Of a stretch of 64,000 nt of DNA, positions 1-64,000 are shown one piece after another. The notes under the pieces were generated by a model. It ran no database searches and was not told the DNA's origin. It worked only from the letters and a program-made list of their open reading frames with translations. The stretch's first letter is position 1, and every line of letters begins with the position of its first letter. The stretch comes from Thauera sp. GTDB lineage: Bacteria > Pseudomonadota > Gammaproteobacteria > Burkholderiales > Rhodocyclaceae. The DNA lies in NCBI GenBank assembly GCA_024235615.1, contig JACKMB010000004.1:186001-250000 (forward strand). The letters are read 5' to 3'. The position numbers and the translations under genes are program-made.

Positions 1-142
1 GTTTCCATGCGCGGCTCCGGGCGGACGATCGGGGTGGGGCAAGCATAGCCCAGCGCGTTGCGATGCGGGATGCGCCGGAGCGGGCAATGGACCGCTCTGC
101 TGCCGCGCACCCTGCCGGCGCGGTTGGCGCAATAATCCGGCC

Positions 143-2047
143 ATGACCCGCGAAACCGCCTCCCCCGTCGCGCTCTCCACCCTGCGCGGCCTGCTCCCCT
201 TCCTGCGCCCCTACCGCGCACGCGTGGTGCTCGCCTTCGTGCTGCTGTGCCTGGGCTCGGCGGCGATCCTGGTGGTGCCGCTGGCCTTCCGCGACCTGAT
301 CGACGCGGGCTTCGGCGGAGTCTCCGCGGGCGGCGCCGCAGCGCAAGGAGGTGCCGGGCTGTTCGGCGCGCAGGGCCTGGATGGTCGCTTCGTCGCGCTG
401 TTCGCACTCGCGGTGTTCTGGGCGGCGGCAGTGGCGGCGCGCTACTACACCGTGTCGTGGATCGGCGAGCGCGTCACCGCCGACCTGCGCAGCGCCGTGT
501 ATGCGCGCGTGCTGCGCCAGTCGCCGCAGTTCTTCGAGACCCTGCAGACCGGCGAGGTGCTGTCGCGGCTCACCGGCGACACCACGCTGGTGCAGACGGT
601 CGTCGGCAGCTCGATCTCCCTGGGGCTGCGCAGCCTGTTCCAGTTCGTCGGCGGCATGGTGATGCTGGCGGTGACCAGCGTGCAGCTCTTCGGCCTCATC
701 TTCGGGCTGATGGCGCTGCTCGCGCTGCCGATCACGCTGATCGGCCGGCGCGTGCGCAGCCTCTCGCGCGAGGCGCAGGACCGCATCGCCGACGCCTCGG
801 CGCTCGCTGGCGAGATCCTCAATGCGATGCCGACGGTGCAGGCCTTCGGCCAGGAGGCCAACGAGGCCGCGCGCTTCGCCGCGCGCGCCGAGACCGGCTT
901 CGCCACCGCGGTGCGGCGCACGCGGGTGCGCGCGGCGCTCACCGGGCTGATCATCGCCGCGGTGATGGGCACGATCATCTTCGTGTTGTGGATCGGCGCG
1001 CGCCAGGTGCAGGCGGGCGCGCTGTCGGTGGGCGAGCTCGGCGCCTTCGTGATCTACGCCGCGCTGGTGGCGGGCGGCGCCGGCACGCTGGCCGAGGTGT
1101 GGGGCGACGTGATGCGCGCCGCGGGGGCGACCGGACGGCTGCTGGAGCTGCTGCGGGCGGAGCCGGCGATCCGGGACGCGGGGGTGGTGGAGCGCATGCG
1201 GGAGGACGGAGGTGGAGGTGGAGGTGGAGATTCGCGGCTGCCCCCGCTCCTACAGGAAAACTCGCGTCGCACCCCCCCTGTAGGAGCGGCGGCAGCCGCG
1301 AACCCCACCACCGCCCCCGCGATCGAGCTTGGCCACGTCGTCTTCCGCTACCCTGCTCGCCCCGCCGTGCCGGCGCTCGACGGCATCGACCTGCGCATCG
1401 CGGCGGGCGAGAGGCTCGCGCTGGTCGGCCCTTCCGGTGCCGGCAAGACCAGCCTGTTCCAGCTCCTGCTGCGCTTCTACGAGGCCGGCGAGGGTCACAT
1501 CCGCATCGACGGCCACGACATCCGCGCCCTGCCGCTGCGCAGCCTGCGCGCGCGCATCGCCCTCGTTCCCCAGGACCCGGTGATCTTCTCCGCCAGCGCG
1601 CTCGACAACATCCGCTATGGCCGCCCCGACGCCGGCGACGACGAGGTGATCGCCGCCGCGCGCGCCGCGGCCGCCGACGAGTTCATCGCCCGCCTGCCCG
1701 AGGGCTACGCGACCTTCCTCGGCGAGCGTGGCACGCGGCTCTCGGGCGGCCAGCGCCAGCGCATCGCGATCGCGCGCGCGATCCTGAAGGGCGCGCCCAT
1801 CCTGCTGCTAGACGAGGCCACCAGCGCGCTCGACGCCGAATCCGAGGTCCTCGTGCAGCAAGGCCTGGCCGCGGCAATGCAGGGTCGCACCACGCTGATC
1901 ATCGCCCACCGCCTCGCCACCGTGCAGAAGGTGGACCGCATCGTGGTGATGGACGCCGGCCGCATCGTCGAGACCGGCACCCCGGCCGACCTGCGCCGCC
2001 AGGGCGGACTGTATGCGCGCCTGGCGGCGCTGCAGCTCGAGGGCTGA
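143..2047 (+). CDS. MsbA-type ABC exporter, fused permease and ATPase
   Basis: This is an inner-membrane half-transporter of 634 aa with a six-helix permease domain (about residues 20-330) followed by an ATPase domain. Walker A GPSGAGKT lies near 429-436, the signature LSGGQRQR near 533, Walker B ILLLDEAT near 553, and an H-loop AHR follows. The family (lipid A/lipid flippases, LmrA/MsbA) works as homodimers; the substrate here cannot be read from sequence. The linker between the domains (residues about 345-395) is unusual: it starts with a glycine run and is then encoded by an inverted pair of REP-like repeats (residues about 363-387). The reading frame stays open, so the protein is probably functional. 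It stands alone, with its own upstream region at 1-142. Confidence 0.9.
   Translation: MTRETASPVALSTLRGLLPFLRPYRARVVLAFVLLCLGSAAILVVPLAFRDLIDAGFGGVSAGGAAAQGGAGLFGAQGLDGRFVALFALAVFWAAAVAARYYTVSWIGERVTADLRSAVYARVLRQSPQFFETLQTGEVLSRLTGDTTLVQTVVGSSISLGLRSLFQFVGGMVMLAVTSVQLFGLIFGLMALLALPITLIGRRVRSLSREAQDRIADASALAGEILNAMPTVQAFGQEANEAARFAARAETGFATAVRRTRVRAALTGLIIAAVMGTIIFVLWIGARQVQAGALSVGELGAFVIYAALVAGGAGTLAEVWGDVMRAAGATGRLLELLRAEPAIRDAGVVERMREDGGGGGGGDSRLPPLLQENSRRTPPVGAAAAANPTTAPAIELGHVVFRYPARPAVPALDGIDLRIAAGERLALVGPSGAGKTSLFQLLLRFYEAGEGHIRIDGHDIRALPLRSLRARIALVPQDPVIFSASALDNIRYGRPDAGDDEVIAAARAAAADEFIARLPEGYATFLGERGTRLSGGQRQRIAIARAILKGAPILLLDEATSALDAESEVLVQQGLAAAMQGRTTLIIAHRLATVQKVDRIVVMDAGRIVETGTPADLRRQGGLYARLAALQLEG
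1231..1302. repeat. Inverted pair of REP-like elements inside a coding region
   Basis: A reversed copy (1231-1254) and a forward copy (1279-1302) of the 24-bp REP-like element face away from each other across a 24-bp spacer. Both are mainly the GCGGC/GCCGC stem type; the reversed copy has one mismatch. The whole unit is 72 bp, a multiple of three, and is translated into the low-complexity linker of the ABC exporter. Confidence 0.85.
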
Positions 2048-2121
2048 GCGCGGTTGGGGCTGCCGCCCGAGTCCATTCGCGCCTCGCGCCGCCCCTGATG
2101 AACCACCGCGCCCGGATGCCA

Positions 2122-2254
2122 TGTAGGAGCGGCGGCAGCCGCGAATACGGCGCATGGAGTTCGCGCCGCGGCTACTTCAAGGCCGCCTTCGCGCCTGCCG
2201 GCGCTCCTACAGAAACCGACGTGGTCCGGGCCCATGAGCGGCGGTAGCCGCGAA
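2122..2254. repeat. REP-like repeat cluster downstream of the ABC exporter
   Basis: Three copies lie in the gap between the exporter and the convergent ligase gene: a forward GCGGC/GCCGC-type copy at 2122-2145, a reversed GCGCC/GGCGC-type copy at 2189-2212, and a truncated forward copy at 2234-2254 that lacks the TGTAGG leader. Nothing else was recognised in 2048-2308. Confidence 0.8.
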
Positions 2255-2308
2255 TAAGGCCGGCCGGCGACCGATGGCGGCACGGGGAAGAAACGCCGCG
2301 CTCGCGTC

Positions 2309-3232
2309 TCAGGGCAGCGTGCGCTCGCGCAGGTAGCGCGGAAAGCGCGGCAGGCCGGCGGGGGTGAGCTCGCGGTAGCGGTAGGTGACGAGCGCGCCGA
2401 GCGCGGGTGGGTTGGCGCGTAGCGCGTCGCTGAGGCCGCTGCCGATGCGAAAGCGGCGGCCGTCGGCGGTCTCGACCTGTAACGCCCCCACCCTGCCCTG
2501 CAGCCGGCCCTTGCCGGGCAGGTAGCCCACCACGCGCGCCTCGGCGTCCAGCCAGGGGGTGAGCTTGCGCAGGGCCTCGCTGCGGCCGGGCTGCCAGTGG
2601 GCGTCGGCGCGATGCAGCATGAGGCCCTCGCCGCCTCCTGCGAGGACCTCGTCGAGCAGGCGCTGCAGCGTGGCGCGGTCGGCCACGCGCCGCTGCGGGA
2701 CCGCCTGCACCCACGGCGCGCCGGCCGTGTCGGCCAGGCTGCGCAGGCGTGCCAGCCGGGTGTCGAAGTCGCCTGGGGCGCCGGGCAGCTCGAAGAGCAT
2801 GTAGCGCACCTCGCGCCACAGCGGATCCTCGGGATCCTCGCGGCGCAGCAGCCCGGAGAGCGCGTCGAAGCGGCGGCGGCCGAGCCAGAGCTCGCCGTCG
2901 AGCGCGACCGGTGGCAGCGCGGCGAGGAACCAGGCCGGCGCCGGCAGTGTGCGCCCGCTGCGAAAGCGCAGCACGCTGCCGTCCCACGAGGCGCGCACGC
3001 CGTCGAGCTTCTCGCTCACCCACCAGCCCGCGGGGTCGATGGAGGGGTCGTAGCGCAGGGCGAGCATGGCCGCGGGTGCTGCGGGTGCTGCGGGAACTGC
3101 AGGTGCGTCGATGGGCGCGGCGGTCTGTGCGAACGCGCCGGCCGGAAGCAGGGCGAGGGCCAGGATCAGGCTGCGGATGGGCGTCGCCGTCCCGCGCAGG
3201 GCCGGTGCGGGAATGCGGGTGGACGGTCTCAC
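2309..3232 (-). CDS. Exported ATP-dependent DNA ligase (LigE-like)
   Basis: This is a minimal ATP-dependent DNA ligase of 307 aa. The nucleotidyltransferase motif KLDG carries the candidate adenylated lysine at residue 75; DGELW (motif III) and EGLML (motif IV) follow, then a short OB-fold C-terminus. It has no N-terminal DNA-binding domain, as in the bacterial LigE group. Residues about 18-36 form a signal peptide ending in AGAFA, so the enzyme is predicted to be periplasmic; a proline/alanine linker follows. The start is GTG, preceded by AGGAGG seven bases upstream; the next in-frame methionine would remove the signal. In this family a periplasmic ligase is thought to repair incoming or extracellular DNA; that role is inference here. 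Confidence 0.85.
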   Translation of the reverse strand: MRPSTRIPAPALRGTATPIRSLILALALLPAGAFAQTAAPIDAPAVPAAPAAPAAMLALRYDPSIDPAGWWVSEKLDGVRASWDGSVLRFRSGRTLPAPAWFLAALPPVALDGELWLGRRRFDALSGLLRREDPEDPLWREVRYMLFELPGAPGDFDTRLARLRSLADTAGAPWVQAVPQRRVADRATLQRLLDEVLAGGGEGLMLHRADAHWQPGRSEALRKLTPWLDAEARVVGYLPGKGRLQGRVGALQVETADGRRFRIGSGLSDALRANPPALGALVTYRYRELTPAGLPRFPRYLRERTLP

Positions 3233-3424
3233 GAGCGAACCTCCTGTCCGGGCACGGGCGGCGGCGCCCCTGCCTCGCCGACGCAGTCAGGGCTGGCGGC
3301 CGAGCCCCGCACGGGAGAGGAGCGGCCTGCGCCCGCGCTGGCCTCCTCGAGTACCTCGAAGGCATAGGCCTGAAAATGACAATAGGATTGTAGCGGCGTT
3401 GCCCATGCGCTGCCAGGCCGAATT

Positions 3425-4258
3425 TCAGGCGTCGGCGGCGGCGCGCGCAGGCATGCGCTTCGGGCGGAACTGGCGGGTGTCGCGGTAGTACTCGGCGGAT
3501 TCGCTGTCCGTGGTCACGCCGGGGATGCCGAGCAGCGGCAGGGGTGCGAGGCTGCGCGGGCTGAGGTCGCCGATCGTGGCGGCGAGGTGGGCGGCGAGCC
3601 AGGCGTCGGTCTCGGCGAGCGCCGCCGCTGCGGGCAGCGCGAGCCAGGCGGGATCGACCACGCGGTGGAGGGCCTTGGCGCACAGGCCGGGGAAGGGTGT
3701 GCGCAATTGGTCCCAGCTGCCGTGGCCGAAGACGAGGAAGCGGGTGCTGCGCTGCAGGGCCTCGCGCCGCCTCCAGAACACCTCTTCCCACTCGTGCGCG
3801 GCGAGCAGCGCGGGGAGCTCCGGATCGGCGGACACGACGACGATGCCGCACTCGTCGAACTGGGTCAGCGCGTCGCGTCGCGGTCCGCGCCCGGCGAGGC
3901 CGGCGGCGGCGCGGGCGCGCAGCTCGTCCAGGTGCAGGCGGTTGCAGCAGGCCTTGGTGCGCGGCCAGGCGCACCAGGCGAGTGCGTTGAAGAAGTCGTG
4001 CCAGTCGGCCTCGCGAGTGGGGACCTCGCCGGTGGTGAAGATGCGCGCCTCATAGCCGGCCTCGTCCTCGCCCGGCGCGGCGAAGCGGATCCGCGCCCCG
4101 CCGCCGCTGTGCGCCGCCGGCGCGGTCTCGGCGAGCAGGACGTCGAGCGCCGCACGCGAGGGGACGCCGGGTGCGTTGAAGCGGGCCAGCCAGGGCGCGA
4201 TCGGCTCGAACAGCCGGCGCTCGGCGAAGGCGGCGGGGATGGCGAGGGCGTCGGTCAT
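3425..4258 (-). CDS. DUF3025 family protein
   Basis: This is a 277-aa protein matching the DUF3025 pattern: a central HDFFNAL-W segment, a region TQFDECGIVV, and RFLVFGHG in the C-terminal half. No catalytic residues or membrane segments are evident, and the function is unknown. The ATG at 4258 was chosen because the upstream in-frame extension is low-complexity, GC-rich sequence with no family similarity. The gene ends 192 bp upstream of the ligase start and may or may not be co-transcribed with it. Confidence 0.75.
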   Translation of the reverse strand: MTDALAIPAAFAERRLFEPIAPWLARFNAPGVPSRAALDVLLAETAPAAHSGGGARIRFAAPGEDEAGYEARIFTTGEVPTREADWHDFFNALAWCAWPRTKACCNRLHLDELRARAAAGLAGRGPRRDALTQFDECGIVVVSADPELPALLAAHEWEEVFWRRREALQRSTRFLVFGHGSWDQLRTPFPGLCAKALHRVVDPAWLALPAAAALAETDAWLAAHLAATIGDLSPRSLAPLPLLGIPGVTTDSESAEYYRDTRQFRPKRMPARAAADA

Positions 4259-4388
4259 CTGCAGAATTGTGCCCTCTCGCGGGCGGACGGACCACAGCGG
4301 GTGTGGCGGAGGGGCCGCGGCGCCTGGCTTGCGGTTGCGACAGCGCGCCCCCGCGCCACCGCGCCCCCGCGCCATCGTCTGCCCCCGG

Positions 4389-5741
4389 TCAGCGCATCTC
4401 GAACAGCTCCTGGTGAAAGCGCTCGGCGGGCAGGCCGCGGGCGGCGAGGGTGTCGCGCAGCGTCGCGCCGAAGCCGGCCGGGCCGCAGAACCACACGCCG
4501 GCCAGCTTCCAGTCGGGCACCTTGCGGCAGATGCCGTCGGCGTCGAGGCGGCCGTCGCGCTGCGAGACCAGCACGTGCAGCTTCACCCGCGCTTGGGCGG
4601 CGAGCTCGCGCAGGCGGGCGATGAAGCCCTCGTCGGGCGCGCTGGTGCTGTAGAACAGGTCGACCGGGGCGGCGGCGCCCGCGCCCGCGCCCGCGTGCGC
4701 TTCGTCCTGCGTGCGCGCCTGCATGCGGGCGACGAAGGGGGTGATGCCGATGCCGCCCGCGACCCAGATCTGCCGCGCCTGGGCGCCGCTGAAGTCGAAG
4801 CGGCCGTACGGGCCCTCGACGCGCACCGGATCGCCGGCCTTCAGCGTCGCCGGCAGGCGGCGGGTGTAGTCGCCGAGCGGCTTGATCATGAAGTCCATGC
4901 GACCGTCGCCGCCCCAGGCGGACGAGATCGTGAAGGGGTGCGGGCCCTCGCGCTCGTCGAAGGTGACGAAGGCGAACTGTCCGGCCTGGTGGCCCGGCCA
5001 CGGCGTGTCGAGGCGCAGGCCGACCTCGAGCACCTGGTTGTCGGGATGCTGCACCACGCGCTCGACGCGGCCGTGGGCGCGGCGTCCGCTGCCGATGCGG
5101 CCGGCGAGCGAGCGCAGCGCTGCCCAGCTGCCGGCGGCCATCAGCACGCCCAGGACGGTGCCGACCGGCTGTGTCCAGTAGGCGAAGGGCAGCAGCACCA
5201 CGCCGTGCACGACCAGGGCGAGATACACCGCAGCCATCACGCGGTGGGTCTGCACGAAGCGGCGGTAGGGGAAGCGCTTGATCAGCGCGATCGCGGCGAG
5301 CACCGCGAAGAGGTAGAAGGCCCACTCGCCGATGCTCTCGGCGAGGCCGCGCTGCTCCTGGAAGAAGCGGAACAGCTCGACGGTCTGCTCGGGACGCGGG
5401 CCGCGCGCGGGCTTTTCCAGCCAGCCCCAGCCGACCGCCCACTTGGTGCCCTTGGCCCACAGCCAGTGCGCCACGCCGATCGACAGCCCGGCGATGCCCA
5501 GCCACTTGTGCAGCCGGTAGGCCTTGTCCATGCCGCCCAGCAGCGGCTCGAGCGCGGCCGGGCGCAGGGCGAGGATCATCGCCACGCTCATCGTGCCCAT
5601 GGCGAGCACGCCGGTGTAGTTGACCGCGAGCGTGCGCAGCGCGAAGTAGGTGTCGCCCTGAGTCAGCAACGGATCGGCCCACCACCACAGCAGGCTGAGT
5701 GCAGCGAGGACGAGGAGAAGTGCAAACTTGATGTTTTTCAT
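4389..5741 (-). CDS. Ferric-reductase-like membrane flavoprotein
   Basis: This 450-aa protein has an N-terminal block of about six membrane helices (residues 1-215) of the ferric-reductase type with several conserved histidines (HKWLG, VAHWLW, THRV, VVHGV) that could hold two hemes. A ferredoxin-NADP-reductase-like module follows: an FAD motif HPFTISS near 265 and a nucleotide-binding GGIGITPF near 320, ending in a FCGPAGFG segment. It would carry electrons from NAD(P)H across the inner membrane, probably to a metal or heme acceptor; the acceptor is unknown. Start ATG 5741 has a GGGAG ribosome site. The upstream 5742-5943 is a divergent promoter region shared with the polyprenyl-synthase-like gene. 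Confidence 0.85.
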   Translation of the reverse strand: MKNIKFALLLVLAALSLLWWWADPLLTQGDTYFALRTLAVNYTGVLAMGTMSVAMILALRPAALEPLLGGMDKAYRLHKWLGIAGLSIGVAHWLWAKGTKWAVGWGWLEKPARGPRPEQTVELFRFFQEQRGLAESIGEWAFYLFAVLAAIALIKRFPYRRFVQTHRVMAAVYLALVVHGVVLLPFAYWTQPVGTVLGVLMAAGSWAALRSLAGRIGSGRRAHGRVERVVQHPDNQVLEVGLRLDTPWPGHQAGQFAFVTFDEREGPHPFTISSAWGGDGRMDFMIKPLGDYTRRLPATLKAGDPVRVEGPYGRFDFSGAQARQIWVAGGIGITPFVARMQARTQDEAHAGAGAGAAAPVDLFYSTSAPDEGFIARLRELAAQARVKLHVLVSQRDGRLDADGICRKVPDWKLAGVWFCGPAGFGATLRDTLAARGLPAERFHQELFEMR

Positions 5742-5943
5742 GATGGCTCCCTTCGAGCGGGATGCGGGCGCCATGAGGCAGCGGATCCCATGCGGGAATT
5801 GTGCGCCACAGCATGTGTCCGGCTTGTAGCGTCTTGTACCCCGGGGGAGGCGCCCGCGGCTGGTCAGCGTGGCGGCGCGCCTATAGACTCGCGGGCGAAC
5901 CTCGACCGGCCGCCGTTTGCGGCCACCGCACGGCACCCCGAAC

Positions 5944-6720
5944 ATGTTCCAGCACTCCGCCCCTTCCCCCGCCTGGCTCCAGCACGACATGGAGCGGGTC
6001 GATGCGATCATCCGCGCGCACATGAACAACGACGTGGCGCTGATCCGCCAGGTGGTCGAGTTCATCCTGCACGGTGCCGAGCGCCAGCGCCCGGCGCTGG
6101 TGCTGGCGACCGCGCGCGCGCTCGGCCACGGCGGCGAGCGGCCGCACGCGCTGGCCGCGGCGGTCGAGCTGATCCACATCTCGCTCGCGCTGCACGACGA
6201 CGTGACCGAGGCGAGCGGCGGCGCGGCCGACGGCGCGCACGAGGCCGCGCTGTTCGGCAACGCGGGCAACATCCTGCTCGGCGATCTGCTCTACACCAGC
6301 GCCTTCCGCATGATCGTGGACCTCGACGACATGGAGGTGATGCGGGTGCTGTCCGATGCGACCAACGTGATCGCCGAGGGTGAGGTGGCGTATCGCGAGG
6401 TGCTCGCCGCGCCGGCGTCGCGTACGCCGGAGGCCTGGCTGGACATTGCGCGCCGGCGGCGTGCGAAGCTCTTCGAGGCGGGCGTGGAGTGCATGGCGAT
6501 CCTGCATGGCACCGACGCGGCGACGCGCTCGGCGCTGGCGCGCTTCGGCCTGCATGTGGGCAGCGCGCACGCGCTGCGCGGCGAGGCGGAGGACGCGGCG
6601 CGCTTCGGCATCGCCGATGCGCCGGCGCGCGCGCAGGCGGAGATCGAGGCGGCGCAGGCGGTCGTCGATGGCTTGGCGCTGGCGGACGCCGCCGCGCTTG
6701 TGGCGGTGGTCGAGGGCTGA
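5944..6720 (+). CDS. Degenerate polyprenyl synthetase (IspB paralogue)
   Basis: This 258-aa protein aligns along its length with octaprenyl diphosphate synthase: helix LIRQVVEFIL, then HISLALHDDV, FGNAGNILLGDLLYTSAFRM and VIAEGEV. True IspB proteins are about 320 aa with two aspartate-rich motifs. Here the first is DDVTE (last Asp replaced), the lysine/arginine of GGGKRIRP is changed to GAERQRP, and the second DDxxD region is replaced by GSAHALRGEAED. The C-terminal about 60 aa are missing. Catalysis as a prenyl synthase is therefore unlikely. It may be a non-catalytic partner or a decaying paralogue. Divergent from the ferric-reductase-like gene. Confidence 0.75.
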   Translation: MFQHSAPSPAWLQHDMERVDAIIRAHMNNDVALIRQVVEFILHGAERQRPALVLATARALGHGGERPHALAAAVELIHISLALHDDVTEASGGAADGAHEAALFGNAGNILLGDLLYTSAFRMIVDLDDMEVMRVLSDATNVIAEGEVAYREVLAAPASRTPEAWLDIARRRRAKLFEAGVECMAILHGTDAATRSALARFGLHVGSAHALRGEAEDAARFGIADAPARAQAEIEAAQAVVDGLALADAAALVAVVEG

Positions 6721-6776
6721 GCGCGGGCTCGATCACCGGCGGGTGCTGGGCTCGAGTCGATTGTGCAATCGCCGTG

Positions 6777-7080
6777 TTCGCAGCTGCCGCAGCTCCTACA
6801 GGGGAGCGGGAAGCGCGGGGGTCTTGTAGGAGCGCCGGCAGGCGCGAAAGCGGCGGTGGAATTCTGAGCACGCGTCGATTGTGGGGCGCTGGGTTCGCAG
6901 CTGCCGCAGCTCCTACAGGAGATGGGACGCGCGGGGGTCTTGTAGGAGCGCCGGCAGGCGCGAAAGCGGCGGGGGATGCTGGGCGTGCGTCGATTGTGCA
7001 ATCGCCGTGTTCGCAGCTGCCGCAGCTCCTACAGGAGATGGGACGCGCGGAGGTCTTGTAGGAGCGCCGGCAGGCGCGAA
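6777..7080. repeat. Triple tandem array of paired REP-like elements (116-bp unit)
   Basis: Each unit holds a reversed element with a GCTGC-type stem (6777-6800, 6894-6917, 7010-7033) and a forward GCGCC/GGCGC element (6825-6848, 6941-6964, 7057-7080). The forward copies are exactly 116 bp apart. The intervening DNA is also conserved, including the segments CGTCGATTGTG and GATGGGACGCGCGG, so whole units were duplicated. This array fills the gap 6721-7123; no gene was seen there. Confidence 0.9.
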
Positions 7081-7123
7081 AGCAGCGCTCGGGGTGCCGA
7101 AGACGCCCGTCCTCACGCCCGCA

Positions 7124-7504
7124 TCAGGCCGCCCGGCACTCGTTGGCGAGTGGCTTGTGGGTGCGGCCGTCGAGCAGCAGGCCTTTCCACGGCAGGTCGA
7201 TCCACACCAGGCCGCTGGCGCTGTCCTCGAAGCGCGGCAGACCCGAGTCGGACGGGTCGCGCACGAGCAGGTACTGGCCGCCCTTCCAGCCGAGCTGGAT
7301 GCGGTTGTTCACCGTGTTGGCGAGTTCGCGGCGGATCTGCAGGCGTTCGCCGCGCTCGCAGCGGTATTCGCCGCTGGGCAGGGCGAACTCGAACTGGCCG
7401 GTCTGCTGGGTGACGCCCCGGGCGGTCTCCACCTTCGGTGGCTGGATCGAACAGGCGGAAAGGGCGAGGGCGGCGGCGAGGGTGGCCGGGAGCTTGGGTG
7501 TCAT
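7124..7504 (-). CDS. Small lipoprotein, possible MliC-like fold
   Basis: This is a 126-aa protein with a lipoprotein signal: a short basic start, a hydrophobic stretch and the lipobox LSAC with cysteine near residue 18. The mature part carries GEYRCERGERLQIRR and a later ASGLVW segment, a pattern reminiscent of MliC-type C-type-lysozyme inhibitors (YxCxxG followed by an ASG motif). This resemblance is weak and the identification tentative. It should be anchored in the outer membrane or periplasm. Start ATG 7504 was chosen because the in-frame upstream extension has no signal character. It lies downstream of gpmI on the same strand with a hairpin between them, so it is probably transcribed separately. 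Confidence 0.65.
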   Translation of the reverse strand: MTPKLPATLAAALALSACSIQPPKVETARGVTQQTGQFEFALPSGEYRCERGERLQIRRELANTVNNRIQLGWKGGQYLLVRDPSDSGLPRFEDSASGLVWIDLPWKGLLLDGRTHKPLANECRAA

Positions 7505-7613
7505 CGGTGGTGTCCGTCTGCAAGGGGTCGAGTGGATTGCGGAGCCTTCCGCGGACGCAGCGGCGCGGGGGCGCCGGGCATCCCGCGCCGGGCGGTGGGG
7601 CATTCGGCCACGT

Positions 7614-7648
7614 GCGGCGAGCCGGTTGTGCGGAAGCCGGCTCGCCGC
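7614..7648 (-). terminator. Hairpin downstream of gpmI
   Basis: A perfect 12-bp stem (7614-7625 with 7637-7648) and an 11-nt loop lie just after the gpmI stop. There is no clear T-run, so this is a terminator-like hairpin rather than a textbook intrinsic terminator. Confidence 0.45.
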
Positions 7649-7654
7649 GGCGGA

Positions 7655-9307
<1,653 letters not shown>

Positions 9308-9488
9308 GGTCGCTTCCTGAAGGAGAAATCCGGGGCCGGCGCGGCAGACGGGCTGCCGACCGGTCAAAGCGATATTTTCCTTCAAATCAGCGGCGGATTT
9401 TCATGCGCGTTGTTTATCGGCCCAATGGCTTGCTCCCGCGCACGGCACGGACCCGGGCCGCGTGCGTTCCGGCTGGCTGGCTCGCGGC

Positions 9489-9833
9489 TCAGGCCTTGCC
9501 CTCGCGGCGCTGCTGCGCCTCCAGCCACAGCGCGCGGCCAAAGGCCTTCCAGACCGGTCCGCCATGACTCTCGATGCCGACGCCGGCGCTCTCCTCCATC
9601 GTGCGCAGCATCAGGCTGGCGAGACCGAAGAGCGTCACCTTCGCGCCCAGCCGATGGTCGTCCGGGCTGGCCGCGGCCTCGCGGATCCTGTCCTGCGAGT
9701 GATCCAGCGCCTCGCGCGCGAGCGCCCTCACCTGCGCCTCGTCGGACCAGTCGACGTCGAGCGCGACGCCCATGTGCTCGATCTCGTCCTCGATCCTGCG
9801 GGTGGTTTCCTGATAGTTCTCGAATCCTGCCAT
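9489..9833 (-). CDS. Small helical protein of unknown function
   Basis: This is a 114-aa soluble protein, mostly charged helix with about 30 acidic or basic residues in the first 70. There is no signal peptide, membrane helix or metal motif. I do not recognise the family. The start ATG at 9833 has a strong GAGGAG ribosome site, which supports it as a real gene. It lies 69 bp downstream of the RlmI-like methyltransferase on the same strand and may be co-transcribed with it. Confidence 0.6.
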   Translation of the reverse strand: MAGFENYQETTRRIEDEIEHMGVALDVDWSDEAQVRALAREALDHSQDRIREAAASPDDHRLGAKVTLFGLASLMLRTMEESAGVGIESHGGPVWKAFGRALWLEAQQRREGKA

Positions 9834-9902
9834 GGCCTCTCCTCGGGCGTTTCCGGTGGGTGTGCGCCGGCGTGCCGGCTCCGGGTTGTGCGTGGGCGTG
9901 GC

Positions 9903-10919
9903 CTACACGCGCAGCAGCACCACCTTCAGCGGCGGGTTGTCGTCGCGGCTGGGGAAGTCCGCTTCCGGGGTGATCCACTCCGCCTCTCGCACCTCGCGGC
10001 CCGCCTTGCGCGCGCTGCGCTCGAGCTGGTCGAGCCAGTCCTCGCGCTCCACGCGGGCGACGTTGTTGCAGCAGATCAGGGTGCCGCCTTCCGCGGTGGC
10101 GAGCAGCGCGGGCTTGAACAGCGCGGCGTAGTCGTGCACCAGGTCGACCACGCCGAAGGGGCTCTTGGCGTAGCGCGGGGGGTCGAGGAAGACGAGGTCG
10201 AAGCGGTGCGGCGCCAGCTCGGGGAAGGGCGGCAGGTGCTTGCCGCGCACCATCTTCGGCTGGCCGATGCCGGCGTACTGGCGCAGCGCGGCGAAGGCGT
10301 CGGACTTGACGAAGCGCACCCGGATCGGCAGCTCGTTGAGGCGGGCATTTTCCTTGCCGACCGCGAGCGCGGATTCGGCGAAGTCGACATTGACCACATG
10401 GCGCGCGCCGGCCTTGGCCGCGGCGATGCCGACGCCGCAGGTGTAGGCGAACACGTTGAGCAGGGACTTGCCCTCGGCTTCCTGCATGACGCGGCGGCGC
10501 GCGGCGCGCAGGTCGAGGAACAGCCACGGGTCCTGGCCGGCGTGGCGGGCCTGGAAGCGGTAGCGCACGCCGAGCTCGGAAAACTCCGATGGCTGCTCGG
10601 CGAGGGCCTGCTGTTCGGGCGGCAGCGTGTTGGCGATGCGCGAGTTCTTGCCGCTGCGGTCGTTCCACACCAGCGGCAGGCCGGGCAGGGCCTGGGCGTA
10701 GAAGGCCTCGAGCTCGGCCAGCTGCTCGGCGGTCAGCGGGCGATGGAAGGTCTGCACCAGCAGCACGGCGCCGTAGCGGTCGACGGTGATGCCGGGCGCG
10801 CCTTCGACGGTGCCGTGGAAGAGGCGCCAGGCGTCGGTGTCTTCGGCAGCCAGCCGGGCGATCAGGGGGGCGCGGGCGGCGAGCGCGGTGGAGAGCAGGT
10901 CGGTGAGGGTGGAGGACAT
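9903..10919 (-). CDS. RlmI-like SAM-dependent rRNA methyltransferase
   Basis: This is a 338-aa class I methyltransferase. N-terminal residues 26-50 match the EADGxPGxTVDRYG segment of the RlmI/RlmK C5-cytosine methyltransferases; the SAM-binding loop FAYTCGVG is at 157-164 and the catalytic-region DPPRY at 246-250. Compared with E. coli RlmI (about 396 aa) the N-terminal PUA RNA-binding domain is missing, so the target base may differ. Cytoplasmic. Start ATG 10919 was chosen because the upstream extension lacks family similarity. It lies between the FUSC transporter and the 114-aa protein on the same strand. Confidence 0.8.
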   Translation of the reverse strand: MSSTLTDLLSTALAARAPLIARLAAEDTDAWRLFHGTVEGAPGITVDRYGAVLLVQTFHRPLTAEQLAELEAFYAQALPGLPLVWNDRSGKNSRIANTLPPEQQALAEQPSEFSELGVRYRFQARHAGQDPWLFLDLRAARRRVMQEAEGKSLLNVFAYTCGVGIAAAKAGARHVVNVDFAESALAVGKENARLNELPIRVRFVKSDAFAALRQYAGIGQPKMVRGKHLPPFPELAPHRFDLVFLDPPRYAKSPFGVVDLVHDYAALFKPALLATAEGGTLICCNNVARVEREDWLDQLERSARKAGREVREAEWITPEADFPSRDDNPPLKVVLLRV

Positions 10920-10986
10920 GGCGATTCCGGCGCGGGGCGCGCCAGTATGCCCGAAGCGGGCGCGATGGCCGCAGCTTGTCTCCGCT

Positions 10987-12090
10987 TCAGGCGTCCCGGG
11001 GCAGGTGCCGCGAAGGCACCAGGCGTCGCAGCGGGCGTCCGACGACGGCGCGGAAGCGTGCGCTGTGCAGGCAGATCCCGCCGACCAGGCCGACGATGCA
11101 GCCAAGGACCGTGTCGATGAAGCGCGATTCGATCAGCTCGGCCAGCGGCGCCGCGCCCAGGGTGGCGGCCTCGGCGAGCAGGATGGTGAGCGGGGTGATG
11201 AAGATCACGGCGAGGCCGTAGTGGCGCACCACCAGGCTCTCGATCACGAAGACGAGCAGGATGACCAGCAGCGCGATCCGCCACGCATCGAGCGGCAGGC
11301 TCAGCAGCCACCAAGCGAACAGCATGCCGATCGCGGTGCCGAGGACGCGCTGGAGCTGGCGATTCCACACCGCGCGCAGCGACACACCCTGGATCACCGC
11401 CAGGCAGCTCACCGGCACCCAGTAGGGACGGTCGAGCTGTAGCGCCTGCGCGATCGCCAGCGAAAGGCCGACGAAGGCGCCGATCATCACGGCGTCGAAG
11501 ACGACGAAGTCGAAGGTCGGGGCCGGCAGTGGCGGCACCGGATCGGCTGGCTGCAGGCGCAGGATCCGCAGGCTGTAGACGAAGGCGATCAGGCTGGCGA
11601 GCAGCGCGCCCATGGTGAGCAGGCCGACGCGCAGCGGGATCTCCTCCACGGTGCCGGGCGTGTAGGCTCCGATCGCCGCTGCCATGACGAAGAACAGGCT
11701 GCCCGGCGGACCGACGCGGTAGAAGCGGCACACCATGGTCACCAGCATCGCGATCAGCGCCAGCACGCCCACCCCGGCCAGCGGCAGGAAGTGCGTCATC
11801 AGCCCGAGCGCGTAGCTCGCCGCCATGCCGAAGGCGCAGGCCATCAGCCACACCATGCGGTGCGACATCGGGGTGTTGGGCAGGTAGAGGAGGCTCAGGC
11901 CGCCGATCGACGAGATCAACCCGTACTCGAGATGCCCGAACCACGCCCCCACCATCAGCGGCAGGCCGGAGGCCAGCGCGGCGGCGAAGGCCATCTGCCA
12001 GCGCCGGGTGCTGGGGGTGAAGGTGGTGAGGTGGCGCCACTCGGCGCGCAGCAGGTCGGCGACGCGTTGCAGCGGGGAGCGGGTCTTCAT
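10987..12090 (-). CDS. FUSC-family inner-membrane transporter
   Basis: This is a 367-aa integral membrane protein with about ten hydrophobic segments in two halves, the layout of the fusaric-acid-resistance/aromatic-acid-exporter (FUSC) superfamily: an N-terminal set at residues 28-165 and a second set at 190-340 with the family-like YWVPVSCLAVIQG segment. It probably exports organic or aromatic acids, but no substrate can be assigned. It lacks the long cytoplasmic domain of AaeB-type members. Start ATG 12090. The pseudouridine synthase gene ends 63 bp upstream on the same strand. Confidence 0.8.
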   Translation of the reverse strand: MKTRSPLQRVADLLRAEWRHLTTFTPSTRRWQMAFAAALASGLPLMVGAWFGHLEYGLISSIGGLSLLYLPNTPMSHRMVWLMACAFGMAASYALGLMTHFLPLAGVGVLALIAMLVTMVCRFYRVGPPGSLFFVMAAAIGAYTPGTVEEIPLRVGLLTMGALLASLIAFVYSLRILRLQPADPVPPLPAPTFDFVVFDAVMIGAFVGLSLAIAQALQLDRPYWVPVSCLAVIQGVSLRAVWNRQLQRVLGTAIGMLFAWWLLSLPLDAWRIALLVILLVFVIESLVVRHYGLAVIFITPLTILLAEAATLGAAPLAELIESRFIDTVLGCIVGLVGGICLHSARFRAVVGRPLRRLVPSRHLPRDA

Positions 12091-12152
12091 GCGGTTCTCA
12101 CGGTCGAGGGCGCGACGCAGTGATCGCGTCGGGGCGGCCTGCAGCACGAGCT

Positions 12153-12806
12153 TCAGAACGGCGCCGGGCTGTCGAACACCATCGGCACGCGCGTGTGCGG
12201 ATGCATGAAGGCGATGCGGGCGGCGTGCAGGTGCATGCGGCCGAAGCGGGCGGCGGACTCGGGCGAAGCATAGAGCGGATCGCCGAGGATGGGGTGGCCG
12301 AGGGAGAGCAGATGCACGCGCAGCTGGTGCGCGCGCCCGGTGACCGGCTTGAGCTCCAGGCGGCTGAAGGCGTCGGCGCCCGTTCCGTGGCGATCGAGCA
12401 CGCGATAGCGCGTGAGCGCACGCCGGCCGCGCAGCGGGTCGACGATCTGGCGGGGGCGATCGTCCGCGTCCTCGGCCAGCGGCAGGTCGATCTCGCCGCT
12501 GTCCTGCACGACATGCCCGTGCACCACCGCTACGTATTGCTTGCCGACGACGCGCTGCTCGAAGGCGAGACTCATGCGGCGCAGCATCTCCGCGCCGCGC
12601 GCGAACAGCACCAGGCCGGAGGTGGCGGCGTCGAGGCGGTGCACGATGCGGGCGTCGGCCCAGCACGCCTGGATCCGCGCCGCCAGGCAGTCGTCACGGC
12701 CCGGCCCGCCCGCGGGCACGGAGAGCAGGCCGGCTGGCTTGTCGGTGACGACAAGGAACTCATCGATGTGGAGGACGGGGATCGAGAGATGGATTTCCGG
12801 CTGCAT
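12153..12806 (-). CDS. RluA-family pseudouridine synthase
   Basis: This is a 217-aa RNA pseudouridine synthase. The catalytic motif HRLDAATSGL is at 56-65 (nucleophile Asp59), with VxGKxYxAxVxG and the C-terminal RAHQLRVHLLSLGHPILGD motif. There is no S4 domain, and the length resembles the RluA branch (23S U746/tRNA U32) or TruC. The exact target is unknown. A TTG further upstream in frame would add 23 residues without similarity, so ATG 12806 was preferred. It lies upstream of the FUSC gene, and the two could form an operon. Confidence 0.85.
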   Translation of the reverse strand: MQPEIHLSIPVLHIDEFLVVTDKPAGLLSVPAGGPGRDDCLAARIQACWADARIVHRLDAATSGLVLFARGAEMLRRMSLAFEQRVVGKQYVAVVHGHVVQDSGEIDLPLAEDADDRPRQIVDPLRGRRALTRYRVLDRHGTGADAFSRLELKPVTGRAHQLRVHLLSLGHPILGDPLYASPESAARFGRMHLHAARIAFMHPHTRVPMVFDSPAPF

Positions 12807-12866
12807 GAGGCGCTCTTCAGGCGAGGCATGGTGATGGGGTAGGGGGGCTGCGCTCGGTATGAGGGC

Positions 12867-12884
12867 TGTCGGCAATTTTTACAC
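12867..12884. promoter_or_regulatory. Upstream dyad of PEP-CTERM gene 1
   Basis: The pattern TGTCGG-N5-TTTACAC is present here and again at 15503-15520 ahead of the second PEP-CTERM gene. It lies 92 bp upstream of the -24 element of the proposed sigma-54 promoter, a normal distance for an NtrC-type enhancer-binding protein. The link to a PrsR-like regulator is inferred from the known sigma-54 control of PEP-CTERM genes. Confidence 0.55.
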
Positions 12885-12967
12885 TCTTGCGTCCCTGCCG
12901 CCGGTCCGGCGTCTTCGACTTTTTGCAAGCTTCTGGTGGAAAAGGCGAATTCGATACGATTGCCGGA

Positions 12968-12985
12968 TTGGCATGGATCTCGCTT
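12968..12985 (+). promoter_or_regulatory. Sigma-54 promoter of PEP-CTERM gene 1
   Basis: TTGGCAT-N5-TCGCTT with the GG (12970-12971) and GC (12982-12983) dinucleotides exactly ten bases apart. It differs from the consensus TGGCAC-N5-TTGC at two positions. The expected start of transcription is about 12995, leaving a leader of roughly 35 bases before the ATG at 13031. Confidence 0.55.
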
Positions 12986-13030
12986 CGATCGCGGTGGCTC
13001 GGCGTTGCCGGGAATGATTTGGAGACGGAC

Positions 13031-13822
13031 ATGAAAACAACGACACGGATGATATGCAAGGCCGGTCTGCTTGCACTTGCGCTGAGCGCAGGAAGCGCCT
13101 CGGCGGCGCAGATCTACTGGACGGACTGGACCGGCGGTGACCTGGATTCCGGCAATGGCTTCCGGGGCGTCGGCACGATCACGACGTCGAATGCGACGGT
13201 CACCGTGACCTACACGAACCCGCAGGGGATCGCCTTCTACCAGCCGAGCGGCGGCGCCTACTACTACAGCAACGGCACCGACGGCCCCGCCGGTACCTCG
13301 CCTTACACGAGCAGTGCGGTCGACAACCGGCCGGGAACCACCGACATCATCGCGCTGAGTCAAGCCGGCCTGCAGACCTTGAGTTTCTCGCAGGCGATCG
13401 CGAATCCGGTGTTCGCCTACGTCAGCCTGAACGGCAACGGCTACGGCTTCGACCAGGACTTCGACATCCTCAGCTTCGGCGACGCCAGTGACGGCAATGC
13501 CTGCGGCTACTGGGGCTGCGGAACCTCGTACAAGCAGGTGGCGACGGTCAATGGCAAGACGGAGTACCAGTTGCTGGGCACCGGCGAGCCGCACGGTACG
13601 CTGCAGTTCAAGGGGACCTTCGATACCGTGAATTGGCGCAGTCTCAGCAACGAGTACTGGAACGGCTTCACGGTGGGCGTACAGGAGACGGCGGTCGAAT
13701 ATTGCACGGCGAATCCGACGGCACCCGGGTGCACGCCGAACGGCGTGCCGGAGCCCGCTTCGCTCGCGCTGCTCGGATTGGGACTGGCGGGGCTTGCGGT
13801 CGGGCGTCGTCGCAAGGGCTGA
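13031..13822 (+). CDS. PEP-CTERM sorted extracellular protein 1
   Basis: This is a 263-aa exported protein. The N-terminal signal peptide ends near AGSASA (residue about 25). The mature part is rich in Gly, Tyr, Asn, Ser and Thr with little charge. The last 25 residues are a PEP-CTERM sorting tag: VPEP, a hydrophobic helix and an RRRKG tail, the substrate for an exosortase (EpsH/XrtA type), which is not in this window. Such proteins are linked to exopolysaccharide and floc formation in related bacteria. Start ATG 13031 follows GGAGAC. The middle domain is not recognised; a CTANPTAPGC loop precedes the tag. It is followed by a long terminator shared with the convergent porin. Confidence 0.85.
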   Translation: MKTTTRMICKAGLLALALSAGSASAAQIYWTDWTGGDLDSGNGFRGVGTITTSNATVTVTYTNPQGIAFYQPSGGAYYYSNGTDGPAGTSPYTSSAVDNRPGTTDIIALSQAGLQTLSFSQAIANPVFAYVSLNGNGYGFDQDFDILSFGDASDGNACGYWGCGTSYKQVATVNGKTEYQLLGTGEPHGTLQFKGTFDTVNWRSLSNEYWNGFTVGVQETAVEYCTANPTAPGCTPNGVPEPASLALLGLGLAGLAVGRRRKG

Positions 13823-13844
13823 GGCCGGGTTCTCGATCTCCGCA

Positions 13845-13879
13845 TGAACAAACGGGAGCCTGAGGCTCCCGTTTGTTCA
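13845..13879. terminator. Bidirectional terminator between PEP-CTERM gene 1 and the porin
   Basis: A perfect 16-bp stem (13845-13860 with 13864-13879) with a three-base loop sits between the two convergent genes. The stem ends in AACAAAC/GTTTGTT, giving a modestly T-rich end in both directions, so it can serve both genes. Confidence 0.8.
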
Positions 13880-13929
13880 TGGGTGCACCGGATCCGGGGC
13901 GCTGCCCGGGTCGGTGTGCATTGCGTGGA

Positions 13930-15186
13930 TCAGAACACGCTGAAGGGGTAGTCGAGGAAGATCCGGACTTCGTTACCGCTGGTGTTGTAGGCGCGGGCGT
14001 TGTCCGAAACGCGGAGGGTGGAGGCGCGCAGGCGGACGTTCAGATCTTTCGCGGGGCCGCTCTGCACCTTGTACGACAGCTGATTGAAGAGCTCATGCTC
14101 TTTTCCATCGGTGGTCGTGCCGACATCGATGTCATGACCGCGCACGTAAGCGATGCGATAGCTCAGGCCGGGGATGCCGTACTGAGAAAAGTCGACCGCG
14201 TAGGCGACCTGCCAGGACTGCTCGTCCGCAGCGTTGAAATCGGACCAGTAGGAGTTGGCCAGCCAGATCGAGCCGCCGCCGTCACCGACCCAGCCTTCGC
14301 TCTGGTAGAAGCCATAGTTGTAGTCGACATTGCCGTTGTTGCGCTGGTAGGCGAGCGTGAAGGCATGCGGGCCGGTGGCGTAGGTCGAGGCCAGGCTCCA
14401 GATGCGACTCTTGCCGGGCTGGAAGTCAGCGTCCTGCTTGGTTCGATAGCCATTGAAGTCGAAGGTCAGCGAGTTGCTGGCGATCGGCAGCACGTAGTTC
14501 ACGTTGAGGTACTGGCGCTTGAGCACATCCTCGACGTCGGAGGCGTAAAACGCGCCGCTGAGAGCGTCGTTGAACTTGTAGCTGGCGCCGATCACGTCGA
14601 TGCCCTTCAGCCCGCCGCTGTCACGGCCTTCGTCGCTCTTGCGCGATTGCGCGTGGAACGTGCCCGCATTGAATTCCAGGCCCTCGATCTCCGTCGAGGT
14701 CAGCATCGTGCCGGTGAAGCTCTCGGGCAGCAGGCGGGAGTTGTCGTGACTCAGCACCGGAAGGTTGGGGCGAAGGTCACCGTAGGCGAGGACGGTGTTC
14801 GAGAAACGCAGTTTCAGCGAGGCGCCGCCCTTGGCGACATCCTTCTCCGGCATGCCGGTGCTGTCCTGCTTGAAGAAGTCGATCCCCCAGTTTCCGGCGC
14901 GGTCGCGCGAGCCGTCGAGACGCACCGCGTAGGCTGCGAATGCATCCACGCCAAAACCGATCGTACCCTTGGTGAAGCCCGACTCGAAGTTGGCGATCGC
15001 TCCCTGGCCCCATTCGCCGCTGTCGTGGCGGCCACCCTTGTAATCGCGATTGATGTACGCGTTGCGCAGCAGCACGTTCAGCGCGCTGTCTTCCACGAAG
15101 CCCTTCGCCTCGGCCTGTCCGGCGGCGAATGCGGGCGTCGCGCTCGCGAGCCCAAGAACGATCAAACCAGCCAACTTCTTCGACAT
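13930..15186 (-). CDS. OprD-family outer-membrane porin
   Basis: This is a 418-aa outer-membrane beta-barrel with a signal peptide (residues 1-22, ending AFA). The start of the mature protein, GFVEDSALNVLLRNAYINRDYK, in positions about 29-50, is the typical OprD opening. Alternating aromatic/polar strands run to a C-terminal phenylalanine (FSVF), the usual barrel-assembly signal. OprD-type porins admit amino acids, small peptides or aromatic acids; the substrate here is not known. Start ATG 15186 has GAGGAAA upstream. It lies between two PEP-CTERM genes; its promoter region 15187-15625 is shared with the second one. Confidence 0.9.
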   Translation of the reverse strand: MSKKLAGLIVLGLASATPAFAAGQAEAKGFVEDSALNVLLRNAYINRDYKGGRHDSGEWGQGAIANFESGFTKGTIGFGVDAFAAYAVRLDGSRDRAGNWGIDFFKQDSTGMPEKDVAKGGASLKLRFSNTVLAYGDLRPNLPVLSHDNSRLLPESFTGTMLTSTEIEGLEFNAGTFHAQSRKSDEGRDSGGLKGIDVIGASYKFNDALSGAFYASDVEDVLKRQYLNVNYVLPIASNSLTFDFNGYRTKQDADFQPGKSRIWSLASTYATGPHAFTLAYQRNNGNVDYNYGFYQSEGWVGDGGGSIWLANSYWSDFNAADEQSWQVAYAVDFSQYGIPGLSYRIAYVRGHDIDVGTTTDGKEHELFNQLSYKVQSGPAKDLNVRLRASTLRVSDNARAYNTSGNEVRIFLDYPFSVF

Positions 15187-15343
15187 GTTGTTTTCCTCGA
15201 TGGTGTCTGTTGTGTCTTTCGACCCGTCGGACAGGTCGTGCCTGCCAGGGTGGGGCGCGATTCTCGCATTTCCTGCGGGAGTGGTGCGGCCGGGTTGCAG
15301 GAAAATGACAGTCGGTGCTGCCGGTGGCGCAAGGGAGGGCGAG

Positions 15344-15361
15344 TGTCGGGATTTCTTACAG
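15344..15361. promoter_or_regulatory. Possible third, weaker copy of the PEP-CTERM dyad
   Basis: TGTCGG-N5-CTTACAG, matching the 12867 and 15503 dyads except for two bases in the right arm. It lies 159 bp left of the 15503 copy and 158 bp upstream of the porin start, so it could act on either gene. Confidence 0.35.
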
Positions 15362-15384
15362 TCGATCATAGAAAAAACTACTCA

Positions 15385-15479
15385 ATCTGGGGCGTCATGA
15401 GGCGTTTGGGGGGAGGGTGCGACATTTCTTGTGCAGGGAGCACCCCAACTTGGGGGATGGCGGTGTTTACGCCCCAGAT
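15385..15479. repeat. Inverted repeat in the porin/PEP-CTERM intergenic region
   Basis: Two perfect 11-bp arms, ATCTGGGGCGT (15385-15395) and ACGCCCCAGAT (15469-15479), are separated by 73 bp. Inside lies a smaller palindrome CCCCAA-C-TTGGGG (15443-15455). The region has no gene and is less GC-rich than its surroundings. The function is unknown; a looped operator is possible. Confidence 0.5.
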
Positions 15480-15502
15480 CGAGGCTTAAAGAGGCTTGAC
15501 GG

Positions 15503-15520
15503 TGTCGGGATTATTTACAC
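15503..15520. promoter_or_regulatory. Upstream dyad of PEP-CTERM gene 2
   Basis: TGTCGG-N5-TTTACAC, identical in both arms to the copy at 12867. With one more base on the left it reads GTGT...ACAC, a dyad expected for a dimeric activator. It lies 60 bp upstream of the GG of the sigma-54 promoter; the other copy is 92 bp upstream, a difference of 32 bp or three helical turns. Confidence 0.6.
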
Positions 15521-15571
15521 GCGATATCCGGGCGTTCGGGAGACCCTCAGCCGTTGTCGGCGAAATGGCTC

Positions 15572-15590
15572 TTGGCACAAACCTTGCTTT
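15572..15590 (+). promoter_or_regulatory. Sigma-54 promoter of PEP-CTERM gene 2
   Basis: TTGGCAC-N5-TTGCTTT matches the RpoN consensus: GG at 15574-15575 and GC at 15586-15587, ten bases apart. The predicted transcription start is near 15599, with a 27-base leader to the ATG at 15626. Confidence 0.8.
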
Positions 15591-15625
15591 TGATAAATAC
15601 ATTCGATCGCACCAGGGCTCGCCAC

Positions 15626-16234
15626 ATGAAACGCACATTGCTCGTCCTCACCTTGCTGGGGCTCTCCGCCACTGCCGCTCAGGCGGCTTCGATCACTACC
15701 GTCGTCAGCGCCAACGGCAATGGCGGCAACTATGGCGGTTCGCTCTCCGTGCTGAACGACGGGATCTTCCCGACCGAGGGCAGCCAGTGGAACCTGGCCG
15801 ACAAGGTGTCGTGGAACGGCAAGGGCAATCGCTTCGTGTTCGCCTTTGGCGACCTGTACCGCATCGACAGCGTCCGTCTTTCGGTGGATAACAACGACGG
15901 CTACCTGCTCGAATACTCGACCGACTACTCCGCCTGGGCGAGCCTGCTCACGGTGTCGAGTGGCGTGGGCGAGATCGGTTGGGGGATGGACACGATGGCC
16001 ACCGATCCGTCCGATTCCGAGTACGTGTCACAGCTCGCATTCACGCCGCGGGAGGCGCGCTACGTCCGGATCCAGGCGACGGATGGCGACAACTCCTACT
16101 CCATCGGCGAGGTGGCCTTCACCGGCGAGCGTGCCGACAACGGCTCGACCAATCCGGTGCCCGAACCCGCGGGGCTTGCGCTGATTGCTCTCGGTCTCGC
16201 AGGCATGGGGCTGGCCCGCCGACGCCGGGTCTGA
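15626..16234 (+). CDS. PEP-CTERM sorted extracellular protein 2
   Basis: This is a 202-aa secreted protein with a signal peptide (1-20, ending AAQAA). The mature domain resembles a small discoidin/F5-8-type-C-like beta sandwich: SVRLSVDNNDGYLLEYS early, then FTPREARYVRIQATDGDNSYSIGEV in two pieces near 145-170, a pattern typical of carbohydrate-binding folds. The C-terminus is VPEP, a hydrophobic helix and RRRRV: a PEP-CTERM tag cut by an exosortase. Its role in the extracellular matrix is inferred. Start ATG 15626 has only a weak ribosome site. A strong intrinsic terminator follows. Confidence 0.85.
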   Translation: MKRTLLVLTLLGLSATAAQAASITTVVSANGNGGNYGGSLSVLNDGIFPTEGSQWNLADKVSWNGKGNRFVFAFGDLYRIDSVRLSVDNNDGYLLEYSTDYSAWASLLTVSSGVGEIGWGMDTMATDPSDSEYVSQLAFTPREARYVRIQATDGDNSYSIGEVAFTGERADNGSTNPVPEPAGLALIALGLAGMGLARRRRV

Positions 16235-16252
16235 GCCCATCCTCGTCCCGAG

Positions 16253-16289
16253 AAAACGCCCCGCGACCTCTCCGGCGCGGGGCGTTTTT
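16253..16289 (+). terminator. Intrinsic terminator of PEP-CTERM gene 2
   Basis: Stem AAAACGCCCCGCG (16253-16265) pairs with CGCGGGGCGTTTT (16276-16288), with a ten-base loop and a T-run. It starts 18 bases after the stop codon. Confidence 0.9.
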
Positions 16290-16390
16290 CGTGGACCTTG
16301 GGCGGCACGCGAGCGCTCGGGGAGTCGCACGGGAAAGCGTTTCCCAAACGCCCTTTGGATAGGTTTTCTTGTGCACTGCAACCAAGGAAG

Positions 16391-16427
16391 ATAGCTTCCA
16401 TCAATCCTCCCCATTGCTTCAAAAGCA
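16391..16427 (+). promoter_or_regulatory. OxyR-like operator ahead of katG
   Basis: The first half ATAGcTtccAtCAAT matches the OxyR pattern ATAG-N7-CTAT, and a second, weaker half beginning ATTG follows after seven bases. It lies 154 bp upstream of katG. The identification rests on pattern only. The rest of the gap 16290-16580 shows nothing recognisable apart from a ribosome site. Confidence 0.35.
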
Positions 16428-16550
16428 TCCGATCTTTGCTAGTCTGAGCCTGTCAGCAGCGGTTTTGGACCGCTTCCGGCCCTGGTCCGCGAGCGCGGGG
16501 CGAGGTGTGGCAGGGCTTTCCTGCGAGGTGCGACCGCTCCTCGCAAATAG

Positions 16551-18755
<2,205 letters not shown>

Positions 18756-18780
18756 TCCGCTTCCGGGTTGTCACCGCCTC

Positions 18781-18814
18781 CCGCCCACACCGTGCAGCCG
18801 CGCGGTGTGGGCGG
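18781..18814 (+). terminator. Terminator-like hairpin after katG
   Basis: A perfect 12-bp stem CCGCCCACACCG (18781-18792) with CGGTGTGGGCGG (18803-18814) and a ten-base loop, followed by TTCGCTTT. It is 26 bases past the stop codon. Confidence 0.65.
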
Positions 18815-18836
18815 TTCGCTTTGCGTGTCCGGTTCC

Positions 18837-19273
18837 TGCAGGGGCGCCGGCAGGCGCGAACCGCCGCGCACGGAATGGGCGACGCGCTCGCCGGACCGCC
18901 GTCTTCGCGGCTGCCGCCGCTCCTACAGCGCGTGTCGCGGCGGATGTCGTGTCGGGTGTTGCGGCGGGTGTCGTGGCGTCGCTTGGAGGAGGAGGGTTCA
19001 TGTAGGAGCGCCGGCAGGCGCGAACCGCGGCGCACGGAATGGGCGACGCGCTTGCCGGACCGCCGTCTTCGCGGCTGCCGCCGCTCCTACAGGGCGTGTC
19101 ACGGCGGATGGCGCAGCGGGTGTCGTGGCGGCTGTTCCCGCGGTGGGCGTCACGGCGTCGCTTGGGGAAGGAGGGTTCATGTAGGAGCGCCGGCAGGCGC
19201 GATTCGGGCCGTTCATCGATCGACGTGCGTGCCGATCCCGACCGCCGCGTTCGCGCCCGCCGCCGCTCCTGCC
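18837..19273. repeat. REP-like cluster with a duplicated 165-180-bp unit
   Basis: Forward GCGCC/GGCGC-type elements at 18837-18860, 19001-19024 and 19180-19203 alternate with reversed GCGGC/GCCGC-type elements at 18904-18927 and 19068-19091; a worn reversed copy lies at 19250-19273. The DNA between them (for example GCACGGAATGGGCGACGCG) is also repeated, so a unit containing an opposed pair was duplicated. It fills the gap 18756-19280, with no gene. Confidence 0.85.
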
Positions 19274-19280
19274 GAGACCG

Positions 19281-19802
19281 CTACGCCTCCCAGATGGCCT
19301 CGCCGCCCGCGTCGCGGTACGCGAGGTAGGTGCGCAGGTCGAACTCGTACTGGTGGTAGTCGGGCTCCATGTGCTGGCAGAGCTGGTAGAAGGCCTTGTC
19401 GTGCTCGCGCACGCGCAGGTGGGCGAGCTCGTGCACCACGATCATGCGCAGGAAGGCCTCCGGGGCCGTGCGGAACAGGGTGGCGATGCGGATCTCGCGC
19501 TTGGCCTGCAGGCGCGCGCCCTGCACGCGCGAGATCGCGGTGTGGGTGCCGAGCGCGTTGCGGATCACGTGCAGGGTGTTGTCGAAGCGCACCTTGGCGA
19601 GCGGCGGCGCGCTGCGCAGGTGCGCGGCCTTGAGCGCCTGCACGTAGTCGTGGAGCGCGCTGTTCGAACGCACCGCGTGCGCCTGCGGGTAGCGCCGGCG
19701 CAGCGCGTCTGCCAGCCCGCCCTGCTCGATCAGCGTCCTCACCTGCTGCACCAGCGCCGGCGGGTAGCCGGCCAGATAGTCGGGACTGCGTCGCGTATTC
19801 AC
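19281..19802 (-). CDS. YgjP-like zinc metalloprotease domain protein
   Basis: This 173-aa protein has the M48-like zinc site of the YgjP/DUF45 family: HELAH at 124-128 and a further His at 134 in VREHDKAFY. There is no signal peptide, so it is probably cytoplasmic. The substrate is unknown; the family is small and often found as a single-domain protein. Start GTG 19802 was chosen because AGGAG lies five bases upstream and the protein sequence upstream is low-complexity. It lies downstream of the Ada-like gene on the same strand. Confidence 0.75.
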   Translation of the reverse strand: MNTRRSPDYLAGYPPALVQQVRTLIEQGGLADALRRRYPQAHAVRSNSALHDYVQALKAAHLRSAPPLAKVRFDNTLHVIRNALGTHTAISRVQGARLQAKREIRIATLFRTAPEAFLRMIVVHELAHLRVREHDKAFYQLCQHMEPDYHQYEFDLRTYLAYRDAGGEAIWEA

Positions 19803-19950
19803 CGTGCTCCTCTCCGTTCGCCTCGCTTCGTGGCGGCAAGGCGCGTCGCTTCGCACGGCCGTGCGGGTGCGCGCGCGGGACGACTCTCCGCGCGCTGCGC
19901 GACCTCTTCCCCCGCGAAGGCACGCGCTTTCTCGCGGGCGGCGAGCGCGC

Positions 19951-20832
19951 TCACGACGCCTCCCAAGCCAGCATAGCCAGCTTGCGCTCGCTGCCCCAGC
20001 GAAACTCGCCCGCATCGCCGTCCGCGCGGATCAGGCGATGGCAGGGGACGAGGTAGCCGAGGGTGTTGGCCGCGATTGCGCTGCCGACGCTGCGTGGCGC
20101 CGCCGGCATGCCGAGCAGGGCGGCGAGCTGGCGGTAGGACAGCAGGCGGCCGCGCGGGATGCGCATCAGGGCGGACCAGACGCGGATCTGGAAGGGCGTG
20201 CCGCGCAGCAGCAGGTGGACGCCGCTGCGGTCCGGGTCGGTCGCGTCGATCGTTGAGGTGGGTTCGGCGGCTGCAGCCGCCGAGGTGGAGGGCGAGTGCG
20301 CCGTGAAGATCCGCTGCGCCAGGCTGCGCGCGTGCGCATCGTCGCGGCCGAGCGCGGCCGTGGGCCACAGGTGATGCAGCTCCGCGAGCAGCGCCGCCTC
20401 GTCCGTGCAGCGAAAGGCGAGATGGCACAGGCCGCGGCCGGTCCACGCCAGCAGCGCGTCGCCGAAGGGCGTGACGGCGAGGCCGTGGCCGAGCTCGATG
20501 GCGTGCCCCGCTGCGCGCGGTTCGGCGGGGGGCATTGCCTCCCAGGTGAGCTGCCCGGCGCGAGCCTGGCCCGCAGTTGCGGGAGCGCTCGCGAGCGTTT
20601 CCGGCAGCAGTTCCGGCGTCAGCGACAGTCGCTCGCGCGCGTATGCCCGGCCCAAGCAGTGCACGAAGCGCTCTGGGGTGAGTTCCGCCCATTCCGCGAG
20701 CACCCGTCGCCACCGTACGCGATCGAGGCCTAGAGCCTCCGCGACCGCCTCGGGCGGGAGGTGGGGATGGGCGCGCACGAAGGCGATCGCGCGGGCGATG
20801 GTTTCGAAGTGGAGTGCGGTGGAGGCGGGCAT
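19951..20832 (-). CDS. Ada-like methylated-DNA cysteine methyltransferase with HTH
   Basis: This is a 293-aa protein with two parts. Residues about 10-70 resemble the AraC-type helix-turn-helix of Ada (AEALGLDRVRWRRVL, then LTPERFVHCLGRAYAR). The C-terminal half is an O6-alkylguanine transferase with the active-site Cys264 in LVPCHRLI and the GTPFQIRVWSALMRIPRG motif. The Ada N-terminal zinc domain, with the phosphotriester-accepting cysteines, is absent, so its regulatory behaviour would differ from E. coli Ada. A low-complexity linker (S/T/A-rich, about 178-200) interrupts the transferase domain. Start ATG 20832. Confidence 0.85.
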   Translation of the reverse strand: MPASTALHFETIARAIAFVRAHPHLPPEAVAEALGLDRVRWRRVLAEWAELTPERFVHCLGRAYARERLSLTPELLPETLASAPATAGQARAGQLTWEAMPPAEPRAAGHAIELGHGLAVTPFGDALLAWTGRGLCHLAFRCTDEAALLAELHHLWPTAALGRDDAHARSLAQRIFTAHSPSTSAAAAAEPTSTIDATDPDRSGVHLLLRGTPFQIRVWSALMRIPRGRLLSYRQLAALLGMPAAPRSVGSAIAANTLGYLVPCHRLIRADGDAGEFRWGSERKLAMLAWEAS

Positions 20833-20941
20833 CGTGGGTGACGGTGCGAAGGGGGCAGGGCGGATGGAAGTTGAGGGAAGATGGCCTGGTTGGTCAAGGG
20901 TAGCGGGCGTTGGTCGAAAGCTTCGCTTCGGAGCGGCCGCA

Positions 20942-21019
20942 TTCGCGCCTGCCGGCGCTCCTACAGAACCGAACCGCCGCCACGCCGACCCTCGGCGTAG
21001 GAGGGCCGGCAGGCGCGAA
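20942..21019. repeat. Opposed pair of REP-like elements
   Basis: A reversed GCGCC/GGCGC-type copy at 20942-20965 and a forward, slightly altered copy at 20996-21019 lie in the 346-bp divergent gap between the Ada-like gene and the YdhR-like gene. The rest of this gap (20833-20941, 21020-21178) shows no recognisable signal except an AGGAG just before 21179. Confidence 0.8.
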
Positions 21020-21178
21020 CGCGGCGCTTCGGTCGGCGTCATGGCCGAACGTTCGCGTCGAGACGGTAGAATGACCGACGAGTCGCGAACCGCCGCAAGC
21101 CTCGGCGAAGGCGTGTTGTGTCGTCCCGCCGCAGCCCGAGCCGCCTTTCCCTCCGGCCCCGACACCCAGGAGCTCCCC

Positions 21179-21493
21179 ATGCCCATCCTTCTTCAAGTCG
21201 ATTTCCCTTACCAAGGCCCCTGGGGCGAGGACATGGCGCAGGCCATGCAGGGCCTGGCGCAGTCCATCGCGCAGGAGCCCGGCCTGCTGTGGAAGATCTG
21301 GACCGAGAACCGCGACACCGGCGAGGCCGGCGGGATCTACCTCTTCGCCGACCGCGCCGACGCCGAGCGCTACCTGGAGATGCACTGCGCGCGCCTGCTC
21401 GGCTTCGGCGTGCCCGAGGTGCATGCGAAGCTGTTCGAGGTCAATGCGCCACTGTCGGCGATCGACCGCGCGCCGCTCGCCGGCCTGAAGTGA
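21179..21493 (+). CDS. YdhR-family monooxygenase-like protein
   Basis: This is a 104-aa protein of the YdhR dimeric alpha-beta-barrel family: opening MPILLQVDFP, then GLLWKIWTENRDTGEAGGIYLF and YLEMHCARL in the second half. The family is proposed to be monooxygenases for aromatic or other small molecules, without cofactors, but no substrate is firmly known. Start ATG 21179 has AGGAG upstream. It ends just before a strong hairpin and converges with the Hsp70/DUF3731 gene. Confidence 0.8.
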   Translation: MPILLQVDFPYQGPWGEDMAQAMQGLAQSIAQEPGLLWKIWTENRDTGEAGGIYLFADRADAERYLEMHCARLLGFGVPEVHAKLFEVNAPLSAIDRAPLAGLK

Positions 21494-21500
21494 GCGCGCG

Positions 21501-21532
21501 GGCGCCGTCGGTGCCGAGGCACCGACGGCGCC
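21501..21532. terminator. Bidirectional terminator hairpin
   Basis: A perfect 15-bp stem (21501-21515 with 21518-21532) with a two-base centre lies between the convergent YdhR-like and Hsp70/DUF3731 genes. No T-run is present, so termination strength is uncertain. Confidence 0.6.
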
Positions 21533-21555
21533 ACGCCTTCATCGACCGCGGCGTT

Positions 21556-24393
21556 TCACAACAGCCGTAGGCCCGGCGGCAGCGCCTCGCCGAAGCTGCG
21601 GCGGCGGTCGGCGTCGTCGAGGCTGACCACCTCGCGCACCATGGTGATCCAGCTCTGCGGGGCGCGCATGGCGGCCAGGCGGCGGGCGACCTCATCGCGC
21701 AGCTCGGGTGGGAGGTCGCGTGCGCGGTCGCCGGTGAGGCGGGCGAGCTGGGCCGCGGCGAAGGCGGCGGGCTCCACGGCCTTCCAGTCGAGCGCGAGCA
21801 CGGCCTGCAGCCACTCGGCGGCGGTCTCCGGCGGCACCACCGTGTGCGCGCTGCCGTAGAGCGACTCGCGCGCGCCGACGCGGCCGAGCGCCCACCACGT
21901 GTGCGCCTTCTCGGCGGGGCGGGCGAGGCGCTCGAGGAGCCACTTGCCGACCTCGCTGCGGTGCATCGCCGGTACGCGCTCGAGCGCGGCGGCCAGGCGC
22001 ACCATGTCGTCGTAGCTGCCCTGCACCGGGTCGCCGCGGCGGCGGGCGGCGTCGGTGTCCTCCAGATGGCCGGCCAGCACCTCCAGGACCTGCAGCTGGC
22101 GGGCCTCGTCGAGGCCGCCGGCGCAGCGCCGCCACAGCGTCCACCATTCGCTCCAGTTGTTGCCCTCGCGCACGTACTGCAGGCCCTGGCCGAACAGGGG
22201 CCACAGCTGGTCGATGCGCCAGTCGTCGAGCGCCGCGCCGAGGCCCGGGCGCAGGCAGTAGCCGGCGAGGTTGAGCCACACGCGCTCGTGCTCCGCCGAG
22301 CGCCGGCGCCGGCGCGCGCGCTCGAGCAGGGCGTCGAAGAGCGCGCGCAGCAGCGCCATGTCCCAGTCGTCGCGGCGGCCGAGCACGCGCTCGAGGCGGG
22401 CGCGCAGCTGGCGCACCGCCTTGGCGTCCAGCTCGCGCGCCTGCCCACCGAAGACCTCGTCGATGAGGGCGATGGCCTGCGCCAGGCGCGGATGGGCGCC
22501 GGCCGCGGCCTCGGTGGCCGGTGCCTCGGCCTCGGCGCGCACCTGGAAGGCGAGCTGCCAGCGCTGGGCGTCGTCGTCGATCGCCACGCACTGCATCTCC
22601 AGCGTGCCGACCTCGGTCAGGCAGGCGACCAGGCGCACGGTGACGTTCTCGCGGCGGCCGGCGGCGGTGGCGGGCAGGCGGGTGGCGAGCGGGGGCAGGT
22701 GGATGAAGTCGTCGGCGGCGAGCTCGACCAGCTCGCCCGCCTGCCACGCGCTGTCGCTGGTGGAGGAGACGAGGTGGAAGCGCACCGCCTGGCCGAGACG
22801 CAGCGCGAAGCGGCGCTCGGGGAGCGCGACCTCGGTGCCGGATTCGGTGCCGCGAGGCAGCACGCAGATCGCGCGCGCGGCCTCGCCGCCCTCCTCCAGC
22901 ACCAGGAAGTAGCTGCGCGCCGAGCCGCCGCCGATGCAGGGGCCAAGGCCGGCGCGCCCGGCGCGCACGAGCGCGAAGGCCACCGCGCCGCGGGCGACGG
23001 CGAGATCGGGGGCATCGTTGTGCAGCACGCGGGGCGGTGCTCCGCGCCAGTGCGCGAGCAAGTCTTCCAGGCGGGCGGAGATCGCGTCGGCGCGGAACAC
23101 GCCGCCGTTGAGCAGCAGGGTGTCGGGGATCGCGGGCGGGACCGCGATTGCGTCCGCATCGCCCGCCGTATTTCCGCCCGCCTCCGCAGCGGGCATTCCG
23201 AGCGCCGCGCGTGCGACCTGGCCGTGGCGCTGCAGGAAGGCGGCGAGGTGGCGGCTGATCGCCGGGTCGGCGGGATAGGGCAGGCCGAACTCGACGATCG
23301 CGGCGCGCCGGCGCCGGGGCGCCTCGTGTGTCGCGACCACGGGCAGGAAGCCGTCCACCACCAGGCCCAGGACCTCGTCGCGGCGCAGCTCGGTCGAGCG
23401 CGCCGCGCCGATCAGGCGCGCGCCGGCGCCGAGCAGGGTGACCTTGACCTGTTCCGGCGCGTCGGCGGCGAGCAGCTGCTCCTTCGCCGCCCGGCAGCGC
23501 TGCACCAGCTGCGAGAGCTGGGCGGCGGACAGGCGTTCGCCGCTCGCGAGCAGGCGCTGCTCCACCAGGTGGGCGAGCGCCAGGTCCATGTTGTCGCCGC
23601 CCAACATCAGGTGGTCGCCGACGCCGATGCGGGTCAGGCGCGGCGGCGAGACGCCGTCCGCGGCAGGCTCGACCTGGATCAGGGTGAGGTCGGTGGTGCC
23701 GCCGCCGACGTCGCACACCAGCAGCAGGCGGGACTGCGCCAGCTCGGTGGCGAGCCGTTCGCGGTGGCGGAAAAGCCAGTCGTGGAAGGCAGCCTGCGGC
23801 TCCTCCAGCAGGCGCAGGCGCGGCAGGCCGGCGAGGCGGGCCGCCTCCAGGGTGAGCGCGCGCGCACCCTCGTCGAAGGAGGCGGGCACCGTGAGCACGA
23901 TGTCCTGGTCTTCCAGCGGGGCCTCGGGGTGCCGCCGTCGCCACGCCGCGCGCACATGGGCGAGGTAGCTCGCGCTCGCGACCACCGGCGAGACCTTGGG
24001 CACGTCCTCGGCCGCGCCCCAGGGCAGGATGGCGGCGCTGCGGTCGACGCCGGCGTGCGACAGCCAGCTCTTGGCGCTGGCCACCGCGCGCCCGGGCACC
24101 TGGGCGCCGAGCTCGCGGGCGTACTGCCCGACCACCGCCGCGCCCATCACCGCGGCCTTGTCCACCTCGTCGAGCCCCGCCAGGCTTGCGGCCAGGCGCA
24201 GCGTGGCGGGGTCGAGCTCGCCCGCGGCGGGGTGGTAGCGCACCGAGGGCAGCAGCGCGCGCGCGGCGAGCTCGCCGCGGCCGACGAGCTGCTCGATCTC
24301 CAGCACCTGGATGCGGTCCTCGCCGGCGGCGGCGAAGGCGACCACGGTGTTGCTGGTGCCGAGGTCGATGCCGACGGTGTAGCGCGTCGCCAC
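21556..24393 (-). CDS. Hsp70-like ATPase fused to a DUF3731-type C-terminal domain
   Basis: This is a 945-aa protein. Residues 1-about 560 are an Hsp70/actin-type ATPase: phosphate-1 IDLGTSNTVVAF near 9, phosphate-2 VCDVGGGTTDL near 225, a LLLNGGVF adenosine-site segment, and a shortened beta domain. The C-terminal about 350 aa are helical with many Trp and Arg residues, matching the DUF3731 region found attached to such Hsp70 paralogues. The DnaK substrate-binding lid and EEVD-like tail are missing. Start GTG 24393 lies 10 bases after the upstream Hsp70 stop, with GAGGTC overlapping that stop. It is the third gene of a coupled operon; function unknown. Confidence 0.8.
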   Translation of the reverse strand: MATRYTVGIDLGTSNTVVAFAAAGEDRIQVLEIEQLVGRGELAARALLPSVRYHPAAGELDPATLRLAASLAGLDEVDKAAVMGAAVVGQYARELGAQVPGRAVASAKSWLSHAGVDRSAAILPWGAAEDVPKVSPVVASASYLAHVRAAWRRRHPEAPLEDQDIVLTVPASFDEGARALTLEAARLAGLPRLRLLEEPQAAFHDWLFRHRERLATELAQSRLLLVCDVGGGTTDLTLIQVEPAADGVSPPRLTRIGVGDHLMLGGDNMDLALAHLVEQRLLASGERLSAAQLSQLVQRCRAAKEQLLAADAPEQVKVTLLGAGARLIGAARSTELRRDEVLGLVVDGFLPVVATHEAPRRRRAAIVEFGLPYPADPAISRHLAAFLQRHGQVARAALGMPAAEAGGNTAGDADAIAVPPAIPDTLLLNGGVFRADAISARLEDLLAHWRGAPPRVLHNDAPDLAVARGAVAFALVRAGRAGLGPCIGGGSARSYFLVLEEGGEAARAICVLPRGTESGTEVALPERRFALRLGQAVRFHLVSSTSDSAWQAGELVELAADDFIHLPPLATRLPATAAGRRENVTVRLVACLTEVGTLEMQCVAIDDDAQRWQLAFQVRAEAEAPATEAAAGAHPRLAQAIALIDEVFGGQARELDAKAVRQLRARLERVLGRRDDWDMALLRALFDALLERARRRRRSAEHERVWLNLAGYCLRPGLGAALDDWRIDQLWPLFGQGLQYVREGNNWSEWWTLWRRCAGGLDEARQLQVLEVLAGHLEDTDAARRRGDPVQGSYDDMVRLAAALERVPAMHRSEVGKWLLERLARPAEKAHTWWALGRVGARESLYGSAHTVVPPETAAEWLQAVLALDWKAVEPAAFAAAQLARLTGDRARDLPPELRDEVARRLAAMRAPQSWITMVREVVSLDDADRRRSFGEALPPGLRLL

Positions 24394-24403
24394 GCGAAGG
24401 ACC

Positions 24404-26244
<1,841 letters not shown>

Positions 26245-26248
<4 letters not shown>

Positions 26249-26805
26249 AGCTCCACCTCGGCCTGGGCGATCACGCTGGCGTCGTGGCCTTCGGCCAGCG
26301 CCGGCAGGCGGGTGTCGGTCACGCGCCAGCCGCGATGGCCGAGGGTGCCGGTGAAGGGCGGCTTGCCCACCACCTTGCCGGTGAGGCGCACGGCCGCGGC
26401 GTCGAAGCCATCAGCCAGGGTGAGGCGGCTGCCTTCGGCCTCGCTGCGCACCGGCGCGATGGCGAAGTGCTCGTCGAGCACCTTGCGGCAGCCCTCGTGC
26501 ACCACGCGCGCGGCGGCGCCGATGTCGGCATCCGAGTACGCGCCGATGTCTTCCTGGACGAAGTCGATGAAGCGCGCGTCGCGCTGGAGCAGGCCGAGCA
26601 GCTGCAGCGCGGCCTCGGGGGTGGTCTCGTGGACGATGGCGGGCCGGGCGGGCGCGGCGGCTTCCTCGGCGCCGGCTGTGGCGGGGGTCTCGGCATCCGT
26701 GGCTTGCTCGCGCAGGCGGACGAGGCGGCCGGCGAGCTCGGCGCCGAAGAGGACGGAGAAGGCGAGGCCGATGCGGCGGAAGAAGGATGGGTTGCGACTG
26801 GCCAT
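26245..26805 (-). CDS. DUF2760 domain protein, first gene of the Hsp70 operon
   Basis: This is a 186-aa protein opening with a hydrophobic segment (FFRRIGLAFSVLFGAELA, residues 8-25) that may be a membrane anchor, an acidic/alanine linker, then the conserved DUF2760 part: ALQLLGLLQRDARFIDFVQEDI and a GHRGWRV ending. The function is not known; the family nearly always accompanies two Hsp70 paralogues. Its stop overlaps the Hsp70 start, so the three genes are coupled. Start ATG 26805 has a GAGAGG-like ribosome site. The promoter should lie in 26806-26950, but no clear boxes were seen. Confidence 0.8.
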
Positions 26806-26950
26806 GGGAGAGGTCCTCGTGCTGGATCTGTTGCGACGCAATATAGCGTAGAAACCCGAGCTCGGAGACGCTGCGGCGCAGCACTCCTCGCCCGGGTCGG
26901 CAACGTGGGTCCAGACCGCGCCGGTCTTCCCCGGATTGCGCGCTGTGGCT

Positions 26951-27160
26951 TCAGCCGCGCTCGGGGTGGCGCAGGCGCTCGAGGTTGCGGTGCCAGTCGG
27001 CGAGCGCGCCGGCGTCGTCGAGCAGGTCGGCGACGTGCTTCTTCGGCCGCGCTTGCCAGGCTGCGGTGGTATGCCGATCAAGACCCCCATGGCCGAGCTG
27101 CGGCCCAGGGTGCATTGCATTCGGTGTAGCGGGGGTGGCGAGATGGCCTCGTGTCTGCAT
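26951..27160 (-). CDS. Small unrecognised protein between PHA synthase and the Hsp70 operon
   Basis: This is a 69-aa frame with a very good ribosome site (AGGAGG, seven bases before ATG 27160). The first 35 residues are Pro/Gly/His-rich; the last 35 are helix-like and charged, with the segment KKHVADLLDDAGALADWHRNL. No family was recognised. It follows the PHA synthase stop by 56 bp on the minus strand, so it could be the second gene of that unit. The codon use and ribosome site favour a real gene, but homologues would be needed to be sure. Confidence 0.5.
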   Translation of the reverse strand: MQTRGHLATPATPNAMHPGPQLGHGGLDRHTTAAWQARPKKHVADLLDDAGALADWHRNLERLRHPERG

Positions 27161-27216
27161 GATGCTTCCTCCTGTCGAATCGATACCAAGCAAGAAATCC
27201 GCCCCGCGCCCGCCCC

Positions 27217-29067
27217 TCACGCTTCCAGCACATACGTCCCCGGCGCATCGCCCAGCGCCGGATGGCGCTCGTCGGCCGCGGGACGCGCCGGCACCAGCTC
27301 GCCGGCGCGCGGCTTCAGCCAGGCCATCCAGTCCTCCCACCAGCTGCCTTCGCGCAGCTCGGCGCGATCGCGCCAGAGCGGCGCGCGATCGGCACGATGG
27401 GCGGTGGCCACGCGGTAGTGGCGCTTGGGCGGCGTCACCGGCGGGTTGATGATGCCGAGGATGTGGCCGGAGCTCGACAGCACGAAGCGCTTGTCGGCGG
27501 CGACGTGGTGCAGGGTGTGGAAGGTCTGCGCCCAGGGCGCGATGTGGTCGTCCTCCGCGGCGACGGCGTAGAGCGGCTGGCGGATGCGGCGCAGGTCGAT
27601 CGGTTCATCCGCCACGACGAGGGCGTCGGGCTGGATGAGGCGGTTGTTCAGGTAGAGCTCGCGCAGATACCACGCGTGCATCGCAAAGGGCATGCGCGTG
27701 GTGTCCATGTTCCAGTACAGCACGTCGAAGGCCGCGGGCGACTCGCCGTACAGCCAGCCGTGCACCACGTAGTGCCAGACCAGGCTGTTCGAGCGCAGCA
27801 GACGGAAGGATGCGGCCATGTCCTTGCCGTCCAGGTAGCCTTTTTCATTCATCTGCGCGCTCAGGTGGGCGACGCTCTCCTCGTCGATGAAGACCTCGAT
27901 GTCGCCCGGCTTGTGGAAGTCCACCAGGGTGGTGAACAGCGTCCAGTCGCGCACCGGCACGGCGTCCTCGCCGTAGTGGCGCGCCGCCCAGGCCATCCAG
28001 GTGGCGAGCGCGGTGCCGCCGATGCAGTAGCCGACCGCGTGCACCCGCTCGGCAGCGCTGACCTCGCGTGCCACCCGCACGATCTCCGAGATGCCCTCCG
28101 CCAGGTAGTCGTCGAAGCGGATCTCGCGCATCGACGCGTCGGGGTTCTTCCAGCTCGTGATGTAGACGTCCAGGCCCTGGTCGAGCAGGAAGCGCACCAT
28201 GCTCTTCCTCGGGTTGAGGTCGAGGATGTAGAACTTGTTGATCCAGGGCGTGACGATCACCACCGGCTCGGCATGCACCTGCGGCCGGGTGGGTGCGTAG
28301 TGGATGACCTCGAGCAGGCGGTTGCGGAAGATCACCGCGCCCGGCGTGGTGGCGAGGTCCTCGCCGACGCGGAAGCCGTCGGGGTCGGTCATGCGCACGT
28401 TGCCCGCCTGCAGGTCGGCGAGCATGTTCTGCCAGCCCTGCCACAGGCTGTGGCCGCGGGTGTCGATGAACTTGCGCAGCGCGATCGGGTTGGACCACAG
28501 GTAGTTGGTCGGCGCCACCGCGTTGAGCCACTTCCGCCACCAGAACGCCGCGCGCCGGCGCTCCTTGCCGGACAGCCCCGGCGTCTCGTAGAGCATGTCC
28601 TGGACGTGGTGGGTGAAGGCGAGGTACCACTCCTTCACCAGGTCCCAGGTGGCCGTATCGGTCCACACCGGGTCGGCGAAGCGGGGATCGTCGGCGTGCG
28701 GCTTGACCGGGTCCATGCTGGGCAGGCCGAGCGCGCGCCGCCAGGTGTGCCACTGCAGCTGCCACAGGTCGGTGCCGAGGCCGGCGAGGCGCTCGCCGAG
28801 TTCCTGCGGGTGCATGAGCCAGGCCATCTGTGCGTGCAGGATGGGCGCGGCGATGCCGAAGGGGTCGGCGCGGGCGGAGAGGCCGTCGCCGATCGCGGCG
28901 ATGTGGCGGTAAACCGCGCGTCCATCGGGAATGCCGTTCTGGCGGTGCAGGCCGCCATTGCGGCCATTCGTGCCTTTCGACCCGCCCGGGGCGCGATTCG
29001 GGTCGGGTTGCTGGTTGGCGGTGGGGGCCGTTGCCGGCCGTTTGCCGCCCCGTCGCGAAGCTGGCAT
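27217..29067 (-). CDS. phaC: Poly(3-hydroxyalkanoate) synthase
   Basis: This enzyme polymerises (R)-3-hydroxyacyl-CoA into storage granules. The 616-aa protein has an alpha/beta-hydrolase fold with the lipase-like box GYCIGG and catalytic Cys348, Asp in AVAAEDDHIAPW and His in SSSGHILGI near the C-terminus. The WxxDxxLxxP-like N-terminal PhaC domain is seen around NPIALRKFIDTRGHSLWQGW. A proline/glycine-rich, basic N-terminal stretch (1-45) is longer than usual. Size and motifs fit class I, but subunit partners (phaE) were not seen. Start ATG 29067 follows GGAGG. No phaAB or phasin gene is in the window, and the class is therefore not certain. Confidence 0.9.
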   Translation of the reverse strand: MPASRRGGKRPATAPTANQQPDPNRAPGGSKGTNGRNGGLHRQNGIPDGRAVYRHIAAIGDGLSARADPFGIAAPILHAQMAWLMHPQELGERLAGLGTDLWQLQWHTWRRALGLPSMDPVKPHADDPRFADPVWTDTATWDLVKEWYLAFTHHVQDMLYETPGLSGKERRRAAFWWRKWLNAVAPTNYLWSNPIALRKFIDTRGHSLWQGWQNMLADLQAGNVRMTDPDGFRVGEDLATTPGAVIFRNRLLEVIHYAPTRPQVHAEPVVIVTPWINKFYILDLNPRKSMVRFLLDQGLDVYITSWKNPDASMREIRFDDYLAEGISEIVRVAREVSAAERVHAVGYCIGGTALATWMAWAARHYGEDAVPVRDWTLFTTLVDFHKPGDIEVFIDEESVAHLSAQMNEKGYLDGKDMAASFRLLRSNSLVWHYVVHGWLYGESPAAFDVLYWNMDTTRMPFAMHAWYLRELYLNNRLIQPDALVVADEPIDLRRIRQPLYAVAAEDDHIAPWAQTFHTLHHVAADKRFVLSSSGHILGIINPPVTPPKRHYRVATAHRADRAPLWRDRAELREGSWWEDWMAWLKPRAGELVPARPAADERHPALGDAPGTYVLEA

Positions 29068-29225
29068 GAGGATTGCCTCCGTGCGCATCCCGTGCGGATG
29101 GGGTCGCTGCCCTACCCCGACGATTGCGCGCTGGTCGTTGAACAAAGTGTGCGCCGGTCGCTTGACAGCCGTATTGCGGTTTCGTGAAGCCCGTCTTGCG
29201 CAGCGCAGCAAGATGCGTCTTCATG

Positions 29226-29241
29226 GTGACATGACTGTCAC
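29226..29241. promoter_or_regulatory. Perfect dyad in the phaC / DUF47-protein divergent region
   Basis: GTGACA-TGAC-TGTCAC, a six-base dyad 42 bp upstream of the gene at 29283. The right arm continues into CTGTCAC-N4-CACCCAC, which resembles one good and one poor half of a PhoB box. No other element was recognised in 29068-29282. Confidence 0.35.
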
Positions 29242-29282
29242 ATTTCACCCACAGAATCCTTCACGAACAACGGGAGGATGCC

Positions 29283-31211
29283 ATGGAGAAGCTCGAGGCC
29301 GTCGCCAGCCTGGGACAGGCGGAACTGCTCAGGCCGGCGCGGGTCCGTGTGGCGCTGGCCGCCAACGATCGACTGAAGCTCTATCTCAGCGTGCTGCAGG
29401 CGGCGCACGACCACGCGCAGCGCGGCGATGCTCCTGCGCTTGACCTGGCACGCGAGTTCGCCGCCGCCGGGGTCGATGCGCCCTGGCTGGCGCAGCTGCC
29501 GGCGACCGCCTACCGCGAGGGCAAGGAGCTGCACGTGGCCGGCCTCGACCGCCTCGTCGCCCTGCTTGCCGAGGACCTGCGCACGATGGCGCGACCGCTC
29601 GAGGGCGACGAGGACTTCGACACGCGCTGCGCGCACTGGTGTGCCTGGCTGGCCGAGCTTGCGCCCGACACGCTGTCTTCGGCGCAGCTCCAGGCGCTCA
29701 CCAGTGGCAAGCGCGGCAAGGACGACAGCCTGCACCTGCTGGTGATGGATCTGCACAAGGCGCTCAACCGCCTCGCCGCCGAGCTCTCCAGCGAGACCAT
29801 CGACGGCGCCCACGTGTGGCAGGTCGATGCGCTCGACCGCCCGCGCATCGCCGCCTTCATGCGCGGGCTCGATTCCACCCGCGCCCTCAAGCTCGACCAC
29901 CCCGGGCTGGACACCGCCGCCACCCGCGACGGCGCCCGCCTGCTGCTGCAGAACGACATCGGCACCAACGACGCCCACGTGCTGGTGATCCAGGTCGAGG
30001 GCCTGCGTGTCACGCTCACCTACTCCGACCTCCACCGCCGCCGCTTCGCCTTCTTCCAGTCGCTGCTGTGCGAGGTCGGGGCGAGCTGGAGCGAGCCGCA
30101 GGCGCGCACCAGCGCCGGGCTCAACTTCGGTGCCACCTACTACGTCGGCACCGCCGGGTTCGACTGCGCCGACGAGGAGGCGCTGCAGCGGGTGCTGGAG
30201 GGCATCGGCGCGCGCATCGTCTTCCTGATCGACTGGAACCGCGCGCGCAAGCGGCTCGAGCAGTTCGTCGGCAAGACCGATGCGACGGCCATCCTCGCCG
30301 AGGCCGCGCGCCGGCGCGTCGGCCACATGGCCTGGCTGGCAGCGGGCGGCGAGCAGCTGGTGTTCGGTGCGATGCAGGCGCTCGGGCCGGAGTACTTCCG
30401 CATCGGCGACCGCCTCGACGGCGTGCTTGGCACCGAGAAGGCGCGCGCCTTCGTGCTCGAGAGCATGGCGCTGGCGAGTGCGGCGATGCAGCAGCGCCAG
30501 CCGCTTGCGCTGGTGGCCGACGACACCCGCCTGCTGCTCGCGCGCTACCTGCGCCGGCACGACGAGTTCGACCTGCTCGCCGAGCACGCGGCCTACTGCC
30601 ATGCGCTCGCCGAGGGCCTGCGCGACGGCCTCGCCCACGGCCACGAGCGCGACCGCAAGGCGGCGCGCGAATTCTCCGAGCGCGCCAAGGACTGGGAGCG
30701 CCGTGCCGACCAGCTGGTGATGGATGCGCGCGCGCGCGCCGAGGCGCGGCCGCGCTGGGGGGCCTTCGCCGAGCTGGTGGAGACCGCCGACGACGTCGCC
30801 GATGCGCTCGAGGAGGCGGCCTTCCTGCTCTCGCTGATCGCCGCCGACCACCACCAGGGCTGGCGCGGCGAGGTGCACCAGGCCATGCAGCTGCTCGCCG
30901 ACGCCGTGCTCGCGGCGGCGCAGGACCACGTGCGTGCGCTCGAGATCGCGCGCGGCTTCGGCGAGGACAGCAGCGCCGAGGACCACGAAGAGTTCGTTGC
31001 CGCGCTGTGGCGGGTGCTCAACGCCGAGCGCCAGTGCGACGTGTTGCTTCGCGACGTGCGCCGCGCGCTCGCCGAGCACGTCAGCGACGCAGCGACGCTG
31101 AACCTGAGCACCGACTTCGCGCAGGCGCTGGAGTCGGCCACCGACTGGCTGCTGGCGACCGGCTACGGCCTGCGCCGGCTGGTCTTCAGCCGCGCAGGGG
31201 TGGGGCGATGA
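29283..31211 (+). CDS. Unknown protein with C-terminal DUF47/PhoU-like domain
   Basis: This is a 642-aa cytoplasmic protein. The last about 220 residues form long helices with LVETADDVADALEEAAFLL, which resembles the DUF47/PhoU-like fold of phosphate-transport accessory proteins. The middle (about 200-430) is mixed alpha/beta with no recognised family, including NFGATYYVGTAGF. No nucleotide motif or membrane segment was found. Start ATG 29283 follows GGGAGG. Its stop overlaps the start of the PPDK-like gene (ATGA), so the two products are probably made together and may act together. The link to phosphate is inference from the C-terminal fold. Confidence 0.6.
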   Translation: MEKLEAVASLGQAELLRPARVRVALAANDRLKLYLSVLQAAHDHAQRGDAPALDLAREFAAAGVDAPWLAQLPATAYREGKELHVAGLDRLVALLAEDLRTMARPLEGDEDFDTRCAHWCAWLAELAPDTLSSAQLQALTSGKRGKDDSLHLLVMDLHKALNRLAAELSSETIDGAHVWQVDALDRPRIAAFMRGLDSTRALKLDHPGLDTAATRDGARLLLQNDIGTNDAHVLVIQVEGLRVTLTYSDLHRRRFAFFQSLLCEVGASWSEPQARTSAGLNFGATYYVGTAGFDCADEEALQRVLEGIGARIVFLIDWNRARKRLEQFVGKTDATAILAEAARRRVGHMAWLAAGGEQLVFGAMQALGPEYFRIGDRLDGVLGTEKARAFVLESMALASAAMQQRQPLALVADDTRLLLARYLRRHDEFDLLAEHAAYCHALAEGLRDGLAHGHERDRKAAREFSERAKDWERRADQLVMDARARAEARPRWGAFAELVETADDVADALEEAAFLLSLIAADHHQGWRGEVHQAMQLLADAVLAAAQDHVRALEIARGFGEDSSAEDHEEFVAALWRVLNAERQCDVLLRDVRRALAEHVSDAATLNLSTDFAQALESATDWLLATGYGLRRLVFSRAGVGR

Positions 31212-32845
31212 GCGCGGACAGGGCTGTCGCCACATCCACCGACGCGCGCCGGGTCGTCCGCCTGATCCACGCCGCTGCACCGCTGCCGGAGGATTGCGGC
31301 GCCGCGGCGCTCGGCTCCAAGGCCTGGAACCTCGCGCGCATGGCCGCGCTCGGCCTCCCGGTGCCACCGGCCTTCGTGCTCGGCACCGGCTGGTGTGCCG
31401 AACCCGGTGCGCTCGACGAGGCCGCCTGGCGGCCGGCGCTCGCCGAACTGGAGCGACTGAGCGGGTTGCGCCTGGGCGATACACGCCATCCGCTGCTGCT
31501 GTCGGTGCGCTCGGGCGCACCGGTGTCGATGCCGGGGATGATGGAGACCCTGCTCGACATCGGCCTCACCGAGACCACGCTGCCCGGCCTGCTGCGCGTC
31601 AGCGGCCATCCGCGCCTGGCCTGGGACGCCTTCCGGCGCCTGATCGCCGGCTACGGCGAGGTGGTCGCCGGGATCGACGCGCGCCACTTCGACGCCGACC
31701 TCGACGCGGTGCGCGGCGGATGCGACGCGTGCGACGAGCGCGCGCTCGACTTCGCCGCCCTGCGCGCGCTCGCCGCCCGCCACCTCGACACCTACCGGCG
31801 CGAGGCTGGCGAGGCCTTCCCGCAGGATGCGCATGAGCAGCTGCGCCAGGCCATCGCCGCGGTGTTCGCGTCCTGGCACGCGGACAAGGCCCGTACCTAC
31901 CGCGCGATGCACGGCCTGGCCGAGGACATGGGCACCGCGGTGACCGTGCAGCGCATGGTGTTCGGCAACGCCGGCGGGCTGTCGGGCGCGGGCGTGGGCT
32001 TCACCCGCGACCCCAGCAGCGGCGAGCCGCGGCCCTGGGTGGACTTCCTCTTCAACGCGCAGGGCGAGGACGTGGTCAGCGGCCGGCGCAGCGCGTACGG
32101 CCACGACGAGCTCGCCGCGGTCGCGCCTGCGGTGTGGCAGGCCCTGCTCGACGCCACCGCCCGCCTGGAGCGCGCCTTCGGCGACATGCAGGATTTCGAG
32201 TTCACCGTGCAGCAGGGCGTGCTCCACCTGCTGCAGACGCGCACCGGCAAGCGCACGCCCCGGGCCGCGGCGCGGATCGCGCTCGACCTGTTCGACGAGG
32301 GCGTGATCGACGCCGAAACCGCGCGCGCGCGCACCGCGACGCTGGATGCGCGCGCGCTCGCCGAGCACCGCATCGCCAACGCCGACGGGGTCGCGCTCGT
32401 GCCGCTCGGGCACGCTGCGAGCGCGGCGAGCGGGGTGGCCTGCGGCGAGATCGTCTTCGACGAGGCGCGCGCCCGCGCCCGCCGTGCCGCGGGGGCGAAG
32501 CTGATCCTGGTGCGCCAGGACGCCGAGACGCGCGACCTCGCCGCGCTCGAGCTCGCCGAGGGCCTGCTCACCCGACGCGGCGCGCGCACCTCGCACGCCG
32601 CGGTGGTCGCACGCCAGCTCGGCAAGGTCTGCCTTGTGGGCTGCGAGGCCTTGCGTCTCGACGAGGCGGAGCGCACGCTCGAGATCGGCGGCCATATCCT
32701 GCGCGAGGGTGAGCTGCTGACCCTGGATGGCAACGAGGGTGCGATCCATGCGGGCGCCGCAGCGGTCGTCGAGATCGTGCCGCAGGATCTGCTCGTTCGC
32801 CTCGATGCGCTGCACGGGCGCGGAGTCGGGGTGCTGCAGTCGTGA
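31208..32845 (+). CDS. PPDK-like protein: ATP-grasp plus phosphohistidine domain, no PEP domain
   Basis: This is a 545-aa protein resembling the first two-thirds of pyruvate, phosphate dikinase. It has an N-terminal ATP-grasp domain (GSKAWNLARMAALGLPVPPAF near 35; SVRSGAPVSMPGMMETLLDIG near 100; GFTRDPSSGE near 275) and a swivelling domain with GARTSHAAVVARQLGK, whose His463 is the expected phospho-carrier. It ends soon after, so the PEP/pyruvate-binding barrel (about 350 aa) of true PPDK is absent. Another protein must therefore receive the phosphate, or the domain has a new use. The start overlaps the upstream gene (ATGA). Confidence 0.8.
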   Translation: MSADRAVATSTDARRVVRLIHAAAPLPEDCGAAALGSKAWNLARMAALGLPVPPAFVLGTGWCAEPGALDEAAWRPALAELERLSGLRLGDTRHPLLLSVRSGAPVSMPGMMETLLDIGLTETTLPGLLRVSGHPRLAWDAFRRLIAGYGEVVAGIDARHFDADLDAVRGGCDACDERALDFAALRALAARHLDTYRREAGEAFPQDAHEQLRQAIAAVFASWHADKARTYRAMHGLAEDMGTAVTVQRMVFGNAGGLSGAGVGFTRDPSSGEPRPWVDFLFNAQGEDVVSGRRSAYGHDELAAVAPAVWQALLDATARLERAFGDMQDFEFTVQQGVLHLLQTRTGKRTPRAAARIALDLFDEGVIDAETARARTATLDARALAEHRIANADGVALVPLGHAASAASGVACGEIVFDEARARARRAAGAKLILVRQDAETRDLAALELAEGLLTRRGARTSHAAVVARQLGKVCLVGCEALRLDEAERTLEIGGHILREGELLTLDGNEGAIHAGAAAVVEIVPQDLLVRLDALHGRGVGVLQS

Positions 32846-32870
32846 AGATTTCCGGGCAGGAGGTTGTGCG

Positions 32871-33113
32871 ATGAGCTTCAGATCCGGCTACGGCCAAAAA
32901 TGCGCGATCGAACTGTATCGCGACGCCACCGAGCGCCAGGCCAAGCTGGCCGGCGTGACCATCCCCACCTTCATGTGCCGGCGCTGCGGCAAGCGCCAGT
33001 CGGTGAGCGGGCGCCGCCAGGTGGTGCGTGGCAGCTCGCGCTATGGTTACTACTGCGCGAGCTGCAGCACGACGCGGGCGGCGGCCGCGGCTTGCGGCAA
33101 CCGGCCGTCCTAG
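32871..33113 (+). CDS. Small zinc-ribbon protein
   Basis: This 80-aa basic protein has two CxxC pairs (CRRC near residue 36, CASC near 64) spaced 24 residues apart, typical of a zinc ribbon, with KRQSVSGRRQVV between them. It may bind nucleic acid or a protein partner; no family was recognised. Start ATG 32871 has a GCAGGAGG ribosome site 6-8 bases upstream. It lies 25 bp after the PPDK-like gene and is probably the third gene of that operon. It converges with leuA. Confidence 0.6.
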   Translation: MSFRSGYGQKCAIELYRDATERQAKLAGVTIPTFMCRRCGKRQSVSGRRQVVRGSSRYGYYCASCSTTRAAAAACGNRPS

Positions 33114-33138
33114 GGGCGGCGGGTGCCGAAACCGCTGC

Positions 33139-34863
33139 TCAGGCTGCGCGCGCCGCAGGTGCGCGGGCGAACGCCGGCTGCAGGCGGTTGACCCCGCTGA
33201 GGAGGGCGCGGATCGAGGCGGTGACGATGTTGGCGTCCATGCCCACGCCGTAGCGCTCGCCGCCCTGCCCGCCCACCTCGCTCAGCTCCACGAAGGCGCA
33301 GGCGCTGGCGTTGCCGCCATCCTCGCTCGGCGCCACCGAGCGCTCCTCGAAGCTGCGCACCTGGACGTCGATGCCGGCGCCGCGCAGGGCGTGCACCGCG
33401 GCGTCGATGGGACCGTTACCCTCGCCGACGAGCAGGTGGCGGGTGCCGCCGAACTCGACGACGAGGCGGATGCCCTGCGCCGCACCGTGCTCGAACAGGT
33501 GGTGCTCGACGTAGCGCACCGGATCCACCGTGTCGAGGTAGGTGCTGCGGAAGAGCGCCCAGATCGCCGCTGCCGACATCTCGCCGCCGCTGGCGTCGGT
33601 GACCTGCTGCACCTCGCGCGAGAACTCCACCTGCAGGCGGCGCGGCATCACGACGCCGTACTCGGTCTCGAGCAGGTAGGCGACGCCGCCCTTGCCGGAC
33701 TGGCTGTTGACCCGGATCACGGAGTCGTAGCTGCGGCCGACGTCGGCGGGGTCGATCGGGAGGTAGGGCACGTTCCACGGCCGAGTTTCGCCACTGAGTG
33801 CCTTCTGGGCGGCGAATCCCTTCTTGATGGCGTCCTGGTGGGAGCCGGAGAAGGCCGTGAACACGAGATCCCCCACATAGGGGTGGCGTGGGTGGATGGG
33901 CAGCTGGTTGCAGTACTCGACGGTGCGCGCGACCGCGTTGATGTCGGAGAAGTCGAGCCCGGGCGACACGCCCTGGGTGTACATGTTCAAGGCGAGGGTG
34001 ACGATGTCGACGTTGCCGGTGCGCTCGCCGTTGCCGAACAGGCAGCCCTCGACGCGGTCGGCGCCGGCCATCAGGCCGAGCTCGGCGGCGGCAACGCCGC
34101 TGCCGCGGTCGTTGTGGGGGTGGAGCGAGAGCACCACGCTGTCGCGGCGCGCGAGATGGCGGTGCATCCACTCGACCTGGTCGGCATAGACGTTGGGGGT
34201 CGACACCTCCACCGTGGCCGGGAGGTTGAGGATCACCTTGTCGTCCGGCGTCGCGCCCCACTCGGCGGTGACGGCGTCGCAGACCTCCCTGGCGAAGTCG
34301 AGCTCGGTGGCGGAGAAGGTCTCCGGGCTGTACTCGAGGGCGATCTCGGTGCCGCACTCCTTCTTCATTTCCGCGCCGATCTGCTTGATCAGGCGCACCG
34401 CCGACACCGCGAGTGCCACCACCTGCGGCTTCTCCAAGCCGAACACGACCTCGCGGAAGGTGGGTGAGGTGGCGTTATAGACGTGGATGATCGCCCGCGG
34501 CGCGCCGCGGACCGATTCCATGGTGCGGCGGATGAGGTCCTCGCGCGCCTGGGTGAGCACCTGGATGGTGACGTCCTGCGGGATGTGGCCGCCCTCGATG
34601 AGGGTGCGGACGAAGTCGAAGTCGGTCTGCGAGGCGGACGGGAAGCCGACCTCGATCTCCTTGAAGCCGATCTCGCACACGGTGCGGAACATGCGCATCT
34701 TGCGCTCGACGTTCATCGGCTCGAACAGCGCCTGGTTGCCGTCGCGCAGGTCGGTGCTCATCCAGATCGGGGCGCGGTCGATGAGCTTGTTCGGCCACTG
34801 GCGGTCGGCGAGCGCGATTGGGGCGAAGGGGCGGTACTTGGCGGCGGGGTTGGGCAACATCAT
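33139..34863 (-). CDS. leuA: 2-Isopropylmalate synthase
   Basis: This is the first committed step of leucine synthesis, condensing acetyl-CoA with 2-oxoisovalerate. The 574-aa protein is the long, fungal/actinobacterial-like form: active-site [11 protein letters not shown] near 36, metal-binding HPHND near 250, GNGERTGN soon after, and a C-terminal regulatory LeuA dimer domain (about 440-560) for leucine feedback. It starts at two adjacent ATG codons (34863 and 34860). It is divergent from an Lrp/AsnC regulator, suggesting amino-acid control of transcription. The gene is alone in its strand direction. Confidence 0.93.
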
Positions 34864-35018
34864 GGCGCGGTCCTCGTGGGCATGGCGTGATTCGATGGAC
34901 GAAAGTTTACGCGGCCGGGTGCGGCAGACGATTGCGTTGTTGCAGTGCGAGCAGGTATTTTTGTGCAGAAAAGTTCAATAGATTCTTATTGATTGGAATA
35001 ATCTGCTTTCCTGTTCAG
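34864..35018. promoter_or_regulatory. leuA / Lrp divergent promoter region
   Basis: This 155-bp gap becomes AT-rich in its right half. At about 34980-35004 it holds an imperfect dyad with outer arms AGATT...AATCT around a TTATTGATTGG centre. AT-rich imperfect dyads of this sort are usual Lrp/AsnC targets, so autoregulation and leuA control are plausible but not proven. Confidence 0.4.
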
Positions 35019-35033
35019 ATGAGGCGCCCGATC

Positions 35034-35504
35034 ATGCAGCTCGACCGCTACGACCGCCAGATCCTGGAGCTGCTCCAGCAGGATGGCCGCATCAGCAACC
35101 AGGACCTCGCCGACCGCATCGCGCTGTCGCCCTCGGCCTGCCTGCGCCGGCTGCGCGCGCTGGAGGAGTCCGGCCTGATCCGCGGCTACCGCGCCCTGCT
35201 CGACGCCAGGAAGCTGGGCCTGTCGCTGATGGCGCTGATCCACATCTCGATGGACCGCCACACCCCCGAGCGCTTCTCGCACTTCGAGGCCGAGGTGGAG
35301 CAGATCCCGCAGGTGCTGGAGTGCCTGCTGATCACCGGACAGGACGCCGACTACCAGCTCAAGGTCGTGGTCACCGACATGGACGGCTACCAGGCGCTGC
35401 TGCTCGAGCGCATCACCCGCATCCCCGGCGTGACCGGCGTGCATTCGAGCTTCGTGCTGCGGCGGGTGATCGACAAGACGGCGCTGCCGCTGCCCGGCGC
35501 CTGA
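35034..35504 (+). CDS. Lrp/AsnC-family transcription regulator
   Basis: This is a 156-aa feast/famine regulator: N-terminal winged HTH (LDRYDRQILELLQQDGR, then NQDLADRIALSPSACLRRLRALEE) and a C-terminal RAM ligand-binding domain with VLECLLITGQDADYQLKV near 105. The closest pattern is the Lrp branch. An alternative start at 35019 adds five residues; 35034 gives the usual family N-terminus. Divergent from leuA, which it may control together with itself. The effector could be a branched-chain amino acid, but no residue here proves it. Confidence 0.85.
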   Translation: MQLDRYDRQILELLQQDGRISNQDLADRIALSPSACLRRLRALEESGLIRGYRALLDARKLGLSLMALIHISMDRHTPERFSHFEAEVEQIPQVLECLLITGQDADYQLKVVVTDMDGYQALLLERITRIPGVTGVHSSFVLRRVIDKTALPLPGA

Positions 35505-35661
35505 GCGCGGGTGTGCACAATCTGGATATATGTCACGTTGTGAGTGGATAGCGGCCGGGGGGGTCGGCGTCCAAGATCCGGTGCCTGCGTGGCACCTTGC
35601 GCCGCGCCGAGCCCATCCGAATGAAGTCCGCCGCGCGCGGACCGACCCCCAAGGAGACGAC

Positions 35662-36861
35662 ATGGACGCCCGCGTTCGCGAACTGGTCAAGGCCACCATC
35701 CCGGTGCTCAAGGAGCACGGGGTCGCCCTGACGACGTATTTCTACCAGCGCATGTTCCGCCACAACCCGGAACTGAAGAACATCTTCAACCAGTCGCACA
35801 ACGAGACCGGAAAGCAGCCGGTGGCACTGGCGATGGCGGTGCTGGCCTACGCCGAGAACATCGACGATCCCTCGGTGCTGGCGCCGGTGATCACGCTGAT
35901 CGCCAACAAGCACGCCAGCGTGGGTATCCGCGCCGAGCATTACCCGATCGTCGGCAAGCACCTGCTGGCCTCGATCCGCGAGGTGCTGGGCGACGCCGCG
36001 AGCGACGAGCTGATCCATGCCTGGGGCGTCGCCTACGGCGCGCTCGCCGACGTCTTCATCGAGGCCGAGAGCAAGCTCTACAACGAGGCCTGCAACAGCG
36101 ACGGCGGCTGGAGCGGCTGGCGCAGCTTCCGCATCATCGACAAGGTGCGCGAGAGCGAGGAGATCACCTCCTTCCACCTCGTGCCCTGCGATGGCGGGCC
36201 GCTGCCGGCCTACCGCGCCGGCCAGTACACGACCGCGCGCGTGTTCGTGCCCGAGCTCGGCGTGACGCAGCTGCGCCAATACACGCTGTCGATCGCGCCG
36301 GGGGCCATGCACTTCCGCATCTCGGTGAAGCGCGAGCCGGCGAGCACGACCACGCCGGCTGGCCGCGTGTCGAACCGCCTGCACGACTTCTACAAGGTGG
36401 GTGACATGCTGGAGCTGGCACCGCCCTTCGGCGAGTTCTTCCTCGACGAGACGCACGACGGGCCGGTGGTGCTGATCAGCGGCGGCGTAGGCATCACGCC
36501 GATGGTGGCGATGCTCGACCGCCTCGTGGCGACGGCGCCGTCGCGGCCGGTGCAGTTCGTGCATGCCTGCCGCAATGCCGCGGTGTTCGCCTTCGGAGCG
36601 CACCTGGCCAGGCTCGCCGAGCGTCATCCGCAGGTGAAGCTGCATCTGTTCCACGACGAGGGTGCGGCCGCGGCGCCGGTGCAGTCCGGGCGGGTCGACC
36701 TGCGCGCGCTCGCGGGCGAGGTGCTGGCCGAGGGGGCCGATTACTACCTGTGCGGCCCGGTCGGCTTCCTGGAGGCGCAGATCGCGACGCTGCACGCGCT
36801 GGGGGTCGAGTCGGCGCGCATCCATGCCGAGGTGTTTGACACCGGCGGCATCGCGACCTGA
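35662..36861 (+). CDS. hmp: Flavohemoprotein (nitric oxide dioxygenase)
   Basis: This cytoplasmic enzyme converts NO and oxygen to nitrate using NAD(P)H. The 399-aa protein has a globin domain (1-140) with the proximal histidine in NKHASVGI near 85 and Tyr in the YFYQRMF helix, then an FAD domain with RQYTLSIAPG near 208, and an NAD domain with GGVGITPMVAMLDRL near 275. Length is normal. Start ATG 35662 follows AAGGAG. In denitrifying relatives it protects from self-made NO. Upstream 35505-35661 shows no clear NsrR or FNR site. Confidence 0.95.
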   Translation: MDARVRELVKATIPVLKEHGVALTTYFYQRMFRHNPELKNIFNQSHNETGKQPVALAMAVLAYAENIDDPSVLAPVITLIANKHASVGIRAEHYPIVGKHLLASIREVLGDAASDELIHAWGVAYGALADVFIEAESKLYNEACNSDGGWSGWRSFRIIDKVRESEEITSFHLVPCDGGPLPAYRAGQYTTARVFVPELGVTQLRQYTLSIAPGAMHFRISVKREPASTTTPAGRVSNRLHDFYKVGDMLELAPPFGEFFLDETHDGPVVLISGGVGITPMVAMLDRLVATAPSRPVQFVHACRNAAVFAFGAHLARLAERHPQVKLHLFHDEGAAAAPVQSGRVDLRALAGEVLAEGADYYLCGPVGFLEAQIATLHALGVESARIHAEVFDTGGIAT

Positions 36862-37077
36862 GGCGGCTTGCGGGGCTTGGCCCCGTTGCGGCAGCGGAGG
36901 AACTTGGGGGTGGGGGCGGAGCGGGTTCAGCGTGGTGTGGGAAGCGATGCTCCCGTGTGCCTCGCTTCGTTTGGTGGCGTAGCGTGGCCTGAGGGTTTGC
37001 GCGGCGCCGATCCGGCCGCGGGGCCGGGGCGGTGCTGTGCGCGCCTGGCTCTATGCGCTGCCCTGATTGTACGTGGC

Positions 37078-37396
37078 TGTAGGAGCGCCGGCAGGCGCGA
37101 ATGCGGCGGTTCAGGCTGGTACTTGCGTGGCTTTCGGCAAGCGCATCGATTGTCATGCCGTCGCATTCGCGCCTGCCGGCGCTCCTACATTCCCCCGCGA
37201 CGCCCTCCGCCTCGGCGCTCCTGAAGTTGGCGACCGCCGCCCCGGCCCCGCGGCCTCGCGTGTGCGCCGCTGTGTCTGACGCGCTGCCCTGGTTGGGGTG
37301 GCTGTGGGAGCGCCGGCAGGCGCGAATGCGGCGGGTGGATGGGCGGGGCGGTGAAGGGGGCGGTAGGGCGCCCTCGCGCCTGCCGACGCTCCTGCA
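37078..37396. repeat. Dispersed REP-like elements between hmp and tupA
   Basis: Forward GCGCC/GGCGC-type copies at 37078-37101 and 37303-37326 alternate with reversed copies at 37166-37189 and a worn 37373-37396, giving two opposed pairs. The gap 36862-37473 holds no gene: 36862-37077 and 37397-37473 show nothing recognisable. Confidence 0.8.
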
Positions 37397-37473
37397 GGAA
37401 GCGCGGAGCCTGGAGTCCGCGTCTTCGCATCGTTGGTCCGTGTCGTTACTGCGGACGGGAGCCCCCGCCCGCC

Positions 37474-38310
37474 TTACTGCCCGGCGTTCGGGAAGAAGAG
37501 CTGCTCGCCCTCGATCTTGTATGCGGCGATGGCCTCCTGGCCGGCGGGCGAAACCACCCACTCGACGAACTTGCGCGCCTCGGCCTGCTTGACGTGCGGG
37601 TGGCGCTCGGGGTTCACCACCATCACGCCGTACTGGTTGAAGAGGCGCTTGTCGCCTTCGACCAGCACCGCGAGGTCGGCGCGGTTCTTGAAGCTGAGCC
37701 AGGTGCCGCGGTCGGCGAGCACGTAGGCGCCGCTCGACGCCGCCATGTTGAGCGCCGGGCCCATGCCGCAGCCGCACTCCTTGTAGCCCGCGCCCTTGTT
37801 GTCGACGGCGGCGGCCTTCCAGTAGCGCAGCTCGGCGGCGTGGGTGCCGCTCTTGTCGCCGCGCGAGACGAAGCTGGCGTTGGCGGCGGCGAGCTTCTGC
37901 AGCGCGCCGGTGATGTCCTTGCCCTTGGTCGCGGCGGGGTCGTCCTTGGGTCCGATCAGCACGAAGTCGTTGTACATGACCTTGCGGTGCTCGATGCCGT
38001 GACCCTCGTCGACGAACTTCTGTTCGGCGGCGGCGTCATGCACGAACACCACGTCGGCGTCGCCGCGGCGGCCGACGTCGAGGGCCTGGCCGGTGCCGAG
38101 CGCGACCACCTTCACGTCGATACCGGTCGCCTGTTTGAACTGCGGCAGAATGTGGCCGAAGAGCCCGGACTGCTCGGTGGAGGTCGTCGAGGCGACGACG
38201 ATCGAGGCAGCCTGCTGGGCGGTTGCGGGGGCGGCGAAGAGGCCGATCGCCACGGTGGCGATGCCGGCGACGGTGCGGCGGATGCGCGCGATGCGGGTGT
38301 TGCGGGTCAT
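37474..38310 (-). CDS. tupA: Tungstate/molybdate-binding ABC transporter protein (TupA-like)
   Basis: This is a 278-aa periplasmic solute-binding protein with a signal peptide (1-31). The oxyanion-binding opening VASTTSTEQSGLF near 38 and VVALGTGQAL near 68 match TupA, as do VHDAAAEQKFV and the late YVLADRGTWLSF. TupA binds tungstate, sometimes molybdate, very tightly. The usual GAG-MG segment reads ECGCGMG here, adding two cysteines. No permease or ATPase gene (tupB, tupC) lies beside it. Start ATG 38310 has GAGGAGA. Divergent from the PaaX-like gene; metal supply to the nearby molybdoenzyme is the likely purpose. Confidence 0.85.
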   Translation of the reverse strand: MTRNTRIARIRRTVAGIATVAIGLFAAPATAQQAASIVVASTTSTEQSGLFGHILPQFKQATGIDVKVVALGTGQALDVGRRGDADVVFVHDAAAEQKFVDEGHGIEHRKVMYNDFVLIGPKDDPAATKGKDITGALQKLAAANASFVSRGDKSGTHAAELRYWKAAAVDNKGAGYKECGCGMGPALNMAASSGAYVLADRGTWLSFKNRADLAVLVEGDKRLFNQYGVMVVNPERHPHVKQAEARKFVEWVVSPAGQEAIAAYKIEGEQLFFPNAGQ

Positions 38311-38424
38311 GCGGAGTCTCCTCGATTGGGGCCGGGCTCGGGCCGGGTGCTTGTGTTGCCGTCGCGGCGGCTGCGGCGACGGACGCGCCTCGGGCAATCT
38401 AGGCAGGCGGGTGGGATGGATCAA

Positions 38425-38442
38425 TATGAACGGCCCTGCATA
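38425..38442. promoter_or_regulatory. TATG-N10-CATA dyad upstream of paaX (copy 1)
   Basis: TATG (38425-38428) and CATA (38439-38442) frame the same CTGCATAGG right end seen at 44806-44823. It lies 60 bp before paaX and between paaX and the divergent tupA. A PaaX operator is proposed on position and repetition alone. Confidence 0.45.
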
Positions 38443-38501
38443 GGATGAAGGGCGGCGGCGGCCGGGACGCCGCGGTGCGACACGGACATGGACCAGAAAG
38501 C

Positions 38502-39461
38502 ATGAAGAGCCGCGTGATCGAACGCTGGGTCGAGGCCCACCTCGCCGGACGGCGCATCAGCGCCAACTCGCTGATCATCTCGGTGTATGGCGACCTGATC
38601 GCGGTGCACGGCGGCGTGGTGTGGCTGGCCGACCTGATCCGGCTGATGGCGCCCTTCGGGCTCAACGAGCGCGTGGTGCGCACCAGCGTCTATCGGCTGG
38701 TGCAGGACGACTGGCTGGAGTCGGGGCAGGTCGGCCGGCGCAGCTACTACCGCCTCGCCGCGGCGGGCATGCGCCGCTTCGCGCCGGCGTGGCGGCGCAT
38801 CTTCGAGCCGGAGGGCGAGGGCTGGAGCGGCACCTGGCAGGTGGTGATGCTGCCCTCCGCGCTCGACGCACGGGTGGCGGACAACCTGCGCCGGGAGCTG
38901 TCGTGGGCGGGCTACGGGGCGCTGAATGCGGGCGTGCTGTTGCGCCCCACCGACGACGCCTCGACGCTGCGCAACATCCTCGACGGCTGCGGCCTGCGCG
39001 ATCGCGTGGTGCCGCTGACCGCGCGCGGCCTGGACGGGGTGACCGGGGCGGCCACCGACGAGCTGGTGCGCGAGTGCTGGGACCTGCAGGCGATCGCCGC
39101 CACCTACGACGCCTTCATCGAACACTTCCGCCCGCTGCTGCGCGCCTTCGGCGCGGGCGAGGTCGAGCCGGAGCAGGCCTTCCTGGTGCAGACCCTGTTG
39201 ATGCACGAGTTCCGCCGCGTGCTGCTGCACGACCCGCAGCTGCCGGTGCAGGTGATGCCCAACCGCTGGCGCGGGGATGCGGCGCGCGAGCTATGTGCGC
39301 AGCTCTATCGCCTGACCTGGCGTGCGGCCTGCCAGCATCTGCAGGCGAGCTGTGCGACGCCCGAGGGCCCGCTGCCGCCACCGTCGGCGCAGTTCTTCCG
39401 CCGCTTCGGCGGCCTGGAGTCGCCGCCAGCGGCGACGGACGAGGTCGCGGTGGAGGGCTGA
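38502..39461 (+). CDS. paaX: PaaX-type transcription repressor
   Basis: This is a 319-aa winged-helix regulator of the PaaX family: N-terminal wHTH (ANSLIISVYGDLIAVHGG, then NERVVRTSVYRLVQDDWLE), a central PaaX domain with WSGTWQVVML, and a C-terminal PaaX_C part with HEFRRVLLHDPQLPVQVMP. Family members repress phenylacetate genes and release DNA when phenylacetyl-CoA is bound. Start ATG 38502. The three-gene oxidoreductase beside it fits phenylacetyl-CoA as substrate, which supports the same ligand here. It converges with the membrane-anchor gene. Confidence 0.85.
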   Translation: MKSRVIERWVEAHLAGRRISANSLIISVYGDLIAVHGGVVWLADLIRLMAPFGLNERVVRTSVYRLVQDDWLESGQVGRRSYYRLAAAGMRRFAPAWRRIFEPEGEGWSGTWQVVMLPSALDARVADNLRRELSWAGYGALNAGVLLRPTDDASTLRNILDGCGLRDRVVPLTARGLDGVTGAATDELVRECWDLQAIAATYDAFIEHFRPLLRAFGAGEVEPEQAFLVQTLLMHEFRRVLLHDPQLPVQVMPNRWRGDAARELCAQLYRLTWRAACQHLQASCATPEGPLPPPSAQFFRRFGGLESPPAATDEVAVEG

Positions 39462-39495
39462 GCGGGAGCCGCCGGGCGCCCGCCACCACGGCCGC

Positions 39496-40401
39496 TCAGG
39501 CGTTGCCGAGGCGGGGCGTGCTGGCGAGGCTCGCGGGCTTGCCGCCGCGCACGGGGTGATGCTTGAGCGCGATGCCCTGGGTGAAGGCGGCGCGGCGGAT
39601 CAGCGTGTACTTGAACCACCAGCCGGCGCCGGCTGCGAGCAGACCCGCGGCGGCGAGCGCGATGCCTGCGCCGGGCAGGCCGCCGAGGGCGCCGGCCGCG
39701 GCGAGCAGTGCGAGCCCGCCCGCCAGCAGGTGGCCGAAGCGCACCAGGCGCGGCGCGATGGCGTCGAAGGCCTGCACGCTGGCCGCCGGGGCGTGATCGG
39801 CGCGCAGGCCGTCAAGGTAGCGTCTCCACAAGAGCAGGCGGGCGGACAGGGCCAGTACCAGGACGGCCGCGGCGGCGAGCTGAAGCCCGCCCGCCAGGGT
39901 GACGGCGATCAGGCCCGCGCCCTCGGCCAGCCCGGAGCCCAGCACCAGCGGCGCGCAGCGCGCGTGGCGCCAGGCGGGGATGCCCTTGTCGGCGGCGAGG
40001 ATGCGCGCCTGCGCATACACGAAGGCGAGGCCGCACAGGCCGGCGAGCGCCTGCGCGGTGGGGTGCGCGGTGAGCAGGGCGAGCGCGCCGGCGCCGAACA
40101 GCGCCAGCGCGACCGAGGCCTCGCGCGTCATCCACGAGCTGCGGATGTGGCGGAAGACGTTGAGTGCGCGCCACGGCCGGCCGATCTCGAACCAGACGCA
40201 GAGCAGCCCGAGCGCCACGAGGACGAGGCCGGCGGCGAGCTGCGGACGCACTTCGGCGCCGGTGAGGCCGGCGAGCCCGGCGAACAGGACGAGCCCGCCG
40301 CCGCTGCCGCCGCAGATGAAGTTGCCGGCGGCGCGCCAGTCCCAGTGCTGCTGCAGGCGGGGCGCGGGCTGGCCGGGGAGAGGGGGACGGTTCGGTTTCA
40401 T
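39496..40401 (-). CDS. Membrane-anchor subunit of the molybdenum oxidoreductase (DmsC/PadD-like)
   Basis: This is a 301-aa inner-membrane protein with about eight hydrophobic helices of the DmsC/NrfD type; FICGGSGGGLVLFAG is at 28-42 and EIGRPWRALNVFRHIRSSWM at about 72-91, both family-like. It should anchor the two catalytic subunits and pass electrons to quinone. Its ATG (40401) shares one base with the stop of the iron-sulfur subunit (TGATG), so the three subunits are translated together. Assignment as PadD rests on the neighbouring PaaX and the operon order rather than on a diagnostic motif. Confidence 0.8.
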   Translation of the reverse strand: MKPNRPPLPGQPAPRLQQHWDWRAAGNFICGGSGGGLVLFAGLAGLTGAEVRPQLAAGLVLVALGLLCVWFEIGRPWRALNVFRHIRSSWMTREASVALALFGAGALALLTAHPTAQALAGLCGLAFVYAQARILAADKGIPAWRHARCAPLVLGSGLAEGAGLIAVTLAGGLQLAAAAVLVLALSARLLLWRRYLDGLRADHAPAASVQAFDAIAPRLVRFGHLLAGGLALLAAAGALGGLPGAGIALAAAGLLAAGAGWWFKYTLIRRAAFTQGIALKHHPVRGGKPASLASTPRLGNA

Positions 40402-41048
40402 CAGGCGTGATCCCAGATGTAATAGACGCTCGGCCCGGTGCCGAGCTCCTCGTGCATGTGGAAGTGCTGGGTTTTTGCGAGCAGGCGGCTGACCGCGCTG
40501 TCGGGGTCGTCGATGTCGCCGAAGACCATCGCCCCCGAGATGCAGGAGTTGACGCAGGCCGGGGTGACCTCGGGGTCGCGCCCGGGGATGCGCCCGCTCG
40601 CCGCGGCGGCGTCGATGCGCTCCTTGCAGAAGCTGCACTTGGTCGCCACCGAGATGCGCGAGGGGTCGAAGCGGATCGCCTCGGAGGCGATCGGCTGGTC
40701 GCCGTAGGCGAAGCGCGGCTCGTGCACGATCGAGCGCGCCTCGTAGGGGCAGGCCATCACGCAGTTGGCGCAGCCGATGCAGACGTCGTAGTCGATGGTG
40801 ACCAGGCCGTCGCGGCGCTTCTGCGTCGCTTCGGTGGGGCAGACCTCCGCGCACGGCGGCTCGGCGCAGTGCATGCAGGCCGTCGGCAGGAAGCTGCGGC
40901 GCACGTCGGGGAACTCGCCGGTCTCGAGGTCGAGCACGCGGCGCCACTGCACGCCGGGCGGGGTGGCGTTGGCGTTCTTGCACGCCGCGGTGCAGGTCTG
41001 GCAGCCCACGCAGCGGCGCAGGTCGATGCTCATCACATAGCGGGTCAT
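40401..41048 (-). CDS. Four-cluster ferredoxin subunit (DmsB/PadC-like)
   Basis: This is a 215-aa iron-sulfur subunit with four cysteine groups: CVGCQTCTAACKN near 14, CMHCAEPPCAEVCP near 58, CIGCANCVMACP near 91 and CSFCKERI near 138 with CVNSC near 163. This is the layout of DmsB/PhsB-type proteins holding four 4Fe-4S clusters. It links the molybdenum subunit to the membrane anchor. Start ATG 41048 overlaps the upstream stop (ATGA), and its own stop overlaps the anchor start. No Tat or Sec signal was seen, so it should face the cytoplasm, or travel with its partner. Confidence 0.88.
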   Translation of the reverse strand: MTRYVMSIDLRRCVGCQTCTAACKNANATPPGVQWRRVLDLETGEFPDVRRSFLPTACMHCAEPPCAEVCPTEATQKRRDGLVTIDYDVCIGCANCVMACPYEARSIVHEPRFAYGDQPIASEAIRFDPSRISVATKCSFCKERIDAAAASGRIPGRDPEVTPACVNSCISGAMVFGDIDDPDSAVSRLLAKTQHFHMHEELGTGPSVYYIWDHA

Positions 41049-43798
41049 TGCACGGTGCTCCCTTCGAGACGGCGGATCGCCACGCGCACGATGTCGGCGC
41101 CCGAGCCGGTGGCGTCGGTGAGCTCGAGCGACATCGGCGCCACGGTGTTGAGGCTGGGCATGCCGAAGTCCTTGGCGACCGGCGTGGCCCAGTGGTCGAA
41201 CTGGCCCGGGATCACCAGGGTGTCGGGGCGGATGCCGTGGGCGAGGACGGCCTTGCCATAGGTGGCGCCGATGTGCGAGCGGATCTCGACGCGGTCGCCG
41301 TCGGCGATGCCGAGGCCCTTGGCGGTATTGGCGTTCATGATCACCCCGGCGTGGCCGCGCACGTTCTGCGCCACCTCGCGCATCAGCGCGATGCTGACGT
41401 TGCCGCCGGTGTGGTACTGCATGCTCTTGGTGGCGAGCAGCCACAGCGGGTAGTCCTCGGGCTTCGCGCCGCTGTCGACCAGGGCCTGCTCCCAGCGCCC
41501 GGGGACGTCGTGCCATTCGGGCAGGGCGGTGTATTCGGAGAGCTGCGTGTCCCACCAGTGCATGCCGTGCTCGTGCAGGCGGTTGCCGAGCTCGCGGCCG
41601 ATGCGCAGCAGGCGCTCCTGGTAGGGCAGCTCGTAGCGCAGGCCCTTCTCGGCCAGGGTGGGGGTCAGGTACCACGAGCGCTGCGGCATCGGCACGGTGT
41701 AGAAGCCGTGCTCCTTGAACCAGGCGAGGTCGTGGGTCTCGCGGCCCTGCGAGAGGTCGGTGCTCGCGGCGCGGCAGATCGCGTCCCAGATCGTGTCGAC
41801 ATCGTGCGTACGCGTGGGGTCGAGGCTGAAGTCGTAGCCCTCGCCGGTGAGCGGCGAGACCCCGCCGGCGCCGCGGTTGATCGCCTTGTTGTAGGGCTCG
41901 AGCAGGCCCGTGCGACGTGCCAGCTCGGTGCTGATCCAGGTGAAGTCGCGCGCCTCGCCCTGCGGCTCGACCGCGGGCTGGCGCAGCACGACGCCGCGCG
42001 CGGTCCAGAACTGCTCGACGAACTTGGTGCCGCCGACCTTGATCATCTGCAGGGACTCGAGGTCGGTGGCCTCGGGCAGCAGCAGGTCGGCGAAGAAGTT
42101 GGTCTCATCCACCGTGTAGGCGAAGGACACGGTGAAGGGGAAGGTGGCGATCGTCTCCACCAGGCTGGGCGTGTCCCAGAACGAGATCGCCGGGTTGGAG
42201 CGGTAGATGAACCAGATGTCGGGCAGGGTCGGCTTGGGCATGTTGAAGTCGCGCGGCACCTCGCGCTGGAACATCCACGCCAGCTGGGTGGGGCCGAGCG
42301 CCTGGCTCCATGCCGAATTGCCGACGATCGGCACCAGGGTGCGGTGGGCGTTGCGGCCGGTGGGCTGGGCGACCCAGTGCGCCTTGTCGGTGGGGTTGAA
42401 TTTTTGCGCCATGAAGCCGTCCTCGCCGGCGGCGACGCTGAGGTGGCGGTCGTCGTGCGGGCGGTTGAGCCGCACCGTGGTGCCGAGGGTGCCGCCCGGG
42501 ACCTCGAGCGCGCCTACCAGGGTGGCGAGCACGGTGCGTGCCCAGCAGCACTCGAAGGCGCCCCAGCCGTTGTTCACCGACTTGCCGAGGGTGACCGCGA
42601 CCGGGCGCAGCGGCAGGGTGGCGCCATCGACCTCGATGGTGGCGCCGATCTGTGCGTTCTCGAGGTATTCGCCGGCGATGCGGCGGATGGTGGCCGCAGG
42701 CACGTCGCAGATGCCCTCCGCCCACTCCGGCGTGTATTTGCGCATGTGCTCGACCAGCATCGTGTGGGCGGGCACGCCCTCCACGTCGGCGAGCGGCTGG
42801 CGGGCGTCGTCCGCATCCACCGTGACCGCCGCGGCGACGCGGAAGCGGCCCTCGAGCGCGGGCTGGACGCCCGGGGTGTCGAAGGGCACGGCGCGGCCGG
42901 CGACGGGATCCCACACCAGCGGCCTGGCGCTGTCGGGGTCGCGCAGGTAGAGGCCGTCGGGGCCGACCAGGTAGGGCGAGGAGGTACGGTCGCGCAGGAA
43001 GGGCAGGTCGAGCTGGCCGACGCCGTGTTCGCACACCAGCACGTGGATGAGCGCGAACATGAAGGCAGGGTCGGTCTTGGGGCGGATCGGCACCCACTCG
43101 GAGGCACAGGCGCCGGTGACCGACAGGTGGGGCTCGACCTGCACGCGCTTGTAGCCGCGCACGCGCGCGTCGGCGTGGCGGGTGACCGCGCACGGGCCGC
43201 CGGAGGCGTCGACGTTGCTGCCGATCGAGATCACGTAGCGGCAGTTGGGCGTGTCGGCGGCGACCGTGAAGGCGCGGTGCCAGAACTCGCCGTAGAGGTG
43301 CTCGGAGTGCACGCACTTGACACCCTGGCCGGAGCCGAAGCTGAAGTCGATCGGCCCCCACGCCGCGAGGAAGGCGGGCAGGGTGCCCATGTACATCGCT
43401 GGCGTGCCGCCGTGGCCGAAGCTCGCCGCCACGCGCGGCAGGCCGGCGTCGTCGACCAGGCCCTTCTCGCGTACCGCGGCGAGGCGGGCGGCGATGGTGT
43501 CGAGGGCCTCGTCCCAGGAGATCGGTACGAAGCCGGGGTCCTCGTTGCGCCCCTTCTTCGGGTTGGTGCGCTTCATCGGCTGCAGGATGCGGTGTGGGTT
43601 GTAGGTCTTCTGCACCAGGCCGTGCGCCTTCACGCACACGCGGCCGCGCGCGGGATGGACCTCGGCGGCGGCGAAGTTGGGCTCGATCTCGGTGGCCACA
43701 CCGTCGATCACCTTGACGTTCATGAAGTCGGGCCCGGCGACGCAGTTGTAGCAGTAGCTCGGGACCTTGCGTTCGTTGCGGGCGGTGGCGGCGGTCAT
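41045..43798 (-). CDS. padB: Molybdopterin oxidoreductase, phenylacetyl-CoA:acceptor oxidoreductase-like (PadB)
   Basis: This is a 917-aa DMSO-reductase-family catalytic subunit. The N-terminal iron-sulfur site has Cys16, Cys19 and Cys55, but the third usual cysteine is replaced (GPD at 22-24). Molybdopterin-binding regions follow, with the C-terminal MopB domain at GGNVSIALMREV and DATGSGADIVRVAI. No Tat signal is visible, so it should be cytoplasmic. The adjoining PaaX, subunit order and size (about 100, 24 and 31 kDa) match the membrane-bound phenylacetyl-CoA:acceptor oxidoreductase of Thauera, which makes phenylglyoxylate under denitrifying conditions; this is inferred. Thiosulfate or polysulfide reductase is the main alternative. 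Confidence 0.75.
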   Translation of the reverse strand: MTAATARNERKVPSYCYNCVAGPDFMNVKVIDGVATEIEPNFAAAEVHPARGRVCVKAHGLVQKTYNPHRILQPMKRTNPKKGRNEDPGFVPISWDEALDTIAARLAAVREKGLVDDAGLPRVAASFGHGGTPAMYMGTLPAFLAAWGPIDFSFGSGQGVKCVHSEHLYGEFWHRAFTVAADTPNCRYVISIGSNVDASGGPCAVTRHADARVRGYKRVQVEPHLSVTGACASEWVPIRPKTDPAFMFALIHVLVCEHGVGQLDLPFLRDRTSSPYLVGPDGLYLRDPDSARPLVWDPVAGRAVPFDTPGVQPALEGRFRVAAAVTVDADDARQPLADVEGVPAHTMLVEHMRKYTPEWAEGICDVPAATIRRIAGEYLENAQIGATIEVDGATLPLRPVAVTLGKSVNNGWGAFECCWARTVLATLVGALEVPGGTLGTTVRLNRPHDDRHLSVAAGEDGFMAQKFNPTDKAHWVAQPTGRNAHRTLVPIVGNSAWSQALGPTQLAWMFQREVPRDFNMPKPTLPDIWFIYRSNPAISFWDTPSLVETIATFPFTVSFAYTVDETNFFADLLLPEATDLESLQMIKVGGTKFVEQFWTARGVVLRQPAVEPQGEARDFTWISTELARRTGLLEPYNKAINRGAGGVSPLTGEGYDFSLDPTRTHDVDTIWDAICRAASTDLSQGRETHDLAWFKEHGFYTVPMPQRSWYLTPTLAEKGLRYELPYQERLLRIGRELGNRLHEHGMHWWDTQLSEYTALPEWHDVPGRWEQALVDSGAKPEDYPLWLLATKSMQYHTGGNVSIALMREVAQNVRGHAGVIMNANTAKGLGIADGDRVEIRSHIGATYGKAVLAHGIRPDTLVIPGQFDHWATPVAKDFGMPSLNTVAPMSLELTDATGSGADIVRVAIRRLEGSTVQ

Positions 43799-43812
43799 CG
43801 CGGACTCCTCGC

Positions 43813-44631
43813 TCAGTGCATGCGTTGCGGGTGGGTGTAGACGCTGTGGCGGTGGCCGCGCGCGAAGCCGACCAGGGTGACGCCGGCGGCCTCGGCCAGG
43901 CGCACCGCCATGCCGGTGGGTGCCGACAGCGCGGCGATCGCGGCGATGCCCACGGTGGCGGCCTTCTGCACGATCTCGTAGCTGGCGCGGCTGGTCATCA
44001 GCACGAAGCCGTCGTCGAAGCCGCAGCCGCGCGTGGCGATCGCGCCGATGAGCTTGTCGAGCGCGTTGTGGCGGCCGACGTCCTCGCGCACCAGCGCGAC
44101 GCTGCCGTCGCGCCGGCACCACGCCGCCGCATGCACCGCGCCGGTGAGCTGGAACAGTGGCTGCAGCGCGGCGAGCTCGGCCTGGGCGCGCTCGAGCGCG
44201 CCGGGCTGGATTGCGGTCTCGGCGAGGCGGGCGGGCGGCAGCGCGCGCTGCAGCTGGGCGAGGCTCTCGATGCCGCACAGGCCGCAGCCGGTGCGTCCGG
44301 CGAGCGCGCGGCGGCGTTCGCGCATGGCGGCGAAGCGTTCGCCGGCGAGCGCCATGCGCACCTCGCAGCCGAGGGCGTGCTCGACGACGTCGATGTCGTG
44401 GAGTTCGCGTGCGCTTGCGGCGATGCCCTCGCTGAGCGTGAAGCCGAGCGCGAAGTCTTCGAGGTCCTGCGGGGTGGCGAGCATGACCGCGTGGGAGAAG
44501 CCGTTATAGACGAGGGCGACCGGCGCCTCTTCGGCGACCGCATCCTCGCCGAGGATCGCGGAGTCGGTGCCCCGGCGTTCGACGCCGTAGCTGCGGTGCG
44601 CGCCGCTTGCTGGGTAGGGGTGGTCGAGCAT
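43813..44631 (-). CDS. fdhD: Molybdoenzyme sulfur-carrier protein FdhD
   Basis: This 272-aa protein sulfurates the molybdenum cofactor so that DMSO-reductase-family enzymes, classically formate dehydrogenase, become active. Cys116 and Cys119 in GCGLCG are the sulfur-relay residues, and the family segments NGFSHAVMLATP and REDVGRHNALDK are present. Start ATG 44631 has AGGAGGT upstream. It is the first gene of the unit that continues into the molybdenum subunit 14 bp downstream. No formate dehydrogenase is present here, so FdhD probably serves the PadB-like enzyme. Confidence 0.93.
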   Translation of the reverse strand: MLDHPYPASGAHRSYGVERRGTDSAILGEDAVAEEAPVALVYNGFSHAVMLATPQDLEDFALGFTLSEGIAASARELHDIDVVEHALGCEVRMALAGERFAAMRERRRALAGRTGCGLCGIESLAQLQRALPPARLAETAIQPGALERAQAELAALQPLFQLTGAVHAAAWCRRDGSVALVREDVGRHNALDKLIGAIATRGCGFDDGFVLMTSRASYEIVQKAATVGIAAIAALSAPTGMAVRLAEAAGVTLVGFARGHRHSVYTHPQRMH

Positions 44632-44659
44632 GGGGACCTCCTGTCGGGACGGAGCCGCA

Positions 44660-44830
44660 AGAGGATCGTGCCGCGGCTTGATTCGATGATACAAAAAAAT
44701 ATCAAAAAATCAAACAGAACGTATCACAAAATCTATAAGCCGATTTAAAACAGTATCTTAAAGATTATTAGATATCCACGAATAAGATCTAAAATGATCT
44801 GATCCTATGCGCACCCCTGCATAGGCGAAG
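44660..44830 (-). promoter_or_regulatory. AT-rich control region upstream of fdhD-padBCD
   Basis: About 110 bp (44680-44800) are far richer in A and T than the surrounding DNA. It contains TGATA-N8-TATCA (44687-44704) 56 bp ahead of the fdhD start, several further TATC boxes, TTAGATATCCA (44768-44778), and at its far end the TATG-N10-CATA dyad. No clear -35/-10 pair stands out. The promoter of the molybdoenzyme operon is expected here. Confidence 0.5.
44806..44823. promoter_or_regulatory. TATG-N10-CATA dyad upstream of fdhD-padBCD (copy 2)
   Basis: The same core and right end (CTGCATAGG) as at 38425-38442. Here the dyad extends to CCTATGC...GCATAGG and can also form a seven-base hairpin. It lies 175 bp from fdhD, rather far for a simple repressor site. 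Confidence 0.4.
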
Positions 44831-44881
44831 GGCGTGTCGGGCGCTCCCGGCGATGCGTGCTTGCCGTGCCGGGGAGGGCGT

Positions 44882-45490
44882 TCAGGGTCTGCCGAGGCGG
44901 CGATTCACGGCGGCCAGGTCGGATGGCGTGTCGATGTCCTGCCAGCCTGCGTCGTCGTCGACGGCGAGTTCGAGCAGCGCTTCGCGGTGGCGGGCGAGCA
45001 CGGCGCGCGCGCCCTCGTCGCCGTCGAGGGCGCGCAGCTCGTCGCCGAAGCGTGCGGCGAAGCCCACCGGATGGCCGCGACGGCCCTGGCAGACCGGGGC
45101 GGCGATGTCGGCGCCGGCGCGCAGCGCGTCGGCGACCACGCGGTGCTGGGAGGTGGGCACCAGGGGCATGTCGCCGAGCGCGACCAGCCAGCCTGCGGCG
45201 TCGGCGCTGGCGGATACGCCGCAGGCGATGCTGACGCCCATGCCAGGCGCCTCCGTGTCGCAGCGCACCACCTCGGCGCCCGCCGCACGCAGCGCGTCCT
45301 CGAGCGCGCCGGGCTGCGCGGGTACGACCGCCACCACGCGATCGACCGCCGGCAGCAGGCGGGCGCAGGCGGTCTCGGCCACGCCGCGGTCGTCGGCCAG
45401 GCGGGCCAGGAGCTTGCCGCCGCCGAAGCGGCTTCCCGCGCCCGCGGCGAGCAGGATGCCGACGATCAGGCCGCGCGTGCGAGCGGGCAT
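44882..45490 (-). CDS. mocA: Molybdenum-cofactor nucleotidyltransferase (MocA-like)
   Basis: This 202-aa protein is a nucleotidyltransferase with the pyrophosphorylase motif LAAGAGSRFGGGKLL at 14-28 and LVALGDMPLVP near 108. The MocA group makes the CMP form of the cofactor (MCD) used by xanthine-dehydrogenase-type enzymes; the related MobA makes the GMP form used by DMSO-reductase-type enzymes. XdhC next door favours MocA. The start ATG 45490 lies inside the end of xdhC (25-bp overlap), so the two are coupled. No MCD-type enzyme is seen in this window. Confidence 0.8.
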   Translation of the reverse strand: MPARTRGLIVGILLAAGAGSRFGGGKLLARLADDRGVAETACARLLPAVDRVVAVVPAQPGALEDALRAAGAEVVRCDTEAPGMGVSIACGVSASADAAGWLVALGDMPLVPTSQHRVVADALRAGADIAAPVCQGRRGHPVGFAARFGDELRALDGDEGARAVLARHREALLELAVDDDAGWQDIDTPSDLAAVNRRLGRP

Positions 45491-46467
45491 GCAGCGGACT
45501 CGGTCGCGGGGCGCTCGACGGTGGCCGTCACGCTCGCGCCGTTGCGGCGCGCGGTGAGGTCGGCGACGATCGCGAGCGCGATCTCGGGTGGCGTGCGGCT
45601 GCCCAGCGGCAGGCCTGCCGGCGCGTGCAGGCGGGCGATCCGGGCGTCGTCGAGGTCGAACAGGCGCAGGCGCTCGCGGCGGGCGGCGCTGGTGGCACGC
45701 GAGCCCACCGCGCCGATGTAGAAGGCGTCGGTGTGCAGCGCGTCGATGAGGGCGAGGTCATCGAGCTTGGGGTCGTGGGCTGCGGCGACGATCACGCTGC
45801 GGCGGTCGGGCCGCATCGCGGCGACCGCGTCGTCCGGCATCTCGGTGGTGATGTCGACGCCGGGCAGCGTCCAGCTCGCGCGGTATTCCTCGCGCGGCTC
45901 GCTGAGCGTGACGCGGTAGTCGAGCGCGAGCGCGAACTGGGCGAGATAGGCGGAGAGCTGGCCGGCGCCGACGATCAGCATGCGCCAGCGCGGCCCGAAG
46001 GCGGCGGTGAGCTGGGTGTCGTCGAACACCACCGCGCTGTCGGGGGCGGTGTCGAGCAGCTCCACGGTGCCAGTGGCGAGGTTCACCCGGCGGGCGAGCA
46101 GTTCTCCGCGCTCGATGCGGGCGAGGGCCTCGGCGAGCCGGCTGCCGGCGTGCAGCGGCTCGAGCACCAGGCTGAGCGATCCGCCGCAGGGCAGCTGGAA
46201 GCGCCGGGTCTGGTCGGCGGTGATGCCGTAGGTGACGACCTCCGGGGCCTGGAGCCTGTGCGTGCGCAGGCGATCGCCGAGGTCGTCCTCGATGCAGCCG
46301 CCCGAGACCGAGCCGGCGAGCCGGCCGTCGCCGCAGATCGCCAGCAGCGCCCCTTCCGGCCGCGGCGAGGAGCCCCAGGTGCGCACCACGGTGGCGAGCG
46401 TGACCGGCAGCCCGGCCGCCTGCCAGGCGACGGCCTGGCGCAAGGTCTCGAGATTGACGCTGTCCAT
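45466..46467 (-). CDS. xdhC: XdhC/CoxI-family molybdenum-cofactor insertion protein
   Basis: This 333-aa protein belongs to the XdhC/CoxI family, which stores and delivers the sulfurated molybdenum cofactor to its enzyme. The N-terminal VVRTWGSSPRPEGALLAI segment and a Rossmann-like C-terminal half with RMLIVGAGQLSAYLA and IGAVGSRATSAARRERL are typical. Start ATG 46467; its 3' end overlaps mocA by 25 bp. A matching xanthine dehydrogenase or CO-dehydrogenase-like enzyme is not present here. Divergent from the ModE-like regulator. Confidence 0.85.
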   Translation of the reverse strand: MDSVNLETLRQAVAWQAAGLPVTLATVVRTWGSSPRPEGALLAICGDGRLAGSVSGGCIEDDLGDRLRTHRLQAPEVVTYGITADQTRRFQLPCGGSLSLVLEPLHAGSRLAEALARIERGELLARRVNLATGTVELLDTAPDSAVVFDDTQLTAAFGPRWRMLIVGAGQLSAYLAQFALALDYRVTLSEPREEYRASWTLPGVDITTEMPDDAVAAMRPDRRSVIVAAAHDPKLDDLALIDALHTDAFYIGAVGSRATSAARRERLRLFDLDDARIARLHAPAGLPLGSRTPPEIALAIVADLTARRNGASVTATVERPATESAACPLARAA

Positions 46468-46674
46468 GTCGGTTCCTCGGTACGGAAATGTGAGGTCGCT
46501 GAATATTGGATATCAAACTATTACACTGCCAAGTGTAGCAGGGTGACCGGGCCTTGCAAATCCGCCCGCAATGCCACGGGAAATCCCGCATCCTCAAGTC
46601 CTTGCCGCGCCGCAAGGGGCACCGGGCTCGCCGCGGACGATGCGCTTGCGCTAACCTCGCACGAGGCCGGCACG
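46468..46674. promoter_or_regulatory. xdhC / regulator divergent promoter region
   Basis: An AT-rich patch holds TGGATATCAAA (46507-46517), the reverse complement of which (TTTGATATCCA) resembles the 44768 motif, and a perfect dyad TACACT-GCCA-AGTGTA (46522-46537). Both are candidate sites for the neighbouring regulator. The remaining 100 bp toward 46674 are GC-rich with no visible signal. Confidence 0.4.
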
Positions 46675-47823
46675 ATGGCGGCAAACACGGAGAGCGGGCG
46701 GGCGATGCGCAGGATCAGGCTGAACTATGTACTCGGCGCCGACACGGGGTCTGCGCCGCTCCACAACCCGCTCCTCGATCTCCTGCAGGCCGTGCGCGAG
46801 CAGGGGTCGATCTCCGCCGCCGCGCGCGTGCTGGAGCTCTCCTACCGCCATGTCTGGGGCGAGCTCAAGCGCTGGGAGCTCGAGCTGGGCCAGCCGCTGA
46901 TCCTGTGGGAGAAGGGGCAGGCTGCCCGCCTGTCCGAGTTCGGCGCCAAGCTGCTGCTCGCCGAGCGCCAGGTGCAGGCCCGCCTGCTGCCGCAGATCGA
47001 GGCGCTGCGCGCGGACCTCGAGCGTGCGTTCGCGATCGCCTTCGACGACTCGGTGCATGTGCTGTCCTTCCACGCCAGCCACGACGAGGCGCTCGCCGCG
47101 CTCGGCGAGGAGGCGCGCACGTGCGGCCTGCACCTGGACATCCGCTTCACCGGCAGCGTGGACGCGATCCGTGCGTTGAACGAGGGCCGCTGCACCATGG
47201 CCGGCTTCCACCTGCGCCTGCCGGCGGCACCCGCGTCGCTGTCGCAGCGCACCTACAAGCCGCTGCTGCGCCCCGGCCTGCACAAGCTGATCGGCTTCGC
47301 CCGCCGCAGCCAGGGCCTGATCGTGGCGCGCGGCAATCCGTGCGGCCTGCATGGCCTCGCCGACCTGGCGCGCCCTGGCGTGCGCTTCGTCAATCGTGCG
47401 CGCGGCACCGGCACGCGGGTGCTGTTCGACGAGCTCCTCGGTGAGCTCGGCATCGCGCCGGCGGCGATCGCCGGCTACGCCACCGACGAACCCTCGCACG
47501 CCGCGGTCGCGCAGGCGGTGGCGAGCGGCCAGGCCGACGCCGGCTTCGGCATCGAGGCGAGCGCGCGCAGCCGCGGGCTGGATTTCGTGCCGCTGGTCGA
47601 GGAGGCCTACTTCCTCGCCTGCCTCAAGTCCACGCTGGAGCACGACGCCACCCGCGCCCTGCTCGCGCTGCTGCGCACCGCCGCGTGGCAGGAGCGCCTC
47701 GCCGCCCTGCCCGGCTATGCGCCGATGCAGAGCGGCGAGGTGCTGTCGATGAGCCGGGTGCTGCCGTGGTGGCGCTTCGGGGGGCGTGCGGGAGGTCATG
47801 AATCCGTGCGTCGATCCACTTAA
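46675..47823 (+). CDS. ModE-like DNA-binding protein with substrate-binding-protein domain
   Basis: This 382-aa protein has a LysR/ModE-type winged HTH (about 35-100: LLQAVREQGSISAAARVLELSYRHVW in two parts, then AARLSEFGAKLL) followed by a periplasmic-binding-protein-like domain (about 120-370) with LIGFARRSQGLIVARGNP and VRFVNRARGTGTRVLFDELL. The family with this domain order typically sits beside molybdate or tungstate genes. It could sense molybdate, tungstate or a cofactor and control xdhC-mocA and fdhD-padBCD. There is no signal peptide. Start ATG 46675; 46708 is an alternative (MRRIRLNYV). Confidence 0.8.
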   Translation: MAANTESGRAMRRIRLNYVLGADTGSAPLHNPLLDLLQAVREQGSISAAARVLELSYRHVWGELKRWELELGQPLILWEKGQAARLSEFGAKLLLAERQVQARLLPQIEALRADLERAFAIAFDDSVHVLSFHASHDEALAALGEEARTCGLHLDIRFTGSVDAIRALNEGRCTMAGFHLRLPAAPASLSQRTYKPLLRPGLHKLIGFARRSQGLIVARGNPCGLHGLADLARPGVRFVNRARGTGTRVLFDELLGELGIAPAAIAGYATDEPSHAAVAQAVASGQADAGFGIEASARSRGLDFVPLVEEAYFLACLKSTLEHDATRALLALLRTAAWQERLAALPGYAPMQSGEVLSMSRVLPWWRFGGRAGGHESVRRST

Positions 47824-47939
47824 TAAGCTGATGTTTGGATTGCAAAATTCCGTGAAACACTAACGCGGAACCTGGCCGCTCACGCGTGAAGCGCGTAGAA
47901 TCCTGCCCCTTGTTCACGCATTGCAGCACGGAGCGCGCC

Positions 47940-49885
<1,946 letters not shown>

Positions 49886-49889
<4 letters not shown>

Positions 49890-50539
49890 GCGGGCGCCTT
49901 CAACCCTACGCCGCGCAGCTCGCCGACGGTGTCGCCGCGCTCGGCCTCGCGCTGCCGCAGGAGACCATCGACCGCCTGCTCGCGTTCGGCGAGCTGCTGC
50001 TGAAGTGGAACAAGGTCTACAACCTCACCGCGATCCGCAGCCCGCAGGAGCTGATCACCCATCACCTGCTCGATTCGCTCGCGGTGCTGCCGCAACTGGC
50101 GGCGGTGAACCGGCTCGCCGACATCGGCTCCGGCGGCGGCCTGCCGGGCGTGGTGCTGGCGATCGTGCGGCCGGGGCTGGTGGCGTCTTCGATCGAGACC
50201 GTCGGCAAGAAGGCGAGCTTCCAGCAGCAAGCGAAGATCGAGCTCGGCCTGGGCAATTTCACCGTACTGAACAAGCGCGTCGAACAGGTGCAGCCCGAGA
50301 TGCTGCCCGGTGGCGCGCCGGAGGGCGTGATCTCGCGCGCCTTCTCCAGCCTGGCCGACTTCACCGGCTTGTCGGGCCACCTCGTCGCCGAGGGCGGCGC
50401 GCTGTATGCGATGAAGGGCGTGAATCCGCTCGACGAGATCGCCGCGCTGCCCGCCGGCTGGGCGGTGACCGAGACCCATGCGCTGACGGTGCCTGGGCTG
50501 GGCGCCGAGCGTCATCTGCTGGTCATCCGGCGGGCGTGA
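49886..50539 (+). CDS. rsmG: 16S rRNA (guanine-527-N7) methyltransferase
   Basis: This 217-aa SAM enzyme methylates G527 of 16S rRNA. The substrate-interacting start [11 protein letters not shown] near 40 and the SAM loop [14 protein letters not shown] near 76 are typical, and the C-terminal RAFSSLADF follows. Start ATG 49886 overlaps the mnmG stop (ATGA), indicating translational coupling. Only about 107 bp separate it from parA. Confidence 0.96.
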
Positions 50540-50646
50540 CACTGCAGCCCTGAGGCGCGTCGTGCATGTTGCATCGCCGCATTGAAGTACACTCCGGGGT
50601 TTGCACCGCGCGTGCGAGCCCCGCAAACGGAACAGCCTGAACCGAC

Positions 50647-51417
50647 ATGGCCAAGATATTCTGCGTCGCAAACCAGAAGGGCGGGGTGGGCAAGACCACC
50701 ACCTGCGTCAATCTCGCCGCCGCCCTGCACCAGGCCGGGCAGCGCGTGCTGCTGATCGACCTCGATCCGCAGGGCAACGCCACCATGGGCAGCGGGGTCG
50801 ACAAGCGCGAGCTCAAGAGCTCGGTGTATCACCTGCTCGTCGGCATGGTCGACCTCGCCGGGGTGCGGGTGGTCTCGCCCACCGGCGGCTACGACGTGCT
50901 GCCGGCCAATCGCGACCTCGCCGGCGCCGAGGTCGAGCTGGTCAACCTCGACCAGCGCGAGAAGCGCCTGCGCAACGCGCTCGCCGCCTTCGGCGACGAC
51001 TACGACTTCGTCCTCATCGACTGCCCGCCCTCGCTGTCGATGCTGACCCTCAACGGCCTGTGCTGCGCCACCGGGGTGATCATCCCGATGCAGTGCGAGT
51101 ACTACGCGTTGGAGGGGTTGTCCGACCTGGTCAACACGATCAAGAAGGTGCACGCCAACCTCAACCGCGACCTCAAGATCATCGGCCTGCTGCGGGTGAT
51201 GTTCGACCCGCGCGTAACGCTGCAGCAGCAGGTGTCGAACCAGCTCGAGGGCCACTTCGGCGACAAGGTCTTCCGCGCCATCGTGCCGCGCAACGTGCGC
51301 CTGGCCGAGGCGCCGAGCCACGGCATGCCGGGCGTGGTGTTCGACAAGGCGGCCAAGGGTGCGCAGGCCTACATGGCCTTCGCGCACGAGATGATCGAGC
51401 GCGCGAAGACCTTCTGA
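50647..51417 (+). CDS. parA: Chromosome-partitioning ATPase ParA
   Basis: This 256-aa Walker-type ATPase moves ParB-parS complexes along the nucleoid. The deviant Walker A KGGVGKTTTCVNLA is near residue 12, the Walker B LIDCPPSL near 120, and the DLDPQGNAT segment near 38. It is the short chromosomal form without an N-terminal HTH. Start ATG 50647. The parB gene follows 14 bp later, so they are one operon. Confidence 0.96.
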   Translation: MAKIFCVANQKGGVGKTTTCVNLAAALHQAGQRVLLIDLDPQGNATMGSGVDKRELKSSVYHLLVGMVDLAGVRVVSPTGGYDVLPANRDLAGAEVELVNLDQREKRLRNALAAFGDDYDFVLIDCPPSLSMLTLNGLCCATGVIIPMQCEYYALEGLSDLVNTIKKVHANLNRDLKIIGLLRVMFDPRVTLQQQVSNQLEGHFGDKVFRAIVPRNVRLAEAPSHGMPGVVFDKAAKGAQAYMAFAHEMIERAKTF

Positions 51418-51431
51418 ATTCCGGAACCGAC

Positions 51432-52283
51432 ATGAACAAACCCAGACTCAAGGGCCTCGGCCGCGGACTCGACGCGCTGCTGGCCGCGAACCAGGAAGAG
51501 GAAGTCGACAAGGGCGAGCTGCAATCCCTGCCCACGATCGCGCTGCAGCCCGGCAAGTACCAGCCGCGCACGCGCATGGATCCGGGTTCGCTGGAGGAAC
51601 TGGCGGCCTCGATCAAGGCCCAGGGCGTGATGCAGCCGATCATGGTGCGGCCGGTGGGCGAGGACGCCTTCGAGATCATCGCCGGCGAACGGCGCTGGCG
51701 CGCGGCGCAGATCGCCGGGCTGGCCGAGGTGCCCTGCCTGGTGCGCGAGATCCCCGACGAAGCCGCGCTGGCGATGTCGCTGATCGAGAACATCCAGCGC
51801 GAGGACCTCAATCCGCTCGAGGAGGCCGGCGGCATCCAGCGCCTGATCGACGAGTTCGACATGACCCACCAGCAGGCCGCCGACGCCGTCGGCCGCTCGC
51901 GTCCGGCGGCCTCGAACCTGCTGCGCCTGCTCAACCTCGCCAAGCCGGTGCAGGAGCTGCTGATGGCGGGCGACCTCGACATGGGGCATGCACGCGCCCT
52001 GCTGCCGCTCGACGGTGCCAGCCAGATCCAGCTCGGCAATCAGGTGGCCGCGCGCCAGCTCTCGGTGCGCGATACCGAGCGCCTGGTGCAGCAGATCCTC
52101 AACCCGCGGCAGAAGAAGCCCGCGCCCCCGCCCGATCGCGACCTGTTGCGGCTGGAGGAGGAGATCGCGGACGCGATCGGCGCCACGGTCAAGATCAAGG
52201 CCAACAAGAAGGGCGCGGGCGAACTCACGATCCGGTTCGGCAGCCTCGACCAGCTCGACGGCGTACTCGGAAGGTTGCGCTGA
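51432..52283 (+). CDS. parB: Chromosome-partitioning protein ParB
   Basis: This 283-aa parS-binding CTPase has the N-terminal ParB motif GLGRGLDALLA (1-20), box II around YQPRTRMDPGSLEELA, the GERRWRAAQIAGL CTP-binding region, and an HTH around MTHQQAADAVGRSRPAASNLLRL. The C-terminal dimer domain is present. Start ATG 51432. No full parS site (the 16-bp palindrome) was seen in this window. It is followed by the 282-bp promoter region of the ATP synthase operon. Confidence 0.95.
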   Translation: MNKPRLKGLGRGLDALLAANQEEEVDKGELQSLPTIALQPGKYQPRTRMDPGSLEELAASIKAQGVMQPIMVRPVGEDAFEIIAGERRWRAAQIAGLAEVPCLVREIPDEAALAMSLIENIQREDLNPLEEAGGIQRLIDEFDMTHQQAADAVGRSRPAASNLLRLLNLAKPVQELLMAGDLDMGHARALLPLDGASQIQLGNQVAARQLSVRDTERLVQQILNPRQKKPAPPPDRDLLRLEEEIADAIGATVKIKANKKGAGELTIRFGSLDQLDGVLGRLR

Positions 52284-52425
52284 CGCCTTCCGGCCTTGCG
52301 TCGACGCATGCGCGCCGGGTCGCCGGTTATCGCGCCTCCACAGCCACTTGCCGCGCCGAATTCGGCCGCTCGCCCGCCCCTCCTTGCGGGCGGGAAGCTC
52401 ACATCCGCCGAGGCTTGCTATGTTA

Positions 52426-52441
52426 TGTCTTCTATAAGACA
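52426..52441. promoter_or_regulatory. Small dyad upstream of the atp operon
   Basis: TGTCTT-CTAT-AAGACA, six-base arms and a four-base centre, within an AT-richer stretch 125 bp ahead of atpI. It could be a small operator or a hairpin in the parB 3' region; nothing supports either choice. Confidence 0.3.
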
Positions 52442-52482
52442 CAACAGCAATGCGTTTTCCCTTGCTGCAGCGCATCCAAGGT

Positions 52483-52511
52483 TTGACTTTGCTGCGGTTA
52501 ACCCCTACCAT
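52483..52511 (+). promoter_or_regulatory. Sigma-70 type promoter of the atp operon
   Basis: TTGACT (52483-52488), 17 bp, then TACCAT (52506-52511). The -35 matches five of six consensus bases and the -10 four of six. It lies 55 bp upstream of atpI and would drive the whole atpIBEFHAGDC set. Confidence 0.6.
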
Positions 52512-52565
52512 CCGCGGGATTTCAGGCGGTCGCGAGCGTCATCGACGCGCATGCGATAACACCGG

Positions 52566-53761
<1,196 letters not shown>

Positions 53762-53818
53762 GAGTTTCGGTTTCACCTTCAGCGTAGTACCTGGTTTTTA
53801 AACTCACTTCCCCACTAA

Positions 53819-54073
<255 letters not shown>

Positions 54074-54120
54074 TCGGTTCGAGTTCATCCTTTTTTGAAC
54101 CAACCTGAGGGCCAAGAACC

Positions 54121-54594
54121 GTGAATTTGAACGCAACCCTGATAGCCCAGCTCGTTGTGTTCTTCATTCTGGCGTGGTTCACGATGAAATTCGTGTGGCC
54201 GCCCATCGTGAAGGCGCTGGACGAGCGTGCGAACAAGATCGCAGACGGGCTGGCAGCTGCGGACAAGGCCAAGGCTGATCTGGCGCTCGCCGAGAAGAAG
54301 GTCGTCGAGGAACTGCGCAAGGCCCGCGAATCCGCGGGTGATGTGCGGACCTCCGCTGAAAAGCAGGCGAGCCAGCTGATCGACGAGGCCCGCGCCGAAG
54401 CCGGCCGCATCATTGCCGCCGCCCGCGAGGCCGCCGAGCACGAAGCCGGTGCCGCCACGCAGCGTGCCAAGGAAGCCCTGCGCGACCAGGTCGCCCATCT
54501 GGCCGTCGCCGGCGCGGAAAAGATCCTGCGCCGCGAGATCGACGCCAAGGTGCATGCGAAGCTGCTTGCCAACCTGAAACAGGAACTGCAATAA
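54121..54594 (+). CDS. atpF: F0F1 ATP synthase subunit b
   Basis: This is the peripheral-stalk subunit of 157 aa: one N-terminal membrane helix (residues 5-27, ending FVWPPI) then a long charged coiled coil. GTG is used as the start at 54121, giving the usual N-terminus [18 protein letters not shown]. It connects subunit a with delta and F1. The atpH gene starts three bases after its stop. Confidence 0.95.
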
Positions 54595-54597
54595 GTC

Positions 54598-55131
54598 ATG
54601 GCCGAGAACGTCACCATCGCGCGCCCCTATGCGGATGCCGCCTTCGAGCTGGCCCGCGGGGCAGGTGCGCTGGGGCCTTGGTCGGAAGCGCTGGATCGGC
54701 TTGCCCTCGTGGCGGCCGATTCCGGCATGAAGGCGTGCTTCAACGATCCCAACCTGTCCGCCGAGCAGCTCTACCAGCTCGTTCTGGGCGTTTCGGGTGA
54801 CCTGACCGCCGAACAGCAGAACTTCGTCCGCGTCCTCGTGGAAAACGAACGTCTGCAGGTGCTTCCGGAGATCCGTGACCTGTTCGTTGCTCTCAAGAAC
54901 GAACACGAAGGCGTCCGCGAGGCGCAAATCGCCTCTGCCTTCCCGCTCGACGATGCCGCCCTGGCCGCGTTGAAGGCCGACCTCGAAGCCCGCTTCAAGG
55001 CCGCCGTCAATATCACGGTCAGCATCGACCCCGAACTGATCGGTGGGGTCCGCATCGCCGTCGGCGACGAAGTCATCGACGCCTCGGTCCGCGGCAAGCT
55101 CGCGAACATGGCCGCTGCGCTCAAGAACTAG
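54598..55131 (+). CDS. atpH: F0F1 ATP synthase subunit delta
   Basis: This 177-aa subunit links the peripheral stalk to the top of F1. The N-terminal helical domain starts with [14 protein letters not shown], and the C-terminal [20 protein letters not shown] segment is conserved. There is no clear ribosome site; with only a 3-bp gap after atpF, it is probably translated by re-initiation. Confidence 0.95.
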
Positions 55132-55144
55132 GAGTTATCGCAAA

Positions 55145-56683
55145 ATGCAACTCAACCCCTCTGAAATCAGTGATCTGATTAAGAGCCGGATTCAGAACCT
55201 GCAGCTCGCCGCCACGTCGCGCAACGAGGGCACGGTAGTCTCCGTCACCGACGGTATCTGCCGCGTCCACGGTCTCACCGACGTCATGCAGGGCGAAATG
55301 CTGGAATTCCCCGGCAATACCTACGGCATGGCTCTGAACCTCGAGCGTGACTCCGTGGGCGCGGTGGTGCTCGGCGAGTACGAGCACATCACCGAAGGCG
55401 ACACCGTCAAGGCCACCGGCCGCATTCTCGAAGTGCCCGTCGGCCCCGAGCTGATCGGCCGCGTCGTGAATGCGCTCGGCCAGCCGATCGACGGCAAGGG
55501 CCCGATCAACGCGAAGCTCACCGACAAGATCGAGAAGGTCGCGCCGGGCGTCATCGCCCGTAAGTCCGTCTCGCAGCCGGTGCAGACCGGCCTGAAGTCG
55601 GTCGACTCGATGGTGCCGATCGGCCGTGGCCAGCGCGAGTTGATCATCGGCGACCGCCAGACCGGCAAGACCGCCGTCGCGGTCGACGCGATCATCAACC
55701 AGAAGGGCCAGGACATGTACTGCGTGTACGTGGCCATCGGCCAGAAGGCCTCGACCGTCGCCAACGTCGTGCGCAAGCTCGAAGAGAACGGCGCGATGGA
55801 ATACACCATCGTCGTCGCCGCCACCGCGTCGGAATCGGCCGCCATGCAGTACCTGGCCGCCTACGCCGGCTGCACCATGGGCGAGTACTTCCGCGACCGC
55901 GGCATGGACGCGCTGATCGTCTATGACGACCTCACCAAGCAGGCCTGGGCCTACCGCCAGGTTTCGCTGCTGCTGCGCCGTCCGCCGGGCCGTGAAGCCT
56001 ACCCGGGCGACGTGTTCTACCTGCACTCCCGTCTGCTCGAGCGCGCTGCGCGTGTCAACGAGGACTACGTCGAGAAGTTCACCAACGGCGAAGTCAAGGG
56101 CAAGACCGGTTCGCTGACCGCACTGCCGGTCATCGAGACCCAGGCCGGCGACGTGTCCGCGTTCGTTCCGACCAACGTGATCTCGATTACCGACGGCCAG
56201 ATCTTCCTTGAGACCGACCTGTTCAACGCCGGTATCCGTCCCGCGATCAACGCCGGTATCTCGGTGTCCCGCGTCGGTGGTGCCGCCCAGACCAAGGTCG
56301 TCAAGAAGCTCTCCGGCGGTATCCGTACCGACCTCGCGCAGTATCGCGAGCTCGCCGCCTTCGCCCAGTTCGCCTCCGACCTGGACGACGCCACCCGCAA
56401 GCAGCTCGAGCGCGGCCGCCGCGTCACCGAACTGATGAAGCAGGCCCAGTACTCGCCGATGTCGATTGCCGACATGGCCATCGTGCTGTACGCGGTGAAC
56501 AACGGCTACTTCGACGATGTCGACGTGGGTCGCGTGCTGGCTTTCGAGGCCGCCATGATCCAGTTCGTCAAGACCAAGCAGTCCGCTCTGGTCTCCTCGA
56601 TCCTGAGCAAGAAGGAACTGGACGCCGACGGCGAAAAGACCCTGGCTGCCGCGATCGCCGAGTTCAAGAAGAGCTGGGCCTAA
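55145..56683 (+). CDS. atpA: F0F1 ATP synthase subunit alpha
   Basis: This 512-aa subunit forms the non-catalytic nucleotide sites of the F1 hexamer. The Walker A GDRQTGKT is near residue 169, and [24 protein letters not shown] in the second half is typical, including the interface arginine in the VSRVGGAAQ region. Start ATG 55145 follows AGGAG. Normal length. Confidence 0.97.
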
Positions 56684-56704
56684 GGCCGGCGAGGGAGACG
56701 GAAA

Positions 56705-57574
56705 ATGGCTAGCGGTAAGGAAATCCGTACCAAGATCAAGAGCGTGCAAAACACGCGCAAGATCACCAAGGCCATGGAGATGGTGGCTGCATCCAAGATG
56801 CGCAAGGCGCAGGATCGGATGCGTAGCGCCCGCCCCTTTGCCGAAAAGATCCGCCGACTCGCCGCGAACCTGTCCCAGGCCAATGTGACCGACTACAAGC
56901 ACCCCTTCCTGGTCCGCAAGGACCAGGTCAAGCGGGTGGGCCTGATCCTGGTGACCACCGACAAGGGTTTGTGCGGTGGCCTCAACACCAACGTCCAGCG
57001 TGTTGCGCTCAACGCCATGAAGGACTGGGAGTCCTCGGGTGTGACCGAGATCCGTGCCTGCTGCATCGGCAACAAGGGTCTCGGCTTCATGCAGCGCATG
57101 GGCGCCAAGGTGGTGTCGAACGTCACCCAGCTCGGTGACACGCCGCACTTGGAAAAGTTGATCGGTCCGGTCAAGGTCATGCTCGATGCGTTCCAGAACG
57201 ACGAGCTCGACGCGGTTTACGTGGCATACACGCGCTTCATCAACACGATGAAACAGGAGCCGGTGCTCGAACAGCTGCTGCCGCTCACCGGCGAGCAGCT
57301 GGGAACGCCGGAGAGCTCCTGGGACTATCTCTACGAGCCGGACCCGCAGGTCGTCATCGACGAATTGCTGGTGCGCTACGTCGAGGCGCTGGTGTACCAG
57401 GCTGTGGCCGAGAACATGGCATCCGAACAGAGTGCGCGCATGGTGGCGATGAAGGCCGCGTCCGACAATGCCAAGAACGTGATCGGCGAGCTGCAACTGG
57501 TCTACAACAAGACCCGTCAGGCCGCGATCACCAAGGAGCTGTCGGAAATCGTCGGCGGCGCCGCCGCGGTGTAA
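56705..57574 (+). CDS. atpG: F0F1 ATP synthase subunit gamma
   Basis: This 289-aa central-stalk subunit starts with the conserved [29 protein letters not shown] region (in two helices) and ends with the [17 protein letters not shown] helix that rotates in the hexamer. The middle part is the Rossmann-like foot with [14 protein letters not shown]. Start ATG 56705 is 21 bp after atpA. Confidence 0.97.
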
Positions 57575-57585
57575 GGCATTATTGA

Positions 57586-59001
<1,416 letters not shown>

Positions 59002-59055
59002 CGAGGTCGCCCGCGCGTCGTGCAAGCGGCGCGCGGGACATCAAGGGGAAACACA

Positions 59056-59481
59056 ATGGCTATGACGGTTCATGTCGACATCGTCAGCGCGGAAGAGCAG
59101 ATCTTCTCCGGGCTGGCCGAGTTTGTCGCATTGCCGGGCGAAGCGGGCGAGCTGGGCATCCTGCCCGGCCACATGCCGCTGATGACCCGGATCAAGCCGG
59201 GTGCCGTGCGCGTGCGTGCCCAGAACGCGACCGAAGAGGAACTGATCTTCGTCGCGGGCGGCCTGCTGGAGGTTCAACCGGGTCTGGTGACGGTGCTCGC
59301 CGACACCGCGATCCGCGGCAAGGACCTCGATGAGGCGAAGGCGCTCGAAGCCAAGCGCAAGGCCGAGGAAGCCATGGCGAACCAGACCGCGCGTCTGGAC
59401 TATGCCAAGGCCCAGGCCGAGCTCATGGAAGCGGTGGCGCAGCTCGCCGCGATCCAGCGCCTGCGCAAGCGCGGCCACTGA
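59056..59481 (+). CDS. atpC: F0F1 ATP synthase subunit epsilon
   Basis: This 141-aa last subunit has a beta-sandwich ([19 protein letters not shown], then [14 protein letters not shown]) and a C-terminal helical pair that can block rotation. Start ATG 59056 has an AAGGGG ribosome site. It is followed by a strong intrinsic terminator that ends the operon. Confidence 0.96.
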
Positions 59482-59521
59482 GACCTGATTGCACCGGGCA
59501 GCCGGTGTGATCGATATCCCG

Positions 59522-59551
59522 AAAGCAGCTCGTACCGAGCTGCTTTTTTTT
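59522..59551 (+). terminator. Intrinsic terminator of the atp operon
   Basis: AAAGCAGCTCG (59522-59532) pairs with CGAGCTGCTTT (59536-59546) around a three-base loop and is followed by a run of T. It lies between the convergent atpC and ubiJ genes. Confidence 0.9.
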
Positions 59552-59634
59552 CGCGCATGCTCGGCGCGGGTGCACACGATCGGGCAAGATGTGGGGCTCC
59601 TGCTTAGCGGATCGGGCGCCGCACCGCACGCTCG

Positions 59635-60216
59635 TCAGCGCCGTTTTTCCAGCCTCGCCACGCGCTTGTCCAGGCGCGCCACAGCGTCACGCAATGCGAC
59701 CACCTCTTCGGCGAATGCGGGCAGGGCCCGGCGCGGGACGAGCAGGGTGGATTCCTCGGTGAGGTATTCGGCCACGTTTCCGCTCGCCCGCTCCAGGCCG
59801 CGGCGGCCCTCGTCGATCGCCTTGCGCCCGCCTTCCACCAGCCGATGGGCCGCGATGTCGCCGAAGAGCCGCGACAGGTCCTCCTCGGCATCCCAGCGCA
59901 GGTGACGAAAGACGAAGCCGAGCGCCTCGGCGAACTCGGCGTTGCCTTCGATGCGCACGTGCCGCATCGCCGTCTCCAGCCCGTCCACCAGCAGCCGGGG
60001 CAGGTCGGCCACCGCCAGGCGAAGGCTCACCTCGGGCGCTTCCTCACCGCTCCACTCGGCGAGCTGGCCATCGTTGGCAACGGAAAAGTCGATCTCGGCC
60101 ACCGGGCTGAGCACCAGCCGCGCCGTGCGTCCGGCATGCGGCTGCAGGCGCTGGCGAGCCCATCCGGCCTGCGCGAGCAGGTGGTTGGTGGCCGTCAGGA
60201 AGAGGCTGGAGATCAT
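59635..60216 (-). CDS. ubiJ: Ubiquinone-biosynthesis accessory factor UbiJ
   Basis: This 193-aa protein has an SCP2-type lipid-binding domain (about 15-110: ARLVLSPVAEIDFSVANDGQL, then VRIEGNAEFAEALGFVF) and a C-terminal coiled coil that ends LRDAVARLDKRVARLEKR. UbiJ binds ubiquinone intermediates and helps the Ubi complex. Start ATG 60216. It follows ubiE and the Tim44-like gene on the same strand; the usual ubiB neighbour is not downstream, since the gene converges with atpC. Confidence 0.88.
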   Translation of the reverse strand: MISSLFLTATNHLLAQAGWARQRLQPHAGRTARLVLSPVAEIDFSVANDGQLAEWSGEEAPEVSLRLAVADLPRLLVDGLETAMRHVRIEGNAEFAEALGFVFRHLRWDAEEDLSRLFGDIAAHRLVEGGRKAIDEGRRGLERASGNVAEYLTEESTLLVPRRALPAFAEEVVALRDAVARLDKRVARLEKRR

Positions 60217-60294
60217 GGTGGAGGGCTCCGGAGAGTGGCGGGCGGTTTCCAAGGATACGCAGCCGAGGAGGCCTTGTCTCGGATGCCGTACTCC

Positions 60295-60343
60295 AAAAAC
60301 GGCGGGCCTGCCGGTGCCTCCAGGGAGACACGGGCAGGCCCGC
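60295..60343 (-). terminator. Intrinsic terminator after the Tim44-like gene
   Basis: On the minus strand a perfect 11-bp stem (60333-60343 with 60302-60312) is followed by CGTTTTTGG. It lies 40 bp past the stop and would separate the ubiE unit from ubiJ. Confidence 0.8.
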
Positions 60344-60382
60344 GGCAAGACCGGGGCACGCGGGGCGTGCCCGCCTGTCGGC

Positions 60383-61267
60383 TTACTGAGATTGCTGGAT
60401 GCCGGCGATCAGCCAGCCAGCGCTGCCTGCGAGCGGCTTGCTCAGGTGCCAGATCTCGTCGAAGGCTTCCGGCGCGGCGTCCGCCTGCTCGCGCAGCAGG
60501 CCGCTGAAGCGGACGCTGACGACGTAGCGGTCGTTCTCTTCGGCGACGTCGATCACCTCGGCATTGAGCTCGACCACGTCGGTGCGCTGCTCGGCACCCT
60601 TGCGCTCGTTGAGTTGCATGCACAACTCGGCGAACACCTCCGGGGTGGTGAACTCGCGCAGATCGTCGAGGTTGCCGGCGTCGTTGGCAGCCTGCAGGCG
60701 GATGAAGTTGAGCTTGGCCTGGCGGGCGAAGCCTTCGGTATCGAAGCCGCCGGCGCGCGCCTTGTCGAGGCCGCTCTGCGCGGGTGCGCTGCCGCCACCG
60801 AGGGGACGAGCGGCTTCAAACTGCTGCGGACGCGCCTGCTGCGCAGCACCGGCAGGCGCGCCTGCGTACTGCAGGTCACGGGTGGGCTGCTGTGCGGCCG
60901 CGTTCGCTCCGCGCCGGAAGATCAGGCGGAAGACGAAGAAGGCCGCTGCGGCGAGCAGCAGGATCATGACGAAGTTGGCGAAGCCTTCGCCGAGGCCGAG
61001 CGCGGAGAACAGCGCGGCGAGGCCGAGCCCCGCGGCCAGGCCCGCGATCGGCCCCATCCACGAGCGCTTGGGTTGTGCGGCAGCGGTGGCTGCGCCGGCG
61101 GCGGGCGTCTGCTGCTGCGTCGCCGAGGGCTGGCGTTGCGCTGGCGGTGTAGCCTGGCGCTGCATGCCGAAGCTGCTGCCGCCGCCGAGGCGCTTGGCTT
61201 CGGCTTCGGTGGCGACGAAGCCGAAGGACATCACGGCGACGATCAGGGTGAGGAAGAACTGCTTCAT
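60383..61267 (-). CDS. Tim44-like domain protein
   Basis: This 294-aa protein has a signal or first membrane helix (1-24), a Gln/Pro/Ala-rich stretch (38-65), a hydrophobic region of two further segments (72-117) and a C-terminal Tim44-like domain (about 165-294) with NLDDLREFTTPEVFAEL and VSVRFSGLLRE. In bacteria such proteins are membrane-bound with unknown function. Start ATG 61267. It lies 18 bp after ubiE and is probably in its operon. Confidence 0.8.
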   Translation of the reverse strand: MKQFFLTLIVAVMSFGFVATEAEAKRLGGGSSFGMQRQATPPAQRQPSATQQQTPAAGAATAAAQPKRSWMGPIAGLAAGLGLAALFSALGLGEGFANFVMILLLAAAAFFVFRLIFRRGANAAAQQPTRDLQYAGAPAGAAQQARPQQFEAARPLGGGSAPAQSGLDKARAGGFDTEGFARQAKLNFIRLQAANDAGNLDDLREFTTPEVFAELCMQLNERKGAEQRTDVVELNAEVIDVAEENDRYVVSVRFSGLLREQADAAPEAFDEIWHLSKPLAGSAGWLIAGIQQSQ

Positions 61268-61285
61268 CTGTCGGGGTCTCCTGGT

Positions 61286-62023
61286 TCAGATCTTGTAACC
61301 GCGGTGCAGGGCAACCACCCCGGCACTCAGGTTGAAGTAGTCGACCCGCGACAGGCCGGCTTGTTCCATCATCGCCTTCAATTCTTCCTGTCCCGGGTGC
61401 ATGCGGATGGATTCGGCCAGGTAGCGGTAGCTCTCGGCGTCGTTGGCGACCTTCTCTCCCATCCACGGCAGCAGCTTGAAGGAGTAGAGATCGTACAACG
61501 GCGACAGCGGCTTCCACACGCGCGAGAACTCCAGCACGAGCAGACGGCCGCCGGGGCGCAGCACGCGACGCATCTCGGCCAGCGCGACGTCCTTGTGGGT
61601 CATGTTGCGTAGCCCGAAGGCCACGGTGACGCAGTCGAACCAGTCGTCGGGGAAGGGCAGCTTCTCGGCGTTGCATTGCGCGGCGGGCATCGCGAAGCCA
61701 TGGTCGACCATGCGGTCGCGGCCGCGCGCCAGCATCGCGTGGTTGATGTCGGTGAGCCAGACCTGGCCGCTGCGTCCGACCTTCTTCGCGAAGGCGAGCG
61801 AGAGGTCGGCGGTGCCGCCGGCCACGTCGAGCACGCGGTCGCCTTCGCGCACGCCGGAGACCTGGATGGTGAAGTGCTTCCACAGCCGGTGCAGGCCGAA
61901 CGACATGAGGTCGTTCATCACGTCGTACTTCTGCGCCACCGAGGAAAACACCTCGGCGACCTTCTTTTCCTTCAGCTCCTCGGCCACGGTCTGGAAGCCG
62001 AAGTGGGTCGTCTTGTCGCTCAT
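61286..62023 (-). CDS. ubiE: Ubiquinone/menaquinone C-methyltransferase UbiE
   Basis: This 245-aa SAM methyltransferase acts in ubiquinone and menaquinone synthesis. The start [15 protein letters not shown] and [21 protein letters not shown] are typical; the SAM loop [14 protein letters not shown] is near 66, [13 protein letters not shown] near 117 and FGLRNMTHK near 135. Start ATG 62023 has no strong ribosome site; it is 7 bp after the DUF971 gene, suggesting coupling. Confidence 0.96.
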
Positions 62024-62030
62024 GATCTGC

Positions 62031-62453
62031 TCAGTGATGGTGGCCGCAGCCGCCCTTGGGCGGCGGTGGCGGGACCTTGGACGGGTCGCGGGTGCCGCCC
62101 GCGCGCTCCAGGGCCTCGAGATAGTTGTTCCACAGCTCTTCCTGGTTGTGCCCGATCGCAAACAGGTAGTCCCAGGAGTACAGGCCGCTGTCGTGGCCAT
62201 CGGAGAAGGTGGGCTTGATCGCGTAGTTGCCGACGGGCGCGAGGTCCACGATGTCCACATCGCGCTTGCCCTGCTGCAGGGTCTCCTGCCCCGGGCCGTG
62301 GCCGCGCACCTCGGCCGAGGGCGAATACACGCGCAGGAACTCGAACGGCAGCTCGAAGCGGCTGCCGTCGTCGAAGGCGACCTCGAGCGTCTTGCGGTCG
62401 CGATGGACGATGATGTCGGTGGGCGTCGGGGTGTTTTCGTCGAGTCCGGCCAT
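62031..62453 (-). CDS. DUF971 domain protein with C-terminal CGHHH tail
   Basis: This 140-aa protein has the DUF971 (GBBH-like N-terminal) domain: [31 protein letters not shown] split in two strands, then [21 protein letters not shown]. Members often sit with iron-sulfur or ubiquinone genes. The C-terminus ends [10 protein letters not shown], a likely metal-binding tail. Start ATG 62453. It lies upstream of ubiE on the same strand; function not established. Confidence 0.85.
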
Positions 62454-62569
62454 GGCGTCGGTCCGCTTGCAGGGGGCCCAATCATACCCGAATCGCCGGC
62501 GAGCCGTTCCGACGCGGGCGCGGGCGCCCGCCGGGTCTGCACGCGAGCGGGCGGTCCGGCGTGCAGCGC

Positions 62570-64000
62570 TCAGGCGCGCTCGTCGAAGAGTCGCGACAAC
62601 TGCTCCAGCAAGGCGGACCCGAGCTCGTCGGCATCCCGCAGCGTCACCGCGCGGCGGTAGTGGCGGGTGACGTCGTGGCCGATGCCGATCGCGAGCAGTT
62701 CCACCGGCGAGCGCCGCTCGATCGAGGCGATCACGTCGTGGAGGTGGCGCTCGAGATAATCGGCCGAGTTCGCCGCGAGGGTGGCGCCGTCGGCGGGCGC
62801 GCCGTCCGACACGACGACGAGGATGCGGCGTCCTTCGGGACGGGCGAGCAGGCGGCGATGGGCCCAGAGGAGCGCCTCGCCGTCGATGTTCTCCTTGGGG
62901 AGGCCGTCGCGCAGCATCAGCCCCAGGTTCCTGCGCGCCCGCCGCCAGGGCGTGTCCGCAGCCTTGTAGATGATGTGGCGCAGCTCGGCCAGCCGTCCCG
63001 GAGCTGCGGGGGCGCCGTCATGAAGCCAGCGCTCGCGGGCCCTTCCTCCCTTCCAGCTCCGCGTCGTGAATCCCAGGATCTCGACCTTGATCCCGCAGCG
63101 CTCCAGCGTGCGTGCCAGGATGTCGGCGCTCATCGCCGCGACGGCAAGCGGGTGACCGCGCATCGAGCTGGAGTTGTCGAGCAGCAGGCAGACGACCGTG
63201 TCTCGCAAGGCGGCCGCCTTTTCCATCCGGAACGGCAGTCCGCGATCGGGGCTGACGACTAGGCGGTCGAGCCGGGCGGGATCGAGCCAGCCCTCCTCGA
63301 GATCGGACGCCCAGTCGTGCAGGCGGCTCGCCAGCAGGCGGTGCTGCAGTCGCCTGGCGAGCCGGCCGACGAGCGCGGGCAGGCGCGTCAGCTCGCGATC
63401 CAGTCGGGCGCGCAGAAGGGCCAGCTCGGAAGCGTCGCACAGCTCGTCCGCGTCTGCGATGTCGTCGAAGGCGGTGGTGTAGGCATGGTAGGAGGCGCCC
63501 TGCCTCCGTGCGGAAGGGGTGTCGCGCACCGGTTCGCCCCGCGCTGCGCAAGCGTGCTCCGCTTCGGCGGACGGGTCGATCCCCGCGGCCTCTCCATCCT
63601 GTTCCCGGCCGGCGGCGCTCTGACGCCGCGAGGGCTCCGCATCGCTTGCTGCAGGGGTTCCCGCCCGCGACGGTCCGGGGGCTTCTTCCTCACCCGCCTC
63701 GGCCTCGCGGCGGGCGAGCTTGCGCTGCTCCCGCGCTTCGCTTGCGGGGCCCTCCAGACCGAGCGCCCGGATCAGCTCCCGCAGTCCGGCGGCGAAGGCC
63801 GGCTCGTCGCGCAGGTGTTCGCGCAGTTCATCGAGGCGCGGGGCGACGTGGGCGTCGAAGTAGGGTCGCCACAGCTCGGCCATGGCCCGTGCGGCAGGGG
63901 GCGGTGGTGCGCCAAGAAAACGTTCGCGGGCGAGGATGTGCAGGGCCTCGGCCAGAGGAGCCTGTTCGCGGCTGCTTGCGCGATCGAGCCGCCTGTCCCG
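62570..64000 (-). CDS. CobT-like cobalt-chelatase subunit with VWA domain, 5' part outside the window
   Basis: The visible 476 codons run without a stop to the window edge. An N-terminal CobT-like helical region ([20 protein letters not shown]) is followed by an acidic linker and a C-terminal von Willebrand A domain with MIDAS motif DNSSSMRGH, then [11 protein letters not shown]. CobT works with CobS and CobN to insert cobalt into hydrogenobyrinic acid diamide in aerobic cobalamin synthesis. A methionine at 63883 is in frame, but upstream codons continue the family pattern, so the true start lies beyond 64000. CobS and CobN are not seen. Confidence 0.8.

What the first reader, a model, noticed from the sequence alone, without database searches (positions are those of the whole stretch)
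12867..15590. Two PEP-CTERM genes share a sigma-54 promoter and an identical upstream dyad
Seen: TGTCGG-N5-TTTACAC at 12867-12884 and 15503-15520, with the same spacing of arms; each is followed by a GG-N10-GC sigma-54 element (12970-12983 and 15574-15587) 92 and 60 bp downstream, a 32-bp difference equal to three helical turns. Known: PEP-CTERM genes in several flocculating bacteria need RpoN and a two-component regulator (PrsK/PrsR). Inference: the dyad is the binding site of such an NtrC-type activator, so the motif may define the regulon across the genome.
Basis: partly seen in the sequence, partly recalled or inferred. Interest (0 to 1): 0.75.

Follow-up and report, generated by a model that had tools for sequence, protein, structure and literature searches.

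The report
PEP-CTERM regulon promoters with helix-turn spacing
Two genes for secreted matrix proteins share a switch already known from other bacteria, and comparison shows that the switch's two DNA parts sit a whole number of DNA helix turns apart, which makes the geometry of gene activation directly testable.

Summary
TGTCGG-N5-TTTACAC lies at 12867-12884 and 15503-15520, with sigma-54 boxes at 12969-12984 and 15573-15588, before two PEP-CTERM genes.

In kind this is known: Haft et al. 2006 (PMC1569441) described this motif pair and PrsK/PrsR/PrsT.

I found no earlier report of the following for these promoters. The motif-to-box spacing is quantised. In 166 promoters, mostly from Proteobacteria, it clusters at 50.6, 61.7, 73.2, 84.4 and 95.5 bp, steps of 11.26 +/- 0.07 bp. 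With one strict pattern, 29 genomes of the genus give 125 promoters at 49-97 bp and none at 16-46 or 102-132. IHF-like sites sit in matching registers (86 of 166 spacers; shuffled mean 20.7), but the window's two promoters lack a good one. Similar 11-bp clustering is published for Vibrio qrr enhancers (PMC4740811). All protein binding is inferred.

The parts
12867..12884 (+). Activator site (Haft motif 1, predicted PrsR site) of the first PEP-CTERM gene; conserved core 12867-12883
   Evidence: exact match; 9 exact and 16 one-mismatch copies in the genome, four of the latter in 16S genes; core
12885..12968 (+). 84-bp spacer, fourth rung of the spacing ladder; no good IHF-like site (best 6 of 9)
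12969..12984 (+). sigma-54 -24/-12 box TGGCATGGATCTCGCT
   Evidence: 2 mismatches to TGGCAC-N5-TTGCW, best in 12800-13035
13031..13822 (+). PEP-CTERM protein gene, 263 aa
   Evidence: TIGR02595 26.9 bits, cut-off 16
15344..15360 (+). Distal second activator site (TGTCGGGATTTCTTACA), 159 bp upstream of the proximal one
   Evidence: 1 mismatch in the 17-mer; copies with 1-2 mismatches at 158-159 bp in four related promoters, one of them (G009) not independent
15503..15520 (+). Proximal activator site of the second PEP-CTERM gene
   Evidence: exact match; conserved in four relatives
15521..15572 (+). 52-bp spacer, first rung of the spacing ladder; no good IHF-like site (best 6 of 9)
15573..15588 (+). 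sigma-54 -24/-12 box TGGCACAAACCTTGCT
   Evidence: 0 mismatches to TGGCAC-N5-TTGCW
15626..16234 (+). PEP-CTERM protein gene, 202 aa; C-terminal part resembles flocculation PepA below cut-off
   Evidence: TIGR02595 23 bits, cut-off 16; NF033554 44.3 bits, cut-off 80

Best explanation
The two promoters belong to the PrsK/PrsR/RpoN regulon for PEP-CTERM matrix proteins. When PrsK phosphorylates PrsR, PrsR dimers bind TGTCGR-N5-YTTACA, assemble an AAA+ hexamer and contact sigma-54 RNA polymerase waiting at TGGCAC-N5-TTGC. The intervening DNA is short (about 50-96 bp) and must bend, in about half of the promoters probably with help from IHF. The contact therefore works only when activator and polymerase face each other across the helix, so evolution tolerates spacings in whole turns only: five rungs in this genus, 11.26 bp apart in the pooled set. 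Shown here by sequence: the motifs, the link to PEP-CTERM genes and to PrsR, the ladder, and the IHF-like sites in register. Inferred: binding, phosphorylation, bending by IHF, RpoN dependence in this organism, and the meaning of 11.26 rather than 10.5.
For: Regulon: a site of at most 2 mismatches upstream of 19 of 20 PEP-CTERM genes; 50 hits against 10 for the reversed pattern. prsK-prsR-prsT in one block, all above cut-off; rpoN 474.5 bits and ihfA 149.2 bits, both above cut-off. PrsR above cut-off in 44 of 50 promoter-bearing named genomes.

Ladder: 18 promoters of this genome, best period 11.2, R 0.88, no case in 20,000 jittered sets. 125 promoters in 29 genomes of the genus; without the own 15, R 0.82 against at most 0.43 in 10,000 jittered sets. 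80 named loci with 0 in trough bins 54-58 and 66-70. 166 promoters after removal of shared spacers, cluster means 50.56, 61.72, 73.19, 84.40, 95.50, slope 11.26 +/- 0.07, Rayleigh period 11.31 (bootstrap 11.17-11.48). Collapsed to 97 homology clusters the period is still 11.28-11.48. With the same strict pattern, 0 matches at 16-46 and 0 at 102-132 in the same 29 genomes. Of 150 pairs of promoters of homologous genes, 129 differ by 0-3 bp, 0 by 4-9, 8 by 10, and 6 by 22-23.

IHF-like: score 8 or more of 9 in 86 of 166 spacers, against 20.7 on average in 30 shuffled sets (largest 27) and 8 of 166 in the 60 bp upstream. Forward sites end 5-7 bp before the box in 22 of 39, reverse sites 18-19 bp before it in 35 of 47.
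Against: No experiment ties PrsR to the motif here. The window's own two promoters lack a good IHF-like site, so the IHF part does not extend to them. Promoters with weak IHF-like sites are still quantised (score at most 7, n=80, R 0.75), so IHF is not required for the ladder. Of the 150 homologous pairs, 7 differ by 14, 14, 18, 19, 20, 32 and 36 bp; all but the 32 are clearly off the ladder. A few promoters lie off the rungs: 42, 58, 67, 76, 76 and 77 in the pooled set, and 69, 81 and 91 among others in the genus set. Six of 50 promoter-bearing genomes show no PrsR above cut-off (at most 26 candidates per genome were scored, so absence is weak). A simple search found a PEP-CTERM-like end downstream in only 45 of 80 named promoters and 85 of 126 in the genus set; contig edges, other sorting signals and other genes make up the rest, in unknown shares. 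The box in the large sets had to read GGC-N8-TGCT, which leaves out weaker promoters, the first of the window's two among them.
Confidence: 0.87

Rival explanations
1. IHF sets the ladder: quantisation reflects the register between IHF and the sigma-54 box, and PrsR follows because IHF bends the DNA to a fixed angle.
For: IHF-like sites have preferred positions relative to the box: forward sites mainly 5-7 or 16-18 bp, reverse sites mainly 18-19, a few at 8-9 and 29-31 bp before it.
Against: Promoters without a good IHF-like site, including both in the window, keep to the ladder (score at most 7, n=80, R 0.75; window offsets 84 and 52).
Confidence: 0.25
2. The ladder is inherited: a few ancestral promoters were copied with their genes, so equal spacings reflect descent, not mechanical selection.
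For: Homologous genes do keep spacing: 129 of 150 pairs differ by 3 bp or less.
Against: No same-length spacers among 80 named loci are over 60% identical. The ladder survives collapse to 97 homology clusters. When homologous promoters change class, the commonest steps are 10 and 22-23 bp and none of the 150 is 4-9.
Confidence: 0.05
3. The motif is bound by another NtrC-family activator, not PrsR; PrsR regulates elsewhere.
For: The genome has other NtrC-type proteins: 46 matches to the PrsR model, whole or partial, one above cut-off. Binding was not tested. Six of 50 promoter-bearing genomes show no PrsR above cut-off.
Against: PrsR is above cut-off in 44 of 50 genomes that carry the promoter and in none of the 14 control genomes. 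Haft et al. report that the profile of the site matches that of PrsR in 13 species.
Confidence: 0.08
4. The dyad is a chance or unrelated repeat.
For: Four 1-mismatch copies are only the start of 16S rRNA genes and one lies inside a coding frame, so some hits are noise.
Against: Nine exact copies against 0.026 expected; 19 of 20 PEP-CTERM genes; footprint conserved in relatives.
Confidence: 0.01

Closest known systems
PEP-CTERM cis-regulatory motif 1 + motif 2 with PrsK/PrsR/PrsT (Haft et al. 2006, PMC1569441; abstract, passages and the whole motif section read)
   Same: 17-nt motif ending in TTTACA, a sigma-54 box downstream, upstream of PEP-CTERM genes, motif 1 sometimes repeated, prsK-prsR-prsT in the genome
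   Different: They give spacing as mean 62.8, s.d. 10.6, range 32-92; the section read mentions no periodicity and no IHF site. Here spacing is a ladder with a step of 11.26 bp. They too saw a few sites before other genes; here two such operons are described.
RpoN-dependent pepA of Aquincola tertiaricarbonis (PMC9850573; passages read)
   Same: PEP-CTERM gene with a mapped -24/-12 start, RpoN1-dependent transcription and a predicted enhancer upstream
   Different: Experimental there; only sequence evidence here. Spacing rule and IHF do not appear in the passages read.
Vibrio qrr sigma-54 enhancers with LuxO (Brunwasser-Meirom et al. 2016, PMC4740811; passages and the whole indel section read)
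   Same: 61 natural sigma-54 enhancers whose loop lengths (about 80-120 bp) cluster about 11 bp apart
   Different: One gene family in one genus and another activator; they report a sequence periodicity of 10.45 bp inside loops. Here many unrelated genes across several classes, mostly shorter spacers, a measured step of 11.26 bp, and IHF-like sites in register.

Membership tests
PrsR-dependent PEP-CTERM promoter (Haft motif 1 + motif 2) | 17-nt motif 1 upstream of PEP-CTERM genes | tested here: met
   both window genes; 19 of 20 in the genome
PrsR-dependent PEP-CTERM promoter (Haft motif 1 + motif 2) | sigma-54 -24/-12 box 32-92 nt downstream of motif 1 | tested here: met
   window spacings 84 and 52 bp. 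In the genome 18 of the 21 non-rRNA sites of at most 1 mismatch were used, offsets 50-96, two of them (95, 96) just beyond Haft's range; left out: L004 (best box overlaps the start codon), L014 (no box of 3 mismatches or fewer), L025 (paralogue of L018, offset 62)
PrsR-dependent PEP-CTERM promoter (Haft motif 1 + motif 2) | genome encodes PrsR, PrsK, PrsT and RpoN | tested here: met
   729.5, 611.6 (PrsK scanned without its N-terminus, cut by the fetched stretch), 814.2 and 474.5 bits, all above cut-off
PrsR-dependent PEP-CTERM promoter (Haft motif 1 + motif 2) | PrsR binds motif 1 | not testable with these tools
   needs gel shift, footprint or ChIP
PrsR-dependent PEP-CTERM promoter (Haft motif 1 + motif 2) | transcription depends on RpoN | not testable with these tools
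   shown for Aquincola pepA in PMC9850573 (passages), not here
IHF-assisted sigma-54 enhancer | IHF site between activator site and promoter | tested here: not met
   window promoters: best score 6 of 9 in both; as a class, 86 of 166 have 8 or more
helically phased sigma-54 enhancer (as qrr/LuxO) | activator-to-promoter spacings differ by whole helical turns | tested here: met

The most novel reading that the evidence does not exclude
PrsR promoters are a natural torsional ruler. Across Proteobacteria, selection has kept the activator-to-polymerase spacing on a few helical rungs (five in this genus), and the step of 11.26 bp per turn, longer than the 10.5 of relaxed DNA, is an evolutionary read-out of how underwound promoter DNA is inside living cells, with IHF docking on the same helical face.
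Probability: 0.5. Interest if true: 0.75.

Novelty: new member of a known kind. Interest (0 to 1): 0.55.

Why it matters
The regulon itself is known, so finding it here is expected. The spacing ladder is the useful part. It turns many natural promoters into a series of spacing mutants and gives a precise predicted step (11.26 bp) and, for this genus, hard limits (about 49-97 bp) for how a short sigma-54 enhancer loop can be built. It may offer a sequence-only route to DNA twist in cells, testable by 5- versus 11-bp insertions and by changing supercoiling. It also gives a sharp filter for finding further regulon members: a motif plus a box on a rung. Two operons without a PEP-CTERM gene, one with HprK-related kinase A and one with a giant repeat protein, have on-rung promoters here.

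Tried and rejected
(2) TGGCGGCATGCTTTACAC in four places looked like a second motif class; it is the start of 16S rRNA (Rfam run on one of the four, L020; the other three have the same 18-mer and the same following bases). (3) Site C1:670505, 1 mismatch: inside the giant gene's frame, no sigma-54 box of 3 mismatches or fewer; taken as chance. (4) Is the distal site 15344-15360 an enhancer of the divergent porin? No good sigma-54 box on the minus strand between 15186 and 15600 (best 4 mismatches); rejected. (5) NtrC-type sites as a control for general sigma-54 phasing: 17 matches in 16 of 81 genomes, many apparently at one repeated locus type; inconclusive. (6) Repeated motif 1 copies: 18 second copies within 250 bp upstream of 160 promoters, against 1 in a control stretch further up; five lie at 111-113 bp; R 0.55 at 10.5, 0.55 at 11.0 and 0.47 at 11.26 with n=18: suggestive of phasing, not followed up. 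(7) Pfam and NCBIfam on part of the giant protein (2,636 residues): no match above cut-off. (8) In the own-genome table one site (L022) had two equally scored boxes, at 33 and 63 bp; I used 63. Two other own sites (L001, L016) rest on boxes with 3 mismatches. (9) ihfB was not searched.
Full report
OBSERVATION. Expected exact copies from base composition are 0.0004 in the window and 0.026 in the genome; found are 2 and 9. The downstream genes, 13031-13822 and 15626-16234, match the PEP-CTERM model above its cut-off, 26.9 and 23 bits against 16.

REGULON. In the window's genome (4,012,043 bases, 14 contigs) the motif with up to 2 mismatches occurs 50 times, the reversed control 10 times. Of the 25 copies with 0 or 1 mismatch, 18 lie upstream of a TIGR02595 match on the same strand (places), 4 are the start of 16S rRNA genes (one checked by Rfam; the other three share the 18-mer and following bases), 1 precedes an operon with HprK-related kinase A (328.2 bits, cut-off 200), 1 precedes a giant gene open for over 5,600 codons to the edge of the fetched DNA, and 1 lies inside that gene. 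A 2-mismatch copy serves one more PEP-CTERM gene, so 19 of the 20 TIGR02595 matches have a site; the exception, C1:851553, is the weakest match (16.4 bits). PrsK, PrsR and PrsT lie side by side at about C1:718,475-723,984 (611.6, 729.5 and 814.2 bits, all above cut-off; PrsK was scanned without its N-terminus, which the fetched stretch cuts). There is one rpoN and an ihfA above cut-off; ihfB was not searched.

WHAT WAS KNOWN. Haft et al. 2006 (PMC1569441; passages and the full motif section read) described motif 1 (17 nt ending in TTTACA), a spacer of mean 62.8 nt (s.d. 10.6, range 32-92), a sigma-54 motif 2, and PrsK/PrsR/PrsT with the same phylogenetic profile, upstream of 99 of 167 proteobacterial PEP-CTERM genes, with a few sites before other genes. 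Aquincola pepA depends on RpoN1 (PMC9850573, passages read).

THE LADDER. I measured spacing as bases from the end of the 18-mer to the first base of TGGC. Eighteen promoters of the genome give 50 51 51 51 52 / 60 61 62 62 63 63 / 72 73 75 / 84 85 / 95 96: best period 11.2, R 0.88, not reached in 20,000 sets jittered by up to 8 bp. Sites left out of the 25: four 16S, one whose best box overlaps its start codon (L004), one without a box of 3 mismatches or fewer (L014), one paralogue (L025, offset 62). For L022 I took 63 rather than an equally scored 33.

The strict pattern TGTCGR-N5-YTTACA ... GGC-N8-TGCT finds 125 promoters in 27 of 29 genomes of the genus (own genome included, 15 of the 125), none in the reversed control. 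They fall in the same five clusters, 49 to 97 bp, with a few strays such as 69, 81 and 91. In the same 29 genomes the pattern finds none at offsets 16-46 and none at 102-132, so the background is near zero and the ladder has five rungs in this genus. Those 80 have 0 promoters in the trough bins 54-58 and 66-70. A simple regular expression found a PEP-CTERM-like end downstream in 45 of the 80; the 45 (R 0.90) and the other 35 (R 0.85) are both quantised. In 276 genomes of the class, searched only at offsets 77-107, 21 promoters in 13 genomes (three of them the window's own) have offsets 82-105.

Pooling the fetched loci L060-L230 (genus, all 120 scan stretches, class; four promoters are from the window's own genome) gives 172 promoters, 167 after removing those sharing spacer sequence, 166 within 45-107. 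Cluster means are 50.56 (n=32), 61.72 (81), 73.19 (27), 84.40 (15) and 95.50 (10), with one more at 105; off-rung values are 42, 58, 67, 76, 76 and 77. A weighted line gives 11.26 +/- 0.07 bp per rung with residuals under 0.14; the Rayleigh period is 11.31 (bootstrap 11.17-11.48), R 0.81 against 0.70 at 10.5. Different subsets were searched over different offset ranges, so the relative heights of the clusters mean little. Collapsing 267 promoters into 97 clusters by homology of protein or spacer leaves period 11.28-11.48 and slope 11.24-11.42 (one cluster is over-merged, 127 members; 7 promoters had no frame to compare). Of 150 pairs of promoters of homologous genes within the genus (126 promoters, 85 with a PEP-CTERM-like end), 129 differ by 0-3 bp, none by 4-9, 8 by 10, 6 by 22-23, and 7 by other amounts (14, 14, 18, 19, 20, 32, 36).

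IHF. With the consensus WATCAANNNNTTR (recalled), 86 of 166 spacers have a site of 8 or 9 matches of 9, against 20.7 on average in 30 shuffled sets (largest 27) and 8 of 166 in the 60 bp upstream of motif 1. Forward sites end 5-7 bp before the box in 22 of 39 cases, at 16-18 bp in 8, at 21-22 bp in 4 and elsewhere in 5; reverse sites end at 18-19 bp in 35 of 47, at 8-9 or 29-31 bp in 7 and elsewhere in 5. In this genome 15 of 18 promoters have an in-register site of 7 or more and 9 of 18 of 8 or more (no control was run for these two counts), but both window promoters are among the three without one. Promoters with weak sites remain quantised (n=80, R 0.75), so IHF is probably a helper, not the cause.

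THE SECOND WINDOW PROMOTER. A distal copy of motif 1 at 15344-15360 lies 159 bp upstream of the proximal copy. Four related promoters (G009, G018, G024, G026) have one at 158-159 bp with 1-2 mismatches. In G018, G024 and G026 spacer and upstream DNA have diverged; distal site, proximal site and sigma-54 box are the conserved islands. G009 is nearly identical to the window here and is not independent.

CO-OCCURRENCE. PrsR is above cut-off in 44 of 50 named genomes that carry the promoter; 50 of the 80 listed loci were given. One more has a sub-cut-off match and five have none; at most 26 candidates per genome were scored.

PRIOR ART FOR PHASING. Brunwasser-Meirom et al. 2016 (PMC4740811; passages and the full indel section read) found loop lengths of 61 Vibrio qrr sigma-54 enhancers clustered about 11 bp apart. 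So helical phasing of natural sigma-54 enhancers is known in one family. I found no report for PEP-CTERM promoters in the listings of searches, in a library that lacks most subscription papers.

WHY 11.26. Relaxed DNA has about 10.5 bp per turn. In-vivo lac looping studies are recalled to give about 11; I did not confirm the figure in a paper. PMC5081198 (passages read) reports superhelical densities of -0.04 to -0.07 in E. coli strains; if all of -0.05 went into twist, 10.5 would become 11.05 (own arithmetic). It also notes that optimal lac spacing did not depend strongly on supercoiling between those strains, which speaks against a simple reading. The cause of 11.26 is therefore open.

ORGANISM. 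Unnamed; a stretch of same-genus genome G009 is contained in a record of Thauera phenylacetica B4P (L105), so the window is probably from a Thauera species (inference).

Noticed in passing
G000:C1:915024-918054 (L235): A promoter of the same kind (spacing 75) precedes a 189-aa protein, an HprK-related kinase A and an NTP_transf_5 protein; ten genomes of the genus, this one included, have homologous promoters at 73-75 bp.
   Followed up: partly
G000:C1:655001-671910 (L234, L056): A motif site with a sigma-54 box (3 mismatches) at 72 bp precedes a giant repeat-rich open frame of over 5,600 codons, adhesin-like by eye; 2,636 residues scanned, no domain match above cut-off. Homologues in relatives have the promoter at 72, 72, 69, 50 and 49 bp.
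   Followed up: partly
window 13930-15186, minus strand: An outer-membrane porin gene (weak match to ChiP/UidC porins, far below cut-off) lies between the two PEP-CTERM genes and diverges from the second; no good sigma-54 box was seen for it.
   Followed up: partly
window 15385-15395 and 15469-15479: An 11-bp perfect inverted repeat (ATCTGGGGCGT / ACGCCCCAGAT) lies between the distal and proximal activator sites; in the alignment the window and G009 have it and the three other relatives do not.
   Followed up: no
G000:C13:11815 and G000:C1:1280623: Two PEP-CTERM genes of 258 aa with identical printed ends, on the short contig C13 and near the end of C1, have diverged promoter spacers (62 and 60 bp); the 3-kb surroundings are 55% identical without gaps, so a diverged duplication rather than a plain assembly copy.
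   Followed up: partly
L096 and L168 (Thiobacillus): On-rung promoters (63 bp) stand before a gene that looks like argJ rather than a PEP-CTERM gene (name by eye).
   Followed up: no
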